Shown: one piece after another, positions 1-64,000 of the stretch
How the letters are laid out: each line of letters starts with the position of its first letter
How positions within the stretch are numbered: the first letter of the stretch is position 1
DNA from: Pseudomonas sp. PSE14
GTDB lineage: Bacteria; Pseudomonadota; Gammaproteobacteria; Pseudomonadales; Pseudomonadaceae
NCBI RefSeq assembly: GCF_029203285.1
Contig: NZ_CP115669.1
Span: 3,968,001-4,032,000 of the forward strand
Length of the DNA stretch: 64,000 nucleotides
Direction: 5' to 3'
Notes under the pieces: generated by a model
Databases searched by the model: none
What the model saw: the letters and a program-made list of their open reading frames with translations, nothing else
Told to the model about the DNA's origin: nothing
Made by a program: the position numbers and the translations under genes

Positions 1-655
1 CGTCTACGAAGAGATGAACGAGTTCTTCGGCAAGGAAACCTGCTACGTCAGCACCATCGGTCTGTCGCAGATCGCCGGCGCCCAGTTCCTGCACGTGTAC
101 AAGCCGCGTCACTGGATCAACTGCGGCCAGGCCGGCCCGCTGGGCTGGACCATTCCGGCTGCCCTGGGTGTGGTCAAGGCCGACCCGAGCCGTCAGGTTG
201 TCGCACTGTCGGGCGACTATGACTTCCAGTTCATGATCGAAGAACTGGCGGCCGGTGCGCAGTTCAACCTGCCGTACATCCACGTGCTGGTGAACAACTC
301 CTACCTGGGTCTGATCCGTCAGGCACAGCGCGGCTTCGAGATCGACTACTGCGTGCAGCTGGCGTTCGACAACGTCAACGCACCGGAACTCAACGGCTAC
401 GGCGTGGATCACGTTGCGGTGGTTGAAGGCCTGGGCTGTAAAGCCATCCGCGTCTTCGACCCGGAGCAGATCGGCGCTGCCTTCGCCCAGGCCCGCGAGC
501 TGATGCAGAAGCACCGTGTGCCGGTTGTCGTGGAAGTCATCCTGGAGCGCGTCACCAACATCTCCATGGGTACCGAGATCAACGCGGTGAACGAGTTCGA
601 GGAACTGGCGCTCAAGGGTGCCGACGCCCCGACCGCCATCTCGCTGCTGGATTGA
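1..655 (+). CDS. gcl: Glyoxylate carboligase (tartronate-semialdehyde synthase), 3' part
   Basis: This is the C-terminal ~217 residues of a TPP-dependent carboligase that joins two glyoxylates to tartronate semialdehyde and CO2. The reading frame is open from base 2, and the start lies outside the window. The TPP-binding segment is visible: [16 protein letters not shown] starting near base 208, then [20 protein letters not shown], both characteristic of Gcl rather than acetolactate synthase. It heads the operon gcl-hyi-glxR-ttuD-pyk, whose order is the same as recalled for P. aeruginosa PA1502-PA1498. The identity is secure; only the N-terminal part is missing. Confidence 0.96.
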
Positions 656-751
656 TCCCCCTGTGGGAGAGGCGTCGCAAGGCCCTCTCCCCTGACCCTC
701 TCCTTGCCGAGAGGGGGCTGTTCGAGCAACACGCCATCAAGGAGTCACACA

Positions 752-1534
752 ATGCCCCGTTTCTGCGCCAACCTGTCCATGCTGTTCACCGAGGTGGACT
801 TCCTCGACCGCTTCGACGCCGCCGCCAAGGCCGGCTTCACCGGTGTCGAGTACCTCTTCCCCTATGACGTCGAGGCCGAGGTGATCAAGGCCCGCCTGGA
901 CGCCAACAAGCTGGAACAAGTGCTGTTCAACCTGCCCGCCGGCGACTGGGCCAAGGGCGAGCGCGGCATCGCCTGCCATCCGGATCGCGTCGAGGAATTC
1001 CGCGCCGGTGTGGACAAGGCCATCGCCTACGCCAAGGTGCTGGGCAACAAGCAGGTCAACTGCCTGGCCGGCATCCGTCCGCAGGGCTATGACTGCGCCA
1101 CCATCGAGAACACCTTCCTGAACAACCTGGAGTACGCGGCGGACAAGCTCGAAGCCGCGGGCATCAAGCTGGTCATGGAAATGATCAACACGATCGACAT
1201 TCCCGGCTTCTACCTGAAGAACACCCAGCAAGCCCTGGAGCTTCGCGAGAAGGTCGGCAGCGCCAACCTGTTCCTGCAGTACGACATCTACCACATGCAG
1301 ATCATGGAAGGTGACCTGGCCCGCACCATGGAGAAGAACCTCCCGGCCATCAACCACATCCAGCTGGCCGACAACCCCGGCCGCAACGAACCGGGCACCG
1401 GCGAGATCAACTACCGCTTCCTGTTCGAGCACCTGGACCGCATCGGCTACCGCGGCTGGATCGGTTGCGAATACAAGCCCAAGACCACCACCGAAGCCGG
1501 CCTGGGCTGGCTGAAGAGCCACAACGTCATCTGA
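752..1534 (+). CDS. hyi: Hydroxypyruvate isomerase
   Basis: A 260-residue TIM-barrel protein of the xylose-isomerase/AP-endonuclease-2 superfamily that interconverts hydroxypyruvate and tartronate semialdehyde. Family metal and catalytic residues are present: E143 in VMEMIN, D178 and H181 in QYDIYHMQ, and the C-terminal glutamate E242 in GCEYKPKT. The start is the ATG (MPRFCANLSM) preceded by AAGGAG about 9 bases upstream; an upstream in-frame ATG at 704 lies in repeat-like spacer DNA and is not used. It is the second gene of the glyoxylate operon. Confidence 0.96.
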   Translation: MPRFCANLSMLFTEVDFLDRFDAAAKAGFTGVEYLFPYDVEAEVIKARLDANKLEQVLFNLPAGDWAKGERGIACHPDRVEEFRAGVDKAIAYAKVLGNKQVNCLAGIRPQGYDCATIENTFLNNLEYAADKLEAAGIKLVMEMINTIDIPGFYLKNTQQALELREKVGSANLFLQYDIYHMQIMEGDLARTMEKNLPAINHIQLADNPGRNEPGTGEINYRFLFEHLDRIGYRGWIGCEYKPKTTTEAGLGWLKSHNVI

Positions 1535-1541
1535 TGTTTTT

Positions 1542-1575
1542 TGCCGGGTTCCCGCCTTTGCGGGAATGACGGGGA
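1542..1575. repeat. GTTCCCGCC..GGCGGGAAT type palindrome
   Basis: GGTTCCCGCC-TTT-GCGGGAAT plus GACGGGG is the widespread repeat whose reverse reading gives the spurious peptide VIPAKAG. It lies just after hyi. Confidence 0.65.
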
Positions 1576-1639
1576 ACCCCGTCACCCTCGCCAGCGCAGG
1601 GTCCCGATAACCCAACAAGAGAAACCAGGAGAACACCTC

Positions 1640-2530
1640 ATGGCCAAAATCGGATTCATCGGCACCGGCATCATGGGCCTGCCCATGGCTCAGAACCTGC
1701 AGAAAGCCGGTCACCAGATCTTCGTTTCCACCCATCACGATGCAGCCCCGGCCTCCCTGGTAGAAGCCGGCGCCGTCGCCCTGGCCACCCCCAAGGAAGT
1801 CGCCCAGGAAGCCGAATTCATCATCGTGATGGTTCCGGACACCCCGCAGGTCGACGACGTTCTGTTCCGCAAGGACGGTATCGCCGAAGGCGTGGGCCCG
1901 AACAAGGTCGTGATCGACATGAGCTCGATCTCCCCCACCGCCACCAAGACCTTCGCCGAGAAGATCAAGGCCACCGGCGCCCAGTACCTGGACGCCCCGG
2001 TATCCGGCGGTGAAGTCGGCGCCAAGGCTGCCACCCTGAGCATCATGGTCGGCGGCTGCCCGAACACCTTCGAACGCGCCCTGCCGCTGTTCCAGGCCAT
2101 GGGCAAGAACATCACCCGCGTCGGCGGCAACGGTGACGGCCAGACCGCCAAGGTCGCCAACCAGATCATCGTCGCCCTGAACATCCAGGCCGTCGCCGAA
2201 GCCCTGCTGTTCGCCGCCAAGAACGGCGCGGACCCGGCCAAGGTGCGTGAAGCGCTGATGGGCGGCTTCGCCTCCTCGCGCATCCTCGAAGTGCATGGCG
2301 AGCGCATGGTCAAGGGCACCTTCGATCCGGGCTTCCGCATCAGCCTGCACCAGAAGGACCTCAACCTGGCCCTGGCCGGCGCGCGCGAACTGGGCCTGAA
2401 CCTGCCCAACACCGCCAACGCCCAGCAAGTGTTCAGCACCTGCGCGGCCATCGGCGGCAGCAACTGGGACCACTCCGGCCTGATCAAGGGCCTGGAGCAC
2501 ATGGCCAACTTCTCGATCCGCAAGGACTGA
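1640..2530 (+). CDS. glxR: Tartronate semialdehyde reductase (2-hydroxy-3-oxopropionate reductase)
   Basis: A 296-residue beta-hydroxyacid dehydrogenase reducing tartronate semialdehyde to D-glycerate with NAD(P)H. The N-terminal Rossmann motif GFIGTGIMG is at residues 5-13. The substrate-binding signature DAPVSGGEVGA starts near residue 118, and the catalytic lysine K171 is in GQTAKVANQ. The ATG follows CAGGAGAACACC, a good Shine-Dalgarno. It lies 105 bases after hyi, with an imperfect palindromic repeat in the gap. With Gcl and TtuD it converts glyoxylate into glycerate-level C3 units. Confidence 0.96.
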   Translation: MAKIGFIGTGIMGLPMAQNLQKAGHQIFVSTHHDAAPASLVEAGAVALATPKEVAQEAEFIIVMVPDTPQVDDVLFRKDGIAEGVGPNKVVIDMSSISPTATKTFAEKIKATGAQYLDAPVSGGEVGAKAATLSIMVGGCPNTFERALPLFQAMGKNITRVGGNGDGQTAKVANQIIVALNIQAVAEALLFAAKNGADPAKVREALMGGFASSRILEVHGERMVKGTFDPGFRISLHQKDLNLALAGARELGLNLPNTANAQQVFSTCAAIGGSNWDHSGLIKGLEHMANFSIRKD

Positions 2531-2542
2531 GAAGTGCGTTCG

Positions 2543-2622
2543 CAGGATGGCGTGGAGCGAAGCGATACCCATCCTACGAAGAGCAAGGCGTAGGGCGCAT
2601 AACGCCAACGGCGTTATCCGCC
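2543..2622. repeat. TAGGATGG-family unit followed by GTAGGGCG-family palindrome
   Basis: CAGGATGGCGTGGAGCGAAG plus CGATACCCATCCTACG (2543-2578) and GCGTAGGGCGCATAACGCCA plus ACGGCGTTATCCGCC (2588-2622) lie in the glxR-ttuD gap. Both families recur elsewhere in this window. The remaining ~185 bases before ttuD hold no gene that I can support. Confidence 0.7.
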
Positions 2623-2808
2623 AGCAAGAGCAAGGTGCCGGGCGAGGTTATGGGAGTGACGTCGCCCGTCACGCTGCAGAGCGATTCGAACACCCGGCCG
2701 TAGGGAATCACGGCCTCGCCGGCCGGGGCGTTCGATTCCATCGCTGAGTCTTCTGCAAGCAGAAGCCTGAGCCATGGAACACCACAACAAGAATCACGGG
2801 AGCCTGTC

Positions 2809-4080
2809 ATGAGCCTGGACCCACGCGCCTTCCTGCGCGAGCTGTTCGACACCGCCATCGCCGCCGCGCATCCGGCCCAGGTACTGGCGCAGCACCTGCC
2901 CACCGACAAGGGCGGCCGCACCATCGTCATCGGCGCCGGCAAAGCCGCCGGAGCCATGGCGGAAGTCGCCGAGAAACACTGGAACGGTCAGGTCCAGGGC
3001 CTGGTCGTGGCGCCCTACGGCTACGGCGCCGAGTGCCGCAGCATCGAAGTGGTGGAAGCCTCGCACCCGGTGCCGGACGACGCCGGTGAGCGCGTCGCGC
3101 GTCGCGTGCTGGAACTGATCAGCGGCCTGACCGAGAACGACCGGGTGATCTTCCTGCTCTCCGGTGGCGGCTCCGCCCTGCTCGCCCTGCCGGCCGAAGG
3201 CATCAGCCTCGACGACAAGCGCAGCGTGAACAAGGCGCTGCTGAAATCGGGCGCAGCGATCAGCGAAATGAACTGCGTGCGCAAGCACCTCTCCGCCATC
3301 AAGGGCGGCCGCCTGGCCCGCGCCTGCTGGCCGGCCAGCGTGTATACCTACGCGATTTCCGACGTGCCCGGCGACGAAGCCACAGTGATCGCCTCCGGCC
3401 CCACCGTGGGCGACCCGACCACCTCTGCCGACGCCCTGGCCATCCTCAAGCGCTATGGCATCGAAGTCCCGGCGAATGTACGTGCCTGGCTGGAAGACCC
3501 GCGCTCGGAAACCGTCAAACCCGGCGACGAGTGCCTGTCGCGCAGCCACTTCACGCTGATCGCCACGCCCCAGCATGCCCTCGACGCGGTGGCCGCCAAG
3601 GCCGAAGCCGCCGGCATCCCGACCTTGATCCTGGGCGACCTGGAAGGCGAATCCCGCGAGGTGGCCAAGGTCCACGCCGGTATCGCCCGGCAGATCCGCA
3701 AGCATGGTCAGCCCATGAAGGCGCCCTGCCTGATCCTCTCCGGTGGCGAGACCACCGTGACCGTACGCGGCAACGGCCGTGGCGGACGCAACGCAGAATT
3801 CCTCCTCAGCCTCACCGCCGACCTCAAGGGTGAACCGAACATCTGGGCCCTGGCGGGGGACACCGACGGCATCGACGGCATGGAAAGCAACGCCGGTGCC
3901 CTGATGAGTCCGTGCAGCTACAAGCGCGCCGCCAAGGCCGGCCTCAACCCGCTGCACGAGCTCGACAACAACAACGGCTACGGCTTCTTCGCCGAACTGG
4001 GCGACCTGGTGATCACCAAGCCGACCCGTACCAACGTCAACGACTTCCGCGCCATCCTGGTCCTCGAGAACGACAAATGA
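2809..4080 (+). CDS. ttuD: Hydroxypyruvate reductase / glycerate 2-kinase family (TtuD/GckA, MOFRL)
   Basis: A 423-residue protein of the DUF4147/MOFRL family. Members are annotated either as hydroxypyruvate reductase (TtuD) or as glycerate 2-kinase (GckA). Visible signatures are IVIGAGKAAGAMA near residue 44, the glycine-rich LLSGGGSALLALP near residue 115, and the C-terminal LSGGETTVTVRGNGRGGRN. In this operon either activity would feed C3 carbon towards pyruvate; sequence alone does not settle which, and the kinase role is biochemically better supported for the family. Its TGA overlaps the pyk ATG (ATGA at 4077-4080), so the two are probably translationally coupled. Confidence 0.9.
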   Translation: MSLDPRAFLRELFDTAIAAAHPAQVLAQHLPTDKGGRTIVIGAGKAAGAMAEVAEKHWNGQVQGLVVAPYGYGAECRSIEVVEASHPVPDDAGERVARRVLELISGLTENDRVIFLLSGGGSALLALPAEGISLDDKRSVNKALLKSGAAISEMNCVRKHLSAIKGGRLARACWPASVYTYAISDVPGDEATVIASGPTVGDPTTSADALAILKRYGIEVPANVRAWLEDPRSETVKPGDECLSRSHFTLIATPQHALDAVAAKAEAAGIPTLILGDLEGESREVAKVHAGIARQIRKHGQPMKAPCLILSGGETTVTVRGNGRGGRNAEFLLSLTADLKGEPNIWALAGDTDGIDGMESNAGALMSPCSYKRAAKAGLNPLHELDNNNGYGFFAELGDLVITKPTRTNVNDFRAILVLENDK

Positions 4081-5507
4081 CTCCGGATAAAAAAGTAAAG
4101 ATTCTGGCGACCCTGGGCCCGGCGATCAAAAGCCGTGACGACATCCGCGCCCTGGTGGAAGCCGGCGCCAACCTGTTCCGCCTGAACTTCAGCCACGGCG
4201 AGTACAGCGACCACGCCCAGCGTTTCGCCTGGGTCCGTGAAGTGGAAGCCGAGCTGGACTACCCCATCGGCATCCTCATGGACCTGCAGGGCCCGAAACT
4301 GCGTGTCGGCCGCTTCGCCAACGGCGCGGTGCAGTTGGAGAAGGGCCAGAGCTTCACCCTGGACCTCAGCGACGTACCGGGCGACGAGAAGCGCGTCAAC
4401 CTGCCCCATCCGGAGATCATCCAGGCGCTGGAGCCGGGCATGAGCCTGCTGCTGGACGACGGCAAGATTCGTCTGCAGGTGGTCAACGCCCACGCCGACG
4501 CCATCGAGACCCGCGTAATGAACAGCGGCGAGCTGTCTGACCGCAAGGGCGTCAACGTGCCCGAAGCCGTGCTCAAGCTCAGCCCGCTGACCGCCAAGGA
4601 CCGCCGTGACCTGGACTTCGGTCTGGAGCTGGGCGTGGACTGGGTCGCGCTGTCCTTCGTGCAGCGTCCCGAAGACATCGAGGAAGCCCGTGCGCTGATC
4701 GGCGACAAGGCCTTCCTCATGGCCAAGATCGAGAAGCCTTCGGCGGTGCAGTCCATCGAAGCCATCGCCCGCCTGTCCGACGCGATCATGGTCGCCCGTG
4801 GCGATCTCGGCGTGGAGATGCCGGCCGAGAGCGTACCGGGTATCCAGAAGCGCATCATCCAGGTCTGCCGCCAGCTCGGCCGTCCGGTGGTGGTGGCGAC
4901 CCAGATGCTGGAGTCCATGCGCTTCTCCCCGGCGCCGACCCGCGCCGAGGTGACCGATGTGGCCACCGCCGTCAGCGAAGGCGCCGACTGCGTGATGCTC
5001 AGCGCCGAGAGTGCCTCGGGCCAGTACCCGCGTGAATCGGTGGAAATGATGGCGAAGATCATCCGCCAGGTAGAGGCCGAGCCGGACTACCAGGCCCAGC
5101 TCGAACTCAACCGCCCGGAACCGGACGCCACCGTCTCCGACGCCATCAGCTGCGCCATCCGCCGGATCAGCCGCATCCTGCCGGTAGCGGTGCTGGTGAA
5201 CTACACCGAGTCCGGCGCCTCGACCCTGCGCGCCTCCCGCGAGCGTCCCAAAGCACCGATCCTGAGCCTGACGCCGCAGCTGAAGTCCGCCCGCCGCCTG
5301 ACCGTGGCCTGGGGCGTGCACTCGGTGGTCAATGCGCAGCTCGCCCATGTCGACGAGATCTGCTCCACCGCCCTGGACATCGCCCTGGCCCAGCGCATGG
5401 CGCGCCGTGGCGACACCGTGGTGGTCACCGCCGGCGTGCCCTTCGGCCAGCCGGGCAGCACCAACATGCTGCGCATCGAGACGATCGCGCCGGCACTGGA
5501 AGGTTAA
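4077..5507 (+). CDS. pykF: Pyruvate kinase
   Basis: A 476-residue pyruvate kinase transferring phosphate from PEP to ADP. The N-terminal substrate loop is FRLNFSHG (~residues 34-41), with the active-site lysine in LMAKIEKPSAVQ and the metal/PEP site in MVARGDLGVEMP (~238-249). The start is the ATG overlapping the ttuD stop; the open frame extends further upstream but only inside ttuD. It ends the glyoxylate operon, so glyoxylate carbon is committed to pyruvate. Naming as pykF follows the P. aeruginosa gene in this operon position; pykA is the usual second copy elsewhere. Confidence 0.94.
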   Translation: MTPDKKVKILATLGPAIKSRDDIRALVEAGANLFRLNFSHGEYSDHAQRFAWVREVEAELDYPIGILMDLQGPKLRVGRFANGAVQLEKGQSFTLDLSDVPGDEKRVNLPHPEIIQALEPGMSLLLDDGKIRLQVVNAHADAIETRVMNSGELSDRKGVNVPEAVLKLSPLTAKDRRDLDFGLELGVDWVALSFVQRPEDIEEARALIGDKAFLMAKIEKPSAVQSIEAIARLSDAIMVARGDLGVEMPAESVPGIQKRIIQVCRQLGRPVVVATQMLESMRFSPAPTRAEVTDVATAVSEGADCVMLSAESASGQYPRESVEMMAKIIRQVEAEPDYQAQLELNRPEPDATVSDAISCAIRRISRILPVAVLVNYTESGASTLRASRERPKAPILSLTPQLKSARRLTVAWGVHSVVNAQLAHVDEICSTALDIALAQRMARRGDTVVVTAGVPFGQPGSTNMLRIETIAPALEG

Positions 5508-5636
5508 GCGTCAGAAGAGCGCCCTCACCCCAGCCCTCTCCCTCCGGGAGACGGCTGGGGTGAAGGATACGAAGAGTCACAGGAAACACCGAGTTCTGGA
5601 GCCACGCCCCATGGCGTGCCTCCGCACCGAGTCACT

Positions 5637-5686
5637 CCCGGACGGACGGGGCCGGGAATACGGGGCCGCGTCCCCGTCCGTCCGGG
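5637..5686. repeat. 15-bp perfect inverted repeat downstream of pykF
   Basis: CCCGGACGGACGGGG (5637-5651) and its exact reverse complement (5672-5686) are separated by 20 bases that themselves contain CCGGG/GGGGCC runs. The structure would form a very stable hairpin. It is followed by only three T, so it may aid 3'-end protection more than termination. Confidence 0.75.
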
Positions 5687-5756
5687 TTTGACCTTGACCA
5701 AATGCTTGTCGGTCCATGGCCCCCACGCGCAACTCCCATGCAGGCCATGGAATTTC

Positions 5757-5799
5757 GAGGTTGTTGGCGGTGATCCCGCCGACAGCCTCTTTTCTTTTT
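5757..5799 (+). terminator. Rho-independent terminator of the gcl-pykF operon
   Basis: A 14-bp stem (GAGGTTGTTGGCGG with CCGCCGACAGCCTC, two G-U pairs) has a TGATC loop and is followed by TTTTCTTTTT. It is the best candidate end of the glyoxylate operon and insulates the following urea transporter gene. Confidence 0.85.
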
Positions 5800-5925
5800 C
5801 CAACCCCGTGGCGCGGCTCCGTATGGCGGCGTCACACAATGCTCACGCAGCACCCGCCGATGGAGCCTTGAAGCTCCACACCCCACGAGGCGCTGCGGAA
5901 TCACTTTCCACTGCCCAGAACCCCA

Positions 5926-6828
5926 ATGCCCCTCAATCAGTTGCTCCGCACCCGCCTGGTCGGCTTCGGCCAGATCTACCTGCAGGCCGACGCCCGCTTC
6001 GGCCTGATCCTGCTGCTGACCATCGCCTGGTCCGCGCCGCAGCTGCTGCCCGGCGCGTTGCTGGGCGCCCTGCTCGGCCCGCTCACCGCGCGCTTCGTCC
6101 GCGAGCCGCAGGCGGATATCGACGCCGGCCTGCACGACTACAACCCGATCCTCATCGGCCTGCTGCTGCCCTTCCAGTTCCAGTGGTCGCTGGGCCTGGT
6201 GATGCTGACTGTCGCCGCCATCCTCACCAGCGTCGCGGTACAGGCCGTACTGCTGCGCCAGTCGCGCCGGCGCCTGGGCCTGCCGGCCTACACCTCGGCC
6301 TTCGTGCTGCTGGGCTGGATCTCGGTGGCGCTCGGCAATGCGATCGGCTTGGCCCCGGCGGACGGTCTCGCCTGCCTGTCCTGCGGCACGTTGAACCCGC
6401 TGCTGGACTCGACGGCGCTGGGCTTTGGCGAAGTGATCTTCCTCGGCGAGCCGCTGGCCGGCCTGACCATCGCCCTTGGCCTGCTGCTGGCCGATCGCCG
6501 TGCCGCCTTCTGGGCCCTGGCCGGCGCCGCCGGCGCGCTGGCCATCGCGCCCTTGTTCGGGCTGCCGGCCGCCTCGGCAGAAGCCGGCCTGCTCGGGCTG
6601 AACGGCGCCCTGGCCGGCATCGCCCTGTCGCTGCGCTACCGCAGCGCGCTGGCGCCGCTGTGCGGCATCCTGCTCGCCGTCCTGCTGCAGCCGTGCTTTG
6701 CGCTGATCGGCCTGCCGGCATTCACGGCGCCGTTCATCTTCGCCTGCTGGCTGGTGATCCTGGGCCAGCGCCTGCTGTCGACGCTGCTGCGCAACCTGCA
6801 TTCGGAACGCGCCGGTCCCCGTGTATAG
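5926..6828 (+). CDS. Urea transporter (Yut/SLC14-like)
   Basis: A 300-residue, very hydrophobic protein of the urea transporter family. Family motifs occur twice, reflecting the internal duplication: GLHDYNPILIGLLLPF (~residue 69) and GLLGLNGALAGIALSL (~225). Each half also ends with a hydrophobic segment such as TAPFIFACWLVILG (~265). About ten membrane segments are predicted by eye. It probably facilitates urea (or ammonia/short amide) entry across the inner membrane. The start MPLNQLLRT was chosen because the region upstream is non-coding. The next gene, a DapF-like protein, begins 32 bases downstream, so co-transcription is likely. Confidence 0.85.
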   Translation: MPLNQLLRTRLVGFGQIYLQADARFGLILLLTIAWSAPQLLPGALLGALLGPLTARFVREPQADIDAGLHDYNPILIGLLLPFQFQWSLGLVMLTVAAILTSVAVQAVLLRQSRRRLGLPAYTSAFVLLGWISVALGNAIGLAPADGLACLSCGTLNPLLDSTALGFGEVIFLGEPLAGLTIALGLLLADRRAAFWALAGAAGALAIAPLFGLPAASAEAGLLGLNGALAGIALSLRYRSALAPLCGILLAVLLQPCFALIGLPAFTAPFIFACWLVILGQRLLSTLLRNLHSERAGPRV

Positions 6829-6860
6829 TCGAGGACTTCGTTCAGCGACGGATCGCGGCC

Positions 6861-7697
6861 ATGCACTTCGTGAAATACCAGGCTCTGGGCAACGACTACC
6901 TGGTCCATGCGGGCGACGCGCCGCTCGCCCTGACGGCGGCGCAGATCGGCCGCGTCTGTGACCGCCACTTCGGCATAGGCTCCGACGGCATCCTGCTGGC
7001 GCAGCACACCGACAGCGCCTTCGGCCTGCGCATTCTCAACCCGGACGGCTCCGAGGCGGAGAAGAGCGGCAACGGTCTGCGCATCTTCTCCCGCTACCTG
7101 TGGGACTGCGGGTTGGTCGCCGACCAGCCGTTCGACATCGTCACCGCCGGCGGCACCGTCACCAGCCAGGTGTTCGACGAAGGGCGCACCGTAGAGGTTT
7201 CCATGGGCCGCGCCGAGTTCGCCAGCGCGGCCATACCGGTGCTGATCGATGCGCCGGAGGCCCTGGGCTACCCGCTGGAAATCGATGGCGAAGCGCTGAA
7301 GATCAATGCGGTGTCCATGGGCAACCCGCATTGCGTGGTGTTCGTCGAGCGGACCAGCCGCGAACTGGCCTGCCGCCTCGGCCCGCTGCTGGAACGTCAT
7401 CCGCTGTTCCCGCGACGCACCAACGTGCAGTTCGTCGAGTGGCTGGGCTGCAACGCCCTGCGCGTGGAAATCTGGGAGCGCGGCGCCGGCTACACCCTGT
7501 CCTCCGGCACCAGCAGCTGCGCGGCCGCCGCCGTGGCACGGCGCCTGGGCCTGTGCGAGGAGCACATCGACCTGCACCTGGCCGGCGGACTGCTGAATAT
7601 CCGTGTCGCGGACGACTTCCGGGTGACCATGCGTGGCGCGGTGCAACGGGTCGCCAGTATCGACCTCGACCCGGAATCGTTCAGCGACCTCAGCTGA
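6861..7697 (+). CDS. Diaminopimelate epimerase-like protein with one catalytic Cys replaced by Ser
   Basis: A 278-residue PLP-independent racemase/epimerase of the DapF fold. The N-terminal half has GNDYLVHAG, RHFGIGSDGIL and NPDGSEAEKSGNG; the second half has YTLSSGTSSCAAAAVARR. True DapF uses two cysteines as acid/base. Here the first is Ser69 in EKSGNG, where DapF has CGNG, while the second is kept as Cys220. A Ser/Cys pair is unlikely to support normal two-base DAP epimerisation, so this may be a paralogue acting on another amino acid, or a weak enzyme. It follows a urea transporter gene, not lysA, which also argues against the housekeeping dapF. The start is the ATG after GATCGCGGCC. Confidence 0.75.
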   Translation: MHFVKYQALGNDYLVHAGDAPLALTAAQIGRVCDRHFGIGSDGILLAQHTDSAFGLRILNPDGSEAEKSGNGLRIFSRYLWDCGLVADQPFDIVTAGGTVTSQVFDEGRTVEVSMGRAEFASAAIPVLIDAPEALGYPLEIDGEALKINAVSMGNPHCVVFVERTSRELACRLGPLLERHPLFPRRTNVQFVEWLGCNALRVEIWERGAGYTLSSGTSSCAAAAVARRLGLCEEHIDLHLAGGLLNIRVADDFRVTMRGAVQRVASIDLDPESFSDLS

Positions 7698-7902
7698 CCA
7701 CTGCCGCTAATCCCGTTGTAACCGTCGTGGATCAATGCCGGTCAGCGCCCCCTCATTCAGACTGCCATCCGGCATGTACCAGAGCGGAACCTGGCGCTCA
7801 ATCGACGGGTAACCGCGCAATTCCCCGACGCAGACGGCATAATCCGCCCCCTTCCGCGCCCGGCACCGGGTGCGTTCCCATTCCAACGCAGCGAAAGATG
7901 TC

Positions 7903-9150
7903 ATGACTCTTCCAGCCCCCACCTTCCTGCAGCGACTCAAGCGCACCAGCCTGGTCATGCGGATTTTCATCGGCATGCTCCTGGGCATCGCCCTGGCCCT
8001 GGTCTGGCCCGATGCGGCACGCGCGGTCAGCCTGCTCGGCAACCTGTTCATTTCCGCCCTGAAGGCCGTCGCGCCGGTACTCGTCCTGGTATTGGTGATG
8101 TCCTCCATCGCCAACCACAAGCAGGGCCAGCGCACCCATATCCGGCCGATCCTGCTGCTGTACCTCCTGGGGACCTTCGCCGCCGCCCTGGTGGCGGTGG
8201 CCGCCAGCTTCGCCTTCCCCTCCACCCTGGTTCTCAAGGCTGCGGCAGCAGCGGACTCCACACCGCCCGGCGGCATTGGCGAGGTGCTCAACACCCTGCT
8301 GTTCAGCATCGCCACCAACCCGGTGAAAGCCCTGCTGGAAGCCAACTTCATCGGCATCCTCGGCTGGGCAGTCGGCCTGGGCATCGCCCTGCGCTATGCG
8401 CGCCAGACCACCCGCGATCTGGTGGATGACCTGGCCAACGGCGTAACGCTGATCGTGCGCGTCGTCATCGCCTTCGCCCCCCTGGGCATCTTCGGCCTGG
8501 TCGCCAGCACCCTGGCCGAATCCGGATTCGACGCCTTGCTGGGCTACCTGCGCCTGCTCACCGTTCTGCTGGGCTGCATGGTGTTCGTCGCGCTGGTGGT
8601 CAACCCGCTGATCGTCTTCGTCAAGCTGCGCCGAAACCCATACCCGCTGGTATTCACCTGCCTGCGCGAAAGCGGCGTCACCGCGTTCTTCACTCGCAGT
8701 TCGGCTGCCAACATCCCGGTCAACCTGCAGTTGTGCGAACGCCTGGGCCTGCATGAGGACACCTACTCGGTCTCCATTCCGCTGGGCGCCACCATCAACA
8801 TGGCCGGTGCCGCCATTACCATCAGCGTGCTCAGCCTGGCGGCGGCCAATACCCTGGGCATCGTCGTCGACCTGCCCAGCGCCCTGCTGCTCTGCGTGGT
8901 GGCCTCGCTCTGCGCCTGTGGCGCTTCCGGCGTGGCCGGCGGCTCGCTGCTGCTGATCCCGCTGGCCTGCGGCCTGTTCGGCATCTCCAGCGAAGTCGCC
9001 ATGCAAGTGGTGGCCGTCGGCTTCGTCATCAGCATCCTCCAGGACTCGGCGGAAACCGCGCTGAACTCCTCCACCGACGTGCTGTTCACCGCCGCGGCCT
9101 GCCTGGCCGAGGGCGACACCGACAGCGCCGAGGCCGGCGAACGCGCCTGA
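7903..9150 (+). CDS. sstT: Serine/threonine:Na+ symporter SstT
   Basis: A 415-residue dicarboxylate/amino acid:cation symporter. The N-terminal half closely resembles E. coli Sst[34 protein letters not shown] followed by [20 protein letters not shown]. The re-entrant serine-rich loop is [19 protein letters not shown], and the second signature is [13 protein letters not shown], typical of SstT. The ATG ([12 protein letters not shown]) is preferred over the in-frame GTG at 7870, because homologous sequence begins just after it. It imports Ser/Thr with sodium. Confidence 0.92.
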
Positions 9151-9158
9151 CCCCGGCC

Positions 9159-9184
9159 GGGACGGCGGCCCACCCCGCCGTCCC
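9159..9184 (+). terminator. Stable hairpin after sstT (terminator-like, no U tract)
   Basis: GGGACGGCGG (9159-9168), a 6-base loop and the exact complement CCGCCGTCCC (9175-9184) begin eight bases after the sstT stop. There is no T run, so it may be an mRNA-stabilising hairpin or a weak terminator. Confidence 0.45.
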
Positions 9185-9336
9185 ACGACCTATTCCCCCG
9201 CCCAGCAGGCTGATCACGCTGCGATCTCCGGCTGCCCGCGTGCACGCGGTGAATAAGCAAATAGCCTTTAAGTATTTAAAGGCCATATAACCCGACGGCA
9301 TAATCCCCCCAACAACACTGCCAAAAGGATCGGATC

Positions 9337-10335
9337 GTGAAACGACTGTTCAGCGCCTCGCTGCTGGCCGCGGGCCTCGCCCTGGCCTCCGCGGCCCAGG
9401 CCGCCCAGCCCCTGCTCAACGTCTCGTACGACGTGATGCGCGACTTCTACAAGGACTATAACGCCGCCTTCCAGAAGCACTGGCAGGCCGAGAAAGGCCA
9501 GAACATCGTCATCCAGATGTCCCACGGCGGTTCCAGCAAGCAGGCCCGCGCGGTGATCGACGGTCTGCCGGCCGACGTCATCACCATGAACCAGGCCACC
9601 GACATCGACGCCCTGGCCGACAACGGCGGCCTGGTGCCCAGGGACTGGGCCGCGCGCCTGCCCAACAACAGCGCGCCATTCACCTCCGCCACCGTGTTCA
9701 TCGTGCGCAAGGGCAACCCGAAGGGCCTGAAGGACTGGCCGGATCTGCTCAAGGATGGCGTGCAGGTCGTGGTGCCGAACCCCAAGACCTCGGGCAACGG
9801 CCGCTACACCTATCTCTCCGCCTGGGGCTACACCCTGAAGAACGGTGGCGATGAAGCCAAGGCCAAGGAATTCGTCGGCCAGCTGTTCAAGCACGTGCCG
9901 GTGCTGGATACCGGCGGCCGCGCGGCGACCACCACCTTCATGCAGAACCAGATCGGCGACGTACTGGTGACCTTCGAGAACGAAGCCGAGATGATTGCCC
10001 GCGAGTTCGGCCGTGGCGGCTTCGAAGTGGTCTACCCGAGCGTCTCCGCCGAAGCCGAGCCGCCGGTGGCCGTGGTCGACAAGGTGGTCGACAAGAAAGG
10101 TACCCGCGCCGAGGCCGAGGCCTACCTGAAGTACCTGTGGTCCGACGAAGGCCAGACCATCGCCGCGAACAACTACCTGCGCCCGCGCAACCCGGAAATC
10201 CTCGCCAAGTTCTCCGACCGCTTCCCGAAAGTGGACTTCTTCTCCGTGGAGAAGACCTTCGGCGACTGGCGCACCGTGCAGAAGACCCACTTCGTCGACG
10301 GTGGCGTGTTCGACCAGATCTACACCCCGAACTGA
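9337..10335 (+). CDS. sbp: Periplasmic sulfate-binding protein
   Basis: A 332-residue ABC-transporter solute receptor for sulfate (Sbp/CysP). A cleavable signal peptide (MKRLFSASLLAAGLALASAAQA) precedes LLNVSYDVMRDFYKDYNAAF. Family sulfate-loop signatures are SHGGSSKQARAVIDGLPADVITM, NPKTSGNGRYTYLSAWG and VTFENEAEM. It stands alone with its own terminator, so it must work with CysTWA permease parts encoded elsewhere, as in P. aeruginosa where sbp is separate from cysTWA. Sulfate-starvation control by CysB is expected from the family, but I could not identify a definite CysB site in the 186-base upstream region. Confidence 0.94.
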   Translation: MKRLFSASLLAAGLALASAAQAAQPLLNVSYDVMRDFYKDYNAAFQKHWQAEKGQNIVIQMSHGGSSKQARAVIDGLPADVITMNQATDIDALADNGGLVPRDWAARLPNNSAPFTSATVFIVRKGNPKGLKDWPDLLKDGVQVVVPNPKTSGNGRYTYLSAWGYTLKNGGDEAKAKEFVGQLFKHVPVLDTGGRAATTTFMQNQIGDVLVTFENEAEMIAREFGRGGFEVVYPSVSAEAEPPVAVVDKVVDKKGTRAEAEAYLKYLWSDEGQTIAANNYLRPRNPEILAKFSDRFPKVDFFSVEKTFGDWRTVQKTHFVDGGVFDQIYTPN

Positions 10336-10360
10336 TTGGGGATATCTGCTGCCAACAACG

Positions 10361-10393
10361 AAGCCGGAGCTGCCCAGCAGCTCCGGCTTTTTT
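10361..10393 (+). terminator. Rho-independent terminator of sbp
   Basis: AAGCCGGAGCTGC-CCAG-CAGCTCCGGCTT is a 13-bp perfect stem followed by seven T, starting 25 bases after the sbp stop. Confidence 0.92.
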
Positions 10394-10415
10394 TCATGGC
10401 ACGAAAGTGCTTTCC

Positions 10416-10493
10416 GTAGGAGCGAGCTTGCTCGCGAACCCACCCAACTCCGCTGCCGCCGGGAAATTCGTTCGCGAGCAAGCTCGCTCCTAC
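10416..10493. repeat. Inverted pair of REP elements
   Basis: GTAGGAGCGAGCTTGCTCGC plus GAA (10416-10438) and its exact inverse (10471-10493) face each other across 32 bases. This is the common Pseudomonas REP palindrome, here as a convergent REP doublet between the sbp terminator and the peptidase gene. Confidence 0.88.
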
Positions 10494-10528
10494 AGGTTTT
10501 GCCAGCCCGCCGAGCGCTCGACAGGGCC

Positions 10529-11626
10529 TCAGCCGCGCCAGCCGGCTTCGCGCAAGGCCGCCAGCAACCGCTCGCCGCTCAACGCCGGCACCAGCACGCC
10601 GTCGTCGGTACGCATGTCGCACCCGGCCAGCAGCGCATTGATGATGGCCTCCTCCACCGCTTCGGCGGCGGCGGCGAACAGCGGCGAGATGTGGTCGTTG
10701 TTGACCATCTCCAGCGCCGTAGCGAAGGGCAGCTCCTTGCGCCCGTAATCCGCCGGCGGCAGGTCGCGGTTGCCGGTGGCGAAGGCGAGGAAGATATCGC
10801 CACTGGAATCATCCGTACCGCCACCCGTGCGGGCGATGCCCAGCGAGGCGCGCTGGGCCAGGCGCTGGCACTGGTGCGGCAGCAGCGGCGCATCGGTGGC
10901 AAGGATCACCACGATGGAGCCCATCCCCGGCGTGCCCTGTTCGGCGAAGGGCGAAGGCAGGTCAGCCAAGTGGCGGCCGACCGGGTAGCCATCCACCCGC
11001 AGCTCGCGACGCTGGCCGTGGTTGGCCTGCACCAGCGCGCCGACGGTCCAGCCGCCCTGCTCCGCCGGCAGCCGACGCGAGGAGGTGCCGATGCCGCCCT
11101 TGAACTCATGGCAGATCATCCCCGTACCACCGCCCACAGGGCCTTCCCGCACCGGGCCGGACTCGGCGGCGGCCAGGGCCTCACGCACCTGGTCCGGACC
11201 GACATGCTGCCCCCAGATGTCGTTCAGCAGGCCGTCGAAGGTCTCCATCACCACCGGCATGCACCAGTAGATGGACGGGTCCGCCAGTTCGGCATGCTCG
11301 GCGGCGATCAGCGCGTCGCGCACCGCGCCCACGCTGTGGGTGTTGGTGATGGCGATCGGCGTGGTCAGCAGCCCCGCCTCGCGAATCCATTCCAGGCCGG
11401 TGGCGTCGCCGTTGCCGTTGAGCACATGGCAGCCGGCGAAACAGGGTTGCCGCCGTGCCGCGCCGTCGCGCGGTTGGACCACCGTGACCCCGGTGCGCAC
11501 GGCGCGGCCGTCGCGCTCGCCGATCAGGGTGCTGTGGCCGACCCGAATGCCGGGGACATCGGTGATGGCATTGAACGGGCCGGGGGTGCCCAGGCCCAGG
11601 GTGATGCCGAGTTGACGAGCGCGCAT
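10529..11626 (-). CDS. P1/S58 family aminopeptidase (DmpA-like)
   Basis: A 365-residue member of peptidase family S58 (DmpA D-/L-aminopeptidase, BapA beta-aminopeptidase). These are autoprocessing N-terminal nucleophile-like enzymes cut between Gly and a catalytic Ser/Thr. Conserved stretches are ITDVPGIRVGHSTLIG (~22), NTHSVGAV (~95), GGGTGMICHEFKGGIGTSSR (~165), and GSIVVILATDAPLLPHQ (~240). The pair T-S-S in GIGTSSR is the probable autocleavage region. The gene is 17 bases from the upstream APC permease gene on the same strand, suggesting an uptake-and-hydrolysis pair for small peptides or amidated amino acids. Confidence 0.85.
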   Translation of the reverse strand: MRARQLGITLGLGTPGPFNAITDVPGIRVGHSTLIGERDGRAVRTGVTVVQPRDGAARRQPCFAGCHVLNGNGDATGLEWIREAGLLTTPIAITNTHSVGAVRDALIAAEHAELADPSIYWCMPVVMETFDGLLNDIWGQHVGPDQVREALAAAESGPVREGPVGGGTGMICHEFKGGIGTSSRRLPAEQGGWTVGALVQANHGQRRELRVDGYPVGRHLADLPSPFAEQGTPGMGSIVVILATDAPLLPHQCQRLAQRASLGIARTGGGTDDSSGDIFLAFATGNRDLPPADYGRKELPFATALEMVNNDHISPLFAAAAEAVEEAIINALLAGCDMRTDDGVLVPALSGERLLAALREAGWRG

Positions 11627-11641
11627 GCTGTCTCCTTCGAT

Positions 11642-13006
11642 TTACAGCTTCTGGAAGGCCGGGCTGAGCTTGCCGTAGGTGCCGTAGAGAATCACCGACA
11701 CGGCCAGTATCCCGACAATGATCATGACGTCCCGCGAGGAAGCGTCCAGTAGCAGGTTGAGCAACAGGTAGCCGGAGCCGATCACCGCCAGCATCGCCGG
11801 CAGCGGCCACAGCGGCATGTGGTAAGGGTGTTCGCGGTCGCGGCGCAGCACGCGGCTGAACAGCGCGCAGAGCGCCACCACCAGGTAGACCATGACCAGC
11901 AGCAGCACGGTGAAGGAGGTCAGCTCCTCCAGGTTCGAACTGAAGCTCAGGGCTGCCGATGGGATGCCGAGGAACAGTGTGGCCAGCCAGGGCGATTCCC
12001 AGCGCGGATGGATGCGGGTGAAGGCGCGGTTCATCAGCGGCGTCCACAGCTCGTCGCGACCGCTGCTGAAGATCACCCGGCCGACCTGAATGACGATGGC
12101 GACGATGGCGTTGAATACCGAGAGGAAGATGCCGGCGCTGACCAGCCGCGACAGCGTTTCGTTGCCGTGGGCAGTGAGCAGGTAACCGACCGGGTCGGGG
12201 CTGGCGATCATCTCCTGCAGCGAGGGTGCACCCAGCAGCAGGGCGATCAGCGGCACGATCTCGATGCCCACCACCAGCGCCAGCGACCAGATCACCGCGC
12301 GGTGCACGTTGCGCCCGCCGCACTTCATGTCCTCGGCCAGCAGCACCGCGCCGCCGAAACCGTTGTAGGAGAACAGTGCCGTACCCACGGCGCCGATCAC
12401 CAACGCCCAGGGTGCGGCGGCCAGCACGCCGCCATCGATGTGCTGCGGCTGCAGCAGCACACTCACCGGCTGGCTGACGTGGCCGAAGCCCAGCACCACG
12501 ATCACCAGCAGCGCAGCCACTTCGCAGAGCAGGAAGACACCGGTGATCCAGGCGTTGACGCGGATGTTGAGAATGCCCAGCACATAGCTGGCGGCAACGA
12601 TCGCCAGGGCCACGGTCTGGGTGTCGAAGTTCGTACCCAGTGCGCTGTTGAGGTAGGTCGCGGCGCCGGTGGCCAGTACCGGCGGGATGAACAGCAGCGA
12701 GACCAGCACGGTGAGGAAGGTGGCGTAGCCGGCGAGGCCGCCGAACACGCGCTTGGCGTAGACGTACTCGCCGCCGGCGGAACTGTGGGCGCGGCCCAGT
12801 TCGGCATAGCACCAGGCGAACATCAGGGCCAGGAAGCCGGCGATGACGAAGGCCAGGAAGGCACCGCTGCCGGCCTGCTGGATGGCGAAGGGCGCGATGA
12901 CAAAGACGGAGCTGGCGGGGGTGACCGCCGAGACGGTGATGGCGACTACATCGAGCACGCCCAGGCTGGGCTTGAGCGCGCTCTGTGGCGCAGGGGAAGC
13001 GCTCAT
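11642..13006 (-). CDS. APC superfamily amino acid permease
   Basis: A 454-residue, ~12-TM amino acid/polyamine transporter. The first helix region LGVLDVVAITVSAVTPASSVFVIAPFAIQQAGSG carries the loosely conserved unwound TM1 substrate motif, and YAELGRAHSSAGGEYVYAKRVFG is the typical APC TM3 segment. The ATG giving MSASPAPQSALKPS is chosen: it has GAGGAAACAACG upstream and homology starts there, whereas the longer frame to 13129 reads through the divergent promoter region. It is co-directional with the S58 peptidase and divergent from a LuxR-type regulator, its likely controller. Confidence 0.88.
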   Translation of the reverse strand: MSASPAPQSALKPSLGVLDVVAITVSAVTPASSVFVIAPFAIQQAGSGAFLAFVIAGFLALMFAWCYAELGRAHSSAGGEYVYAKRVFGGLAGYATFLTVLVSLLFIPPVLATGAATYLNSALGTNFDTQTVALAIVAASYVLGILNIRVNAWITGVFLLCEVAALLVIVVLGFGHVSQPVSVLLQPQHIDGGVLAAAPWALVIGAVGTALFSYNGFGGAVLLAEDMKCGGRNVHRAVIWSLALVVGIEIVPLIALLLGAPSLQEMIASPDPVGYLLTAHGNETLSRLVSAGIFLSVFNAIVAIVIQVGRVIFSSGRDELWTPLMNRAFTRIHPRWESPWLATLFLGIPSAALSFSSNLEELTSFTVLLLVMVYLVVALCALFSRVLRRDREHPYHMPLWPLPAMLAVIGSGYLLLNLLLDASSRDVMIIVGILAVSVILYGTYGKLSPAFQKL

Positions 13007-13203
13007 ATCGTTGTTTCCTCGTGTTGTTATTGGTGGTTGAGGCAGGAACGAAGACCTTGTCGCGCCCTCTCTCCGGGGCGCTGCGTGGGGTGCAGTCTGG
13101 GCACGGCGGCAGTGGCGGCCAATCACCATTTGGGGTTACGCCCCCTTGACGGCGGGCAGGTAAAAGGAGGAAACCGTGGGCCGAATCCACGGGGAGCCAA
13201 CGC

Positions 13204-14007
13204 ATGCACAGCCTGTTCCGCGAGGTCGGCATGCACGCCAACCTCGGCCGCACCGTCGAGCAGATCGGCCAGCCGCGCTTCTGGAAGCAACTGGTCCTAC
13301 TGCTGCACCAATGGCTGCCGTTCGATAACGCCCTGGCGATGTTCTACCCCGCCAACGGCACGCCGGTGGCGCTGGAGGAGTACGACGCCGAGCCCACGGC
13401 CGGGCCCGCGGCGATGGCCATCTACCTCGACGGCCTGTACCAGCTCGACCCCTTCTATCAGGCCTGCCGCGAGGGCGTGCCCAATGGGTTGTACCGGCTC
13501 GAGGAAATCTCCCCGGACCAGTTCCGTCAGAGCGAATACTTCCTCAGCTACTTCCACGACAACGTGCTGGAGGATGAGGTGCAGTTCATCCTGCAACTGC
13601 CCGGCCAGGGCGCGCTGTCGCTGTCACTGGGCATGCGCCGGCTGTACGACGCCGAACAGACCGGCCTGCTGGCGATGCTCTGCCCCTGGGTACTGGCGCT
13701 GATGCAGCAGCACTGGCAACAGCGCAGCCAACGCCTGCTGCCGGCCACCAGCGACGGCGTGGCGACCCAGGTCCGCGACGCGCTGAGCCACTTCGGCGCC
13801 GGCGTGCTCTCCGAACGCGAGCTGGAGATCGCCCGGCTGATCCTGCGGGGTTACTCCTCCAAGGCGATGGCCGAGCGCCTGGCGATCTCCCCGGAGACCG
13901 TCAAGGTCCATCGCCGCCACCTGTACAACAAGCTCGACATCTCCTCCCAGCCGGAGCTGTTCTCGCTGTTCCTGCAGTCACTGGGACACGATCCGGAGAA
14001 CCCCTGA
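13204..14007 (+). CDS. LuxR-family transcriptional regulator
   Basis: A 267-residue regulator. The C-terminal ~60 residues form a GerE/LuxR helix-turn-helix: LSERELEIARLILRGYSSKAMAERLAISPETVKVHRRHLYNKLDISS. The ~190-residue N-terminal region is a sensory domain I cannot assign to the acyl-homoserine-lactone class; it resembles the GAF-like N-domains of orphan LuxR proteins found beside peptidase/permease genes. The 197-base divergent gap with the APC permease gene suggests it controls that operon. The start ATG follows GGGGAGCCAACGC. Confidence 0.85.
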   Translation: MHSLFREVGMHANLGRTVEQIGQPRFWKQLVLLLHQWLPFDNALAMFYPANGTPVALEEYDAEPTAGPAAMAIYLDGLYQLDPFYQACREGVPNGLYRLEEISPDQFRQSEYFLSYFHDNVLEDEVQFILQLPGQGALSLSLGMRRLYDAEQTGLLAMLCPWVLALMQQHWQQRSQRLLPATSDGVATQVRDALSHFGAGVLSERELEIARLILRGYSSKAMAERLAISPETVKVHRRHLYNKLDISSQPELFSLFLQSLGHDPENP

Positions 14008-14150
14008 GGCCATCATCGACGTCGCTGCTGACGAAGCATTCACGGGCTGCCGGGACACCCGGCTGGCGCGCCAGGCCACTAGCGCCATCACTCGCCGGTT
14101 CTAGACTCAGGGTCGTGCCATCCCCCTGACAATCACAAGAGCACAGCCCG

Positions 14151-14735
14151 ATGAACGCACGCGCCAGCTTCACCCACATGGAAGACGGCAGCGCCGAAGA
14201 CTGGGCGATCATCGCCAAGGACTTCGCCCAGTACGCCGCCCTGCTGCCCGACCGCATCCTCACCCACCTGCGCCTGCTCGACGGCGACTTCGGCGGCTTC
14301 CCGGTGGACCGCCTGACCCACTCGCTGCAGACCGCCACCCTGGCCCACCGCGACGGTCGCGACGAGGAGTACGTGGTCTGCGCCCTGCTCCACGACATCG
14401 GCGACACTCTGGGCTCGTTCAACCACGCCGACATTGCCGCGGCCATCCTCAAACCGTTCGTCAGCGAGGAGAACCTGTGGATGATCGAGAAGCACGCGAT
14501 CTTCCAGGGTTACTACTTCTTCCATCACCTGGGCCTGGACCGGCACCTGCGCGAGCAGTTCAAGGACCACCCGCAGTACGCCCGGACCATCGAGTTCTGT
14601 GCCCGCTACGACGCCGCCGCCTTCGATCCGGACGGCGAAGTGCTGCCCCTGGAGTTCTTCGAACCCATGCTACGCCGGGTTTTCGCCCAGCCACGCCGCT
14701 CGATCTACCAGAAGCCCGACGGCAGCATGGTCTGA
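14151..14735 (+). CDS. HD-domain protein with mixed-valent diiron oxygenase ligand pattern
   Basis: A 194-residue HD-domain protein. The potential metal ligands are H57 (RLTHSLQ), H81-D82 (LLHDIGD), H92 (FNHADIA), H115 (IEKHAIFQGYYF) and D154 (ARYDAAAFD). Four His and two Asp in the order H...HD...H...H...D match the diiron set of the oxygenases PhnZ, TmpB and myo-inositol oxygenase rather than a simple HD phosphohydrolase. Similar proteins are usually annotated phosphohydrolase. The neighbours give no phosphonate context, so the substrate is unknown. The gene stands alone between a LuxR gene and an adenylate cyclase gene. The start is the ATG after ACAAGAGCACAGCCCG. Confidence 0.75.
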   Translation: MNARASFTHMEDGSAEDWAIIAKDFAQYAALLPDRILTHLRLLDGDFGGFPVDRLTHSLQTATLAHRDGRDEEYVVCALLHDIGDTLGSFNHADIAAAILKPFVSEENLWMIEKHAIFQGYYFFHHLGLDRHLREQFKDHPQYARTIEFCARYDAAAFDPDGEVLPLEFFEPMLRRVFAQPRRSIYQKPDGSMV

Positions 14736-14876
14736 TACGGCCGCGGCACGCGACGAGCCGTCGCGTGCCGCCGCTGGCCCAGCGGGCTGCGCATGGAATA
14801 AGATTCCTACACCCGCAATCGCGCGGGAGGCGCCAATGTGGATTGCGCCGACACTAACCAGGGACTTTTCCTGCGC

Positions 14877-16268
14877 ATGAAGCCTATCGTCACCGAGCGC
14901 CCCGCCGGTCCGCTCTCCTCCGCCCCCCTGCGCGAATACCATTCCCGCGTGCTGGCCTATGTCGCAACGGCGGCGACCATCACCGCCGGCACCTTCAGCC
15001 AGTACTTCGGCTACGACATCCTCTGGATGGTCCCCTACGCCCTGCTCTACCCGCACCTCGCCCAGCAGTTGAGCCGCCGCTTCAAGCACGACCACCCGCA
15101 GCGCACGCGCCTGGTCCTGATGTTCGTCGACGCCCTGCACGCCGGCGCCGCCACGGCGCTGATGGGCTTCTCGGAAGTACCGAGCCTGATGCTGGTGCTG
15201 GTGCTGGCCTTCTCCTCGCTGATCATCGGCGGCCTGCGCTCCCTGGGCCTTGGCCTGCTGGTCATGCTCAGCGCCTCGGTCCTCACCGCGGCGCTGCTCT
15301 CCCCGGTCTACAAGGGCGCCACCCCGACCCTCATGGCGCTGGTCAGCGTGCTGTTCTCCACGCTGTACATCTGCATCACCGCCTTCTTCGTTCACCAGCA
15401 GGGCCTGCGCCTGGCCGTGGCCCGCGCGGAAATCACCCGGGAACAGGAGAAAGCCGCGCGGCTGGCCAGCAACCTGGCCAAGTACCTGTCGCCCCAGGTG
15501 TGGGAGTCGATCTTCAGCGGCAAGAAGAGCGTGCGCCTGGAAACCCAGCGCAAGAAGCTCACCGTGTTCTTCTCCGACATCAAGGGCTTCACCGAGCTGT
15601 CCGAAGAGCTGGAAGCCGAAGCCCTCACCGACATGCTCAACAACTATCTCAACGAAATGTCGAAGATCGCCCTCAAGTACGGCGGCACCATCGACAAGTT
15701 CGTCGGCGACTGCGTGATGGTGTTCTTCGGCGACCCCTCCACCCAGGGCGCGCGCAAGGACGCGGCAGCAGCGGTGTCCATGGCGGTCGCCATGCGCAAG
15801 CACATGAAGGTCATGCGCCAGCAATGGCGCGCCCAGGGCATCACCAAGCCCCTGGAAGTGCGCATGGGCCTGAACACCGGCTACTGCACCGTGGGCAACT
15901 TCGGCGCCGATACGCGCATGGACTACACCATCATCGGCCGCGAAGTGAACCTCGCCAGCCGCCTGGAAAACGCCGCCGAAGCGGGCGAAATCCTCATCAG
16001 CCACGAGACCTACTCGCTGGTGAAGGACATCCTGATGTGCCGCGACAAGGGCCAGATCACGGTGAAGGGTTTCAGCAAGCCGGTGCAGATCTACCAGGTG
16101 GTCGACTTCCGCCGCGACCTGGGCTCCAACCCCAGCTTCATCGAGCACGAAGTGCCGGGCTTCTCCATGTATCTGGACACCAACAACGTGCAGAACTACG
16201 ACAAGGAGCGGGTCATCGAGGCGCTGCAGCAGGCCGCCGAGAAGCTCAAGGACAAGATCATTCTCTGA
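14877..16268 (+). CDS. cyaB: Membrane-bound class III adenylate cyclase (CyaB type)
   Basis: A 463-residue protein with an N-terminal MASE2-type sensor domain (about six TM helices, roughly residues 25-170) and a C-terminal class III cyclase domain (~225-430). Catalytic motifs are TVFFSDIKGFTELS (metal Asp ~233), GGTIDKFVGDCVMVFFGDP (second metal Asp) and DYTIIGREVNLASRLE (transition-state stabilising Asn/Arg). The length equals that recalled for P. aeruginosa CyaB, which makes cAMP for the regulator Vfr. The ATG giving MKPIVTERP is preferred to the GTG 39 bases upstream because it yields that length. Inner-membrane location is inferred from the helices. Confidence 0.9.
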   Translation: MKPIVTERPAGPLSSAPLREYHSRVLAYVATAATITAGTFSQYFGYDILWMVPYALLYPHLAQQLSRRFKHDHPQRTRLVLMFVDALHAGAATALMGFSEVPSLMLVLVLAFSSLIIGGLRSLGLGLLVMLSASVLTAALLSPVYKGATPTLMALVSVLFSTLYICITAFFVHQQGLRLAVARAEITREQEKAARLASNLAKYLSPQVWESIFSGKKSVRLETQRKKLTVFFSDIKGFTELSEELEAEALTDMLNNYLNEMSKIALKYGGTIDKFVGDCVMVFFGDPSTQGARKDAAAAVSMAVAMRKHMKVMRQQWRAQGITKPLEVRMGLNTGYCTVGNFGADTRMDYTIIGREVNLASRLENAAEAGEILISHETYSLVKDILMCRDKGQITVKGFSKPVQIYQVVDFRRDLGSNPSFIEHEVPGFSMYLDTNNVQNYDKERVIEALQQAAEKLKDKIIL

Positions 16269-16283
16269 TCCTGCCCCATCCCC

Positions 16284-16354
16284 GCAGGAGCGGACTCCGT
16301 CCGCGATGCTTTCGCTCTTCGTAGGGAGCATAACGCCTAAAGCGTTATCCGCCG
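16284..16354. repeat. REP variant followed by a GTAGGGCG-family palindrome
   Basis: GCAGGAGCGGACTCCGTCCG plus CGAT (16284-16307) is a REP variant with a different stem core. GTAGGGAGCATAACGCCTAA continuing into AGCGTTATCCGCCG (16321-16354) is a member of the second palindrome family in this window. Confidence 0.75.
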
Positions 16355-16370
16355 TTTCTGGGGGTCGGGT

Positions 16371-16640
16371 GTTTCCGCGCCGCTTCGATGTGCACCGGGA
16401 TTTTTTGTTTCGCCCTCTCGGGCGAGTCACTTTGCCAAACGACGCAAAGTAACCAAAGGTCTTGCCCCTGCATCCGGCCCCGGCTTCGCCGGGATTCCCT
16501 CCCTGCATCATTGCTCCAGGGGCACGCCGCGAAGGGCCATCCATGGCCCATCGCGGCTCTCGCGGCATCCATGCCGCTCACCCCCTGAAACCCCGATTCC
16601 ACTCGGCCTCCTGAAGGGGCACTCCGGTGCGCGCGAATGC
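16371..16640 (+). repeat. Structured dispersed repeat, copy A
   Basis: First of three copies of a ~250-280 bp element. Hairpins read in order: CGCCC/GGGCG (16411-16424); ACTTTGC/GCAAAGT with loop CAAACGAC (16429-16450); CCCGGC-TTC-GCCGGG (16479-16493); GCCGCGA...TCGCGGC enclosing GGGCCAT-CC-ATGGCCC (16526-16557); GCGGCAT-CC-ATGCCGC (16562-16577). A weak closing stem pairs CAGGGG (16517-16522) with CCCCTG. The block ends with a conserved CACTCGGCCTCCTGAAGGGG. Arms differ from copies B and C by compensating changes. Open frames on the opposite strand (starting MPREPRWA) recur in copy B but look like by-products of palindromes. Confidence 0.8.
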
Positions 16641-16753
16641 TTCTCTGGAAACCGCCTTTCGTAGGAGCGACGGGGGCGCCTAGCCCTTGTCCGCGAAATC
16701 CATCGCGGCGAAATCCGCGCTGACAGGAAAGCGCCTTGGTTTGTCGCCCACCT

Positions 16754-16776
16754 GTAGGAGCGAGCTTGCTCGCGAA
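16754..16776 (+). repeat. REP element
   Basis: GTAGGAGCGAGCTTGCTCGC plus GAA, a single full-consensus copy between the structured repeat and the dctA terminator. Confidence 0.85.
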
Positions 16777-16841
16777 CCGCCCAGCTCAGGAGCTGCCGGA
16801 AAACTCGCCCCTGCAACCGCCCCCACAATCCACCTGCCCAT

Positions 16842-16868
16842 AAAAAAGCCCGCTCAAGAGAGCGGGCT
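16842..16868 (-). terminator. Rho-independent terminator of dctA
   Basis: On the minus strand AGCCCGCTCTCTTGAGCGGGC forms an 8-bp stem directly followed by six T (TAAAAAAG on the plus strand). It lies about 45 bases beyond the dctA stop. Confidence 0.9.
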
Positions 16869-16912
16869 GGAAAGGCTCCGGTGCTTCACGTTCACCGGGC
16901 CGAATACACACA

Positions 16913-18214
16913 TCAGGAAGGCTGCAGCTCCGTGGAGTTGCCGGGGCCGGCGGCCAGTTCGTCGTGCAGGGTCTTCTCGTTGAGCTGCTTGCACCACTTG
17001 GCGACCACCAGGGTGGCCACGCCGTTGCCCACCAGGTTGGTCAGGGCGCGAGCTTCGGACATGAAGCGGTCGATACCCAGGATCAGCGCAAGACCCGCAA
17101 CCGGCAGGTGGCCCACGGCGGACAGGGTCGCGGCCAGCACGATGAAGCCCGAGCCGGTGACGCCGGCGGCGCCCTTGGAAGCAATCAGCAGCACCACCAG
17201 CAGGGTGATCTGATGGCTGATGTCCATCGGCGTGTCGGTAGCCTGGGCAATGAACACCGCCGCCATGGTCAGGTAGATCGAGGTGCCGTCCAGGTTGAAC
17301 GAGTAGCCGGTGGGAATCACCAGGCCGACGACGCTCTTGTCGGCGCCCAGCTTCTCCATCTTGGCGATCATGCGCGGCAGCGCCGACTCGGAGGACGAGG
17401 TGCCCAGCACGATCAGCAGCTCCTCACGGATGTAGGAGATGAAACGCAGGATGCTAAAGCCGTGGTAGCGGGCAATGCCGCCGAGCACGATCAGCACGAA
17501 GAGGATGCAGGTGATGTAGAAGCACAGCATCAGTTGGCCGAGTTGCACCAGCGAACCCAGGCCATAGGCGCCGATGGTGAAGGCCATTGCGCCGAAGGCG
17601 CCGATCGGGGCGACCTTCATGATCACGTTGATGATGTTGAACATCACGTGGGTGATGCGATCGATGAACTGGAACACCGGCTGGCCGTAATCGCCCAGGC
17701 GGTGCAGCGCGTAGCCGAACAGCACCGAGAAGAACAGCACCTGCAGGATGTCGCCATTGGCGAAGGCGCCGACCACGGTGTTCGGGATCACGTTCATGAA
17801 GAACTCGATGGTGCTCTGCTTCTCGCCGGACGCCACGTAGGCTGTCAGGGTGGCGTTCTTGCTCATTTCGGCGGTGAGGCTGGCAACGTCGGCGTGCATG
17901 CCGGCACCCGGCTGCACGACGTTGACGACAAACAGGCCGATGAGCAGCGCGATGGTGGAAACGATTTCGAAGTACAGCAGCGCCATGCCGCCCGTCTTGC
18001 CCACGGCCTTCATGTTCTGCATGCCGGCGATGCCGGTGACCACGGTGCAGAAGATGATCGGCGCGATGGCCATCTTGATCAGTTTGACGAAGCCATCGCC
18101 CAGCGGCTTCATCAACTTGGCGGTGTCGGGGTAGAAGTGACCCAGTGCGATACCGATGGCGATGGCGATCAGCACCTGCACGTACAGGCTCTTGTAGAAG
18201 GGTTGCTTGGTCAT
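16913..18214 (-). CDS. dctA: C4-dicarboxylate:H+/Na+ symporter DctA
   Basis: A 433-residue DAACS-family symporter importing succinate, fumarate and malate. Signatures are [16 protein letters not shown] in the N-half, the serine-rich re-entrant loop [17 protein letters not shown], the sodium/substrate motif [19 protein letters not shown], and [18 protein letters not shown] in TM8. The start [14 protein letters not shown] is chosen over an ATG 27 bases upstream because the family begins here and GAGGACAAAG precedes it. A sigma-54 promoter lies 121-135 bases upstream, matching DctB/DctD-RpoN control known for pseudomonads. Its divergent neighbour is an AraC regulator. Confidence 0.96.
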
Positions 18215-18334
18215 GGCAGCTTTGTCCTCACGGGCGTGCATCCGCAGAGGGACGCAAGACCGAACGCGTTATCTCCCTGCATTGGGAGAATTTGTTTTCA
18301 GGGCTTGCCCACAGGCAGGCCTTGAACGCTTATG

Positions 18335-18349
18335 GCAAGTGCTGTGCCA
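18335..18349 (-). promoter_or_regulatory. Sigma-54 (RpoN) promoter of dctA
   Basis: The minus strand reads TGGCACAGCACTTGC. This matches the -24/-12 consensus TGGCAC-N5-TTGC, with the invariant GG and GC exactly 10 bases apart. Transcription should start near 18323, leaving a leader of about 110 nt before the dctA ATG. Confidence 0.88.
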
Positions 18350-18418
18350 GACCTTTAAAAATCAATTTAATCCTTTAATTTCAATAACTTGAACGCAAAG
18401 GCAAGGCACATTATCAAC

Positions 18419-18482
18419 CAGAAATGGCGGAAACCCGCCTTCTGGCTGGCGGATTTCCCGCCCTCTGGCGGGTATCCGCCAG
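18419..18482. promoter_or_regulatory. Palindromic region, candidate enhancer for the dctA sigma-54 promoter
   Basis: Nested palindromes include CAGAA..GGCGG-AAA-CCCGCCTTCTG (starting 18420) and CTGGCGGAT (18446-18454) with its exact inverse ATCCGCCAG (18474-18482). They lie 70-150 bases upstream of the sigma-54 promoter, where an NtrC-type activator such as DctD would bind. Assignment to DctD is inference. Confidence 0.5.
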
Positions 18483-18584
18483 GACCTTCGTACCGTAGAT
18501 TGTAGACCCCGGCCCCGTCGCCCCAACGCAGCCGGGCACACCGCGCGCACGAATGACGCCCGGACGGAACAACAAGGACTTCCC

Positions 18585-19586
18585 ATGCGAGAACGCACCA
18601 TCGCCAGCCATTTCGTCCGTGCCGCCGTACAAGGCGCACAGCGCCAGGGGCTGGATACAGCGGCGCTGCTGCGCGATGCCGGCATCGCCACGGCGGTACT
18701 CGACGAGCCCCGCGCACGCGTCGACCCCGACCAGTTCACACGGCTGCTGCAGCGCCTGTGGGAGGCGCTGGACGACGAGTACATGGGCTTTGGCAGCAGC
18801 CCCAGCAAGCGCGGCACCTTCGCCATGATGTGCAATGCCATCATCCATTGCCGCACGCTGGAAAAGGCGCTGAGCCGAGGCTCGCTGTTCTATGGCCTGT
18901 TTCCCGAGGCCCCGGCGATTCGACTGATGCGCGAGGGCGACCGGGCGCGCCTGACCCTGGACGAAAGCCACCTGCGCGACCCCGATCACTTCCTCGCCGA
19001 GAGCCTGCTGTTGATCTGGCATCGCCTGGCCAGCTGGCTGATCGGCCAGCGCATCCGCCTGGAGGAAGCCACCTTCAGCTATCCCACGCCAGAGCACCAG
19101 GCCGAGTACGACCTGCTGTTCCCCTGCCCGCGGCGCTTTGCCGCCGACAGCACCAGCCTGCTACTGCCGGCGCGCTACCTGGACATGCCGCTGCTGCAGG
19201 ACGAACGCACCCTCAAGCACTTCCTCAAGGACTCCCCCGCCGACCTGCTCGCCCGCCCCGACGGTGGCGACAGCCTGACCAGCCAGATTCGCCGCCTGCT
19301 CGGCCGCGACTGCCGCAACTGGCCGGACCTGGAACAGGTCGCCGCGCAACTGCACATGAGCCCGCAGACCCTGCGCCGCCACCTGCGCGAGGAAGGGCCG
19401 AATTTCCAGGAGCTCAAGGACCAGTTGCGCCGCGACCTGGCGATCTACTACCTGGGACGCGACGAGCTGTCGATCCAGGACATCGCCGACCAACTCGGCT
19501 TTTCCGAGCCCTCGGCCTTCCACCGGGCGTTCAAGAAGTGGACGGGGCTGACGCCGGGGGCGTACCGGGCGCAGCAGGGAGAGTGA
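18585..19586 (+). CDS. AraC-family transcriptional regulator
   Basis: A 333-residue regulator with an N-terminal arabinose-binding-like domain of the ArgR/OruR class (residues ~15-210; FGSSPSKRGTFAMMCNAIIHCRTLEKAL is typical). The C-terminal AraC DNA-binding domain holds two helix-turn-helix units: LEQVAAQLHMSPQTLRRHLREEG and IQDIADQLGFSEPSAFHRAFKKWTGLTPGAYR. It is divergent from dctA, as recalled for PA1184 in P. aeruginosa. The target is unknown; dctA itself is expected to be under DctBD-RpoN, so this protein may control something else or modulate dctA. Confidence 0.9.
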   Translation: MRERTIASHFVRAAVQGAQRQGLDTAALLRDAGIATAVLDEPRARVDPDQFTRLLQRLWEALDDEYMGFGSSPSKRGTFAMMCNAIIHCRTLEKALSRGSLFYGLFPEAPAIRLMREGDRARLTLDESHLRDPDHFLAESLLLIWHRLASWLIGQRIRLEEATFSYPTPEHQAEYDLLFPCPRRFAADSTSLLLPARYLDMPLLQDERTLKHFLKDSPADLLARPDGGDSLTSQIRRLLGRDCRNWPDLEQVAAQLHMSPQTLRRHLREEGPNFQELKDQLRRDLAIYYLGRDELSIQDIADQLGFSEPSAFHRAFKKWTGLTPGAYRAQQGE

Positions 19587-19605
19587 CGCTGGCGAGAATG
19601 CTTTT

Positions 19606-19670
19606 GTAGGAGCGGACTTCGTCCGCGATGAGCCCTGCGCAGGGCTATCGCGGACGGAGTCCGCTCCTAC
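19606..19670. repeat. REP doublet (GGACTTCGTCC core)
   Basis: GTAGGAGCGGACTTCGTCCG plus CGAT is followed after 17 bases (GAGCCCTGCGCAGGGCT) by the near-exact inverse ending CGCTCCTAC. The pair folds into one 65-base hairpin. It starts 20 bases after the AraC regulator stop and may act as its terminator or 3' protector. Confidence 0.85.
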
Positions 19671-19738
19671 GGGTAAGGCACGGCGCCAACCGGTAGGTCC
19701 GCCCCACGGGCGCGACCACACCTCCGACGCGAGGAATG

Positions 19739-19950
19739 TTCGCGAGCAAGCTCGCTACAGGGAGATGCTGTTGACGCGGATATTGGGCGACGCTCTCGTA
19801 GGAGCGGATCTTATCCGCGAAATCCCGCATAAGAGTTTCGCGGACAAAGTCCGCTCCTACGGATGCAGAAGCACTCCGGGCCGGGCCATGGGGCCGGAAA
19901 TACGCAAAGGTTCATCGGCGTACAACCGCGAACGGTTGTACGCCCTACGC
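19739..19950. repeat. Cluster of a REP single, a REP doublet and a GTACAACCG palindrome
   Basis: A truncated REP (19739-19758) is followed by a REP doublet with core GGATCTTATCC/GGACAAAGTCC (19798-19860). CGGCGTACAACCGCGAACGG plus TTGTACGCCCTACGC (19916-19950) then represents the second palindrome family. The gap between the AraC gene and phoQ is essentially all repeats, and I see no gene in it. Confidence 0.8.
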
Positions 19951-19967
19951 CAAACCGACCGACGTCA

Positions 19968-21311
19968 CTACCCCGGCAGTCGAATCCGGAAACACGCCCC
20001 GCCCAGCCCGGAATCCTCCAGCGCCAGCTCGCCGTCGTAACTGTCGATGATGTCGTTCACCACCGCGGTGCCGATGCCCTGGCCGGGGTGCTGGGTGTCC
20101 AGGCGTTCGCCGCGCTTGAGGATGCGCTCGCGCTGGCTGGCCGGAACCCCGGGGCCGTCGTCCTCGACGACCAGTTCGACGAAGCGCCCCTGCCTGCTGG
20201 CGCTGACCTTCACCTTCGTCAGGCACAGGCGGTAGGCGTTCTCCAGCAGGTTGCCGAGCATTTCCAGCAGCGCCCCCCGCTCCAGCGGCAAGGCGAACCC
20301 CGGCGGGATATCGCGCTCAAGCACCACACGCTTGTCCCGGTAGACCTTGTCCAGCGCGCCGCTGAGCGTATCGAGCAGCGGTTCGAGGAGCGCCTGGTGG
20401 CGGATCAGGCCGCTCTTGCGCAGGCTGGCGCGCTGCAGCTGGTAGCCGATCTGCTGGCTCATGCGTTCGATCTGGGTCTGCAGCACCTGCACCTGCTCGC
20501 GGTTCTGCGGCTGCGCGGCGAGGTTCTCGCTGACGCCCTGCAGCACCGCCAGCGGCGTCTTCAGGCTGTGGGCGAGGTCCCCCAGGGAGTTGCGGTAGCG
20601 CTCGCGCTGGGCGCGCTCGCTGTCCAGCAGGCGGTTCAGCGAGCCGGTCAGGCGCAGCATTTCGTCCGGGTGCTCGTCGCTCAGGCGTTCGCGTTCGCCC
20701 GCCTCGATCTGATCGAGCTCGGCGCGCAGCCCGCGCATGGAGCGAAAACCCCAGCTCAGGCCGAGCCAGAGCATCCCCAGCAGCACCAGCAGCGCCCCGC
20801 CCAGCCACACGTAGAGCTGCTCGCGAAAGCCCCGCACCAGCTCGCGAAAGTCGCTCTCCGGCTGCATGGTGACGATGCTGTAGGCCGCCCGCTTGCCACC
20901 GAGCAGGTCGATTTCCACGTCGTAGACGAAGAATTCCTGGCCGGTGCGATCGCGGATGCGGGTGAATTCGTCGACCAGCCCATCGTACTTGGGCGAGTAG
21001 TCGATGCTCTCGTCCTGCGCCGAGGTGGAGCGCCAGACCAGTTGGCCGTGCTGGTCGTAGATGTAGCCCAGCAGCTTGGACTCGGGCAGGTTGAAGTCCT
21101 CCACCGGCAGGTGGTCCGGCATGCTCAACTGCCCGCCCTCGATGCGCGCGGCCGACACCAGCGTCGCCACATCGGCCGCCAGCCGCTGCTGGATGGCATC
21201 TTCCAGGGCGATGCTGAACGCCCGCTGCAACGCCGGCAGCAGGGCCGCCATGAACAGGATCGCCAGGGTCGCCGCGCCGATCATCAGGCGCAGGCGCAGC
21301 GAACGGATCAT
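19968..21311 (-). CDS. phoQ: Sensor histidine kinase PhoQ
   Basis: A 447-residue inner-membrane kinase sensing low Mg2+ and cationic peptides. TM1 spans ~9-28; the periplasmic sensor (~30-165) includes the acidic stretch DESIDYSPKYDGLVDE; TM2 spans ~168-188; a HAMP-like linker follows. The phospho-acceptor is H248 in LAHSLKTPLAVLQG, the N box is LLGNLLENAYRLC, and G boxes are EDDGPGVP and QGIGTAVVNDI. The ATG at 21311 overlaps the phoP stop (ATGA) and is preferred to one two codons earlier. It phosphorylates PhoP, encoded immediately upstream. Confidence 0.95.
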   Translation of the reverse strand: MIRSLRLRLMIGAATLAILFMAALLPALQRAFSIALEDAIQQRLAADVATLVSAARIEGGQLSMPDHLPVEDFNLPESKLLGYIYDQHGQLVWRSTSAQDESIDYSPKYDGLVDEFTRIRDRTGQEFFVYDVEIDLLGGKRAAYSIVTMQPESDFRELVRGFREQLYVWLGGALLVLLGMLWLGLSWGFRSMRGLRAELDQIEAGERERLSDEHPDEMLRLTGSLNRLLDSERAQRERYRNSLGDLAHSLKTPLAVLQGVSENLAAQPQNREQVQVLQTQIERMSQQIGYQLQRASLRKSGLIRHQALLEPLLDTLSGALDKVYRDKRVVLERDIPPGFALPLERGALLEMLGNLLENAYRLCLTKVKVSASRQGRFVELVVEDDGPGVPASQRERILKRGERLDTQHPGQGIGTAVVNDIIDSYDGELALEDSGLGGACFRIRLPG

Positions 21312-21985
21312 TTGCACAACTCGTTGAAGATGTAGCCCTGGCCGCGCACGGTATCGATGGGCTTGAAGCCGGAGGCCGCTTCCAGCTTGCGCCGCACACG
21401 GCCGACCAGCACTTCGATCACGTTCGGATCGCGCTCGTCGTCATCCGGGTAGAGCTGCTCGATCAGCCGCTCCTTGGCCACCACCTGCTGGTGATGACGC
21501 ATGAGGTATTCGAGGATGCGGTACTCGAAGGCGGTCAGTTGCAGCGATTCACCACTGACCAGCGCCTGCTTGCGATGGGTGTCGAGCACCAGCGGGCCGG
21601 CCTCGATGGTCGACTGTGAGAAGCCGCTGGAGCGGCGCAGCAGCGCGTTCAGGCGCGCCTCCAACTCTTCGAACTGGAAGGGTTTGACCACGTAATCGTC
21701 GGCGCCGGCGGCCAGGCCTTCGACCTTGTCCTGCCAGTTGCCGCGCGCGGTGAGGATCAGGATCGGGAAGGTCTTGCCCTGGCTGCGGAATTCGCGGATC
21801 AGGTCCAGGCCGCTCATGCCCGGCAGGCCCAGGTCGATCATCGCCAGGTCATGGTGGTATTCGTTGGCGCGGTACAGCGCCTCTTCGGCATCGGCGACGG
21901 CGTCGACCACATGGCCCTGTTCGCCGAGCCGGGTGTACAGGTGATGGCGCAGCAGCGCCTCGTCTTCCACCACCAGCAGTTTCAT
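21308..21985 (-). CDS. phoP: Response regulator PhoP
   Basis: A 225-residue OmpR-family regulator. The receiver has MKLLVVEDEALLRHHL, phospho-acceptor D51 (AMIDLGLPG), ILTARG and KPF. The winged-helix domain ends with DTVRGQGYIF. It lies 55 bases downstream of oprH and overlaps phoQ by 4 bases, giving the operon oprH-phoP-phoQ, which is autoregulated through the PhoP box upstream of oprH. The start MKLLVVEDE is fixed by the receiver fold; the frame stays open upstream into oprH without meaning. Confidence 0.96.
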   Translation of the reverse strand: MKLLVVEDEALLRHHLYTRLGEQGHVVDAVADAEEALYRANEYHHDLAMIDLGLPGMSGLDLIREFRSQGKTFPILILTARGNWQDKVEGLAAGADDYVVKPFQFEELEARLNALLRRSSGFSQSTIEAGPLVLDTHRKQALVSGESLQLTAFEYRILEYLMRHHQQVVAKERLIEQLYPDDDERDPNVIEVLVGRVRRKLEAASGFKPIDTVRGQGYIFNELCK

Positions 21986-22040
21986 GCACGTGCTCCCTGA
22001 ATCAGGCAACCGGGCCAGCAGGGCCCGGTTGCAGTATCGG

Positions 22041-22652
22041 TCAGAACTTGTAGTTGGCCCCCAGGTAAACCTGCGAGCTGCTGTGCAGGTCCAGCGATCC
22101 GACCTTGCCGCCGCCATGCGGACTCATCTCGGTACTGGCGTTGGTACGCAGGTAACGGTAGCCGCCTTCGATGGAGGCGTTCCTGCCGATTTCCTGGAGG
22201 ATACCGGCCTGGGCACCGATGGCGTAACCGACGTCGCTGTCGCGGCTGTAACCCTTGGAGTCCTGCTCCAGCTTGACCAGACCAAGGGTGCCACCGCCGA
22301 ACAGCTTGGTGCCGCTGTCATTGATCGGCAGGAAGGCGTCGTAGCTGCCGAGCAGATTCTGCTGGCGCAGTTTCAGGCCACTGTCGGTGTCGGACACGTT
22401 TTCATAGGTGATGTAGTAGCGCCCCTGCTCCATCTGCTGGCCGGCGCGTACGCCCCAGGTGCTGCTGTTGTTGATCACGCTGTCGAACTTCGGGTTGTCC
22501 AGGTTGCGGTTCAGCGCCGCGGATTTCTGGATGTTGTTGCTGGTTTCGCCCCAGGTCATGCCGACGAAGGTGTCGGCTGCATTAGCGGCGGTGGCAACAA
22601 AACCGGCACCGAGAATGGCACTGGCGAGGGCGATTTTCTTCATGGTTTTCAT
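22041..22652 (-). CDS. oprH: Outer membrane protein OprH
   Basis: A 203-residue precursor: a Sec signal peptide (KKIALASAILGAGFVATAANA), then an eight-stranded beta-barrel of the OprH type (TFVGMTWGETSNNIQKSAALNRNL, RYLRTNASTEMSPHGG). The C-terminus is YLGANYKF, ending in Phe as BamA substrates do. OprH binds LPS and cross-bridges the outer membrane under low Mg2+. A second in-frame ATG three codons in (MKKIALAS) could also start translation. It is the first gene of the PhoP-controlled operon. Confidence 0.96.
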   Translation of the reverse strand: MKTMKKIALASAILGAGFVATAANAADTFVGMTWGETSNNIQKSAALNRNLDNPKFDSVINNSSTWGVRAGQQMEQGRYYITYENVSDTDSGLKLRQQNLLGSYDAFLPINDSGTKLFGGGTLGLVKLEQDSKGYSRDSDVGYAIGAQAGILQEIGRNASIEGGYRYLRTNASTEMSPHGGGKVGSLDLHSSSQVYLGANYKF

Positions 22653-22735
22653 GGGGATTCTCCCGTCAGGACTTCAGTGATTGGTTGACGGGGAGCAGGT
22701 TAAGGGCGGGCCACTGAACGCAACCTGTCCGCCTG

Positions 22736-22752
22736 CTGAACCAGGGCTGAAC
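22736..22752 (-). promoter_or_regulatory. PhoP box upstream of oprH
   Basis: On the minus strand GTTCAG-CCCTG-GTTCAG is a perfect direct repeat of the pseudomonad PhoP half-site with 5-base spacing. It lies 84 bases upstream of the oprH ATG and 102 bases before napE on the other strand. Confidence 0.88.
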
Positions 22753-22853
22753 GAAAAGCGCTATAGGAAAAAAGAACAGCGCCTGTGCAACTTTGCCCAC
22801 ACACAAAGCAGGGTCTAGTCTGATTCTCAATTGTTGGCGGGAGGCTGACCCCC

Positions 22854-23021
22854 ATGACCGAAAAGACCGGCGCCGATGCGGATAAAGGCAAAGAAACCCG
22901 GCTGTTCCTGTTCCTCGTGATCTGCCTGTTCCCCTTGCTGTCGGTGGCCATCGTCGGTGGCTACGGCTTCATCGTGTGGATGTTCCAGCTGCTGGCGGGG
23001 CCGCCCGGCCCGCCGTCGTAG
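22854..23021 (+). CDS. napE: Periplasmic nitrate reductase subunit NapE
   Basis: A 55-residue single-TM protein: a charged N-terminus (MTEKTGADADKGKETR), a hydrophobic helix (LFLFLVICLFPLLSVAIVGGYGFIVW) and a short tail. NapE has this size and layout and stands first in napEFDABC. The start ATG follows GGGAGGCTGACCCCC. Its exact role in the Nap system is not established. Confidence 0.85.
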   Translation: MTEKTGADADKGKETRLFLFLVICLFPLLSVAIVGGYGFIVWMFQLLAGPPGPPS

Positions 23022-23031
23022 GAGCGCCGCC

Positions 23032-23508
23032 GTGCTTGCCCGCCGCGCCCTGCTGCGACGCCTGGGTGGTGCGTCCGAAATTCGTCGCCCGCCATGGACC
23101 GCCAGCGATTTCCTTGAAGGCTGCACCCGCTGCAACGCCTGCATCGACGCCTGCCCGGAGCAGGTGCTGCGCGTGGGCGACGGCGGCTATCCGCAGCTGG
23201 ATTTCAGCCACGCCGGCTGCAGCCTGTGCGGCGACTGCGCGCGCGCCTGCGAGGCCCCGGTATTCGACCTGGGCCGCGAAGCCCTGCCCTGGCGCGCGCG
23301 GATCGACGAGCACTGCCTGGCCCAGGCCGGCATCCATTGCCGCAGTTGCGACGACGCCTGCGAGCCGCGCGCCATCCGCTTCCGCCCACAGCTGGGCGGC
23401 CCGGCGCTGCCCACCCTCGACACCGAACTCTGCACCGGCTGCGGCGCCTGTCTCGCGCCCTGCCCCGGCAACGCCATTCACCTGACCCCTGAGGCCCTAC
23501 ATGCCTGA
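23032..23508 (+). CDS. napF: Ferredoxin-type protein NapF
   Basis: A 158-residue cytoplasmic iron-sulfur protein with three [4Fe-4S] cysteine clusters: CTRCNACIDACPE, CSLCGDCARACEA and CTGCGACLAPCPG, plus an additional CRSCDDAC stretch. NapF is thought to help insert the [4Fe-4S] centre into NapA before export. GTG is the start: GGAG lies 8 bases upstream, only 10 bases separate it from the napE stop, and no ATG is available. It overlaps napD by 8 bases. Confidence 0.92.
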   Translation: MLARRALLRRLGGASEIRRPPWTASDFLEGCTRCNACIDACPEQVLRVGDGGYPQLDFSHAGCSLCGDCARACEAPVFDLGREALPWRARIDEHCLAQAGIHCRSCDDACEPRAIRFRPQLGGPALPTLDTELCTGCGACLAPCPGNAIHLTPEALHA

Positions 23509-23818
23509 AAACACGCTGCCCGAGAGCATCCAGATCGCCAGCCTGATCGTGCACACGCGCCCGGAGCTGCTGGACGCGGTGAAGACCAACCTGCAGTGCC
23601 TGCCGCACCTGGAAGTGCACCAGCAGAGCCCCCAGGGAAAGCTGGTGGTGGTGCTCGAAGCCGAGCATGAGCAGAGCATCCTCGACAGCCTCAATGCCAT
23701 TCAGAACCTGCCCGGTGTGCTCAACGCGGTGCTGATCTACCACGAGATCGTCGAGTCCCCCGAACACCCGCAGATCGAACCCGAACCCGTTCCCGCCCAG
23801 GCCGGAGGTGCCCGATGA
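23501..23818 (+). CDS. napD: NapA maturation chaperone NapD
   Basis: A 105-residue cytoplasmic chaperone that binds the NapA twin-arginine signal peptide and delays export until the cofactor is loaded. The ferredoxin-like fold core is visible as [51 protein letters not shown]. It ends in a Pro/Glu-rich tail. It overlaps both neighbours (8 bases with napF, 4 with napA). Confidence 0.93.
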
Positions 23819-26319
23819 ACCTGACCCGCCGCCAGTTCGCCAAGGCCAACGCCGCCGCCATCGCCGCGGCCGCCGCTGGCCTGCCGATCCTGAGTTCCGC
23901 CAGCAACCTGGTCACCGAGGCGGACATGACCCGCCTGGACTGGAACAAGGCGCCCTGCCGCTTCTGCGGCACCGGCTGCAGCGTGATGGTCGCCACCCGC
24001 GACGGCAAGGTGGTCGCCACCCACGGCGACATCAAGGCCGAGGTCAACCGCGGCATCAACTGCGTGAAAGGCTACTTCCTGTCGAAGATCATGTACGGCA
24101 GCGACCGCCTGACCCGCCCGCTGCTGCGCATGAAGGACGGCAAGTTCGACAAGCAGGGCGAGTTCCAGCCGATCAGCTGGGATGCCGCCTTCGACATCAT
24201 GGCCGAGAAGTTCAAGGCCGCGATCAAGGCCAAGGGCCCGGGCTCGGTGGGCATGTTCGGCTCCGGGCAGTGGACGGTGTGGGAAGGCTACGCCGCCAAC
24301 AAACTGTTCAAGGCCGGCCTGCGCAGCAACAACATCGACCCCAATGCGCGACACTGCATGGCTTCGGCGGTGATGGGCTTCATGCGCACCTTCGGCATGG
24401 ACGAGCCCATGGGCTGCTACGACGACATCGAGGCCACCGACACCTTCGTGCTCTGGGGCTCGAACATGGCCGAGATGCACCCGGTGCTCTGGTCGCGGGT
24501 CACCGACCGGCGCCTGAGCGCCCCGCAGGTGAAAGTCGCGGTGCTGTCCACCTTCGAACACCGCAGCTTCGACCTGGCCGACATCCCCATGGTGTTCAAG
24601 CCGCAGACCGACCTCTACATCCTCAACTACATCGCCAACCACATCATCGAAAGCGGCGCGGTGAACCGCGACTTCGTCGACAAGCATACCCGCTTCGCCC
24701 ATGGCGCCGAGGACATCGGCTATGGCCTGCGGCCCACCGACCCGCTGGAGAAGAAGGCGAAGAACGCGGACAAGGCCAACACCTGGAGCGACATCGGCTT
24801 CGAGGAATTCGCCGCCTTCGTCAAACCCTACACCCTGGAGCGCACCGCCAAGGAAACCGGCGTGCCGGCCGAACGCCTCAAGGCCCTGGCCGAGATGTAT
24901 GCCGACCCCAAGCGCAAGGTGATGTCCTTCTGGACCATGGGCTTCAACCAGCACACCCGCGGGGTCTGGGCGAACAACCTGATCTACAACATCCACCTGC
25001 TCACCGGGAAGATCAGCGAGCCGGGCAACAGCCCCTTCTCCCTCACCGGCCAGCCCTCGGCCTGCGGCACTGCGCGCGAAGTGGGCACCTTCGCCCATCG
25101 CCTGCCGGCCGACCTGGTGGTGACCAATCCGAAGCACCGCGAGACCGCCGAGAAGATCTGGAAAGTGCCCGCCGGCACCATCCAGGAAAAGATCGGCTTC
25201 CACGCCGTGCAGCAGAGCCGGATGCTCAAGGATGGCGTGCTCAACGTGTACTGGACCCAGGTCAGCAACAACATGCAGGCCGGGCCCAACGTCATGCAGG
25301 AAGTCCTGCCGGGCTGGCGCAACCCGGAAAACTTCGTGATCGTCTCCGACGTCTACCCCACCGTCTCGGCCCAGGCCGCCGACCTGATCCTGCCCAGCGC
25401 CATGTGGGTGGAAAAGGAAGGCGCCTACGGCAACGCCGAGCGCCGCACGCAGTTCTGGCATCAACTGGTGAAGGCGCCGGGCGAGGCGAAATCCGACCTC
25501 TGGCAACTGGTGGAATTCTCCAGGCGCTTCACCACCGACGAGGTCTGGCCCGCCGAGCTGCTGGCCAAGGCACCGCAGCTCAAGGGCAAGACGCTGTATG
25601 AGGTGCTCTTCAAGAACGGCCAGGTGGACGCCTTCGGCGCCGACCAGGTCGCCAAGGGCTTCGAGAACGACGAGGCCAAGGCCTTCGGCTTCTACATCCA
25701 GAAAGGCCTGTTCGAGGAATACGCCAGCTTCGGCCGTGGCCACGGTCACGACCTCGCGCCCTTCGACGACTACCACGAAGCCCGTGGCCTGCGCTGGCCG
25801 GTGGTGGACGGCAAGGAAACCCGCTGGCGCTACCGAGAAGGCTACGACCCCTACGTGGCCAAGGGCAGCGGCCTGCAGTTCTATGGCTACCCGGACAAGA
25901 AGGCGATCATCTTCGCCCTGCCCTACGAGCCGCCGGCGGAGGCGCCGGACAAGGAGTACCCGTTCTGGCTCGCCACTGGCCGCGTGCTCGAACACTGGCA
26001 CACCGGCAGCATGACCCAGCGCGTGCCCGAGCTGTACAAGGCAGTGCCTGACGCCGTGGTGTACATGCACCCCGACGACGCCCGCGAGCTGAAGATGCGG
26101 CGCGGCAGCGAGGTGAAGGTAATCAGCCGGCGCGGCGAAATCCGTGCCCGCATCGAAACGCGCGGGCGCAACAAGCCGCCGCAAGGGTTGGTGTTCGTGC
26201 CCTTCTTCGATGCCAACAAGCTGATCAACAAGGTCACGCTGGACGCCACCGACCCGATCTCCAAGCAGACCGACTACAAGAAATGCGCGGTGCGCATCGA
26301 ACTGGTCAGCCTGGCCTGA
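23815..26319 (+). CDS. napA: Periplasmic nitrate reductase catalytic subunit NapA
   Basis: An 834-residue Mo-bisMGD enzyme reducing nitrate to nitrite in the periplasm. It begins with a twin-arginine signal ([21 protein letters not shown]). The [4Fe-4S] motif is [12 protein letters not shown]...INCVKGYF, and the Mo-coordinating Cys is in [12 protein letters not shown]. The C-terminal molybdopterin dinucleotide-binding domain includes [15 protein letters not shown]. It receives electrons from NapC via NapB. Translation is coupled to napD by the ATGA overlap. Confidence 0.98.
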
Positions 26320-26329
26320 GGAGCGCGCG

Positions 26330-26815
26330 ATGAACAAGACGATCTCTACCCTGGTGCTGATGCTGGTCACCCTGACCGCGCTGGCCGCCGACCTGAACTA
26401 TCCGCTGGATGCCCCGGCCCCTGACGGCCGCCGCCCCGGCGGCACCATCAGCCAGGACCGTCCCGCGCCGCCGCTGGCCAACGACGAGAACAAGGACGTC
26501 CGCCGCGAGCGCAACTACCCCGAGCAACCGCCGACCATCCCGCACACCATCGTCGGCTACCGCATCGACAGCAACAGCAACAAGTGCCTGTCCTGCCACA
26601 GCCGCTCCAACAGCGCGCGGGTGCAGGCGCCGATGATCAGCATCACCCACTACATGGACCGCGACGGCCAGCCGCTGGCTGCCGTCGCGCCACGGCGCTA
26701 CTTCTGCGTGCAGTGCCATGTCCCGCAGAAGGACGTGAAGCCGCTGGTGGGCAACACCTTCGAAGACATCGACACGATCCTCCAGCGCGACGCCGCTGCG
26801 AACGGCAAACCCTGA
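26330..26815 (+). CDS. napB: Diheme cytochrome c NapB
   Basis: A 161-residue periplasmic precursor with a Sec signal peptide ([20 protein letters not shown]) and two heme-binding CXXCH motifs: CLSCH (~residue 87) and CVQCH (~127). It is the small subunit of the NapAB complex, passing electrons from NapC to NapA. It lies 10 bases after napA. Confidence 0.96.
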
Positions 26816-26825
26816 GGAGGCGCCC

Positions 26826-27425
26826 ATGAAAGCTCTGTTCGCCTGGCTCATGGGGTACTGGACCGTCCTGCGCCGACCCAGCGTGCACTACAGCCTGGGC
26901 TTCCTGACCCTGGCCGGGTTCATCGCCGGGATCATCTTCTGGGGCGGCTTCAACACCGCACTGGAGGCGACCAACAGCGAGGCCTTCTGTACCTCCTGCC
27001 ATGAGATGCGCGACAACGTCTTCGTCGAGCTCAAGGACACCATTCACTACAGCAACCGCTCCGGCGTGCGCGCCACCTGCCCGGACTGCCACGTGCCGCA
27101 CAAGTGGACCGACAAGATCGCGCGCAAGATGCAGGCGTCCAAGGAGGTCTGGGGCAAGATCTTCGGCACCATCAACACGCGGGAGAAATTCCTCGACCAC
27201 CGCCGCGAGCTGGCCGAACACGAATGGGCGCGGCTCAAGGCCAACGACTCGCTGGAATGCCGCAACTGCCACAACTTCGAATCCATGGACTTCACCCGCC
27301 AGAGCCAGCGCGCCCGGCAGATGCACTCCACGGCACTGGCCTCCGGAAGCGCCACCTGCATCGACTGCCACAAGGGCATCGCCCACCACCTGCCGGACAT
27401 GAGCGGGGTGAAGGGCTGGGAGTGA
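26826..27425 (+). CDS. napC: Tetraheme quinol dehydrogenase NapC
   Basis: A 199-residue NapC/NirT-family protein. One N-terminal membrane anchor ([20 protein letters not shown]) is followed by four CXXCH hemes: CTSCH, CPDCH, CRNCH and CIDCH. It oxidises ubiquinol and reduces NapB. It ends the nap operon; no napG/H or napK genes follow. Confidence 0.97.
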
Positions 27426-27439
27426 GGCTGTCGGAAGGC

Positions 27440-27546
27440 TCTGCCCCTCACCCTCTCCCGCAGGACCGTTCGGTGCAGGATGAAACCACGGCATCAGCCG
27501 GCACGATCTGCCCCCTCTCCCTCCGGGAGAGGGTTGGGGTGAGGGG
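27440..27546. repeat. Composite CCCTCTCCC palindrome, copy 1 (after napC)
   Basis: CCCCTCACCCTCTCCC near the left end is inverted at the right as CTCCGGGAGAGGGTTGGGGT plus GAGGGG. The ~60 bases between carry GTTCGGTGCAGGATGA and TCAGCCGGCAC. The same inner sequence recurs, inverted, at 52514-52636 after mdaB. Both copies follow the last gene of a transcription unit. Confidence 0.75.
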
Positions 27547-27588
27547 ATGGACCGGCACAGGCTGTCCAGAAGAATACAGCTGCCCCTA

Positions 27589-27624
27589 CAAAAACAGAGG
27601 CCCCGGCATATGCCGGGGCCTCTG
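27589..27624 (-). terminator. Rho-independent terminator downstream of the lytic transglycosylase gene
   Basis: CAGAGGCCCCGGC-AT-A-TGCCGGGGCCTCTG is a 13-14 bp stem. On the minus strand it is followed by TTTTTG, so it ends transcription arriving from the transglycosylase gene. Confidence 0.85.
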
Positions 27625-27651
27625 CTGTCTGGGACGTAGAGACGACGCCAA

Positions 27652-28860
27652 TTACCCGCCCTGCAACGCCTTGAGAATCTTCTGCCCTGCCCGCCCATCC
27701 GCCGGGCTGATGCCACGCTTGCGCTGCTCCTCCTGGATCGCCCGGCGTGTCACGTCGCCGATCATGCCGTCGGCCTTGCCGATGTCATAACCGCGCTGCT
27801 GCAACAGTTCCTGCAACTCCTTGCGCTGCACCCGGCTCAGACCCGGATCGTCGGTCGGCCACGCAGTGCGCAGCCCCGGTTCGCCGCGCAGGCGATCGGA
27901 CAGCAGGGAAATGGCCAGCGCATAGCTCTCCGCCGCGTTGTAGGAGTAGATCGCGTCGTAGTTGCGCAGCACCAGGAAGGCCGGCCCCTGCGCCCCGGCC
28001 GGCAACAGGATGGCAGCCTTCGAATCCAGGCTCGGGATCGGCTTGCCATCGATGCGCCGCACACCGCGCGCGGTCCAGTCCGAAAGCGCCCGGCGCTTGG
28101 TGCGCCCGGCCAGCGCCGGGTCGAAGCCAGCTGGCAGTTTCACCTCGTAGCCCCACGGTTGGCCTTCGCGCCAGCCCGCCTTGCGCAGGTAGTTGGCGGT
28201 TGATGCCAGGGCGTCGGCGGTGCTGCCTACCAGGTCGCGATGGCCGTCGCCGTCGAAGTCTTCGGCAATGCGCGCGTAGGTGGACGGCATGAACTGCGTC
28301 TGGCCGAAGGCGCCGGCCCAGGAGCCGGTGATGCCGCTGTCGCGGATGTCGCCCGCCTGCAGCAGCTTGAGGGTGGCGATGAACTCGCCCTGGAAGAACG
28401 ACTGCCGCCGCCCGTAGCAGGACAAGGTGGACAGCGACACCAGCAGCGGCCGCTTGCCGGTGATGCGCCCGTAATCGCTCTCCACGCCCCACACCGCGAC
28501 CACGGCGGCCGGGTCGACCTGGTAACGCGCGGCAACCTTGCGCAGCAGCTCGGCGTGCTCGGTCATCATCGCCTTGCCGTCGGCCACGCGCTGCTCGTCC
28601 ACCAGTCCCGCCAGGTAATCCCAGATCGGCGTGGTGAACTCCGGCTGCGCATCGAGCAGCGGCAGCACGCTCATGTCCGCCTGCAGGCCCTGGGTGAAGC
28701 GCGCGTAGCTGGCGGCGCTGACGCCACTGGCCCGGGCCTTGTCCTGCAGGCGATCCAGGCAGGCGCCGAAGTCGTCGCCGGGAACCGCCTGCGCCAGCGC
28801 GGCCGGCAACAGGAGGGAAAGGGCCAGGGAAGTGCGCAACGCCATGGAAAACATCCTCAT
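27652..28860 (-). CDS. Lytic murein transglycosylase, MltB family, with peptidoglycan-binding domain
   Basis: A 402-residue enzyme cleaving the MurNAc-GlcNAc bond with 1,6-anhydro product. A signal peptide (ALRTSLALSLLLPAALAQA) is followed by the MltB-type catalytic domain (~30-330). The catalytic Glu is in AVWGVESDYGRITG, with the conserved GAFGQTQFMPSTY and DFDGDGHRDL. A C-terminal PG_binding_1 domain follows (QRKELQELLQQRGYDIGKADGMIGDVTRRAI). There is no lipobox, so it is soluble periplasmic rather than a lipoprotein, like P. aeruginosa SltB proteins; position beside nap matches SltB2 (PA1171). The ATG at 28860 overlaps the preceding alginate lyase stop (ATGA); one at 28854 is an alternative. 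Confidence 0.88.
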   Translation of the reverse strand: MRMFSMALRTSLALSLLLPAALAQAVPGDDFGACLDRLQDKARASGVSAASYARFTQGLQADMSVLPLLDAQPEFTTPIWDYLAGLVDEQRVADGKAMMTEHAELLRKVAARYQVDPAAVVAVWGVESDYGRITGKRPLLVSLSTLSCYGRRQSFFQGEFIATLKLLQAGDIRDSGITGSWAGAFGQTQFMPSTYARIAEDFDGDGHRDLVGSTADALASTANYLRKAGWREGQPWGYEVKLPAGFDPALAGRTKRRALSDWTARGVRRIDGKPIPSLDSKAAILLPAGAQGPAFLVLRNYDAIYSYNAAESYALAISLLSDRLRGEPGLRTAWPTDDPGLSRVQRKELQELLQQRGYDIGKADGMIGDVTRRAIQEEQRKRGISPADGRAGQKILKALQGG

Positions 28861-29528
28861 TGGTGGTAAATGGTCAGGTTGCTGAAGGTGGCCCGGCCAC
28901 CCTCGCTCGCGGGTCCGCGATTGTCCTGCAGATAGAGCCCGGCCTTGAAGTACAGCCCCTGGAAGGCCCACTGCGGGTCCAGTTGCTGGGTCACCTGGCC
29001 GTCCTTGACCTGGACGGTCAGCAGGCCGCTGCGCGATACGCCCAACCGGTAGCTGAACGCCTCGCCCAGGGGGATGCCTTCGTACACGGTATAGGTACGG
29101 GTGGAGACATCATCGGGATGCTCGCGCACCAGCGCCTGCACGCGGCCCAGGTTCAGGCGCTGCTGGTAGACCAGCTTCACCAGCGGCAGCGCTTCGGCAC
29201 TGCCGCTGCCGTTGCTGTGGATCTGCCCGATCACCATGCGTCGGGACGACGGCACCATGTCGACTCGCAGGGTAGCCACCAGCAGGTTGTCGGCCTTCGG
29301 ATAGCGCCAGAAAGACAGCGCACCGTTGCGCGCCGTCTCGCGCAGTTCGGTGCGCGGGTACTCGGTGCCGTTGGTGTGCGCGCCGTTGACCGGCACCCAG
29401 AGCTCCACGCCGTTGACGTTGCGCTGGAAGTACGGGCTCTGGTAATCGCGATTCAGCATTGCAGTGGAAATGGTCGCGGCCGGGCCGCGCTGGGGAATGG
29501 TCAGGTTCCAGGTACTGAGGTCCAGCAT
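28857..29528 (-). CDS. Polysaccharide lyase family 7 alginate lyase-like protein
   Basis: A 223-residue PL7 beta-jelly-roll lyase. The three family motifs are R59-TELRE, QIHS (102-105) with catalytic Gln/His, and YFKAGLYLQDNRG near the C-terminus with the catalytic Tyr. Q-I-H suggests cleavage on poly-G or mixed alginate blocks. No signal peptide is present and the domain begins at residue ~3, so it looks cytoplasmic unless exported by another route; the recalled homologue PA1167 is similar. It is translationally coupled to the downstream lytic transglycosylase. Confidence 0.87.
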   Translation of the reverse strand: MLDLSTWNLTIPQRGPAATISTAMLNRDYQSPYFQRNVNGVELWVPVNGAHTNGTEYPRTELRETARNGALSFWRYPKADNLLVATLRVDMVPSSRRMVIGQIHSNGSGSAEALPLVKLVYQQRLNLGRVQALVREHPDDVSTRTYTVYEGIPLGEAFSYRLGVSRSGLLTVQVKDGQVTQQLDPQWAFQGLYFKAGLYLQDNRGPASEGGRATFSNLTIYHQ

Positions 29529-29697
29529 CGGCCAATCGCTTTCCGGGGTCGGGGAATGGCGCCAAGGGTAGTCGAGGCCGTCTTACATTTCATCCATCGC
29601 CGCGAGCTTGAGCGGGTCGTCGCCACGTCGGCGAGCACTCGCCGCAGAAGCGTCTATCTTCTCAAGGTTGCCTTCGGCCACCGCCACGGAGAGTCCC

Positions 29698-30489
29698 ATG
29701 CGCCTGTTCACCGCCCTGTTGCTGTTCGCCTTCGCCGCCAGTGCCGGCGCCGCGATCAAGACCCAGGAAATCCCCTACCAGTCCGCCGATGGCACCAAGA
29801 TGATCGGCTACTTCGCCTACGACGACGCCAAATCCGGCATCCGCCCTGGCGTACTGGTGGTGCACGAATGGTGGGGGCTCAACGACTACGCCAAGCGCCG
29901 CGCCCGCGACCTCGCCGCGCTGGGCTACAGCGCGCTGGCCATCGACATGTACGGCGGCGGCAAGCACACCGAGCACCCCAACGATGCCAAGACTTTCATG
30001 GCCGAAGCCCTGAAGAACCCCGACGCCGCCAAGGCGCGTTTCCAGGCCGGCCTCGACCTGCTGAAGAAGCAACCGCAGACCGACCCCAGCAAGATCGCCG
30101 CGATCGGCTACTGCTTCGGTGGTGCGGTGGTGCTGAACATGGCCCGCGCCGGCCTGCCGCTGGCCGGCGTGGCGAGCTTCCACGGCGTGCTGGCCACCGA
30201 CACGCCGGCGCAACCGGGCGCGGTGAAGGCGAAGATACTGGTCGAGCACGGCGGCGCCGATACCCTGGTGACAGCCGAGAGCGTGACCGCCTTCAAGAGC
30301 GAGATGGACAACGCCAAGGCCGACTACAAGCTGGTGGTGCAGCCGGGCGCAAAGCACAGCTTCACCAACCCGGACGCCGACAAGCACAAGGGCCACGGCC
30401 TCGACGTGGGCTACGACAAGACCGCCGACCAGAAGTCCTGGGCGGACCTGCAGGCGTTCTTCAAGGACATCTTCGAGGAGAAGTCCTGA
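29698..30489 (+). CDS. Exported dienelactone hydrolase family protein
   Basis: A 263-residue alpha/beta hydrolase. The signal peptide MRLFTALLLFAFAASAGA suggests the periplasm, unusual for catechol-pathway dienelactone hydrolases. The nucleophile is C139 in IGYCFGGAVV, the acid is in HGGADTLV and the histidine in PGAKHSFTN, giving the Cys-Asp-His triad. An HEWWG oxyanion-hole motif lies near residue 56. No aromatic-degradation genes are nearby, so the substrate is unknown. The start ATG after CGGAGAGTCCC is chosen because it creates the signal peptide. Confidence 0.82.
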   Translation: MRLFTALLLFAFAASAGAAIKTQEIPYQSADGTKMIGYFAYDDAKSGIRPGVLVVHEWWGLNDYAKRRARDLAALGYSALAIDMYGGGKHTEHPNDAKTFMAEALKNPDAAKARFQAGLDLLKKQPQTDPSKIAAIGYCFGGAVVLNMARAGLPLAGVASFHGVLATDTPAQPGAVKAKILVEHGGADTLVTAESVTAFKSEMDNAKADYKLVVQPGAKHSFTNPDADKHKGHGLDVGYDKTADQKSWADLQAFFKDIFEEKS

Positions 30490-30517
30490 GCCTTCTCCGT
30501 CAACAAAAACGCAGCGC

Positions 30518-30547
30518 AAAAAAAACGGGAGCCCCTGGGGGCTCCCG
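30518..30547. terminator. Hairpin terminator between the hydrolase and pcpS
   Basis: CGGGAGCCCC-TG-GGGGCTCCCG is a 10-bp stem preceded by eight A. The T run is therefore on the minus strand; on the plus strand, the likely direction of use, the hairpin lacks a U tract. Confidence 0.55.
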
Positions 30548-30737
30548 CACTCAATCAAGTGTAAAGGCCGGAGCCCGCCTTGGCGGCGCCCCGACAACAA
30601 CCTCACCTGCGTCCCCATTGGGAAACGCGGCCGGCAGTTTGGCAAAGCCGCGCCGGCGAATCCGTACGCCTTTGGTGAAGGTTTGCAAAGGAATGTAATC
30701 GCCGCGTGACTGGTGAGCCACGTTTCGGCGCGGCAGA

Positions 30738-31460
30738 ATGTTCGCCATGACCACCCTGCCCGCCTTCTGCACCCCGCTCTCCGCCGACTGGCCGCTGCCC
30801 ACTCCACTGGCCGGCTGCCAGCTGCGCAGCACTCACTTCGATCGCAACCGCCTGCTACCCGATGACTTCCAGGCCAGCCAGGTGCCGGCCCCGGCGAACA
30901 TCCAGCGCGCCGTCGCCAAGCGTCAGGCCGAATACCTCGCCGGCCGCCTCTGCGCCCGCGCGGCGTTGCAGGCCAGCGGTGCCGACCCCACGGTGCCCGG
31001 CACCGACGACGAGCGCGCACCGATCTGGCCATCGGGCTTCTGCGGATCGATCACCCATGGCGATGGCTGGGCAGCCGCCGTGGTCGCCCAGAGCCATGCC
31101 TGGCGCGGCCTGGGGCTGGACGTGGAGAGCCGCCTCGACAGCACCCGCGCCCAGCGCCTGGCCGGTGAAATCCTCACCCCGGACGAGCTGTCCCGGCTCG
31201 CCCCCGAGCAGGCCGCCCTGCAGGTCACCCTCACCTTCTCGCTCAAGGAAAGCCTGTTCAAGGCGCTCTTCCCGCTGGTCCGCCAGCGCTTCTACTTCGA
31301 GCACGCCGAACTGGTCCAGTGGTCGGCCGGCGGCCATGCCCGCCTGCGTTTGCTCACCGACCTGTCGGCGGAGTGGCACCACGGCAAGGAAATCGATGGG
31401 CAATTCAGCCTGCTCGGTGATCGTCTGCTCAGCCTGGTGGCGATTCCCGCTGACATCTGA
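30738..31460 (+). CDS. pcpS: 4'-phosphopantetheinyl transferase (PcpS/EntD-like)
   Basis: A 240-residue EntD-type Sfp-superfamily transferase that moves the phosphopantetheine arm from CoA onto carrier proteins. Motifs are FCGSITHGDGWAAAV (~100), GLGLDVESRLD (Mg2+ Asp/Glu, ~125) and TFSLKESLFKALFPLV (~175). P. aeruginosa has a single such enzyme, PcpS, serving both fatty-acid ACP and siderophore NRPSs; the N-terminus (MFAM..LPAFCTPL..WPLP) aligns with it, which supports the first of two close ATGs (30738, 30747). Confidence 0.9.
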   Translation: MFAMTTLPAFCTPLSADWPLPTPLAGCQLRSTHFDRNRLLPDDFQASQVPAPANIQRAVAKRQAEYLAGRLCARAALQASGADPTVPGTDDERAPIWPSGFCGSITHGDGWAAAVVAQSHAWRGLGLDVESRLDSTRAQRLAGEILTPDELSRLAPEQAALQVTLTFSLKESLFKALFPLVRQRFYFEHAELVQWSAGGHARLRLLTDLSAEWHHGKEIDGQFSLLGDRLLSLVAIPADI

Positions 31461-31535
31461 CGGCCATGCCACAGCATCGGCGCCGGCTCCCGGCGCGACC
31501 AGGATGCTCGTCACGGGCGCAAGGCGTAATCTGAA

Positions 31536-31573
31536 AGAAAAAAGGGCGGCCCGTGTTGGTCGTCCTTTTTCTT
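31536..31573. terminator. Bidirectional terminator after pcpS
   Basis: AAAGGGCGGCC-CGTGTT-GGTCGTCCTTT forms an 11-bp stem with two G-U pairs, flanked by A-rich sequence on the left and TTTTTCTTT on the right. It can serve pcpS and, less well, transcription from modC. Confidence 0.75.
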
Positions 31574-31605
31574 TGCCCGTGTCCTTTGGGCACGGGGCCT
31601 ATCCT

Positions 31606-31688
31606 GTAGGAGCGAGCTTGCTCGCGAAGCTCTTCCTATCAACCTGACACTGGGTCGCGGCCCCGTTCGCGAGCAAGCTCGCTCCTAC
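31606..31688. repeat. Inverted pair of REP elements
   Basis: Full-consensus REP (31606-31628) and its exact inverse (31666-31688) are separated by 37 bases, between the pcpS terminator and the modC stop. Confidence 0.88.
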
Positions 31689-31703
31689 GAAAAGCACGCA
31701 GCC

Positions 31704-32807
31704 TCAGGCCAGCAACGCCACCGACTTGATCTGCGCCCACACCACCTGCCCGGCATGCAGCCCGAGCTGGTCGAAGGAATAGCGGGTGATCCGCGCCAGC
31801 AGCGGCGTGCCGGCCACGTCCAGCTTCACCAGCAGGTGCGCGGGGTTGTCCGTGGGCACCATCTCCACCACCGTCGCCGGCAGCACGTTGAGGATGCTGC
31901 TGTGCGCCGCCGGCTCCAGGCTCAGGCTGACGTCCCGCGCCTGCACCTTGATGCGCAGCGCCCGGCCCTTTTCCATCGGCGCATGGGCCAGGCGAATGCG
32001 CTGCTCGCAGTGGGGTAGCGCCAGGCTCAGCAGACCGTACTCGGCGTTGTGCTCCAGCACTTGCCCATCGATGACCACGCCGGCGTCTTCCAGATGCGAA
32101 ATCGGCAGGTCGGTGCGCGCCAGGGTCTGGACGACCGGCCCGCTGGCGATCGCCTTGCCCTGGTCGAGCAGCACCAGGTGGTCGGCCAGCCGCGCGACTT
32201 CGTCCGGCGAGTGGCTGACGTAGAGGATCGGTATATCCAGCTCGTCATGCAGGTGCTCCAGGTACGGCAGGATTTCCGCCTTGCGCTTGAGGTCCAGCGC
32301 CGCCAGCGGCTCGTCCATCAGCAGCAGGCGCGGGCTGGTCAGCAGCGCGCGGGCTATACCGACGCGCTGCCGCTCGCCGCCGGAGAGGTTCGCCGGCATG
32401 CGTTCCAGCAGATGGCCGATGCCCAGCAGCTCGTTGGCCTGCTCCAGCGCCACGCGATGCTGGTCGCGCGGTACGCGCTTCATGCCGTAGGTGAGATTGC
32501 GCCGTACCGACAGGTGCTCGAACAGGTTGGCGTCCTGGAACACATAACCCAGCGCACGCCGGTGCGGCGGCAGGAACACGCCCGTGGCGCTGTCCTGCCA
32601 GACCTCCCCGTTTACCACCAGGCGACCGAGCGGCGCACGTTCGAGCCCCGCCACACAGCGCAGGCAGGTGCTCTTGCCGGAGCCGGAATGGCCGAACAGC
32701 GCGGTGACGCCGCGCCCCGGCAGTTGCAGGTCCACCTCCAGGCTGAAGCCTGGGTAGGCGATCTGGAACCGCGCTTCGATGGCTCGCCCGTCGATGGCTT
32801 CGTTCAT
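31704..32807 (-). CDS. modC: Molybdate ABC transporter ATP-binding protein ModC
   Basis: A 367-residue ATPase. Walker A is [10 protein letters not shown], the signature is [16 protein letters not shown], Walker B is [12 protein letters not shown] and the switch His is in [21 protein letters not shown]-terminal MOP-like (TOBE) domain from ~290 ([15 protein letters not shown]) binds molybdate in the family and marks ModC. The ATG giving [12 protein letters not shown] is chosen because it sits 5 bases after the modB stop; the longer frame lies inside modB. It energises molybdate import, supplying Mo for NapA and other molybdoenzymes. Confidence 0.95.
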
Positions 32808-32814
32808 GGCCACC

Positions 32815-33495
32815 TCAGGCCCAGGCCGAACGGCTGCGACGGCTCGCGTAGAGCGCCAGCAGGACGAGGAAGGAGAACACCACCATGCCACCGGACAGCC
32901 AGTGCGCCTGGGCGTACTCCATGGCCTCGACGTGATCGAAGATCTGTACCGACACCACGCGGGTCTTGCCCGGAATGTTGCCGCCGATCATCAGCACCAC
33001 GCCGAATTCGCCGACCGTATGGGCGAAGCCGAGGATGCTGGCGGTGATGAAGCCCGGCCGCGCCAACGGCAGGACCACGGAGAAGAAGGTATCCAGGGGG
33101 CCCGCCCGCAGCGTCGCGGCGGCCTCCAGCGGTTTGTCGCCGATCGCCTCGAAGGCGTTCTGCAACGGCTGCACCACGAAGGGCAACGAATAGAACACCG
33201 AGCCCACCACGAGGCCTGCGAAGGTGAAGGGCAGCCGCCCCAGCCCCAGGCTCTCGGTGAGTTGCCCGATGGTGCCATTGGGCCCGAGGGCGATCAGCAG
33301 GTAGAAGCCGATCACCGTCGGCGGCAGCACCAGCGGCAGCGCCACCACCGCCCCCAGCGGGCCTTTCAGCCAGGAGCGGGTGCGTGCCAGCCACCAGGCG
33401 ATGGGCGTGCCGATCAGCAGGAGAATCGCAGTGCTCAGGGCCGCCAGCTCGACGGTGAGCCAGATGGCCTGCAAATCCTCCTGTGTCAGGGGCAT
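32815..33495 (-). CDS. modB: Molybdate ABC transporter permease ModB
   Basis: A 226-residue inner-membrane permease with about five TM helices. The BPD_transp_1 domain includes [21 protein letters not shown] and the EAA-loop [26 protein letters not shown], which docks ModC. It lies between modA (24-base gap) and modC in one operon. Confidence 0.95.
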
Positions 33496-33519
33496 CGCTC
33501 TTCCTTGCCTGTTCGAGAA

Positions 33520-34377
<858 letters not shown>

Positions 34378-34550
34378 AGCCGCGAAGCTGCAATACCCCT
34401 CATGGGGAACTCAAGCGAAAGGAAGAAAGCGGCTTAAAGCGGAACGCCCCGACCAGGTCGGCGACATCGGCAGCATTCTGCATTTTTTGACCTAAAGGTC
34501 AAATATCGCGAATATGCTGGCGGCAACTTACCCAGACCTGGGCGCCCGCC

Positions 34551-36170
34551 TCATTCGATCTTGGGCGCCTGCCGGCGCGGCCAGACCAACGTGAAGCAGG
34601 CGCCGCCCAGGCTCTCGCTGCGCGCGATCGACGCCCGCCCGCCATGCCAATGGACGATCCGCCGCACGATCGACAGCCCCAGCCCATGCCCGCCCGTGCC
34701 CCGCGCACGGCTGTCATCGGCCCGGAAGAACGGCTGGAACAGGCGCGGCCACTGCGATTCCGGCACCCCCGGACCATCGTCTTCGACATCCACCTGGCAG
34801 CGGTCCACGCTGACCCGGAAGCTGACCCGCACGCGGCCCTCGGCATAACGCAGGGCATTGGTCAGCAGGTTCTGCAGCGCGCGGTGCAGGTAGCGCGGCT
34901 CGGCCTCCACCCAGCTGCCCTGGTCGAACGGCACCAGCGGCCCCGGCGCGATGCTGACGGCGATCTCCCGCCGCAGCGGCGCGATTTCCGAAACCACCTG
35001 CTCCACCAAGGCCGCCAGCTCCAGACGCTGGTAGGTCAGCGCCGGCGAGCCCTGCTCCAGGCGCGCATAGGTGAGCATCTCGTCCACCAGTTGGTCGAGG
35101 TCCTGGATGTCGCCGTCCATGCCCTCCATGTACTTGCGCCGCGCCGCATCGGTCTCCGCCGACTCGATCATCTCCAGGCCGAAACGCAGGCGCGCCACCG
35201 GCGTGCGCAACTCATGGGACACCGCGCGCACCAGCTCGCGCTGCATCGCCAGCAGCAACTGCAACTGCTCCGCCATATGGTTGAACGCCCCCGCCAGGCG
35301 CCCCACCGAGTCGGCGCCGCGCGCCTCCACGCGGGTATCCAGGCTGCCACGGGCAATGCGCGTGGCAGCCGACTCCAGACTGCGCAGGCGCTGTTCCAGG
35401 CCGCTGATCAGCAGGTACAGGGTCAGGCCGATCAGGCTCAGGGCGACGATCACGATGATCGACAGCAACTGCGGCGGATAGGGGTTCATCTGGTAGATCG
35501 GCCCCAGCTCCAGCACCCAGGGCGTATCGAGGATGCCGGCCAGCACGCGGATGGAATCGCCGTCCTTGCCCAGCGCCATCACCGTGTCGCCCTCCTCCAC
35601 GCGGCGGCTCTGGTCGTCGTCGAGGTCCACTTCCTTGATGCTGAGCAGGTGCACCTCGTAGCCGAAGCGCTTGTCGCGAACGATGCGCGCCAGATGGTAA
35701 GGCTGCTCGCTGGCCGGATAACGCTTGAGCTCATCCATCAGCAGGTAGATAGTCGCCCGCGCCAGCTGCTCGCTGACCTGCTCCACCTCGCCGGCAAGGA
35801 TCAGTCCCTCCGCCGCGCTGACCTGGGTGAGCACCTCCACCCTGTGCGTATCGTCAACGGCCTGCACCAGCACCTGGTCGTTCATCAGCCGCGCCCGGCT
35901 GCGCCCTTCCATACCCAGGCCATCCAGGCTGACCAGCTTCAGCGGAATGCCCAGCAGGCGGCTCCACTGGGTCAGCGCGCGCTTGCGATCCACCTCTGCC
36001 ATCGGCAACAGCTCATCGGCCATCAGACGGAAAGTACCGCGCGCCAGGTCCTCGCGATAACGCTCGCCGCGCACCTCGTTGACCAGGTGCAGGGTCAGCA
36101 CGCCGAGGGCGGCCACCAGCACCAGGGTCAGCAGCATGCCGCCGTAGATGCGCAGGAAGATGGATTTCAT
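34551..36170 (-). CDS. Sensor histidine kinase, RstB-like
   Basis: A 539-residue membrane kinase. TM1 is at ~8-28, followed by a long periplasmic domain (~30-230), TM2 (LLSIIVIVALSLIGLTLYLLI, ~237-257), HAMP (~260-312), the H box with H319 (VSHELRTPVARLRFG), the N box NLLTNALRYA, and G boxes EDDGPGVP and GGHGLGLSIV. Overall layout and position beside nrdA match the kinase PA1158 of P. aeruginosa. The signal is unknown. Its ATG overlaps the GNAT stop by 4 bases. Confidence 0.88.
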   Translation of the reverse strand: MKSIFLRIYGGMLLTLVLVAALGVLTLHLVNEVRGERYREDLARGTFRLMADELLPMAEVDRKRALTQWSRLLGIPLKLVSLDGLGMEGRSRARLMNDQVLVQAVDDTHRVEVLTQVSAAEGLILAGEVEQVSEQLARATIYLLMDELKRYPASEQPYHLARIVRDKRFGYEVHLLSIKEVDLDDDQSRRVEEGDTVMALGKDGDSIRVLAGILDTPWVLELGPIYQMNPYPPQLLSIIVIVALSLIGLTLYLLISGLEQRLRSLESAATRIARGSLDTRVEARGADSVGRLAGAFNHMAEQLQLLLAMQRELVRAVSHELRTPVARLRFGLEMIESAETDAARRKYMEGMDGDIQDLDQLVDEMLTYARLEQGSPALTYQRLELAALVEQVVSEIAPLRREIAVSIAPGPLVPFDQGSWVEAEPRYLHRALQNLLTNALRYAEGRVRVSFRVSVDRCQVDVEDDGPGVPESQWPRLFQPFFRADDSRARGTGGHGLGLSIVRRIVHWHGGRASIARSESLGGACFTLVWPRRQAPKIE

Positions 36171-36724
36171 GGCTGCGGCACAGCCGCCGGATCAAGCAAG
36201 CCGAAGTTATCCAGGCTGACGAACGCGCCATCCTTCACCTCGCACTCGCGCCGCCGTCCCTCATGGACGAAACCGTGCCGGAGCAGCAGGCGGCTGCTGG
36301 CGGTGTTCTCCGTCTCCACCTCGGCCTCGATGCGATGCACCTTCATCTCGACGAAGGCGTGCCGCAGGATCAGCGGCAGGCACTCGCTCATCACACCATG
36401 CCCCCAGTACTCCGGCATCAGCCAGTAACCCAGCTCCAGGCGACGATGTCCCTGCAGCCAGTTATTGAAGCCGCAACCACCGATGACCTCGGCACGCGTA
36501 TCGGGCCGGCAGATCGCCCACCAGATGCCGCTGCCTTCTTCATGGATGCGCTCGAACCACTCCATCTGCTCGCGGGTGGCTTCGAGCGTCGCGTAGGAAA
36601 CACCGTAGTAACGGATCACCTGCGGGTGCGACAGCGCGCGAAATACCGCCGGCTGATCCGCATCGGAAAACGCACGCAGCAAGAAGCGCTCGCCGTGCAG
36701 CTCAGGAAACCCCTGGCCGGCCAA
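36167..36724 (-). CDS. GNAT acetyltransferase, RimJ/RimL type
   Basis: A 185-residue Acetyltransf_3 protein (LHGERFLLRAFSDADQPAVFRALSHP; YWLMPEYWGHGVMSECLPLILRHAF; VETENTASSRLLLRHGFVHEGRRRE). Such enzymes acetylate protein N-termini or small molecules. It lies between the response regulator (3-base gap) and the sensor kinase (4-base overlap), an unusual insertion into a two-component operon. No evidence shows whether it modifies the regulator. Confidence 0.85.
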   Translation of the reverse strand: MAGQGFPELHGERFLLRAFSDADQPAVFRALSHPQVIRYYGVSYATLEATREQMEWFERIHEEGSGIWWAICRPDTRAEVIGGCGFNNWLQGHRRLELGYWLMPEYWGHGVMSECLPLILRHAFVEMKVHRIEAEVETENTASSRLLLRHGFVHEGRRRECEVKDGAFVSLDNFGLLDPAAVPQP

Positions 36725-36727
36725 GGC

Positions 36728-37432
36728 TCACAGCTCCCCGACAAACAGATAACCCTTGCTGCGCACCGTCTTGATCAGCCGCGGATGCATCGGGTCGTCG
36801 CCGATCTTCGGGCGGATGCGCGAAATGCGCACATCGATGGAACGGTCCTGGCCGTCGTATTCGATGCCGCGCAGCAGGTTGAAGATTTCCTCGCGGGAAA
36901 GAATGCGCCCGGCGTTCGACGCCAGCAGCCAGAGCAGGTCAAACTCGGCGCTGGTCAGCTCGATGGTCTGCTCGTCCAGCCAAGCCTCGCGCATGGCATT
37001 GTCGATCACCAGCTTGCCGAAGGTCAGGCGCTTGCCACCGGAAACCGGAGCAGCTTCGACCGGCTCGCTGCGCCGCAGCAAGGCGCGGATGCGCGCCAGC
37101 AACAGGCGCGGGCGTACCGGCTTGCACACATAGTCGTCGGCGCCCATTTCCAGGCCCTGAACCTGGTCCATGTCATCGGTGCGCGCGGTAAGCATCAGGA
37201 TCGGGCCGTCATAGTCCGGGCGCAGGCGCTTGCAGATCGACAGGCCATCCTCGCCGGGCAGCATCAGGTCGAGCACCACCAGGTCCGGGCGTTCGGCCAG
37301 CACCCGCTCCACCGCCGCCGCGCCGTTGGACTCGATGGACACCGCCAGGCCATTGCTCTCCAGGTAATCCTGGGTCAGCTCGGCCAGTCGCTGGTCGTCC
37401 TCGACAATGAGAATGCGCGCTTCTTGTTCCAC
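36728..37432 (-). CDS. Response regulator, OmpR family (RstA-like)
   Basis: A 234-residue regulator with phospho-acceptor D55 in LVVLDLMLPGEDG, TARTDD and VCKPVRPR in the receiver, and a C-terminal winged helix ending TVRSKGYLFVGEL. The start is a GTG: it has a near-perfect AGGAGG Shine-Dalgarno (CATCAGGAGGCAAG) immediately upstream and the receiver begins at once (EQEARILIVEDD). The longer frame to 37630 reads through AT-rich promoter DNA. It is first in the operon with the GNAT and kinase genes. Confidence 0.9.
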   Translation of the reverse strand: MEQEARILIVEDDQRLAELTQDYLESNGLAVSIESNGAAAVERVLAERPDLVVLDLMLPGEDGLSICKRLRPDYDGPILMLTARTDDMDQVQGLEMGADDYVCKPVRPRLLLARIRALLRRSEPVEAAPVSGGKRLTFGKLVIDNAMREAWLDEQTIELTSAEFDLLWLLASNAGRILSREEIFNLLRGIEYDGQDRSIDVRISRIRPKIGDDPMHPRLIKTVRSKGYLFVGEL

Positions 37433-37582
37433 CTTGCCTCCTGATGCAGGGCGGGCCCTCCTGATTAACTGAAGCAGAAAGCCCGCGAAAGCGGCCGGCA
37501 TTGTAGCCAGATTGCCCGCCGCGTCGCACGCCGGCGGCATGGACAGAGATTGCCCGGAAAGGTCAAGAGCTGCTGCGGCAAA

Positions 37583-37606
37583 AACACTACATATTGTGGT
37601 AGTGTT
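37583..37606. promoter_or_regulatory. Perfect palindromic operator, overlapping an NrdR-like box
   Basis: AACACTAC-N8-GTAGTGTT is a perfect 8-bp inverted repeat. The overlapping ACACTACATATTGTGG (37584-37599) also fits the NrdR consensus acaCwAtATaTwGtgt well. It lies ~150 bases upstream of the response-regulator start and ~180 upstream of the nrdA promoter, so it could serve either. Confidence 0.65.
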
Positions 37607-37729
37607 CTCCCCCTCACGACGCCACCCCACTGAGTGAAAAATCTGTCACCAACCACGACGAACGGTGAAAGGCGCTCAGCATGCGGGCTGGCGCGAGTTA
37701 CCCCGCTTCACCCACATTTCACCCACATT

Positions 37730-37738
37730 TTATCCACA
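37730..37738 (+). promoter_or_regulatory. DnaA box upstream of nrdA
   Basis: TTATCCACA is a perfect DnaA box, preceded by two CACCCACATTT-like imperfect copies. DnaA control of nrdAB is known in E. coli; it sits 22 bases upstream of the predicted -35. Confidence 0.7.
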
Positions 37739-37759
37739 GCTTTTCCCAAGCCTCTCGCC

Positions 37760-37788
37760 TTGCAAACCCCCCACTAGCGCATTATCTT
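37760..37788 (+). promoter_or_regulatory. Predicted sigma-70 promoter of nrdAB
   Basis: -35 TTGCAA (37760-37765), 17-base spacer, -10 TATCTT (37783-37788). The -10 is covered by the first NrdR box of the pair described separately. Transcription from here gives a leader of about 400 nt before the nrdA ATG. Confidence 0.65.
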
Positions 37789-37823
37789 GTATCCCCGTTG
37801 TGGCTTACCCCTACATCTTGGGT
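37777..37823 (+). promoter_or_regulatory. Tandem NrdR boxes over the nrdAB promoter
   Basis: GCGCATTATCTTGTAT (37777-37792) and CCCCTACATCTTGGGT (37808-37823) each keep the C-w-...AT.TTG core of the NrdR consensus. Their centres are exactly 31 bases apart, the three-turn spacing characteristic of paired NrdR boxes. Overlap with the -10 implies repression by NrdR-ATP/dATP. Confidence 0.75.
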
Positions 37824-37952
37824 TTGTCACAGTGAGCCGGACACAAGAAGAAAGTCGAAGTCGCGAGCCTGTTCCACGGCTCCTCCGGTTCAACCACAAC
37901 GTATTCCAGCCGTACTGATGGACCAGGCGGGGCGACCCGCAAGGAGCGATTC

Positions 37953-38027
37953 ATGTCGATGGAAACGCGGTACTGGTGTTGCAACGATAGCTTCAACACC
38001 ACTAGGTATTGTGGTCCCGGCCCGTAA
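37953..38027 (+). CDS. Possible leader peptide in the nrdA 5' region
   Basis: A 24-codon frame starts with ATG six bases after a perfect AAGGAG. The peptide begins MSMETRYWCCND and contains three Cys and a Trp-Cys-Cys run. Its stop lies in the loop of a CCGGC/GCCGG hairpin (38017-38033). It sits in the ~400-nt leader of nrdA. A regulatory role is inference. Confidence 0.4.
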   Translation: MSMETRYWCCNDSFNTTRYCGPGP

Positions 38028-38202
38028 AGCCGGCACCCGATTTGGGCCAGGGAGGCGCTTCGGGTCTCTATCCCCCTGCTCCAAAAGAATTTTTCAGCTC
38101 GCGGTCCTGCCGCGGGCCACTGCTCTTTTCGCTCTTTATTTTCGGGCCGGCACCGACAGTGCCAGTAACACACCAATTACGAGAACGTGGAGAACACCAC
38201 CC

Positions 38203-41094
38203 ATGCAAATCGACACCACTCGCGAGAACCCGCAGGCCGCAGCGCCGCAGGCCGCCGAATCCTCCCAGGATCTGGCCGCCACCGCGCCGGGCCAGCTGCG
38301 CGTGATCAAGCGCAACGGCACCGTAGTCCCCTACACCGATGACAAGATCACCGTAGCCATCACCAAGGCGTTCCTCGCCGTGGAAGGCGGCACCGCTGCC
38401 GCCTCGTCGCGCATCCATGAGACCGTGCGCCGCCTGACCGAACAGGTCACCGCGACCTTCAAGCGCCGCATGCCCTCCGGTGGCACCATCCATATCGAAG
38501 AAATCCAGGACCAGGTCGAACTGTCCCTGATGCGTGCCGGCGAGCAGAAAGTCGCCCGCGACTACGTGATCTACCGCGAAGCCCGTGCCAACGAGCGCAA
38601 GAACGCCGGCACCGCCAGCGACATCGCCCAGCCGCACCCGAGCATCCGCATCACCAAGGCCGACGGCAGCACCCAGCCGCTGGACATGGGCCGCCTGCAG
38701 ACCATCATCCGCGAAGCCTGCGAAGGCCTGGCCGAAGTCGATGGCGACCTGATCGAACGCGAAACCCTGAAGAACCTGTACGACGGCGTGGCCGAGAAGG
38801 ACGTCAACACCGCCCTGGTGATGACCGCCCGTACCCTGGTCGAGCGCGAGCCGAACTACTCCTACGTCACCGCCCGCCTGCTGATGGACACCCTGCGCGC
38901 CGAAGCCCTGGGCTTCCTGGGCGTAGCCGAGAGCGCCACTCACCACGAGATGGCCGACCTCTACACCAAGGCCCTGGCCGCCTATGTCGAGAAAGGCGCC
39001 GAGTTCGAGCTGATCGACAGCAAGCTGAAAGAGTTCGACCTGGCCAAGCTGGGCGCCGCGCTGAACCACGAGCGCGACCAGCAGTTCACCTACCTCGGCC
39101 TGCAGACCCTGTACGACCGCTACTTCATCCACAAGGACGGCATCCGTTTCGAACTGCCGCAGGTCTTCTTCATGCGCGTGGCCATGGGCCTGGCCATCGA
39201 AGAGAAGGACCGTGAAGCTCGCGCCATCGAGTTCTACAACCTGCTCTCCTCGTTCGACTACATGTCGTCCACCCCGACCCTGTTCAACGCCGGCACCCTG
39301 CGTCCGCAGCTCTCCAGCTGCTACCTGACCACCGTTCCGGACGACCTGTCGGGCATCTACAACGCCATCCACGACAACGCCATGCTGTCGAAATTCGCCG
39401 GCGGCCTGGGCAACGACTGGACCCCGGTGCGCGCGCTGGGCTCCTACATCAAGGGCACCAACGGCAAATCCCAGGGCGTGGTTCCGTTCCTGAAAGTGGT
39501 GAACGACACCGCCGTCGCCGTAAACCAGGGTGGCAAGCGCAAGGGCGCCGTCTGCGCCTACCTGGAAACCTGGCACCTGGACATCGAGGAATTCCTCGAG
39601 CTGCGCAAGAACACCGGTGACGACCGTCGCCGTACCCACGACATGAACACCGCGAACTGGATTCCGGACCTGTTCATGAAGCGCGTCTTCGACGACGGCA
39701 AGTGGACCCTGTTCTCCCCGTCCGAAGTACCGGACCTGCACGATCTGACCGGCAAGGCCTTCGAAGAGCGCTACGAGTATTACGAAGCCCTGACCGAGTA
39801 CAACAAGATCAAGGTGTTCAAGGTCGTCCAGGCCAAGGACCTGTGGCGCAAGATGCTCTCCATGCTCTTCGAGACCGGCCACCCGTGGCTGACCTTCAAG
39901 GACCCGTGCAACCTGCGCAGCCCGCAGCAGCATGTGGGCGTGGTCCACAGCTCGAACCTGTGCACCGAGATCACCCTGAACACCAATGCCGACGAAATCG
40001 CCGTCTGCAACCTGGGCTCGATCAACCTGGTCAACCACATCGTCGACGGCAAGCTGGACACCGCCAAGCTCGAGAAGACCGTGAAGACCGCCGTGCGCAT
40101 GCTCGATAACGTTATCGACATCAACTACTACTCGGTCCCGCAGGCTCGCAACTCGAACCTCAAGCACCGTCCGGTCGGCCTGGGCATCATGGGCTTCCAG
40201 GATGCGCTGTACCTGCAGCACATCCCGTACGGCTCCGACGCTGCCATCGAGTTCGCCGACAAGTCCATGGAAGCGGTGAGCTACTTCGCCATCCAGGCTT
40301 CCTGTGACCTGGCCGACGAGCGTGGCGCCTACGAGACCTTCGACGGCTCCCTGTGGTCCAAGGGCATCCTGCCGCTGGACTCCCAGCAGATCCTCATCGA
40401 AGCCCGTGGCCAGAAGTACATCGACGTCGACCTGACCGAATCCCTCGACTGGGCTCCGGTACGTGCTCGCGTACAGAAAGGCATCCGTAACTCGAACATC
40501 ATGGCCATCGCGCCGACCGCGACCATCGCCAACATCACCGGCGTATCGCAGTCCATCGAGCCGACCTACCAGAACCTGTACGTGAAATCGAACCTCTCCG
40601 GCGAGTTCACCGTGATCAACCCCTACCTGGTTCGCGACCTGAAAGTGCGTGGCCTGTGGGACCCGGTCATGGTCAACGACCTGAAGTACTACGACGGCTC
40701 CGTGCAGCAGATCGAGCGCATCCCGCAAGACCTGAAGGACCTGTACGCCACCGCCTTCGAAGTCGAGACCAAGTGGATCGTCGACGCCGCCAGCCGCCGC
40801 CAGAAGTGGATCGATCAGGCCCAGTCCCTGAACCTCTACATCGCCGGCGCCTCGGGCAAGAAGCTGGACGTGACCTACCGCATGGCCTGGTACCGTGGTC
40901 TGAAGACCACCTACTACCTCCGTGCCCTGGCCGCCACCAGCACCGAGAAGTCCACCATCAACACCGGCAAGCTCAACGCCGTGTCGGCCGGTGGCGACGA
41001 AGGCCTGCAAGCCGCTCCGGCCGCCGCGCCGCAGCCGGCCCCTGTACCCAAGGCCTGCAGCATCGACAACCCCGACTGCGAAGCCTGCCAGTAA
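38203..41094 (+). CDS. nrdA: Class Ia ribonucleotide reductase large subunit NrdA
   Basis: A 963-residue alpha subunit reducing NDPs to dNDPs. Two ATP-cone domains are visible at the N-terminus (VIKRNGTVVPYTDDKITVAITKAF ~24 and RITKADGSTQPLDMGRLQTII ~147). The catalytic barrel has LSSCYLTTVPDD, the NLCTEI site, CNLGSINL and ANITGVSQSIEPTYQNLY. The C-terminal shuttle thiols are in DCEACQ. There is no intein. Two ATP cones match P. aeruginosa NrdA, in which dATP inhibition is mediated by the N-terminal cone. The ATG after GTGGAGAACACCACCC is chosen; the frame stays open 174 codons further upstream but that is leader DNA. Confidence 0.97.
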   Translation: MQIDTTRENPQAAAPQAAESSQDLAATAPGQLRVIKRNGTVVPYTDDKITVAITKAFLAVEGGTAAASSRIHETVRRLTEQVTATFKRRMPSGGTIHIEEIQDQVELSLMRAGEQKVARDYVIYREARANERKNAGTASDIAQPHPSIRITKADGSTQPLDMGRLQTIIREACEGLAEVDGDLIERETLKNLYDGVAEKDVNTALVMTARTLVEREPNYSYVTARLLMDTLRAEALGFLGVAESATHHEMADLYTKALAAYVEKGAEFELIDSKLKEFDLAKLGAALNHERDQQFTYLGLQTLYDRYFIHKDGIRFELPQVFFMRVAMGLAIEEKDREARAIEFYNLLSSFDYMSSTPTLFNAGTLRPQLSSCYLTTVPDDLSGIYNAIHDNAMLSKFAGGLGNDWTPVRALGSYIKGTNGKSQGVVPFLKVVNDTAVAVNQGGKRKGAVCAYLETWHLDIEEFLELRKNTGDDRRRTHDMNTANWIPDLFMKRVFDDGKWTLFSPSEVPDLHDLTGKAFEERYEYYEALTEYNKIKVFKVVQAKDLWRKMLSMLFETGHPWLTFKDPCNLRSPQQHVGVVHSSNLCTEITLNTNADEIAVCNLGSINLVNHIVDGKLDTAKLEKTVKTAVRMLDNVIDINYYSVPQARNSNLKHRPVGLGIMGFQDALYLQHIPYGSDAAIEFADKSMEAVSYFAIQASCDLADERGAYETFDGSLWSKGILPLDSQQILIEARGQKYIDVDLTESLDWAPVRARVQKGIRNSNIMAIAPTATIANITGVSQSIEPTYQNLYVKSNLSGEFTVINPYLVRDLKVRGLWDPVMVNDLKYYDGSVQQIERIPQDLKDLYATAFEVETKWIVDAASRRQKWIDQAQSLNLYIAGASGKKLDVTYRMAWYRGLKTTYYLRALAATSTEKSTINTGKLNAVSAGGDEGLQAAPAAAPQPAPVPKACSIDNPDCEACQ

Positions 41095-41429
41095 GGGTGT
41101 AAGCGGCCCTCGGAACGGTCCGCGCGTCGTTGCCCGGCAGGTCGGCCCCCATCACGTACAGTCGTACGCTCAGGGGCTCCGACCTACCAGGCGCCTAGCG
41201 CGGCCTCGCTCCGAGGCACCGCCGAAACCACGGAGTTTCAAAGTCCCCTCTCCCTCTGGGAGAGGGCTAGGGTGAGGGGCTCTTCAGGGCCCCGTCGCCC
41301 TCAGAACAACAGCCTCCCCCGCCCGCGATGATTCGCCAGCGGAAGAAGCACAAGCTCTTAGCGTGCACTCACACACGCCACCAGACATCAGGCCGCCACA
41401 GAACGGCCATCCAGAACAGGAGAGGACCC
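41095..41429. other. nrdA-nrdB intergenic region
   Basis: 335 bases without a gene. A GC-rich stretch with GTACAGTCGTAC (palindrome at about 41155-41166) is followed by a short CCCTCTCCCTCTGGGAGAGG plus GCTAGGGTGAGGGG palindrome (41247-41280). No clear promoter was recognised; nrdB may be read from nrdA or have its own start site. Confidence 0.5.
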
Positions 41430-42677
41430 ATGCTGAGCTGGGACGAATTCGACAAAGAAGACGCCACCGAAACCAAGGCCGCCCCGGCAGTCGCCCAGGC
41501 CGCCGCGCAAAGCGCTGACAAGCTTGACTCCGAAGCCGCCGGCTCGGTTGAAGAAGCCCGCGCCGTTTCCGCCGCCGACTCCGACGCCGTCGCCCGTGCC
41601 AAGCAGGCCCTCGACGCCCTGGACATCCAGGAAGGCCTGGACGATCTCGAAGGCTCCGCCGCCCGCGTACAAGTCGGCGACAAGCAGATGATCAACGCCC
41701 GCGCCGACCTCAACCAGCTCGTACCTTTCAAGTACGACTGGGCCTGGCAGAAGTATCTGGATGGTTGCGCCAACCACTGGATGCCCCAGGAAGTGAACAT
41801 GAACGCCGACATTGCCCTGTGGAAGAGCAAGGACGGCCTGTCCGAAGACGAGCGCCGCATCGTCATGCGCAACCTCGGCTTCTTCTCCACCGCCGACTCC
41901 CTGGTCGCCAACAACCTGGTGCTGGCCGTCTACCGCCTGATCACCAACCCCGAGTGCCGCCAGTACATCCTGCGCCAGGCCTTCGAGGAAGCGATCCACA
42001 CCCACGCCTACCAGTACTGCATCGAGTCGCTGGGCATGGACGAGGGCGAAATCTTCAACATGTACCACGAGATCCCTTCGGTCGCGAAGAAAGCCTCCTG
42101 GGGCCTGAAGTACACCCGCTCGATCTCCGATCCCAAGTTCCAGACCGGTACCCCGGAGACCGACCGCCAGTTCCTGCGCAACCTGATTGCCTACTACTGC
42201 GTCCTGGAAGGCATCTTCTTCTACTGCGGTTTCACCCAGATCCTCTCCATGGGCCGCCGCAACAAGATGACCGGCACCGCCGAGCAGTTCCAGTACATCC
42301 TGCGCGACGAATCCATGCACCTGAACTTCGGCATCGACGTGATCAACCAGATCAAGATCGAAAACCCGCACCTGTGGGATGCCCAGATGAAGGACGAGGC
42401 CACCCAGATGATCCTCCAGGGCACCCAGCTGGAGATCGAATACGCTCGCGACACCATGCCGCGCGGCGTACTGGGCATGAATGCCGCGATGATGGAGGAC
42501 TACCTCAAGTTCATCGCCAACCGCCGCCTGACCCAGATCGGCCTCAAAGAGGAATACCCGGGCACCAGCAACCCGTTCCCGTGGATGAGCGAAATCATGG
42601 ACCTGAAGAAGGAGAAAAACTTCTTCGAGACCCGCGTGATCGAGTACCAGACCGGCGGCGCGCTGAGCTGGGACTGA
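41430..42677 (+). CDS. nrdB: Class Ia ribonucleotide reductase small subunit NrdB
   Basis: A 415-residue beta subunit carrying the diiron-tyrosyl radical cofactor. After an Ala/Glu-rich ~90-residue N-terminal extension ([23 protein letters not shown]...), the ferritin-like core shows [16 protein letters not shown] and [14 protein letters not shown]. It continues with [11 protein letters not shown] and [14 protein letters not shown], which hold the Glu/His ligands. The C-terminus has an NrdA-binding tail. The ATG after AGGAGAGGACCC is used. Its length equals that recalled for P. aeruginosa NrdB. Confidence 0.96.
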
Positions 42678-43064
42678 ATTAGGGGCAAGACCATAAAAGC
42701 CCACGGAAGGGCATTAGGAGTGTTTTGAAGCAAGACGTAGTCGATGTGTGGCACAAGGACGCGCCAGCTGTTTCTGAGAAATCAGAATGGACTAGAAACA
42801 AAAAACCCCGGCACCCGCTGTCACGGATGCCGGGGGTCTTTACCGCGCAGGTGAACGAAGCCCACCTACACGGGCCGTGATCAGGGGTTAACCAAAATCA
42901 CGTAAGCATTTGGGGAAATGCGGGACGTGATTATGGACAACCCTGAGGCGGTGTCAACGGCTAGCCGTCGGAGCCAGCACCTCAGCTGACGAGGAAGCTC
43001 CGCCAGCACCCACTCAGAGCCCAACCAGTGGGCTCGTCCATAAACGTTCGATGAGGAAATTCTC
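42678..43064. other. Intergenic region after nrdB
   Basis: 387 bases with the nrdB terminator near 42806 and otherwise no supported gene or RNA. Base composition turns visibly more AT-rich from about 42690, marking the start of the accessory patch. Confidence 0.5.
42806..42843 (+). terminator. Rho-independent terminator of nrdAB
   Basis: CCCCGGCACCCG-CTGTCA-CGGATGCCGGGG is a 12-bp stem with one A-C mismatch. It is followed by GTCTTT and preceded by six A, so it may also work in the minus direction. Confidence 0.8.
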
Positions 43065-43286
43065 ATGAGTAAAAATCAACATGTTGTCCCACATGGCGAC
43101 AACTGGGCCGTTAAAGGTGAGGGAAACTCCAAGGTAACCAAGGAGTTCGACACCCAGGCCGAAGCGATTGAGCATGCTCGCGGTATTGCGATCAACCAGA
43201 AGAGCGAGCTCTTTATCCACAATGAAAAGGGGCAGATCCGCGAGCGTAATAGCTACGGAAATGATCCCTACCCGCCCAAAGGCTGA
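43065..43286 (+). CDS. DUF2188 small protein
   Basis: A 73-residue soluble protein of the DUF2188 family: QHVVPHGDNWAVKGEGNSKVT, an aromatic-poor middle FDTQAEAIEHARGIAINQKSEL and IHNEKGQIRERNSYGNDPYPPKG. DUF2188 proteins are common, compact and of unknown function, often in mobile or stress-related contexts. Its codon usage is less GC-rich than the surrounding core genes. The start ATG follows GAGGAAATTCTC. Confidence 0.85.
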   Translation: MSKNQHVVPHGDNWAVKGEGNSKVTKEFDTQAEAIEHARGIAINQKSELFIHNEKGQIRERNSYGNDPYPPKG

Positions 43287-43348
43287 AACCGCTGTGCCTG
43301 GCTCAAGGACGAGCCTTCCAACCTATTCACTGCACAGGAGTTATCGCT

Positions 43349-43528
43349 ATGTTTTTTGGGATATTTGTTCTTATCTCTGGCGTTCTGTATTTGTGCGAAG
43401 TCTTCGGACTTATCGGTGCAGACGTTAAATGGGGGCTTCCGGTTGCACTGATTTGCTTCGGTGCATCAGAAGCTTGGAGAGCCTTCAGCTCTCGACAGTC
43501 CACTGCCAATAAATCTCCGACGGCCTAA
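43349..43528 (+). CDS. Small membrane protein of unknown function
   Basis: A 59-residue protein beginning MFFGIFVLISGVLYLCEVFG and continuing with a second hydrophobic stretch (LPVALICFGASEAW) and a polar tail. Two short helices separated by a GADVK turn suggest an inner-membrane hairpin. A good CAGGAG lies 6-10 bases upstream. It is 62 bases after the DUF2188 gene and equally AT-rich, so the two may have been acquired together. No family recognised. Confidence 0.6.
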   Translation: MFFGIFVLISGVLYLCEVFGLIGADVKWGLPVALICFGASEAWRAFSSRQSTANKSPTA

Positions 43529-43537
43529 AAAGGCTCA

Positions 43538-43570
43538 GCTGCGCATAACTGCTTGCCAGTTATGCGCAGC
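43538..43570. repeat. 13-bp perfect inverted repeat
   Basis: GCTGCGCATAACT (43538-43550), loop GCTTGCC, then AGTTATGCGCAGC (43558-43570). It starts 10 bases after the small membrane protein stop and just upstream of the predicted C4-like promoter. It may be a terminator hairpin or an operator. Confidence 0.7.
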
Positions 43571-43574
43571 GCAG

Positions 43575-43603
43575 TTGACCCTCGCTATCCAACGCCCTAC
43601 CCT
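43575..43603 (+). promoter_or_regulatory. Predicted promoter of the C4-like RNA / BRO-N unit
   Basis: -35 TTGACC (43575-43580), exactly 17 bases, then -10 TACCCT (43598-43603). The -35 is good and the -10 moderate. Transcription would begin near 43610, just before the first CTAAGAAAC. Confidence 0.5.
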
Positions 43604-43609
43604 CGCTCC

Positions 43610-43800
43610 CGGCGCCTAAGAAACGCCTTAAACCAGAGCGGTCCACCGCACCCGATAGCTTTTGCGGCTTTTTTGCGCCCGCGGCCTAGCCACGTCCGCA
43701 AGAAAGGTCACTCGCGCTGTCGGGAGTGGGCTAATACAAGACCCGCAAGGGGAATACGTCCGGCCCGTCTCTGGTGGGTTTCTTAGCTCCCGACTCCAAT
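43610..43800 (+). ncRNA. C4-like antisense RNA upstream of an antirepressor-type gene
   Basis: A compact domain is closed by GTCGGGAG (43719-43726) with CTCCCGAC (43787-43794). Inside are GGGC/GCCC (43728-43731 with 43763-43766) and a CCC-GCAA-GGG hairpin (43742-43751). The single-stranded remainder holds CTCTGGT (43769-43775) and TTCTTAG (43780-43786). These are complementary to ACCAGAG (43817-43823) and CTAAGAA (43807-43813), which cover the Shine-Dalgarno of the leader ORF. Both are also complementary to ACCAGAG (43632-43638) and CTAAGAAAC (43616-43624) near the 5' end. This matches the C4 RNA of phages P1/P7. The boundaries are estimates. Confidence 0.65.
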
Positions 43801-43826
43801 TACGCCCTAAGAAGCGACCAGAGGTA

Positions 43827-43919
43827 ATGGATATGCCTTTCGCCCCCAGCCTTCGCCCCGAAGGCGCTTCGCTGTACCCAACCGCTTCCCCCTCCCTTCC
43901 GGAGGTGCGTCATGTCTGA
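43827..43919 (+). CDS. Leader ORF overlapping the BRO-N gene (icd-like position)
   Basis: A 30-codon frame (MDMPFAPSLRPEGASLYPTA...) follows CCAGAGGTA. The second ATG at 43833 has the better Shine-Dalgarno spacing and gives 28 residues. Its TGA (43917-43919) overlaps the BRO-N ATG at 43912, so translation of the two is probably coupled. It takes the place of icd in the P1 c4-icd-ant unit. The Pro-rich peptide itself is not recognisable, and it may only serve coupling. Confidence 0.5.
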   Translation: MDMPFAPSLRPEGASLYPTASPSLPEVRHV

Positions 43920-44379
43920 AGAGGTCCTGATCCCCACCGTATTCACCCGCCACAAGCGCCAGCTGCGCGCCGTGCTGCTGGAAGACCAGTGCTGGTTCTG
44001 CGCCCACGACCTGGGCCGGCTGATCGGCTTTCCGCTGCTGGCCGAACGCGTGGAGCGCAACCTGGACGAGGACCAGTTCCGCCACGCCTGGATGCTCGAC
44101 GGCAGCGGCGAGTACATCGATGAACTGCTGCTCAGCGAATCGGCGATGTACGCCACGCTGATCCATTACTTCCACCCGGAAAACCGCAGCATCCGCCAGT
44201 GGCTCTCGCTGCACGTCATCCCCGCCCTGCGTGACCAGCACGCCATCAGCCTTGGCGAGCCGCGCCGGGAAATACTCCAGGGGCCGACGAGCTTGTCGGT
44301 GTTGAAGTGGCAGGGGGTGGTCTGGGTGCCGTATCAGCAGTGGCCGGTATTGAGTCCGGGGCCGGAGGGGGCCTCGTAG
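43912..44379 (+). CDS. BRO-N domain protein (phage antirepressor-like)
   Basis: A 155-residue protein with a BRO-family N-terminal domain: FTRHKRQLRAVLLEDQCWFCAHDLGRLIGFPLLAERVERNLDEDQ is the usual core, followed by LLLSESAMYATLIHYFHPENRSIRQWLSLHVIPALR. BRO-N domains bind nucleic acid and occur in phage antirepressors. There is no C-terminal KilA or ANT domain, so it may be a domesticated or truncated form. Upstream lies the C4-like RNA and the overlapping leader ORF; a GGAGG sits 7 bases before the ATG but inside the leader ORF. Confidence 0.82.
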   Translation: MSEEVLIPTVFTRHKRQLRAVLLEDQCWFCAHDLGRLIGFPLLAERVERNLDEDQFRHAWMLDGSGEYIDELLLSESAMYATLIHYFHPENRSIRQWLSLHVIPALRDQHAISLGEPRREILQGPTSLSVLKWQGVVWVPYQQWPVLSPGPEGAS

Positions 44380-45224
44380 GATGGTGTAGAGCGGAGCGAA
44401 ACCCATCGTTTCGTGTGGTGACGGGTCGCGGGCCATGCCCGCGATTTTGTTTGCTTCGGGTTGGGTGTGTATGCGCCGCTTCGGTGTGTGCTGGGGGATT
44501 TTGTTTCGCCCCCTCGGGCGAGTCACTTCTTCCAAACGCCGAAGAAGTAACCAAGAAGGCTTGCCCCTGCATCCGGGTCCCGCTTCGCGGGACTTCCCTC
44601 GTTCCATCGAAGTTTCAGGGGCCCGCCGCGAAGGGCCATCCCTGGCCCATCGCGGCTCTCGCGGCATCCATGCCGCTCAACCCCTGAAACTCCGATTCCA
44701 CTCGGCCTCCTGAAGGGGCGCTCCGGCGCGCTCGGATATTTCTCTGGAAATCTTTAAATCCAGAGCCAGAGCGGTGCGCATGCTTTCGTAGGAGCGGACC
44801 TTGTCCGCGAAGGCCCACCATTGCGCCCACGTTGCAGGACGAACACCTGTAGGAGCGAGCTTGCTCGCGAACAGAATTACCCGGCCGCACCGGCGTTAGG
44901 CGGTTCGCGAGCAAGCTCGCTCCTACGAAGAGCAATCCAGCATAAAGCAGCCAAAGTTGCCGGCGCGCGCAGAGTCCCGTCAGGAGGCCGAGTGGAGGTA
45001 TTGCGCAGAGGGGCGAGCGGCATGGATGCCGCGAGAGGCGTAGAGGGCCATGGATGGCCCTTCTACGCCGACCCTCGGAGCGATGCCGGAAGGAGGGAAC
45101 CCCGGCGAAGCCGGGGCCGGATGCCGGGACGAGCCCTTTTGGTTACTTTTCTGGCGTTTGAGAAAAGTGACTCGCCCGAGGGGGCGAAACAAAAACTCTC
45201 AGCACACACCGAAGCGGCGCAGAC
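44380..45224. other. Repeat-filled intergenic region
   Basis: 845 bases without a supported gene. Contents: a TAGGATGG-family unit (44377-44407), structured repeat copy B (plus), REP elements at 44788-44811, 44849-44871 and 44904-44926 (the last inverted), and structured repeat copy C (minus). Copies B and C are in inverted orientation with the REPs between them. Long open frames here are translations of palindromes. Confidence 0.75.
44463..44750 (+). repeat. Structured dispersed repeat, copy B
   Basis: Same hairpin order as copy A: CGCCC/GGGCG; ACTTCTTC/GAAGAAGT (44525-44532 with 44541-44548, loop CAAACGCC); TCCCGC-TTC-GCGGGA (44578-44592); GCCGCGA/TCGCGGC (44625-44631 with 44650-44656); GCGGCAT-CC-ATGCCGC (44661-44676). 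Here the closing stem is perfect: GTTTCAGGGG (44612-44621) with CCCCTGAAAC (44681-44690). The shared CCACTCGGCCTCCTGAAGGG tail follows. Confidence 0.82.
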
Positions 45225-45230
45225 TCACTC
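44966..45230 (-). repeat. Structured dispersed repeat, copy C (inverted)
   Basis: Read on the minus strand: CGCCC/GGGCG; ACTTTTCT/AGAAAAGT with loop CAAACGCC (plus 45145-45168); CCCCGGC-TTC-GCCGGGG (45100-45116); GGCGTAGA/TCTACGCC around GGGCCAT-CC-ATGGCCC (45037-45069); GCGGCAT-CC-ATGCCGC (45017-45032); tail CCACTCGGCCTCCTGACGGG. Most base differences from copies A and B in the stems are paired. Confidence 0.82.
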
Positions 45231-45548
45231 GTTCCCCACGCGGGCGGTATCGCTCAGTGCATTGCAGTTGGTGGCATCAAGGCAATAGGTAAGGTAGGTC
45301 GCCTGCCGACCGCAGCCGCGAACGCCGATGGTGTATTCGGTGCGCTGGTAGCCAATGCGGTTCTGCGTGACCTTGCTCGACAGGATGCTGGACGTCACCT
45401 GCTGGCAATTGAGCTCGAACTTCGCCCGCGACTCGGTGGCGCCGATGGCGGCCTGCTGGTTGGAGGCGATGAATTCCTGATCGCTCATGCAACCGGACAG
45501 CGCGGCGGTAACTGCCAGCAGCGGCAGAAGTTTGGAAAGACCTTTCAT
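45225..45548 (-). CDS. Small lipoprotein of unknown function
   Basis: A 107-residue precursor with a lipobox (LLAVTAALSGC, cleavage before Cys20; the +2 residue is Met, so outer-membrane sorting is expected). The mature part has four further Cys (LNCQQ, VRGCG, TYCLD, TNCNA) that could form two disulfides. No domain recognised. The 3' end abuts structured repeat copy C. Confidence 0.75.
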   Translation of the reverse strand: MKGLSKLLPLLAVTAALSGCMSDQEFIASNQQAAIGATESRAKFELNCQQVTSSILSSKVTQNRIGYQRTEYTIGVRGCGRQATYLTYCLDATNCNALSDTARVGNE

Positions 45549-45695
45549 GGTGACGCTCCTTGTGATTCCACGGGGTATGTCTTGGGCATGGAGAGTCTAG
45601 ATGGCGGATTCGACATCGTTCTGCGCACTGGCCACATAAATATCCCCTGGTACTCCGAGATCGCCCCGGGAGCGGATGCTGACAAATGGCGCGAG

Positions 45696-45718
45696 TTCGC
45701 GAGCAGGCTCGCTCCTAC
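45696..45718 (-). repeat. REP element (inverted)
   Basis: TTCGCGAGCAGGCTCGCTCC plus TAC, one mismatch from consensus in the loop. Confidence 0.85.
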
Positions 45719-45772
45719 AAATGTGCTGCCCTGATCTACGCTCAGTGCTGTGCGATGCACAGGAGTGACGCG

Positions 45773-46015
45773 ATGAGCACCGATGGCAAACTGAACCTCG
45801 ACGAACTCAGCCTGGTTCCCCTTGAACCGGACGAGGCGGCCCCGGCCGAGCCTGCTGCGCCTGCCAAACCGAAATTCATGGTCGATACCCGCCACGGCAA
45901 GGACCGCCGCAGCGGCACCGACCGGCGCCAGAGCATCCGTTTCGAGGCGGATCGCCGCAAGGGCGACCGGCGTGCGGGGTCGGCAGACCCTTGGTCGAAG
46001 TTCACCGACAGCTAA
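45773..46015 (+). CDS. Small charged protein of unknown function
   Basis: An 80-residue soluble protein: an acidic N-half (LNLDELSLVPLEPDEAA), an Ala/Pro linker (APAEPAAPAKP) and a very basic tail (RHGKDRRSGTDRRQSIRFEADRRKGDRR) with repeated DRR units. The acid-base layout suggests nucleic-acid or protein interaction, but no family is assigned. The ATG has AGGAG 8 bases upstream. Confidence 0.65.
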   Translation: MSTDGKLNLDELSLVPLEPDEAAPAEPAAPAKPKFMVDTRHGKDRRSGTDRRQSIRFEADRRKGDRRAGSADPWSKFTDS

Positions 46016-46088
46016 CCGCCAGGGATGATTGCCGCATCGAGGTGGAGCTGTTAAAAGCGGAATCGACATTCAGAAAGTCGATACCGCC

Positions 46089-46973
46089 ATGAGCGAAAGT
46101 GAAAAATCGAATACCCGCCTGTTCGACCTCGACCTGCTCCGGGCCATCGTCACGGTGGCCGACTGCGGCAGCTTCACCACGGCCGCCACGCGCCTGCACT
46201 CCACCCAGTCCACCATCAGCCAGAAGATCCGCCGCCTGGAAGAAATGGCCGGCCATCGCCTGCTGGAGCGCGGCAACCGCGATGTGCTGCCCACCGACGC
46301 CGGGGAGACGCTGCTGGGTTATGCGCGGCGCCTGCTGGCGCTGAACGACGAGATGGTCGAGGCGCTGTCCGGCGCCACGGTGGCGCTGACGGTGCGCATC
46401 GGCGTGCCGGATGACTTCGCCAGCGGCCGCACCACCGAGCAGTTGGCGGCCTTCAACCGGCGCTATCCACAGGTGAAGCTGGAGGTGACCAGCGGATTGA
46501 GCCGCGATATTTCCGCCAGCTACGACCGCGGCGAGCTGGACCTGGTGCTGCTCAAGCAACGGCAGAACGCCCGTGAGGCGGTGGCCTGCTGGCCGGAGAA
46601 GACGCGCTGGGTGGACAGCGCGAAGAACCCCTGCATCGAGCTGGACCCGCTGCCCATCGTCACCTTCCCGCCGCGCGGGGTGTACCGCGACGAGATGATC
46701 GCCGCGCTGGAGGCCGTGGGTCGACGCTGGCATATCAGCTTCACCAGTTCGAGCCTCTCCGGCATCCAGTCGGCCATTGCCGACGGCATGGGCATCGGTC
46801 TGCTGCCGCAACGGGCGGTGACGGCAGAGCACACGGTGCTGCCGAAGAACACCGGCCTGCCCTCGGTGGATGTGTTCGAAGTGGCGCTGCTGCATCGCCC
46901 GGCGGCGGACCCCAAGGTGAAGGAGCTCGCCCGTGTGCTGTCGCGGGTTCTGGCCCAGGACACGCAGGGCTGA
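46089..46973 (+). CDS. LysR-family transcriptional regulator
   Basis: A 294-residue regulator. The N-terminal helix-turn-helix is LDLLRAIVTVADCGSFTTAATRLHSTQSTISQKIRRLEEMAGHRLLERG, followed by a LysR substrate domain (LTVRIGVPDDFASGRTTEQLAAF; LDLVLLKQRQ; GLLPQRAV). The start MSESEKSNTR is chosen because it directly precedes the HTH. It lies 184 bases upstream of the AllE-like gene on the same strand, so regulation of that gene is plausible but not shown. Confidence 0.88.
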   Translation: MSESEKSNTRLFDLDLLRAIVTVADCGSFTTAATRLHSTQSTISQKIRRLEEMAGHRLLERGNRDVLPTDAGETLLGYARRLLALNDEMVEALSGATVALTVRIGVPDDFASGRTTEQLAAFNRRYPQVKLEVTSGLSRDISASYDRGELDLVLLKQRQNAREAVACWPEKTRWVDSAKNPCIELDPLPIVTFPPRGVYRDEMIAALEAVGRRWHISFTSSSLSGIQSAIADGMGIGLLPQRAVTAEHTVLPKNTGLPSVDVFEVALLHRPAADPKVKELARVLSRVLAQDTQG

Positions 46974-47157
46974 GCGGCGCGCCCTCACATTCGATAAATG
47001 AATACGGCGGATTCCAACATTTAATTTGTGCATGAACACGCCGCTGGATATCGTGGCTCTCAGCGACGGCTAGCGCTCAGGCAGCGCGCCGCTCTGCACG
47101 AATTGTTCGCCCCGGCGCGATGCGACGGGCAGCAAGACAACAATGAGGAAATCCCCC

Positions 47158-47994
47158 ATGGCCAAAACCAGCTATTACGCGCCGCACGGCGGGCACCCGG
47201 CACAGACCGAGCTGCTCACCGACCGCGCGATGTTCACCGAAGCCTATGCCGTGATCCCCAAGGGCGTGATGCGTGACATCGTCACCAGCCACCTGCCCTT
47301 CTGGGACAACATGCGCATGTGGGTCATCGCCCGCCCGCTGTCCGGCTTTGCCGAGACCTTCTCCCAGTACATCGTCGAGCTGGCCCCCAACGGCGGCAGC
47401 GACAAGCCGGAGCAGGACGTCAACGCAGAAGCGGTGCTGTTCATCGTCGAAGGCGAGCTGACCCTGACCCTGCAAGGCCAGGTCCACAACATGCAGCCGG
47501 GTGGCTACGCCTTCATTCCGCCGGGCGCGGACTACAAGGTGCGCAACACCTCCGGCCAGCACACCCGCTTCCACTGGATCCGCAAGCACTACCAGAAGGT
47601 CGACGGCGTACCGCTGCCGGAAGCCTTCGTCACCAACGAGCAGGACATTGAGCCGAAGGTGATGCCGGATACCGAAGGCCGCTGGAGCACCACCCGCTTC
47701 GTCGACATGAGCGACATGCGTCATGACATGCACGTCAACATCGTGAACTTCGAGCCGGGCGGCGTGATTCCCTTCGCTGAAACCCACGTGATGGAACACG
47801 GCCTGTACGTGCTGGAAGGCAAGGCGGTCTACCGCCTGAACCAGGACTGGGTCGAAGTGGAAGCCGGCGACTTCATGTGGCTGCGCGCCTTCTGCCCGCA
47901 GGCTTGCTACTCCGGTGGCCCTGGTCGCTTCCGCTACCTGCTGTACAAGGATGTGAACCGTCATATGCGCCTGACCCTGAACCAAGCGCACTGA
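47158..47994 (+). CDS. allE: (S)-Ureidoglycine aminohydrolase (AllE-like bicupin)
   Basis: A 278-residue bicupin that in the family converts (S)-ureidoglycine to (S)-ureidoglycolate and ammonia in allantoin breakdown. The N-terminus MAKTSYYAPHGGHPAQTELLTDRAMFTEAYAVIPKGVMRDIVTSHLPFWD is typical. The catalytic C-terminal cupin has FEPGGVIPFAETHVMEHGLYVLEGKAVYRLN, with Glu/His ligands for Mn. No other allantoin genes are next to it. Its product ultimately yields glyoxylate, which the gcl operon of this window can use. The ATG follows GAGGAAATCCCCC. Confidence 0.9.
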   Translation: MAKTSYYAPHGGHPAQTELLTDRAMFTEAYAVIPKGVMRDIVTSHLPFWDNMRMWVIARPLSGFAETFSQYIVELAPNGGSDKPEQDVNAEAVLFIVEGELTLTLQGQVHNMQPGGYAFIPPGADYKVRNTSGQHTRFHWIRKHYQKVDGVPLPEAFVTNEQDIEPKVMPDTEGRWSTTRFVDMSDMRHDMHVNIVNFEPGGVIPFAETHVMEHGLYVLEGKAVYRLNQDWVEVEAGDFMWLRAFCPQACYSGGPGRFRYLLYKDVNRHMRLTLNQAH

Positions 47995-48042
47995 GCGAAA
48001 GGTTCGGGCGGGAAGTCTCTCTGACTACCGCAGCGACACATG

Positions 48043-48072
48043 AAAAACCGGCGCCAAGGCGCCGGTTTTTCT
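48043..48072 (+). terminator. Rho-independent terminator after allE
   Basis: AAAAACCGGCGCC-AA-GGCGCCGGTTTTT is a 13-bp perfect stem including A/T pairs, ending in T5CT3. It should work in both directions. Confidence 0.9.
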
Positions 48073-48107
48073 TTGGGTGGCATTCGGGGTTGAGTGGCCG
48101 GGATTCG

Positions 48108-48235
48108 GTAGGGCGTACAACCGTTCGCGGTTGTACGCCGACTCACCTCGACCAGCACTGGCTCCGCAGCTGAACTCGAAGTCCCGCGAAGCCATGGTCA
48201 ATCGGCGTATAACGCGGAACGGTATACGCCCTACG
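48108..48235. repeat. Two GTAGGGCG-family palindromes in opposite orientation
   Basis: GTAGGGCGTACAACCGTTCG plus CGGTTGTACGCCG (48108-48140) and CGGCGTATAACGCGGAACGG plus TATACGCCCTACG (48203-48235). The first has a GTACAACCG arm and the second a GTATAACG arm, so they are different subtypes of the same family. Nothing else is recognised in the 335-base gap between allE and the next gene except the terminator. Confidence 0.78.
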
Positions 48236-48328
48236 TCCCTGCGTACCGTGACGCGCCTCGCGTGGCAAGCGGCGCGCGGTCTGCTAAAAAAGTCTGGCTG
48301 ATAGACATTTCGTACTCGCCGAGGAAGC

Positions 48329-48856
48329 ATGCACATGGAAGTTCGGTTCTTGCCGCAGACCGAGTTCGACAACGTCCATTTCTACCGCGCCGTCACCCTG
48401 CTGATCCTGCTGGCAATGGTCGCCTTCACGCTGATCAAGCTGTTCAGCGGCGTAATCGCGCTGTTTTCCGCCCTGCCGCTGTGCCTGCTGGTGCTGGTCG
48501 GGCGCTTCACGGTGGAATGGCTGCGGGTCTCGCGAGCCGAGCCGGCCTTCATCGACAAGGGCGAGCTGGTGCTGTGCGGCAAGGACAGCCACCGGCAGAT
48601 CCCCCTGGAAAAGATCAGCTCGGTACGCAGCCGCCACAGCCTGTTCATGGTGCGGCGCTATCGCTCCTGGTCGGAGCACCTGGCGTTCGTGGAGTTCACG
48701 CTGGACGGCGGCGAGCGCGTCTCCTCGCTCGCCGAGAGCCGCGTCTTCGAGCGGCCCCCCGCCTCGGGCACGCTGGCGGCGGTGGAGGCGGCCATCCTCG
48801 CGGCGAAGGTGAAGCGCCAGGCCGGCGAGCCAGGCTCTGTCAGCGGCGGTCGGTGA
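48329..48856 (+). CDS. Membrane protein of unknown function with PH-like region
   Basis: A 175-residue protein (or 173 from the second ATG at 48335). Two adjacent hydrophobic helices (YRAVTLLILLAMVAFTLIKL and VIALFSALPLCLLVLVGRF) are followed by a soluble part starting AFIDKGELVLCGKDSHRQIPLEKISSVRSRH. That stretch resembles bacterial PH (DUF304-like) domains found after TM pairs. The role is unknown. Confidence 0.68.
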   Translation: MHMEVRFLPQTEFDNVHFYRAVTLLILLAMVAFTLIKLFSGVIALFSALPLCLLVLVGRFTVEWLRVSRAEPAFIDKGELVLCGKDSHRQIPLEKISSVRSRHSLFMVRRYRSWSEHLAFVEFTLDGGERVSSLAESRVFERPPASGTLAAVEAAILAAKVKRQAGEPGSVSGGR

Positions 48857-48860
48857 CGGC

Positions 48861-49709
48861 TCAGGGCGATCCGAACATCGCCGTCCAGTAGATGCCGGCG
48901 TCGCTCTTCGGGTCGGCGGCGTAGGCCGCGCCCAGTTCGCGGAACTGCGGGTTCATCAGATTGGCGCAATGGCCGGGGCTGGACAGCCAGCTGTCCACCA
49001 CCTTGCGCGCATTGCCCTGGCCGGCGGCGATGTTCTCGCCGATCTGCTGGAAGCTGTAGCCGCCCAGCTCCGCACGATCGCCGGGGGTACTGCCATCGCG
49101 GCCCTTGTGGTCGAAGTAGTTGTTGTTGGCCATGTCGCGGCTATGGCCTTCGGCGATGCTGCCGAGGGTGGCGTTCCAGGTCAGCGCGGGAGCGTTGCCG
49201 AAGTTCTGCCCGCCGCACTGGCGAGCCTGGCCGCGGGCGGCGTTGATCGCCTGCAGCAGTTGCTGGCCTTCGGCCTCCCAGGTGCCGAGCTTGCCTTGCA
49301 GCAGCGGACGGCCGAGGAGAATGCGCCAGTCGTCGCCCTCGCGGTTCACGCCAATGTCGACGAACTGCGGGTCGAGCAGCACCTGGCAGAAGCTTTCCTG
49401 CAGCGCCTTCATCGCCGCGTTCGCGTCGCGCGGACCGGTGAGGCTGAGCATGCGCACGCTGCTCATGGGATAGCCGGTCTGGTTCAGCGCGGTCTTCCAG
49501 TCGCCGACGCCGGCGGGGATCGCCAGGCGCTGCTCCACCGCCAGCGGCGGCAAGGCCTGCGAGGCGCTGCCGGCGCAGGACTGCACCTCGCCGCGATAGG
49601 CGTTGATGGCGTCAACCAGTTGCTCCTGGTCGGCGGCAATGGCGAAGGTGGCGGACAGCAGACCCAGCGAGAACAGAAGGCTACGCGGGATGAACGACGT
49701 GGCACCCAT
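48861..49709 (-). CDS. Exported CAP-domain (SCP/PR1-like) protein
   Basis: A 282-residue protein with signal peptide (IPRSLLFSLGLLSATFAIAA), an ~130-residue N-terminal region with paired Cys, and a C-terminal CAP domain (~155-282). CAP signatures are LLQAINAARGQARQC, HSRDMANNNYFDHKGRDGSTPGDRAE, GENIAAGQ, and SWLSSPGHCANLMNP with the conserved His/Glu. Bacterial CAP proteins are of mostly unknown function. The ATG with AAGGGGAATCCCGC upstream is used rather than a frame 225 bases longer. Confidence 0.85.
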   Translation of the reverse strand: MGATSFIPRSLLFSLGLLSATFAIAADQEQLVDAINAYRGEVQSCAGSASQALPPLAVEQRLAIPAGVGDWKTALNQTGYPMSSVRMLSLTGPRDANAAMKALQESFCQVLLDPQFVDIGVNREGDDWRILLGRPLLQGKLGTWEAEGQQLLQAINAARGQARQCGGQNFGNAPALTWNATLGSIAEGHSRDMANNNYFDHKGRDGSTPGDRAELGGYSFQQIGENIAAGQGNARKVVDSWLSSPGHCANLMNPQFRELGAAYAADPKSDAGIYWTAMFGSP

Positions 49710-49947
49710 GCGGGATTCCCCTTGGCGAAATGGCGTACATGATGCGTGATTCTTTGGCGTTTGGCTGCGTTGGCGAGCAATCCGGGCCGCGTCAGGAGCC
49801 TTTGCGGCCTGCACGTGGGTTATTTCTCGGGGCGACCTGATTTGTGACAAGGCTTTGATTGACTTCGATTGCACGCCCTCCAGCCTGTCGGACAATGAAA
49901 ATAACCGAGCGTTTTCCAAACAGGCTCCGAACAAGGCGGGAGGTGCT

Positions 49948-51390
49948 GTGTTCTACCCGCGCCGGATTTTCTTCATTACTTTCCTGCTGGCGGTGGCTGC
50001 GTCGCTGCTGGCCGGCTGGCACATGCTGCAGATGAGGCAGGATGCGCTGGCCTATGCCCAAGCCAGCGGCAAGAACACCCTGATACTGGTGGAGCGGGAT
50101 CTCCACCGCGACCTGGATGTGCATCTGCAGACGCTGCAGACACTCTCCAACGTCATTGCCGGCTCGGCCACCCCCGAGCTGTCCCGGCAGGTGCTGCAGG
50201 AACTGGTGCAGGGGCACGCCGCCAGTTCCATGATGGCGGGCACGCTGGTGGTGACCGACGCGAACGGCCACTTGCTGGTGGACCTCAACCACGTCAGCGA
50301 GGCGCACAGGGACCTGTCCCGGCGCGAGTATTTCAAGGGCCCGCGTGCCAACCCTTCGCGCCTGTTCCTGAGTCACCCGTTCATGCCCTCCTATCCGACG
50401 CCCTCGCCCAGCACCGCGCTCAGCCGCGCCGTGCAGGACAAGGACGGCAAGGTTCTCGGCGTGGTCGCGGCGATCAAGGAACTGCGGCATCTGGAAACCT
50501 TCGTCCGCGAACTGGACCTGGGCAAGAACGAGGTGGTGTCGATCCGCCTGCTCGACGGCACCGCCCTGGCACAGTGGCCGGCGGCGCCAACGCGCAACCG
50601 CGAGGATGAGGCCAGGATGTTCCGCAGCTTCGTCGACAGCGGCGAGAAGGAGTTTTTCCGCCAGCAGTCCAATGGTTCGGATGCCTACTGGCGCGGCTAT
50701 CGGCGCGTTGGCGACTACCCAGTGACGGTATCGGTCGAGTTGTACCGGGAGGAAATCTTCCAGACCTGGAGCGCACGCAACTGGATCACCAGCGGGCTGC
50801 TGCTGGCGATCAACAGCGCGACGATCTTCTTCGCCTTCCGCCTCAGTCGCCATCTGCGCCGCCGCGACGCCAAGGAAGACCGCCTGCGCGCCGAGGCCGA
50901 CACCGATCCGCTGACCGGCCTGCACAACCGCCGCTGGTTCGACGAGAAGGCGCAATTCGAATGGCAGCGCCGCCGCGGCGGTGACGGCCACCTGGCGGTG
51001 CTGATGCTGGATATCGACCAGTTCAAGGCCTACAACGACCACTACGGCCACCCCCGCGGCGACCTGGCGCTGGTCAACGTGGCACACCTCATCCGCCAGG
51101 GCTGCCGCCGCGCGGAGGATGGCGTGGCGCGTTACGGCGGCGAGGAATTCGTGGTCATCCTGCCCGGCTGCGACCTCTCTGCCGCCGAGCGCGTGGCCGA
51201 ATCGATCCGCCGCGCCGTGGAGGAAACCGCCCTGCCCCACGCCAAGGGCAAACTCGGCGTGGTGACCGTGAGCGTCGGCGTAGCGAGCACCTCGGCAACC
51301 CCGGCGGACAGCATCGAAACGCTGATCGCAGCGGCGGATGCGAACCTCTACAAGGCCAAGGCGGCGGGACGCAACCAGGTGGTGGCCTGA
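49948..51390 (+). CDS. Membrane diguanylate cyclase with periplasmic sensor
   Basis: A 480-residue protein: TM1 (IFFITFLLAVAASLLAGWHML), a ~240-residue periplasmic dCache/PDC-like domain (LVDLNHVSEAHRDLSRREYFKGP; LSRAVQDKDGKVLGVVAAIKEL), TM2 (~280) and a GGDEF domain. The active motif is RYGGEEF, with DTDPLTGLHNRRWFDE upstream and DIDQFKAYND. No RxxD I-site is evident before GGEEF (the residues are RRAEDG with RQGC), so product inhibition may be absent. Start GTG: GGGAGGTGCT precedes it, while the longer frame starts with TTG and lacks a Shine-Dalgarno. Confidence 0.9.
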   Translation: MFYPRRIFFITFLLAVAASLLAGWHMLQMRQDALAYAQASGKNTLILVERDLHRDLDVHLQTLQTLSNVIAGSATPELSRQVLQELVQGHAASSMMAGTLVVTDANGHLLVDLNHVSEAHRDLSRREYFKGPRANPSRLFLSHPFMPSYPTPSPSTALSRAVQDKDGKVLGVVAAIKELRHLETFVRELDLGKNEVVSIRLLDGTALAQWPAAPTRNREDEARMFRSFVDSGEKEFFRQQSNGSDAYWRGYRRVGDYPVTVSVELYREEIFQTWSARNWITSGLLLAINSATIFFAFRLSRHLRRRDAKEDRLRAEADTDPLTGLHNRRWFDEKAQFEWQRRRGGDGHLAVLMLDIDQFKAYNDHYGHPRGDLALVNVAHLIRQGCRRAEDGVARYGGEEFVVILPGCDLSAAERVAESIRRAVEETALPHAKGKLGVVTVSVGVASTSATPADSIETLIAAADANLYKAKAAGRNQVVA

Positions 51391-51397
51391 GTACGCC

Positions 51398-51697
51398 TCA
51401 GCCCGCGAGCGGCGCCATCACCTCGACTTCCTGAATGTCGAAATCGCGGCGCAGGTAGTCCATGCGCCGTTCATGGAATTCGCGCATGTGCGGCAGGGCG
51501 GTGTGCACGGCCAGATGCTCGCGGCTCTGCCAGACCTCGAAGAAGGTGAACAGGGTCGGATCATGGGCATCGCGCAGCATGTGGTACTGGACGCAGCCGT
51601 CTTCGGCGCGGCTCGGTGCGAGGTAGGCACGGAACAGGTTCTCGAAGGCGTCGGATTGTTCCGGACGAGTGTGGGCCTGGAGGATGAAGGCGTACAT
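51398..51697 (-). CDS. Antibiotic-biosynthesis-monooxygenase domain protein (YgiN-like quinol monooxygenase)
   Basis: A 99-residue ABM-fold protein: MYAFILQAHTRPEQSDAFENLFRAYLAPSRAEDGCVQYHMLRDAHDPTLFTFFEVWQSREHLAVHTALPHMREF. In E. coli YgiN (quinol monooxygenase) is encoded next to mdaB. Here it is divergent from mdaB, 170 bases apart, which supports a role in a quinol redox cycle. The ATG after CCGGAGCCAATCTTC was chosen. Confidence 0.82.
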   Translation of the reverse strand: MYAFILQAHTRPEQSDAFENLFRAYLAPSRAEDGCVQYHMLRDAHDPTLFTFFEVWQSREHLAVHTALPHMREFHERRMDYLRRDFDIQEVEVMAPLAG

Positions 51698-51866
51698 GAA
51701 GATTGGCTCCGGGATGGGCGGGAAAGATTGCCTATCCTGACGCAAATCAATGCTCAGCATTCGTGAGTCTCACGCACGTATCCTTTGTCCGGAAACGGGT
51801 TTTTCCGCTTCGTGCACGTCGATATCCTGCCGCCATCCAGAATTTGTCATTTTGAGACTCCCTTCG

Positions 51867-52457
51867 ATGAAAAAGATCCTGCTGATCAATGGCGGCAAGC
51901 AGTTCGCCCATTCCGACGGCCGCTACAACGCCACCCTGCATGAGGCCGCCATCGCGTACCTCGACCGTGCCGGTTGCGACGTGAAGGAAACCTTCGTCGA
52001 CGGCGGCTACGACATTGCCGAAGAAGTGCAGAAGATCCTCTGGGCCGACGTGGTGATCTACCAGATGCCAGGCTGGTGGATGGGCGCGCCCTGGACCGTG
52101 AAGCAGTACCTGGACGAGGTGTTCACCGCCGGCCACGGCAGCCTCTACGCCAACGACGGCCGCACCCGCTCCGACGCCTCGCAGAAGTACGGCAGCGGCG
52201 GCCTGCTGCAGGGCAAGCAGTACATGATCTCGGCCACCTGGAACGCGCCGCAGCAAGCCTTCGACGATCCGACCGATTTCTTCGAGGGCAAGGGCGTGGA
52301 CGCGGTGTACTTCCCCTTCCACAAGGCCAACCAGTTCCTGGGCATGAGCCCGCTGCCGACCTTCCTCTGCGTGGACGTGATGAAGCGTCCGGATATCGAG
52401 GGCGATGTGGAGCGCTACCGGCGGCACTTGGCCGAGGTGTTTGGCACCCAGGCCTGA
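51867..52457 (+). CDS. mdaB: NADPH:quinone oxidoreductase MdaB
   Basis: A 196-residue flavodoxin-fold FAD enzyme reducing quinones by two electrons with NADPH. Signatures are KKILLINGGKQFAHSDGRYNATL, the FAD/quinone site IYQMPGWWMGAPWTVKQYLDEVF, and GKQYMISATWNAPQQAFDD. The ATG is that of MKKILLINGG, behind GAGACTCCCTTCG. Divergent partner of the YgiN-like gene. Confidence 0.93.
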   Translation: MKKILLINGGKQFAHSDGRYNATLHEAAIAYLDRAGCDVKETFVDGGYDIAEEVQKILWADVVIYQMPGWWMGAPWTVKQYLDEVFTAGHGSLYANDGRTRSDASQKYGSGGLLQGKQYMISATWNAPQQAFDDPTDFFEGKGVDAVYFPFHKANQFLGMSPLPTFLCVDVMKRPDIEGDVERYRRHLAEVFGTQA

Positions 52458-52513
52458 CTGCGCTTCTCGCAGGTGCAACGGCCTGCGTCCGGGAAAGTCC
52501 GAGCCTGCGGTTT

Positions 52514-52636
52514 CCCCTCACCCCAGCCCTCTCCCTCAGGGAGAGGGAGCAGTCAGTGCCGGCTGACACCATGGCCTCATCCTGCACCGAACAGTCCCCT
52601 CTCCCGCTTGCGGGAGAGGGTTAGGGTGAGGGGCTC
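52514..52636. repeat. Composite CCCTCTCCC palindrome, copy 2 (after mdaB)
   Basis: CCCCTCACCCCAGCCCTCTC at the left and GGGAGAGGGTTAGGGTGAGG at the right enclose an inverted copy of the middle part seen at 27440-27546 (GTGCCGGCTGACACCATGG, CATCCTGCACCGAACAG). It begins 57 bases after mdaB. Confidence 0.75.
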
Positions 52637-52730
52637 TTGATCTCCTGCACCACTGGACGCCCGGCATTGGGTTCCGCCCGCGAATCAGCTAGGCTTCGCC
52701 CTTTCCTACTGCCTGTTCAGGAGTTATCCC

Positions 52731-53012
52731 ATGGCCCGTGCATCCGCCCGTCACATCCTGGTTTCCAGCGAAGCCAAGTGCAATGAACTCAAAGCTGCCA
52801 TCGAAGGCGGCGCCGATTTCGCCCAGGTGGCCCGCGACAACTCCACCTGCCCGTCGGGCCGCAGCGGCGGTGACCTGGGCAGCTTCCGTCCGGGCCAGAT
52901 GGTCCGCGAGTTCGACCAGGTCGTGTTCAGCGCCCCGCTGAACGTCGTCCAGGGTCCGGTGAAGACCCAGTTCGGCTACCACCTGGTGGAAGTGACCAGC
53001 CGCGAGGACTGA
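52731..53012 (+). CDS. ppiC: Peptidyl-prolyl cis-trans isomerase C (parvulin)
   Basis: A 93-residue single-domain parvulin without signal peptide, so cytoplasmic like E. coli PpiC. The core is SARHILVSSEAKCNELKAAIEGGADFAQVARDNSTCPSGRSGGDLGSFRPGQMVREFDQVVF with GPVKTQFGYHLVEV at the end. It catalyses X-Pro isomerisation during folding. The start ATG follows CAGGAGTTATCCC. Confidence 0.95.
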   Translation: MARASARHILVSSEAKCNELKAAIEGGADFAQVARDNSTCPSGRSGGDLGSFRPGQMVREFDQVVFSAPLNVVQGPVKTQFGYHLVEVTSRED

Positions 53013-53058
53013 TCCGCTTCGCCCGCGCCGTGCCCGTCGATGGGCGCGGCGCCTCCCC

Positions 53059-53691
53059 TCACACCGGTCCGCCCCGGGCCGCCAGCATCACCCCCAGCCC
53101 CACCAGTATCGAGCCGCACACACGCGGCATCAGGCGCTTGCCGCGCCCTTCACCCAGTACGCCCAGCAGCAGCGAGGCGAACAGCACGGCGAGCACGTCG
53201 GCGCTGGAGAACACCAGGTTGACGATCACCCCGAGGATGAAGAACTGCAGGCCCACCGGCAGGCTGGCGGCCGGGTCGACGAACTGTGGCAGGAAGGTCA
53301 GGAAGAACAGCGCGGTCTTGGGGTTGAGCATCTCCACCACGATGCTGTCGCGCAGCACCTGCGGATGCGCCTCGGCCGCTTCCTCAGCGCCTTCGAGCAG
53401 TCGGCGCTGGCCCAGGATCATCGAGCCGCCCAACCAGATCAGGTAGGCCGCACCGGCCAGCTTCAGCGCCAGGTACAGGGTGGGCGCATGGTGCAGCAAC
53501 GCGGCGAGCCCGGCGCTGGCAGCGAGGATGTGCACGTAGCAGCCCAGGTGGATGCCCAGTGCCGCATGCAGGCCGGAGCGACGGCCGTGGGCGAGGGTCT
53601 GCGAGGTCATGTAGAGGATGGCGGGGCCTGGCATGCAGGCAAAGGCCAACGTCGCCAAGGCGAACGAGGCCCAGTAGGCAGATTGCAGCAT
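53059..53691 (-). CDS. LysE/RhtB family amino acid exporter
   Basis: A 210-residue protein with about six TM helices: ATLAFACMPGPAILYMTSQTLAHGRRSG at the N-terminus is the family signature, followed by LALKLAGAAYLIWLGGSMIL and LNPKTALFFLTFLPQF. These proteins export amino acids or homoserine lactones; the substrate is not predictable. It stands alone, convergent with ppiC. Confidence 0.88.
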   Translation of the reverse strand: MLQSAYWASFALATLAFACMPGPAILYMTSQTLAHGRRSGLHAALGIHLGCYVHILAASAGLAALLHHAPTLYLALKLAGAAYLIWLGGSMILGQRRLLEGAEEAAEAHPQVLRDSIVVEMLNPKTALFFLTFLPQFVDPAASLPVGLQFFILGVIVNLVFSSADVLAVLFASLLLGVLGEGRGKRLMPRVCGSILVGLGVMLAARGGPV

Positions 53692-53902
53692 GATCTGATC
53701 CTTCCCTTGATCGCGAGTGGGGTCTGGCGCCTCACAAGGGAGCGGCGAGCCAGTGACGGGAAGGTTAGGGACGTGATCCCGCTACGCACATACGGCGGTT
53801 GCCGTATTTTTTCCACGCCAGGGCGGCGCTAGGCTGTGTTCCCACAGGTTGCAAGGAATCGACGGCATGCGCCCTCGCACGCGTGGCACGCACAGGCAAG
53901 GA

Positions 53903-54559
53903 TCAGGCGCTGGGGACACCCAGGCGCACGGCGTAGGCAGTCAGTTCCGCGGGGCTGTGCAGGTCGAGCTTGCGCATCAGGTTCTCGCGGTGCTTGCGCA
54001 CGGTGAGCGGGCTGATGCTGAAGTGCTCGGCGATCTCCCGCGCGCTGCGGCCCTGGGCGGCCAGGGTGAGAATCTGCCGTTCACGCTTGGTCAGTTCCAC
54101 CGCCGCCAGCAAGTCGGCTTCGTCGCGCGGGCGCACGTGGGGGCTATCGAGGATGAACCGCAGGCTACGCGCCAGGTACGTCTGCCCGGCACGCAGGGCG
54201 TCGATCGCTTCGAGCAGCTCGCCGGATTCCTCGCCCTTGCTCAGGTAGCCCTGCACACCGGCATCGAGCACCGAGCGCACGGTGGCCAGCTCGGTGTTGG
54301 CGGTGAGCACCAGGATCTTCAGGCGCGGGTGGCGCTGGCGCAGTTCGTGGATGACCTGCAGGCGATTGAGCCCCGGCATGTTCAGATCCAGCAGCAACAG
54401 GTCGGCCGGGCACTCCGCCAGCAGCGCCTGCAAGCGAATGCCGTCGCCGGCCTCACCGACCACCTCCACCTGTTCCAGGGTCGAGAGCAGCAGGCGCAGC
54501 CCGTCGCGCACGATGCCGTGGTCGTCGGCGATCAGCACCCGCAAGCGCTTCCCTTCCAT
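53903..54559 (-). CDS. NarL/LuxR-type response regulator
   Basis: A 218-residue regulator: receiver with phospho-acceptor D58 (LLLLDLNMPG), LVLTANT and YLSKGEESGELLEAI, then a LuxR HTH (LTKRERQILTLAAQGRSAREIAEHFSISPLTVRKHRENLMRKLDLHS). The ATG behind AAGGAGACGAACG is used; an ATG 21 bases earlier is too close to the divergent kinase start. Only 25 bases separate it from the hybrid kinase gene, its presumed partner. Confidence 0.9.
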   Translation of the reverse strand: MEGKRLRVLIADDHGIVRDGLRLLLSTLEQVEVVGEAGDGIRLQALLAECPADLLLLDLNMPGLNRLQVIHELRQRHPRLKILVLTANTELATVRSVLDAGVQGYLSKGEESGELLEAIDALRAGQTYLARSLRFILDSPHVRPRDEADLLAAVELTKRERQILTLAAQGRSAREIAEHFSISPLTVRKHRENLMRKLDLHSPAELTAYAVRLGVPSA

Positions 54560-54584
54560 CGTTCGTCTCCTTGAGGCCATCGAA

Positions 54585-56345
54585 ATGCACAGCCGCCTTC
54601 ATCAGCGCGAACTGGTCGATCTGTTGTTCCGCCAGTCCTATGCCGTGCTGTTCGCCAACCTGGTGATACCCCTGCCCGTGCTGTACATCTTCCGGGCCGC
54701 CCTGTCACCGACGATGATGGGCGTCTGGCTGGCCGCGCTCTATGTGCTGACGCTGGGGCGGATTGTCCTGGCACGCGCGTATTTCCGGCAAGCCCCCGCG
54801 GGCACGCCGGGCAAGTATTGGCCCTGGACGGCCACCCTGCTGTCATGGGCCAGCAGCCTGCTGTGGGGCTGGCTCGGCTGGGCCGGCTTCGCCCATGGCG
54901 ACCCGCAACTGTTCGCCTTCACCTGCATCGTGCTGACGGGCCTGGTGTGCGGCGCGGTACCATCGCTGTCGGCCTATCCGCCGGCCTACATCGGCTCGCT
55001 CGCCGCCATGCTCCTGCCATTGCTGGTGCTGTGCCTGAGCCAGGCTGGCGAGCAGTTCACCACCTACAGCTTCTTCATCGCCTGCCTGGCCGGGGTGAAC
55101 CTGTATTACAGCCGGGTGACCTACCGCAGCCTGTGCGAAACCATTCGCCTGCGCCAGCAGAACTCGGAACTGGTGCAGGACCTGCGCGAGCAGCGCGACC
55201 GCGCCCAGGCCGCCGATCGCGCCAAGACCCGCTTCCTCGCCGCCGCCAGCCATGACCTGCGCCAGCCGATTCACGCCCTGGGCCTGTTCGTCGGCGCCCT
55301 CGCCTCGCTGGCCGAGCGCGGGCCGGTGAATGCCGTGCAGGCACGGGATATCGCCACGCGCCTGCGCGCCATGCTCGGCAACCTGGGCAGCCTGCTCAAC
55401 GGCCTGCTGGACATCTCCCGTCTCGACGCCGGCGTGGTGCCGCTGGCCCGCGAGCCCATCGCCCTGCAACGGCTGTTCACCGACCTGCAACTGGAGTTCG
55501 CCGGCACCGCCGCCGAGCGCGGCCTCCACTGGCGGGTGTGCAGCAGCCGGCTATGGGTGGACAGCGATCCGGTGCTGCTCAAGCGATTGCTGGACAACCT
55601 GCTGGCCAACGCCTTCCGCTACACCCGGAGCGGCGGCGTGCTGCTGGGGTGCCGCCGCCACGGCGAGGAGGTGGAAATCCAGGTGCTGGACACCGGCATC
55701 GGCATTCCTTCCGAGCAGCAGGAGATGGTCTTCGAGGAGTTCGTCCAGCTGCACAACGCCGAGCGCGACCGCAAGCAGGGCCTCGGCCTGGGATTGGCGA
55801 TAGTCCGTCACACTGCCCGTCTGCTCGGCCACGGCCTGCGCCTGCAATCCCGGCCCGGACGCGGCTCGCTGTTCGCGGTCCGATTGCCGCTGGTATGCGC
55901 TCCGGCGCCCTGCCCGGTCATCCACGCCTGCGCCGAAGAGTTCGGTACCGACAGCCTGGGCATCATGGTGGTGGACGACGAGCGAGACGTGCTGCACGCC
56001 CTGGGCAACCTGCTGGAGGTCTGGGGTCATCGCGTCTATCCGGGCACCACGGCGCTGCAGGCCTGCCAGCGGCACATCGAGGCCAGTCATCGCGGCCCGG
56101 CCCCCGTCCATCTGATCCTCACCGACTACCGGCTGGGCGAAGGACAGACCGGCGAGGATGCGATCCGCCGCATCCGCAGCTACCTGTCGCGCCAGGTGCC
56201 GGCACTGATCATCACCGGCGACACTTCTCCGGAACGCCTTCGCGAGGCGACCGCTCACGGCTATCGCCTGCTGCACAAGCCGGTGGACACCGAGCAACTG
56301 CGCGAGGCGATCAACGCCTGCCGGCAACCGTCGGAAATGGCCTAG
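54585..56345 (+). CDS. Membrane hybrid sensor histidine kinase
   Basis: A 586-residue kinase. The N-terminal ~190 residues hold about six TM helices without a large periplasmic domain. A coiled-coil linker (LRQQNSELVQDLREQRDRAQAADRAK) precedes the HisKA with H223 (AASHDLRQPIHALGLF). The ATPase has LLDNLLANAFRYT, DTGIGIP and KQGLGLGLAIV. A C-terminal receiver follows (MVVDDERDVLHALGNLLEVWG) with phospho-acceptor D514 in LILTDYRLG. The start MHSRLHQREL follows TTGAGGCCATCGAA. It is divergent from the NarL-type regulator. The signal is unknown, probably sensed in the membrane. Confidence 0.9.
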   Translation: MHSRLHQRELVDLLFRQSYAVLFANLVIPLPVLYIFRAALSPTMMGVWLAALYVLTLGRIVLARAYFRQAPAGTPGKYWPWTATLLSWASSLLWGWLGWAGFAHGDPQLFAFTCIVLTGLVCGAVPSLSAYPPAYIGSLAAMLLPLLVLCLSQAGEQFTTYSFFIACLAGVNLYYSRVTYRSLCETIRLRQQNSELVQDLREQRDRAQAADRAKTRFLAAASHDLRQPIHALGLFVGALASLAERGPVNAVQARDIATRLRAMLGNLGSLLNGLLDISRLDAGVVPLAREPIALQRLFTDLQLEFAGTAAERGLHWRVCSSRLWVDSDPVLLKRLLDNLLANAFRYTRSGGVLLGCRRHGEEVEIQVLDTGIGIPSEQQEMVFEEFVQLHNAERDRKQGLGLGLAIVRHTARLLGHGLRLQSRPGRGSLFAVRLPLVCAPAPCPVIHACAEEFGTDSLGIMVVDDERDVLHALGNLLEVWGHRVYPGTTALQACQRHIEASHRGPAPVHLILTDYRLGEGQTGEDAIRRIRSYLSRQVPALIITGDTSPERLREATAHGYRLLHKPVDTEQLREAINACRQPSEMA

Positions 56346-56590
56346 GGCCGACGCAGCTTCCCCACAACACCGGCACCGCAACACCGCCGGCGGGATGGCA
56401 GACGCCCCAGGCTGCCGGCCAGTTCATCCGCAGGCCCTGTACTCCGCATCCTCACGCGCCCCCTGCGGTGGGTCAAGGCGCGCTCTTCGTACCTTTCCTA
56501 CGCTTGCGTCCTACAACCTGCACCTCCGGCTAGTCTGAGTACAGACGCGCCCTTCTTGCAGGGGCCCACCGCCGCCCGAAGGACGTTCCC

Positions 56591-57715
56591 ATGAGCAATA
56601 CCAGCACCAGCGACCTGCCCGATGTCTTCACCTACCTGAGCCAGCTGCCGCAGAACGCCGGCTCCGACATGTTCTTCAGCGTCGGCGCACCGCCGCACAT
56701 CAAGGTCGAGGGGCACAGCCGGCCGGTCGGCGAGCGCGTGCTGGCCAGTGGCGAGGTGAAGACCCTGGCCTGGCAGCTGATGACGCCCGAGCAGGTGACG
56801 GAGTTCGAGCGTGACCTGGAGATGAACCTGGCGATCACCGTGCCGGAGCTCGGCCGTTTCCGCGCCAACATCTACTACCAGCGCGGCGAAGTGGCGATGG
56901 TGGTACGGCTGATCAAGCAGGTGATCCCGGACGTGGCCAGCCTCGGCCTGCCACCGGTCCTCGACAAGCTGGCGATGCAGGATCGCGGGCTGATCCTGGT
57001 GGTCGGCGCGGCCGGTTCGGGCAAGTCCACCACCCTGGCGAGCATGCTGGACTTCCGCAACCGCCACCGCTCCGGGCATATCGTCTGCATCGAAGACCCG
57101 ATCGAATTCCTCCACTCACACCAGAAATCGATCATCGATCAGCGCGAGGTCGGCCTGGATACCCACAGCTACGCCGATGCCCTGCGCAACGTGCTGCGCG
57201 AGGCGCCGGACGTGATCATGCTCGGCGAAATCCGCGACGCGCCAACCATGCAGAACGCCCTGCACTACGCCGAAACCGGCCACCTGTGCGTGGCCACCCT
57301 GCACGGCACCAGTTGCCGCCATGCCATCGAGCGCATCACCCGTTTCTTCCCCGATGAAGCTCGGCCGCAGGTGCTGGCCGACCTGTCGCAGAACCTGCTG
57401 GCGCTGATCGGCCAGCGCCTGGTCCCCGGCACGCGCCAGCGCCGCGCGGTAGCAGTGGAGCTGATGCTGGGCACGCCGCACATCCGCGGCATCATCCAGC
57501 GCGACGAGCTGCCGGAGCTCAAGGGCGCAGTGGAGCGCGCCCTGGAAAGCGGCATGCAGAGCTTCGACCAGAGCCTCTACAGACTGCTGGAGGAAGGCCG
57601 CATCAGCGTCTCCGACGCGCTCAAGTTCGCCGACTCGCGCACGGACCTGGCGCTGAAGATCAAGCTGGAACGCGGGATGGACGACGACAGCGTGGGACCG
57701 GTGTTCGGCGCCTGA
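56591..57715 (+). CDS. PilT/PilU-family twitching ATPase (PilU-like paralogue)
   Basis: A 374-residue secretion-type ATPase. Walker A is VVGAAGSGKSTTLASML (~138), the Asp box IEDPIEFLHSHQKSIIDQREVG, Walker B APDVIMLGEIRD and the His box GHLCVATLHGTS. It is more PilU-like than PilT-like (NRHRSGHIVCIEDPIEF; MQSFDQSLYRLLEEGRISVSDALKFADS). The canonical pilT-pilU pair lies elsewhere in pseudomonads with a yggS neighbour, and no pilus gene is near here. It may be an accessory retraction motor. Confidence 0.88.
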   Translation: MSNTSTSDLPDVFTYLSQLPQNAGSDMFFSVGAPPHIKVEGHSRPVGERVLASGEVKTLAWQLMTPEQVTEFERDLEMNLAITVPELGRFRANIYYQRGEVAMVVRLIKQVIPDVASLGLPPVLDKLAMQDRGLILVVGAAGSGKSTTLASMLDFRNRHRSGHIVCIEDPIEFLHSHQKSIIDQREVGLDTHSYADALRNVLREAPDVIMLGEIRDAPTMQNALHYAETGHLCVATLHGTSCRHAIERITRFFPDEARPQVLADLSQNLLALIGQRLVPGTRQRRAVAVELMLGTPHIRGIIQRDELPELKGAVERALESGMQSFDQSLYRLLEEGRISVSDALKFADSRTDLALKIKLERGMDDDSVGPVFGA

Positions 57716-58131
57716 AGCGGGCGCGGACAAGAATCCGCTCCCTCGTGGAAACTGATGGCGCTTGCCCTCGGTTCAGCTTCGGCGCCGACGACGGAGCAGG
57801 GTGTAACGGCGTACAACCGCGAACGGTTGTACGCCCTACGGTGCTGTCTTTGGCGTCCCTGTAGGATGTCGTAGAGCGAAGCGAAACCCATCAATACCGT
57901 GCGCCGACAGCATGGGTATCGCTTCGCTCCACCCATCCTGCGAGCTACTTCGCCCTTCCCACCTCAATCCGCTAACCGGCCCCCACGCACGGATCTAGTC
58001 CCTCATCGGCCCTTCCGTAGCAGCCCACTTTCGAAGCTGCTTGAGAGGCAAGCGACTATGCTGATGGCCAATAGACAGAACCGGCGCACACAGACCGGTC
58101 GAACCCTGCCATTCGCCCCTGGGGGATTTAC
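57716..58131. other. Intergenic region with repeats
   Basis: 416 bases without a gene. Contents: a GTACAACCG palindrome (57807-57840) and two TAGGATGG-family units in opposite orientation (57859-57893 and 57905-57942, GTAGAGCGAAGCGAAACCCA versus its inverse). No promoter for the following lipoprotein gene was recognised with certainty. Confidence 0.65.
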
Positions 58132-58683
58132 ATGGGCTTGTCTCAACCGCCTTACCTGCCGGCCATTCTGAGCCTGTCGTTGCTGCTGGCCGGCTGTTCC
58201 AGCTCCACCACCACACCGTGCGACGCCTCCATGAGTGGGCAGCGCTGCCATGTCGAACGCCTGCTCTACCGGAACGACATGCTGCAGGCCAAGCTGTTGA
58301 TCGCGTCCGGCGACCTGGACAACTACGAGCTGGCGAACGCCCTGCTCGATCGTGCCCAACCCTACGATGAACGCGGCGAGGTGAGCTTTTACAAGGCGCT
58401 GCTGAAGATCAAGGAAGGCCCGCAGGTAAACGAAGTGCTGCCGCTGCTGGAGCAGGCCGCCGATGCAGGCCAGCCCTACGCCGTTGCGCTGCTGTACAAG
58501 ATCTGGTCCGAGCCCTACCTGGTGGACGCGGCCAACCCGGGCAAGGCCCAGCGCTACCAGCGGGCCTACTCGGGTCTGGACGTCGCCCGCAGCGGCTATC
58601 CCTCGTTCGAGCAGTCCCTGGCGGTGGTCGACAACCTGCTGGCCAAGCCTTCCGCCCTCGCCAGCCAGCAGGTCCGGCGCTAG
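58132..58683 (+). CDS. Lipoprotein of unknown function with helical-repeat character
   Basis: A 183-residue precursor with a clear lipobox (LSLSLLLAGC, lipidated Cys22; Ser at +2 suggests the outer membrane). The mature region is all-helical (ASGDLDNYELANALLDRAQPYDERGEVSFYKALLKIKEG; VLPLLEQAADAGQPYAVALLYKI), reminiscent of Sel1/TPR repeats. Two Cys (TTPCDAS, GQRCH) may form a disulfide. Its stop overlaps that of the convergent BrkB-family gene by 3 bases. Confidence 0.72.
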   Translation: MGLSQPPYLPAILSLSLLLAGCSSSTTTPCDASMSGQRCHVERLLYRNDMLQAKLLIASGDLDNYELANALLDRAQPYDERGEVSFYKALLKIKEGPQVNEVLPLLEQAADAGQPYAVALLYKIWSEPYLVDAANPGKAQRYQRAYSGLDVARSGYPSFEQSLAVVDNLLAKPSALASQQVRR

Positions 58684-59585
58684 CGCTCGTCCGGTTCCGG
58701 CGAGGCCTGCTCGAAGGTTCGCTCGCCGGGACTCTTGCCGTGGGGCAGATGGTGCTCGATCACCGCATTGAGCTCCGCGCCCAGCAGCAGTACCGCAGAG
58801 GAAATGTAGAAGTACAGCAGCAGGACGATGATGGCGCCGACGCTGCCGTACATGGCGTTGTAGTCGGCGAAGTTCTTCACGTAGAAACCAAAGCCCAGGG
58901 ACGCGCAGATCCACAGCACCACCGCGAGCATCGAGCCGGGGGTGATGAAACGGAACTTCTGCTTCACATTGGGCGTGACGTAATAGATCACGGCCACCGC
59001 CATCATCATCAGCAGGACGATGACCGGCCAGCGCAGCACGCTCCACAGCAGCACCACGAAATCCTCCAGCCCCACTCGCGCGGCGATCCAGCCCATGACC
59101 TGCGGGCCGAGGATCATCAGCGCGGCGATGACCAGCAGCATGCCGACGATGCCGAAGGTGTAGAGCAGCGACAGCGGAATGCGCTTCCACGCCGGGCGCG
59201 CCTCGCGCACGTCATAGGCTGCATTCAGCGCGGTCATCAGCGAACGCACCGCCGCCGAGGACGACCACAGCGCCACGATGATACCGATCGACAGCAGGCC
59301 GCCCTGGCGCTGCTGCAACTGATCGATGACCGGGTTGACCTGCTCCAGCGCCTGCGCCGGCAGTACGTAGTCGGCCTGCCCCCGCAGCCAGTCGAAGAAC
59401 TCCGGCAGGTGCAGGAAGCCCAGCAGGGCGATGAGGAACAGCAGGAAGGGGAACAGCGAGAACAACCCCTGGTAGGCCAGCGCGGCGGCGTAGGTGGGCA
59501 TCTCATCGTCGAGAAACTCCTTCACCGTCAGGCTGATCAGTTTCCAGGGCCCCAGGCTGAGCCCCCGCATGTCCACGAATCGCAT
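58680..59585 (-). CDS. YihY/BrkB family inner membrane protein (UPF0761)
   Basis: A 301-residue protein with six TM helices. Family motifs are EFLDDEMPTYAAALAYQGLFSLFPFLLFLIALLG, LWSSSAAVRSLMTALNAAYDV, and GFYVKNFADYNAMYGSVGAIIVLLLYFYISSAVLLLGAELNAV. Members are of unknown function; despite old naming they are not RNase BN. The start MRFVDMRGLSLG is chosen over an upstream in-frame ATG with poor context. Confidence 0.9.
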   Translation of the reverse strand: MRFVDMRGLSLGPWKLISLTVKEFLDDEMPTYAAALAYQGLFSLFPFLLFLIALLGFLHLPEFFDWLRGQADYVLPAQALEQVNPVIDQLQQRQGGLLSIGIIVALWSSSAAVRSLMTALNAAYDVREARPAWKRIPLSLLYTFGIVGMLLVIAALMILGPQVMGWIAARVGLEDFVVLLWSVLRWPVIVLLMMMAVAVIYYVTPNVKQKFRFITPGSMLAVVLWICASLGFGFYVKNFADYNAMYGSVGAIIVLLLYFYISSAVLLLGAELNAVIEHHLPHGKSPGERTFEQASPEPDER

Positions 59586-59749
59586 CCCGCTCCGTCCTTC
59601 TGCTGGCCGCCCGCCGACCGCTGGCTGCAGGGTGGACCTGCGCGGCGCGGGCAAAGTTGCAATGACAAGCGCGGCGCAGAGCGCCCGCCAGGACAGACCA
59701 TAGCCGCTGGGCAGCCTTCGGTGCCAGACGGAAGTTGCGCGCGGACGAC

Positions 59750-60184
59750 TCAGTCGGCCAGCCGATAGACCTTGGCGAAACGCTCCGCCTTCACCACACC
59801 GTAGTCGCCGGGCGCGTACTGCATGACCCAGTCGCCAGCCGCACCGGTGAGACGATCGCCGCCCGCCGAGCGCACGAGGGCGAACGGCTCGTCCATGCGC
59901 CGTGCGAGCACCACCGCCGGGCGATTGCGATAGGCACCGGGCCGGCCGTGCGCGAGCGCCGCGTCGACGGGCAGATATTTCGGGTCGAAACGTTCACGGG
60001 AGACCACCCAGCGCTCCCCCGTCGCGCTGGTGATGATTGCATCGCCCGGCGCGTAACGGTTCGGGCCTTCGAGGCTCATCAGCTCGCCCGGCGTTGCGGC
60101 GAATTCGACGGTGACGGTTTCATCCTTGACCACACGTTGCGCGGCGGAATCGGTGGAGAGGTCGAGTTGGGTCAGTTCGAGCAT
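59750..60184 (-). CDS. PGDYG-domain protein of unknown function
   Basis: A 144-residue protein with the signature YAPGDYGVVKAERFAKVYRL at its C-terminus and a related earlier unit (NRYAPGDAIITSATGERWVVSRERFDPKYLP), suggesting an internal duplication. PGDYG domains are of unknown function. The ATG giving MLELTQLDLSTDS was chosen by the compact domain; upstream Shine-Dalgarno is weak and an in-frame start 117 bases upstream remains possible. Confidence 0.72.
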   Translation of the reverse strand: MLELTQLDLSTDSAAQRVVKDETVTVEFAATPGELMSLEGPNRYAPGDAIITSATGERWVVSRERFDPKYLPVDAALAHGRPGAYRNRPAVVLARRMDEPFALVRSAGGDRLTGAAGDWVMQYAPGDYGVVKAERFAKVYRLAD

Positions 60185-60404
60185 GGCAACGGCAGCGGGC
60201 CTGCCTCCGAAAATGCGTGACGGATGAAACCGGGCCGGCGCCCGGATCGTGCGGTCCGCCAGATTAACCGGAATGGCCAGGCTCCGCGAGCGGGCCCCCA
60301 CGCAATGGTTGGCTCGCCAAACAGCCAGCAGAACGCCGCGTCATGGCCTATAAACTCCCTGGCGCTTGTGCGCCCCAATCCTAATTGCCGTACAGGAAAA
60401 TCGC

Positions 60405-60851
60405 ATGCCGATCCGTCTGATCCCCCGCCTCGCCCTGCCCCTCCTGCTGCTGAGCAGCCTGGCCGTACAGGCCGACGAAGCCGCCGACGAAGCCAAGTTC
60501 CTCCAGGACTCGGTGGCCTACTTCGACCAGGTCACCCGCACCAACCTGCCGCACCAGGTGGACAAGGTCACCACCCTCAACAGCGTGCAGCTCGACCCGG
60601 CGAAGAAGATGCTGTATTACCGCTACGCGATTTCCAGTCTGCGCATGGACCAGATGGACCTGGGCGCTCGGGCCAAGTTCGAGAACGGCCTGAAATCCCA
60701 GCTGGAAAGCACCACCTGCCAGCAGACCGAGCTGCTGCAGCGCTTCCGCGAACATCACCTGAGCGTGACCCACGAATACACCGGCAGCGACGGCAAGCCG
60801 CTGGCCAGCATCACCATCGACCCGCAGGCCCTGAGCTGCGCCAAGAGTTGA
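60405..60851 (+). CDS. Exported protein of unknown function
   Basis: A 148-residue precursor with a Sec signal peptide (MPIRLIPRLALPLLLLSSLAVQA). The mature part is helical and polar (EAKFLQDSVAYFDQVTRTNLPHQVDKVTTLNSVQLDPAKKMLYYRYAI). Two Cys (TTCQQ, LSCAK) could form one disulfide. No family recognised; small periplasmic proteins of this type are common in pseudomonads. Confidence 0.75.
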   Translation: MPIRLIPRLALPLLLLSSLAVQADEAADEAKFLQDSVAYFDQVTRTNLPHQVDKVTTLNSVQLDPAKKMLYYRYAISSLRMDQMDLGARAKFENGLKSQLESTTCQQTELLQRFREHHLSVTHEYTGSDGKPLASITIDPQALSCAKS

Positions 60852-60862
60852 ACACCCGCCCC

Positions 60863-61051
60863 ATGAGCCGCGCCGACTACCACCAGGAACACGCCCAGCG
60901 CGCCGAGGCCGAAGCCCGGCGCCTGCTGGCCGAGCGCGAGGCCATGGGCGCGCGCTGGCTGCCCTGGGTGGCCACGGAGCTCTATCGCCTGACTCCGCCC
61001 CACTACGCGGCGATGGTCCGCCGCGAGCTGGAACGCCTCGCCACCGGCTGA
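60863..61051 (+). CDS. Small protein of unknown function
   Basis: A 62-residue, Glu/Arg-rich, mostly helical protein (MSRADYHQEHAQRAEAEARR...MVRRELERLATG). It begins 11 bases after the exported protein stop, so the two may form one transcript. The Shine-Dalgarno is weak and no homology is recognised. Confidence 0.5.
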   Translation: MSRADYHQEHAQRAEAEARRLLAEREAMGARWLPWVATELYRLTPPHYAAMVRRELERLATG

Positions 61052-61132
61052 ACGGCGAAGCGGCACGCCGTGCGAAGGCTATGCTGTAGCTGTCCGCTCT
61101 CGGATCGAGGGCGTCCCGTCGGAGGACACGCC

Positions 61133-61261
61133 ATGAAAGGTCTCGACGCGAAGAAGCAAAGCAAGAAGAAGCCGCTGAAAACCGCACACGAAAAGCGTAT
61201 GGCCAAGCGGCAGAAGAAATCCGGCAAGACGCTGCTGGGCACCCCGCAGCAACCGTCCTGA
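61133..61261 (+). CDS. Small lysine-rich protein
   Basis: A 42-residue basic peptide (KKQSKKKPLKTAHEKRMAKRQKK) with a good CGGAGGACACGCC upstream. The composition resembles nucleic-acid-binding or ribosome-associated small proteins, but no family is assigned. Confidence 0.55.
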   Translation: MKGLDAKKQSKKKPLKTAHEKRMAKRQKKSGKTLLGTPQQPS

Positions 61262-61337
61262 GGGCTCGCCCCTCGTCACGCGGATAGCCTTGGGAGAGGC
61301 TATCCGCTTATCGAACTCCACCCCGCCCGTCATTGAA

Positions 61338-61371
61338 GCGTAGGGCGTATAACGTTCGACGTCTTACGCCG
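61338..61371. repeat. GTAGGGCG-family palindrome
   Basis: GCGTAGGGCGTATAACGTTC plus GACGTCTTACGCCG, a GTATAACG subtype with a slightly mismatched right arm. Confidence 0.7.
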
Positions 61372-61442
61372 TTTGACCTTGGCCTCGGATCGTTCCGGGG
61401 CCATGCACGGAGCCGCAGACACGGCCCAATCGGCGGTCAACC

Positions 61443-61982
61443 TCAATCATCCGCCTTCGGATCGAGCCCCGGGAACAGCACTTCGGTAAAGCCGAACTTG
61501 CTGAAGTCGGTGATCCGCGACGGATACAGCCGGCCGATCAGGTGATCGCACTCGTGCTGCACCACGCGGGCGTGGAAACCCTCGACGCTGCGGTCGATCG
61601 GCTGCCCCTGCGGGTCGACGCCCTGGTAGCGGATCGAACGGTAGCGGTTCACCGCACCGCGCAGGCCTGCCACCGACAGGCAACCCTCCCACCCCTCCTC
61701 CAGTTCCTCGCTCAGCGGCGTGATCACCGGGTTGAGCAGGATGGTCGGTGGCACCGCCGGAGCATCCGGATAGCGCTCGCTGCGCTCGAAACCGAAGATC
61801 ACCAGTTGCAGGTCCACGCCGATCTGCGGAGCGGCCAAGCCGACGCCGCCAACGTGGTGCATGGTCTCGAACATGTCGTCGATCAGCGTCTGCAGCTCCG
61901 CGCTGCCGAACATCGACGCGGGCACCGGCGGCGCCACGCGCAGCAGGCGTTCATCACCCATCTTGAGAATCTCGCGGATCAT
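61443..61982 (-). CDS. def: Peptide deformylase (second copy, Def2-like)
   Basis: A 179-residue deformylase removing the N-formyl group from nascent proteins. Motif 1 is [10 protein letters not shown], motif 2 EGCLSV (metal Cys) and motif 3 QHECDHL, with metal His/His and catalytic Glu; the variable position holds Cys instead of the Phe of E. coli Def. Pseudomonads usually have a second def gene beside fmt; this lone copy is probably the paralogue. The ATG giving [14 protein letters not shown] is the family start. Confidence 0.92.
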
Positions 61983-62201
61983 CTCGCCCTCGCCCTGAGT
62001 CTCGCTGGAAAGCGGCATCCTCGGCCATGCGCGGGCATCGCGCAAGCCAGGTGACCACTGGGCCCTCGCGCCACGGAGGGCACCCCGCCGGTGCTAGACT
62101 CAACTCTGACGAAATTCAGCAAATGGCGGCGATCTGCCGAAAATCACGGCAAATCGGTGTCAAACCCTGGGGGTATGACCGGTTGGGGGCGGAGGTTCGT
62201 C

Positions 62202-62756
62202 ATGAACAGGCATTACTACATCAGTGACAACCTGGACGACCTGGAAACCGTCGAACAGGAACTCGCGCAAAGCGGTATCAGCATGGAGCAGATGCACGTG
62301 CTGAGCGACCAGGATGCCGAGTTGAAGGACCATCGATTGCACCAGGTGCCATCGATGATGAGGCGGGACGTGGTGCACTGGGGCAAGGTCGGCCTGCTGA
62401 TCGGCGCCGCGCTGGCGGTGCTGGTGCTGCTGGTGGGCTACCTGAGCGGCTGGACGCAATCCGCCGCGGGCTGGATTCCGGTACTGTTCCTCGCCGCGGT
62501 GCTGCTGGGCTTCAGCCTGTGGGAAGGCAGCTTCGTCGGCCTGCAGCGCCCCAGCGGTGATGCGCGCCGCTTCGAGCCCAGCCTGCATGCGGGCCAGCAT
62601 GTGTTCTTCGTCGACGTGAAACCCGACCAGGAGCCCCTGCTGGACATGGTGGTGCGCAGCCACCCGCGCCTGGAAATCGCCGGCTTCGGCTCGGCGATGC
62701 CGAGTTGGCTGGTCTCCGTCGAGCACGCCTGGAATCGCTTCCGTCACATGATGTGA
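62202..62756 (+). CDS. Membrane protein of unknown function with an N-terminal soluble domain
   Basis: A 184-residue protein: a ~60-residue soluble start (RHYYISDNLDDLETVEQELAQSGISMEQMHVLSD), two adjacent TM helices (VGLLIGAALAVLVLLVGYL and AGWIPVLFLAAVLLGFSLWEG), and a C-terminal soluble part with the same alpha/beta character (HVFFVDVKPDQEPLLDMVVRSHP). The layout resembles DUF1269/general-stress-17M-like proteins. The start ATG follows GGAGGTTCGTC. Confidence 0.72.
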   Translation: MNRHYYISDNLDDLETVEQELAQSGISMEQMHVLSDQDAELKDHRLHQVPSMMRRDVVHWGKVGLLIGAALAVLVLLVGYLSGWTQSAAGWIPVLFLAAVLLGFSLWEGSFVGLQRPSGDARRFEPSLHAGQHVFFVDVKPDQEPLLDMVVRSHPRLEIAGFGSAMPSWLVSVEHAWNRFRHMM

Positions 62757-62957
62757 CGCTCGGGCGCCTCCCCTTCCGCGCCGCCCGTGCGCCGCGGAGA
62801 GGCCTCCTGCGGCCGGAATCGGCCCTCCTTGATGCATATCAGACCGACGAGCGCGCCCAACCTCGAAACTAGGTCGTAGACAACCCGTGTATCGAGCGTC
62901 ACGTCAGGCCACGCTTTCACGCCGGCTTGCGGCGCCAGCACTCGTCAGGAGGCCCCT

Positions 62958-63371
62958 ATGACCCGCCCCACCCAGGTCATCATTCAATCCATCCCGGGCA
63001 TCGACCGCCAGCAGTACCTCATCCGCCTGAGCTACCAGGTGGAGAACCCGGCCAGCCGTGATGCGCGGGTGCGATTCCAGCTGGACGGCGAGATCGACGG
63101 CCAGCCGTTCAAGGATGACTTCGAGCTGCCCGGCGACCTCGCCTTCAACTTCGCCAGCAGCGCCACCCGCCTGCTGCGCCGCCACGGCCTGCGCCTGCGC
63201 CCAGGGCCGGTGATGCGCTTTCGCAAGGAACACGATCAGGTCTTCGACGACCTGCGCCGCCAGCTCAGAGCCGAACCCGGCAAACCGGTGGACCTGCAAC
63301 GCATGGCGTCACTTGCGCCGGTGCAACAGCGTTGCGCAGTGGCCGAATCCATCGTGCGCGGGCGCGGCTAG
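62958..63371 (+). CDS. Protein of unknown function
   Basis: A 137-residue soluble protein (TRPTQVIIQSIPGIDRQQYLIRLSYQVENPASRDARVRFQLDGEIDGQPFKDDFELPGDLAFNFASSATRLLRRHGL). No domain recognised and no Cys-rich or membrane feature. A very strong AGGAGGCCCCT lies just before the ATG. Confidence 0.7.
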   Translation: MTRPTQVIIQSIPGIDRQQYLIRLSYQVENPASRDARVRFQLDGEIDGQPFKDDFELPGDLAFNFASSATRLLRRHGLRLRPGPVMRFRKEHDQVFDDLRRQLRAEPGKPVDLQRMASLAPVQQRCAVAESIVRGRG

Positions 63372-63376
63372 ACCGT

Positions 63377-64000
63377 TCAAACCAACTCGATGCCGTCGTC
63401 GAGGATGGTGATCAGCCCCTGTTTGTACAGGCCGCCGATGGCCTTCTTGAAGTTGCCCTTGCTGACGCCAAACTGCTGCGCGATCAGCTCCGGCGGGCTC
63501 TTGTCGCTGAGGGCGAGTTTGCCGCCGGCCTCGCGCAGAGCCTGGAGAATCTGCTCGCTCAGCGCGTCGGAAAGCCCCGCACCGGCCGGTTGCAGGCTCA
63601 GGCTGATCTTGCCGTCGGCGCGCATTTCCTTGATGTAGCCGGTCTCGCGCAGGCCGTTGCGCATGAACTTGAAGACTTCGTTCTTGTGGATCAGGCCCCA
63701 GTGCTTGCCGTCGATGATGGCCTTGTAGCCCAGGTCGGTGCGTTCCACGACGAGCAGGTCCACCTGCTGGCCAGCCTTGTAGCGGGCCGGGGTGTTGTCC
63801 AGGTAGCGGTCCAGGCGCGCGGTGGCGGTGATGCGGCGGGTGCGCTCGTCGAGGTAGACGTAGACCACGCAGTAGTCACCGACCTGCAGCGGGCGCTTCT
63901 CTTCCGAGTGCGGCAGCAGCAGGTCCTTGGGCAGGCCCCAGTCGAGGAACAGGCCGACGCGGTTGACCTCCACCACCTTGAGGCTGGCGAAGCCGCCGAC
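63377..64000 (-). CDS. S1-like RNA-binding protein, CvfB/YitL family, 3' part
   Basis: The C-terminal ~207 residues of a CvfB-type protein; the 5' end is beyond the window. S1-like OB folds appear as VNRVGLFLDWGLPKDLLLPHSEEKRPLQVGDYCVVYVYLDE and a second as AGQQVDLLVVERTDLGYKAIIDGKHWGLIHKNEVF. A C-terminal winged helix follows (LIAQQFGVSKGNFKKAIGGLYKQGLI). The family binds RNA. It converges on the preceding gene with a 5-base gap. Confidence 0.88.
   Translation of the reverse strand, partial: VGGFASLKVVEVNRVGLFLDWGLPKDLLLPHSEEKRPLQVGDYCVVYVYLDERTRRITATARLDRYLDNTPARYKAGQQVDLLVVERTDLGYKAIIDGKHWGLIHKNEVFKFMRNGLRETGYIKEMRADGKISLSLQPAGAGLSDALSEQILQALREAGGKLALSDKSPPELIAQQFGVSKGNFKKAIGGLYKQGLITILDDGIELV

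Follow-up and report, generated by a model that had tools for sequence, protein, structure and literature searches.

According to Citron and Schuster, the C4 RNA of P1 reportedly blocks the translation of icd and hence of ant, which fits the notes in the P1 record, where a1, b1, c4, a2, b2, icd, and ant1 are annotated in this order. The RNA family sRNA-Xcc1 is said, to judge by the title of Chen et al. 2011, to be a trans-acting sRNA. The CI RNA of P4 pairs with sequences on both its sides and thereby causes early termination, according to passages of PMC4825925. Excerpts of three further papers deal with sRNA-Xcc1. In one (PMC2996969) it gave a single band of about 100 nt on a Northern blot, and its mapped ends were 88 nt apart; another (PMC12444791) places it ahead of symE in integron cassettes of Xanthomonas; the third (PMC12189769) describes it in vesicles of Xylella and tabulates C4 and isrK as separate entries. 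In these excerpts sRNA-Xcc1 is taken for an integron cassette RNA or for a virulence-linked sRNA that acts in trans or is secreted, and they contain no mention of flanking target pairs. A search confined mostly to freely accessible journals found no literature joining sRNA-Xcc1 and C4; the excerpted part of PMC12189769 has both, unconnected.

We analyzed a 64,000-nt stretch of the Pseudomonas sp. PSE14 chromosome, referred to here as the window, in which one locus has the parts of such a circuit, all on the forward strand. A putative promoter recognized by pattern match (43575–43603; TTGACC at 43575–43580, a 17-nt spacer, and TACCCT at 43598–43603) is followed by a GGCG/CGCC hairpin (43611–43627) that holds the target word a1 (CTAAGAA, 43616–43622) in its loop, and by the target word b1 (ACCAGAG, 43632–43638). 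After b1 there is a possible competing (antiterminator) hairpin GCGG/CCGC (43638–43649), which shares its 3' strand with the stem of a terminator-like hairpin, CCGCA/TGCGG, followed by one base and six T (43646–43674). The antisense RNA (43719–43802) has a closing stem formed by GTCGGGAG (43719–43726) and CTCCCGAC (43787–43794) and carries the antisense words b' (CTCTGGT, 43769–43775), the complement of b1, and a' (TTCTTAG, 43780–43786). The second target pair, a2 (CTAAGAA, 43807–43813) and b2 (ACCAGAG, 43817–43823), overlaps through b2 the Shine-Dalgarno sequence AGAGG (43820–43824) of a leader ORF (43827–43919) that has 30 codons from the ATG at 43827 and 28 from the ATG at 43833, the latter being better spaced from AGAGG. 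The stop codon of the leader ORF (TGA, 43917–43919) overlaps the start, at 43912, of the output gene (43912–44379), which encodes a BRO-N domain protein of 155 amino acids. The antisense words and both target pairs, with their coordinates, and the closing stem had been given in a first-pass annotation, which proved exact to the base.

That annotation had taken the RNA for a C4 RNA. The cmscan results showed that it belongs instead to sRNA-Xcc1 (RF02221): the score, 67.9 bits, exceeds the cut-off of 53, and E is 3.7e-10 for the window, so that by model score the RNA here is the same as the one described under that name. C4 (RF01695), c4-a1b1 (RF03163), c4-2 (RF02944), and isrK (RF01394) gave no match at E<=10 in 43540–43920, and the C4 model gave none at E<=0.05 in 20 sRNA-Xcc1 loci. 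In Rfam, sRNA-Xcc1 is in no clan and C4 is in CL00128. Membership in C4 was thus rejected by the covariance-model test; the C4 layout of two words and flanking targets is present nonetheless. In the Rfam alignment CTCTGGT is part of the second hairpin and TTCTTAG falls in the strand leading up to the closing stem; b' and a' are arranged likewise in the C4 model. When the RNA was folded as a single sequence, the minimum-energy structure agreed with that of Rfam in the closing stem but not in the rest.

The locus resembles C4 of P1/P7 in the order of parts, in similar spacing, in the use of two words with a duplicated target whose second copy precedes a leader ORF, in an overlapping output of the antirepressor type, and in an RNA with a closing stem, b' in a hairpin, and a' single-stranded. 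The leader ORF is likened to icd by its position in this order, and the P1 sequence after b1 contains a similar GCGG-CCGC-GCGG-T-rich stretch. The window's RNA differs in having another sequence and another first hairpin, no C4 match, and a chromosomal location. What the locus has in common with P4 CI (seqA and seqC; also IsrK of Gifsy-1) is a target copy on each side of the RNA, the upstream one followed by a terminator-like hairpin, but P4 controls replication genes and the window locus a BRO-N gene, and the RNA family differs: the P4 cI region matched C4 with 74.9 bits and, upstream, isrK with 60.8 bits, as well as c4-a1b1 with 44.1 bits, which is below the cut-off of that model. The C4-derived sRNAs of Acinetobacter baumannii (PMC5320573) are likewise many chromosomal C4-type RNAs with variable a' that seem to be processed; they differ in matching C4, and the passages of that paper concerned with them are without flanking targets or outputs. 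Judging from its sequence, we consider it very probable that the window locus is a self-silencing operon, i.e. an antisense lock of the C4 type that resides on the chromosome and uses a second RNA fold. The parts, their order and complementarity, and their covariation, conservation, and synteny are directly observed.

In the whole 5.98-Mb genome, the pattern CTAAGAA-N0-25-ACCAGAG has three occurrences, one at each target and one, on the opposite strand, at the antisense words; the reversed-pattern control gave 0 matches. The predicted duplex of the antisense RNA with the upstream target has an energy of -28.5 kcal/mol, a value reached by 0 of 2000 shuffles, and that with the downstream target has -23.3 kcal/mol, reached by 6 of 2000. 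This bears on the possibility, taken from the earlier descriptions of sRNA-Xcc1, that the RNA acts in trans on other chromosomal mRNAs. Excerpts of PMC2996969 and PMC12189769 contain target predictions with many mRNAs, but the search with both exact words found no two-word target in the RNA's own genome apart from the two flanking ones, and the words and their flanking targets change together (see below), as fits a target in cis and not conserved distant ones. We regard action in trans as extremely improbable.

In another reading the antisense domain is never released from its own mRNA, where it would fold back onto one of the two targets (downstream or upstream) and be toggled in riboswitch-like fashion by a ligand or a protein. 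In minimum-energy folds both words indeed find a partner in cis: the downstream target when 43719–43850 is folded, and the upstream target when 43608–43835 is. However, such folding back and the closing stem conserved in the Rfam model are in competition, and the measured relatives are separate small RNAs: sRNA-Xcc1 itself in the excerpt of PMC2996969, and C4-type RNAs seemingly processed from longer transcripts in that of PMC5320573. We therefore find this reading improbable.

To turn to the distribution of the family, sRNA-Xcc1 matched at E<=0.001 in 16 of 25 genomes of the genus, in 15 of them above the cut-off, and in 57 of 398 genomes of a phylum sample, 39 of them above the cut-off. The genus yielded 20 matches above the cut-off and three below; the latter (L016, L021, and L022; 34–35 bits) were without convincing word pairs and were left out of the modules. 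The upstream word pair scored at least 12 in 18 of the 20 matches above the cut-off (L015 and L020 are without b1), and the downstream pair did so in all 20. The 12 genus leaders of the window's type carry four alleles of b', and in 12/12 both b1 and b2 fit the leader's own b'.

For a wider comparison, viral and genome contigs were scanned with a 24-letter conserved RNA pattern. At least 244 instances were obtained, of which 41 were left out (12 near a contig edge and 29 with a closing stem of fewer than six exact pairs or a misplaced one); the 203 usable instances gave 132 distinct loci after removal of repeats. Among the matches listed, the own upstream pair scored at least 12 in 119 of the 132 distinct loci, compared with 676 of 5234 pairings with words of another locus (13%) and 48 of 660 shuffles. 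The corresponding values for the downstream pair were 90 of 132 among the matches listed, 312 of 5234 (6%), and 35 of 660. Both pairs reached the threshold in 82 of these loci; the downstream pair fell below it in 42 and the upstream pair in 13, again among the matches listed. As the other-locus control may hold relatives with similar words, it is conservative. The words are highly diverse, with 143 distinct upstream pairs among the matches listed, a list selected for scores of at least 12. Boxes and targets, b1 and b' included, thus covary across loci, and the independent variation that had been named beforehand as speaking against the idea of an antisense switch was not seen.

In the operon that we propose, one promoter would give a leader transcript carrying, in turn, a target copy, the terminator-like hairpin, the antisense RNA, the second target copy, the leader ORF, and BRO-N. 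By analogy with P1 C4, an antisense RNA of about 85 nt would be released from earlier transcripts. Going by the Rfam structure, it would offer one antisense word within a hairpin and one as single-stranded RNA, and it would pair at two places. At the downstream target it would cover the Shine-Dalgarno sequence of the leader ORF and so turn BRO-N off via translational coupling. At the upstream target it would sequester the 5' half of the competing hairpin's stem, upon which the terminator would form and transcription would stop ahead of the RNA and BRO-N. Since termination would come before the RNA is made, the RNA would limit its own supply, and BRO-N would be made only when the antisense RNA is scarce. 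RNA processing, the two silencing steps, and the coupling are what we infer. With regard to processing, C4 is cut from its precursor by RNase P to a length of about 77 nt; the sequence NCC lies directly 3' of the closing stem (as placed here) in 52 of the 132 distinct loci among the matches listed, and a C4-like RNase P signature is therefore not general on this evidence.

The promoter predicted in the first-pass annotation received mixed support. A pattern TTGAC-N17/18-TANNNT lies 5–8 nt ahead of the first hairpin in 14/14 leaders of the window's type examined (12 in the genus and two outside), whose further flanks mostly differ, whereas a strict consensus scan of 43300–44500 found no promoter. 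The stems of the a1 hairpin, read by eye, vary with their pairing kept (GGCG/CGCC, GGGG/CCCC, GGTG/CACC, and GGAG/CTCC).

A terminator after the upstream target copy, as in control of the P4 CI type, is present in the window as the hairpin and T run at 43646–43674. A standard terminator scan of 43300–44500 did not flag this hairpin because its 12-nt loop is above the limit of the scan. Among the matches listed, a terminator-like hairpin was found 3' of b1 in 133 of 143 loci, which were pre-selected for a good upstream pair, vs. 571 of 2860 shuffles; with that many shuffles passing, the test is a lenient one, and at times it chooses a hairpin other than the one judged by eye. A competing hairpin starting near the end of b1 was found in 89 of the 143 loci (among the matches listed) vs. 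203 of 2860 shuffles. The presence of a terminator-like and a competing hairpin after the upstream target makes control by early termination likely, in addition to the translation block.

The loci with a GGTGG terminator form a group of 30 in which the upstream pair is kept, and in 0/30 are both words found within 300 nt downstream; one locus scores 12 downstream, with other words. Outside this group, a downstream pair scoring at least 12 was found in 92 of 113 loci among the matches listed. The upstream site thus seems sufficient by itself in the GGTGG group, suggesting that these 30 loci may act through termination alone. The group comprises L027, L036, L038, L175, and 26 more, several of them from Xanthomonas, Rhodanobacter, Dyella, and Lysobacter. 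In L038, the sRNA-Xcc1 RNA (1501–1584) lies about 300 bases past a CRISPR array (24–1193, CRISPR-DR4 repeats).

If the proposed operon is real, a widespread family known so far as a virulence or vesicle sRNA gains a likely and testable job, the silencing of its own operon, and a circuit of the C4/P4 type would be seen to run on a second RNA fold and on the chromosome, with base-pairing predictions for every member. The published target lists of sRNA-Xcc1 and sXF would then be reread, because the likely main target adjoins the RNA.

The leader ORF of 28–30 codons with a stop overlapping the BRO-N start, as proposed in the first reading of the sequence, is present in the window; 18 of 19 orthologous leaders show this overlap, and 17 of the 19 have 30 codons. 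The pooled dN/dS of the leader ORF, calculated without three leaders (G012, G016, and G020), was 0.86, i.e. the peptide is nearly neutral. By contrast with the peptide the overlap is kept, so the leader ORF would matter as a coupling device rather than as a functional peptide. Among the orthologs, two BRO-N frames appear to be broken and a third has diverged strongly; without these three genes (G012, G015, and G021, also left out of the BRO-N tree), the median dN/dS of BRO-N was 0.30 (153 pairs of 18 genes), showing purifying selection.

The window protein matched Pfam Bro-N (PF02498) with 22.5 bits (E 1.8e-4), below the cut-off of 25.6, and a PHROG anti-repressor with E 1.4e-8; the Bro-N scores of outputs at related RNA loci were 30.7, 34.8, and 63.6 bits. 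No solved-structure relative of BRO-N was found by sequence, and an AlphaFold2 model made from 7 sequences had a mean pLDDT of 50.8, too low to use. To survey the outputs of the 143 loci, an ORF of at least 60 amino acids was chosen by a simple rule, of which some choices may be wrong; 129 loci had such an ORF and 14 had none. Among the matches listed, the Pfam families of the 129 outputs were Bro-N (23), Rha (13), P22_AR_C (11), P22_AR_N (9), AntA (8), KilA-N (8), ORF6N (5), and SymE (3), where one protein may match several families. The anti-repressor Ant of PHROGs (phrog_245) was matched by 38 of the 129, and NCBIfam assigned 22 of the 129 to the XAC0095 family and three to SymE (both among the matches listed). 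The XAC0095 outputs probably belong to the GGTGG-terminator group.

These outputs allow the unit to be read as one resembling a type I toxin-antitoxin system, in which BRO-N would be harmful when the RNA falls, e.g. after phage attack. That sRNA-Xcc1 also stands before SymE toxins (L024 and L043) and that several insulated modules per genome resemble addiction modules speak for it; the commonest named outputs, however, are of antirepressor-type families, and BRO-N is present where the RNA is absent. On balance we think this reading of the output rather unlikely. L043 has two sRNA-Xcc1 copies (1501–1586 and 2780–2867) on the same strand, separated by about 1.2 kb; the first precedes the SymE gene.

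The chromosomal setting was examined with a Pfam scan of 14 neighbors between 34.5 and 52.5 kb, of which 10 were named and four were without a family. The named ones were ribonucleotide reductase (nrdA and nrdB), a histidine kinase, regulators including LysR, cupin, CAP, GGDEF, a flavodoxin-like protein, and DUF2188; no phage structural or integrase gene was among these 10. The module stands behind nrdB in 11 of the 25 genus genomes: of the 12 window-type RNAs, 11 lie 0.3–3.6 kb behind nrdB on the same strand. A BRO-N gene stands behind nrdB in 20 of the 25 genomes; four are without it and one contig ends too early. The syntenic position and the ordinary neighbors between 34.5 and 52.5 kb bear out the proposal that the locus lies outside a prophage. 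Taken together, the proposed chromosomal switch of the c4-icd-ant kind with a BRO-N output holds as regards covariation, the P1 order, the ORF overlap, and chromosomal synteny, and fails as regards the RNA, which is not C4.

The same results bear on whether the locus is the leftover of a decayed prophage without present function. The broken and diverged orthologs fit such decay, the neighboring DUF2188 gene matches the phage-collected phrog_3220 (E 4.4e-34), and relatives are common in viral contigs, where the 24-letter RNA pattern gave at least 120 matches. The target pattern CTAAGAA-N1-20-ACCAGAG gave at least 120 matches in viral contigs as well; among 122 viral loci (120 from this target-pair scan and two from a scan with the window's antisense 18-mer), the antisense pair was found nearby on the same strand in 0, and a loose RNA-like motif in two. 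CTAYGTGGGGTTTCTTAG was found in 0 viral contigs. Against a leftover, the two viral contigs with the 18-mer are both AT-rich there and neither resembles the window's RNA. The conserved position behind nrdB, the ordinary neighbors, the purifying selection on BRO-N, and the exact word matching maintained through word changes also argue against a leftover, which we deem highly improbable.

The leader itself occurs in two forms. The long one, with the RNA, is found in 10 of the 20 BRO-N loci behind nrdB and in the contig that ends early. The short one, found in nine of the 20, has a1 and b1 and is devoid of the RNA, b2, and the T run; a1 and b1 have diverged in G012 and a1 is changed in G021. One further locus of the 20 has a truncated leader. 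The RNA is therefore dispensable in the nine loci, and no partner RNA was detected in the short-leader loci for the upstream target that they keep. Across six loci of the short form whose genes are intact, the 75-nt leader core has a median pairwise identity of 98.7%, compared with 73% for BRO-N third positions and 29% for the 45 nt before BRO-N. The target element has thus been conserved, or exchanged, where no cognate RNA lies in cis. Parsimony on the BRO-N tree gave five changes between the long and short forms, or six if the truncated leader is counted as short. In the short-leader loci L336, L338, L339, L341, L343, L346, L349, and L350, the a1 hairpin and a b1 of the form CAC[A/G]TAG stand before BRO-N.

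The source genome has four Bro-N places. Canonical C4 RNAs (75.7, 72.3, and 69.6 bits) with their own flanking word pairs precede the other three, one of which (L351) aligns in two frames and looks broken; behind a fourth C4 RNA (L503) there is a partial BRO-like match. C4 gave 215 matches at E<=0.001 in the genus, in 25/25 genomes and with up to 20 per genome, and in the family 75 of 119 genomes matched at E<=1e-9, with at least 33 matches in one genome. From three genomes we assembled 45 modules, 40 with a C4 RNA above the cut-off and five with sRNA-Xcc1, leaving out one C4 match below the cut-off (L537). The upstream pair scored at least 12 in 45/45 modules, a set that has no shuffle control, and a BRO-like protein lay downstream in 26 of the 45. 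Cross-talk was counted with 6-letter word pairs, 5-letter words being too loose and four of the 45 modules with short words being left out: the own target was recovered for 40 of 41 modules, and pairings across modules matched in 8 of 677 cases.

From this we tentatively propose, at slightly less than an even chance, that the genus has on its chromosomes a host-owned network in which many regulator genes are antisense-locked. The C4 and sRNA-Xcc1 folds may be interchangeable as locks for paralogous BRO-N genes, each lock having its own word pair and little cross-talk with others, and one lock would lie behind nrdB in many species. Across bacteria, by the same proposal, sRNA-Xcc1 might be a general self-silencing cassette that has taken up antirepressors, SymE toxins, and proteins of the XAC0095 family, and some of its copies might act through early termination alone.

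The C4 loci of the source genome include L499, L501, L503, L505, and L507, and others are in G019 and G001; many of these multiplied chromosomal C4 RNAs lie directly before BRO-N genes and have distinct word pairs. Two TwoAYGGAY matches just above the cut-off were noted 3' of BRO-N in the window, at 44590–44712 (reverse strand) and 45009–45075 (forward strand); they recur in related loci and may be repeats rather than that RNA. Finally, a BRO family protein at 6232–6741 of L299, a plasmid of a Pseudomonas aeruginosa river isolate, has a leader 77.5% identical to the window's over 69% of the query, and this BRO gene stands beside mercury-resistance genes and a Tn3 family transposase.
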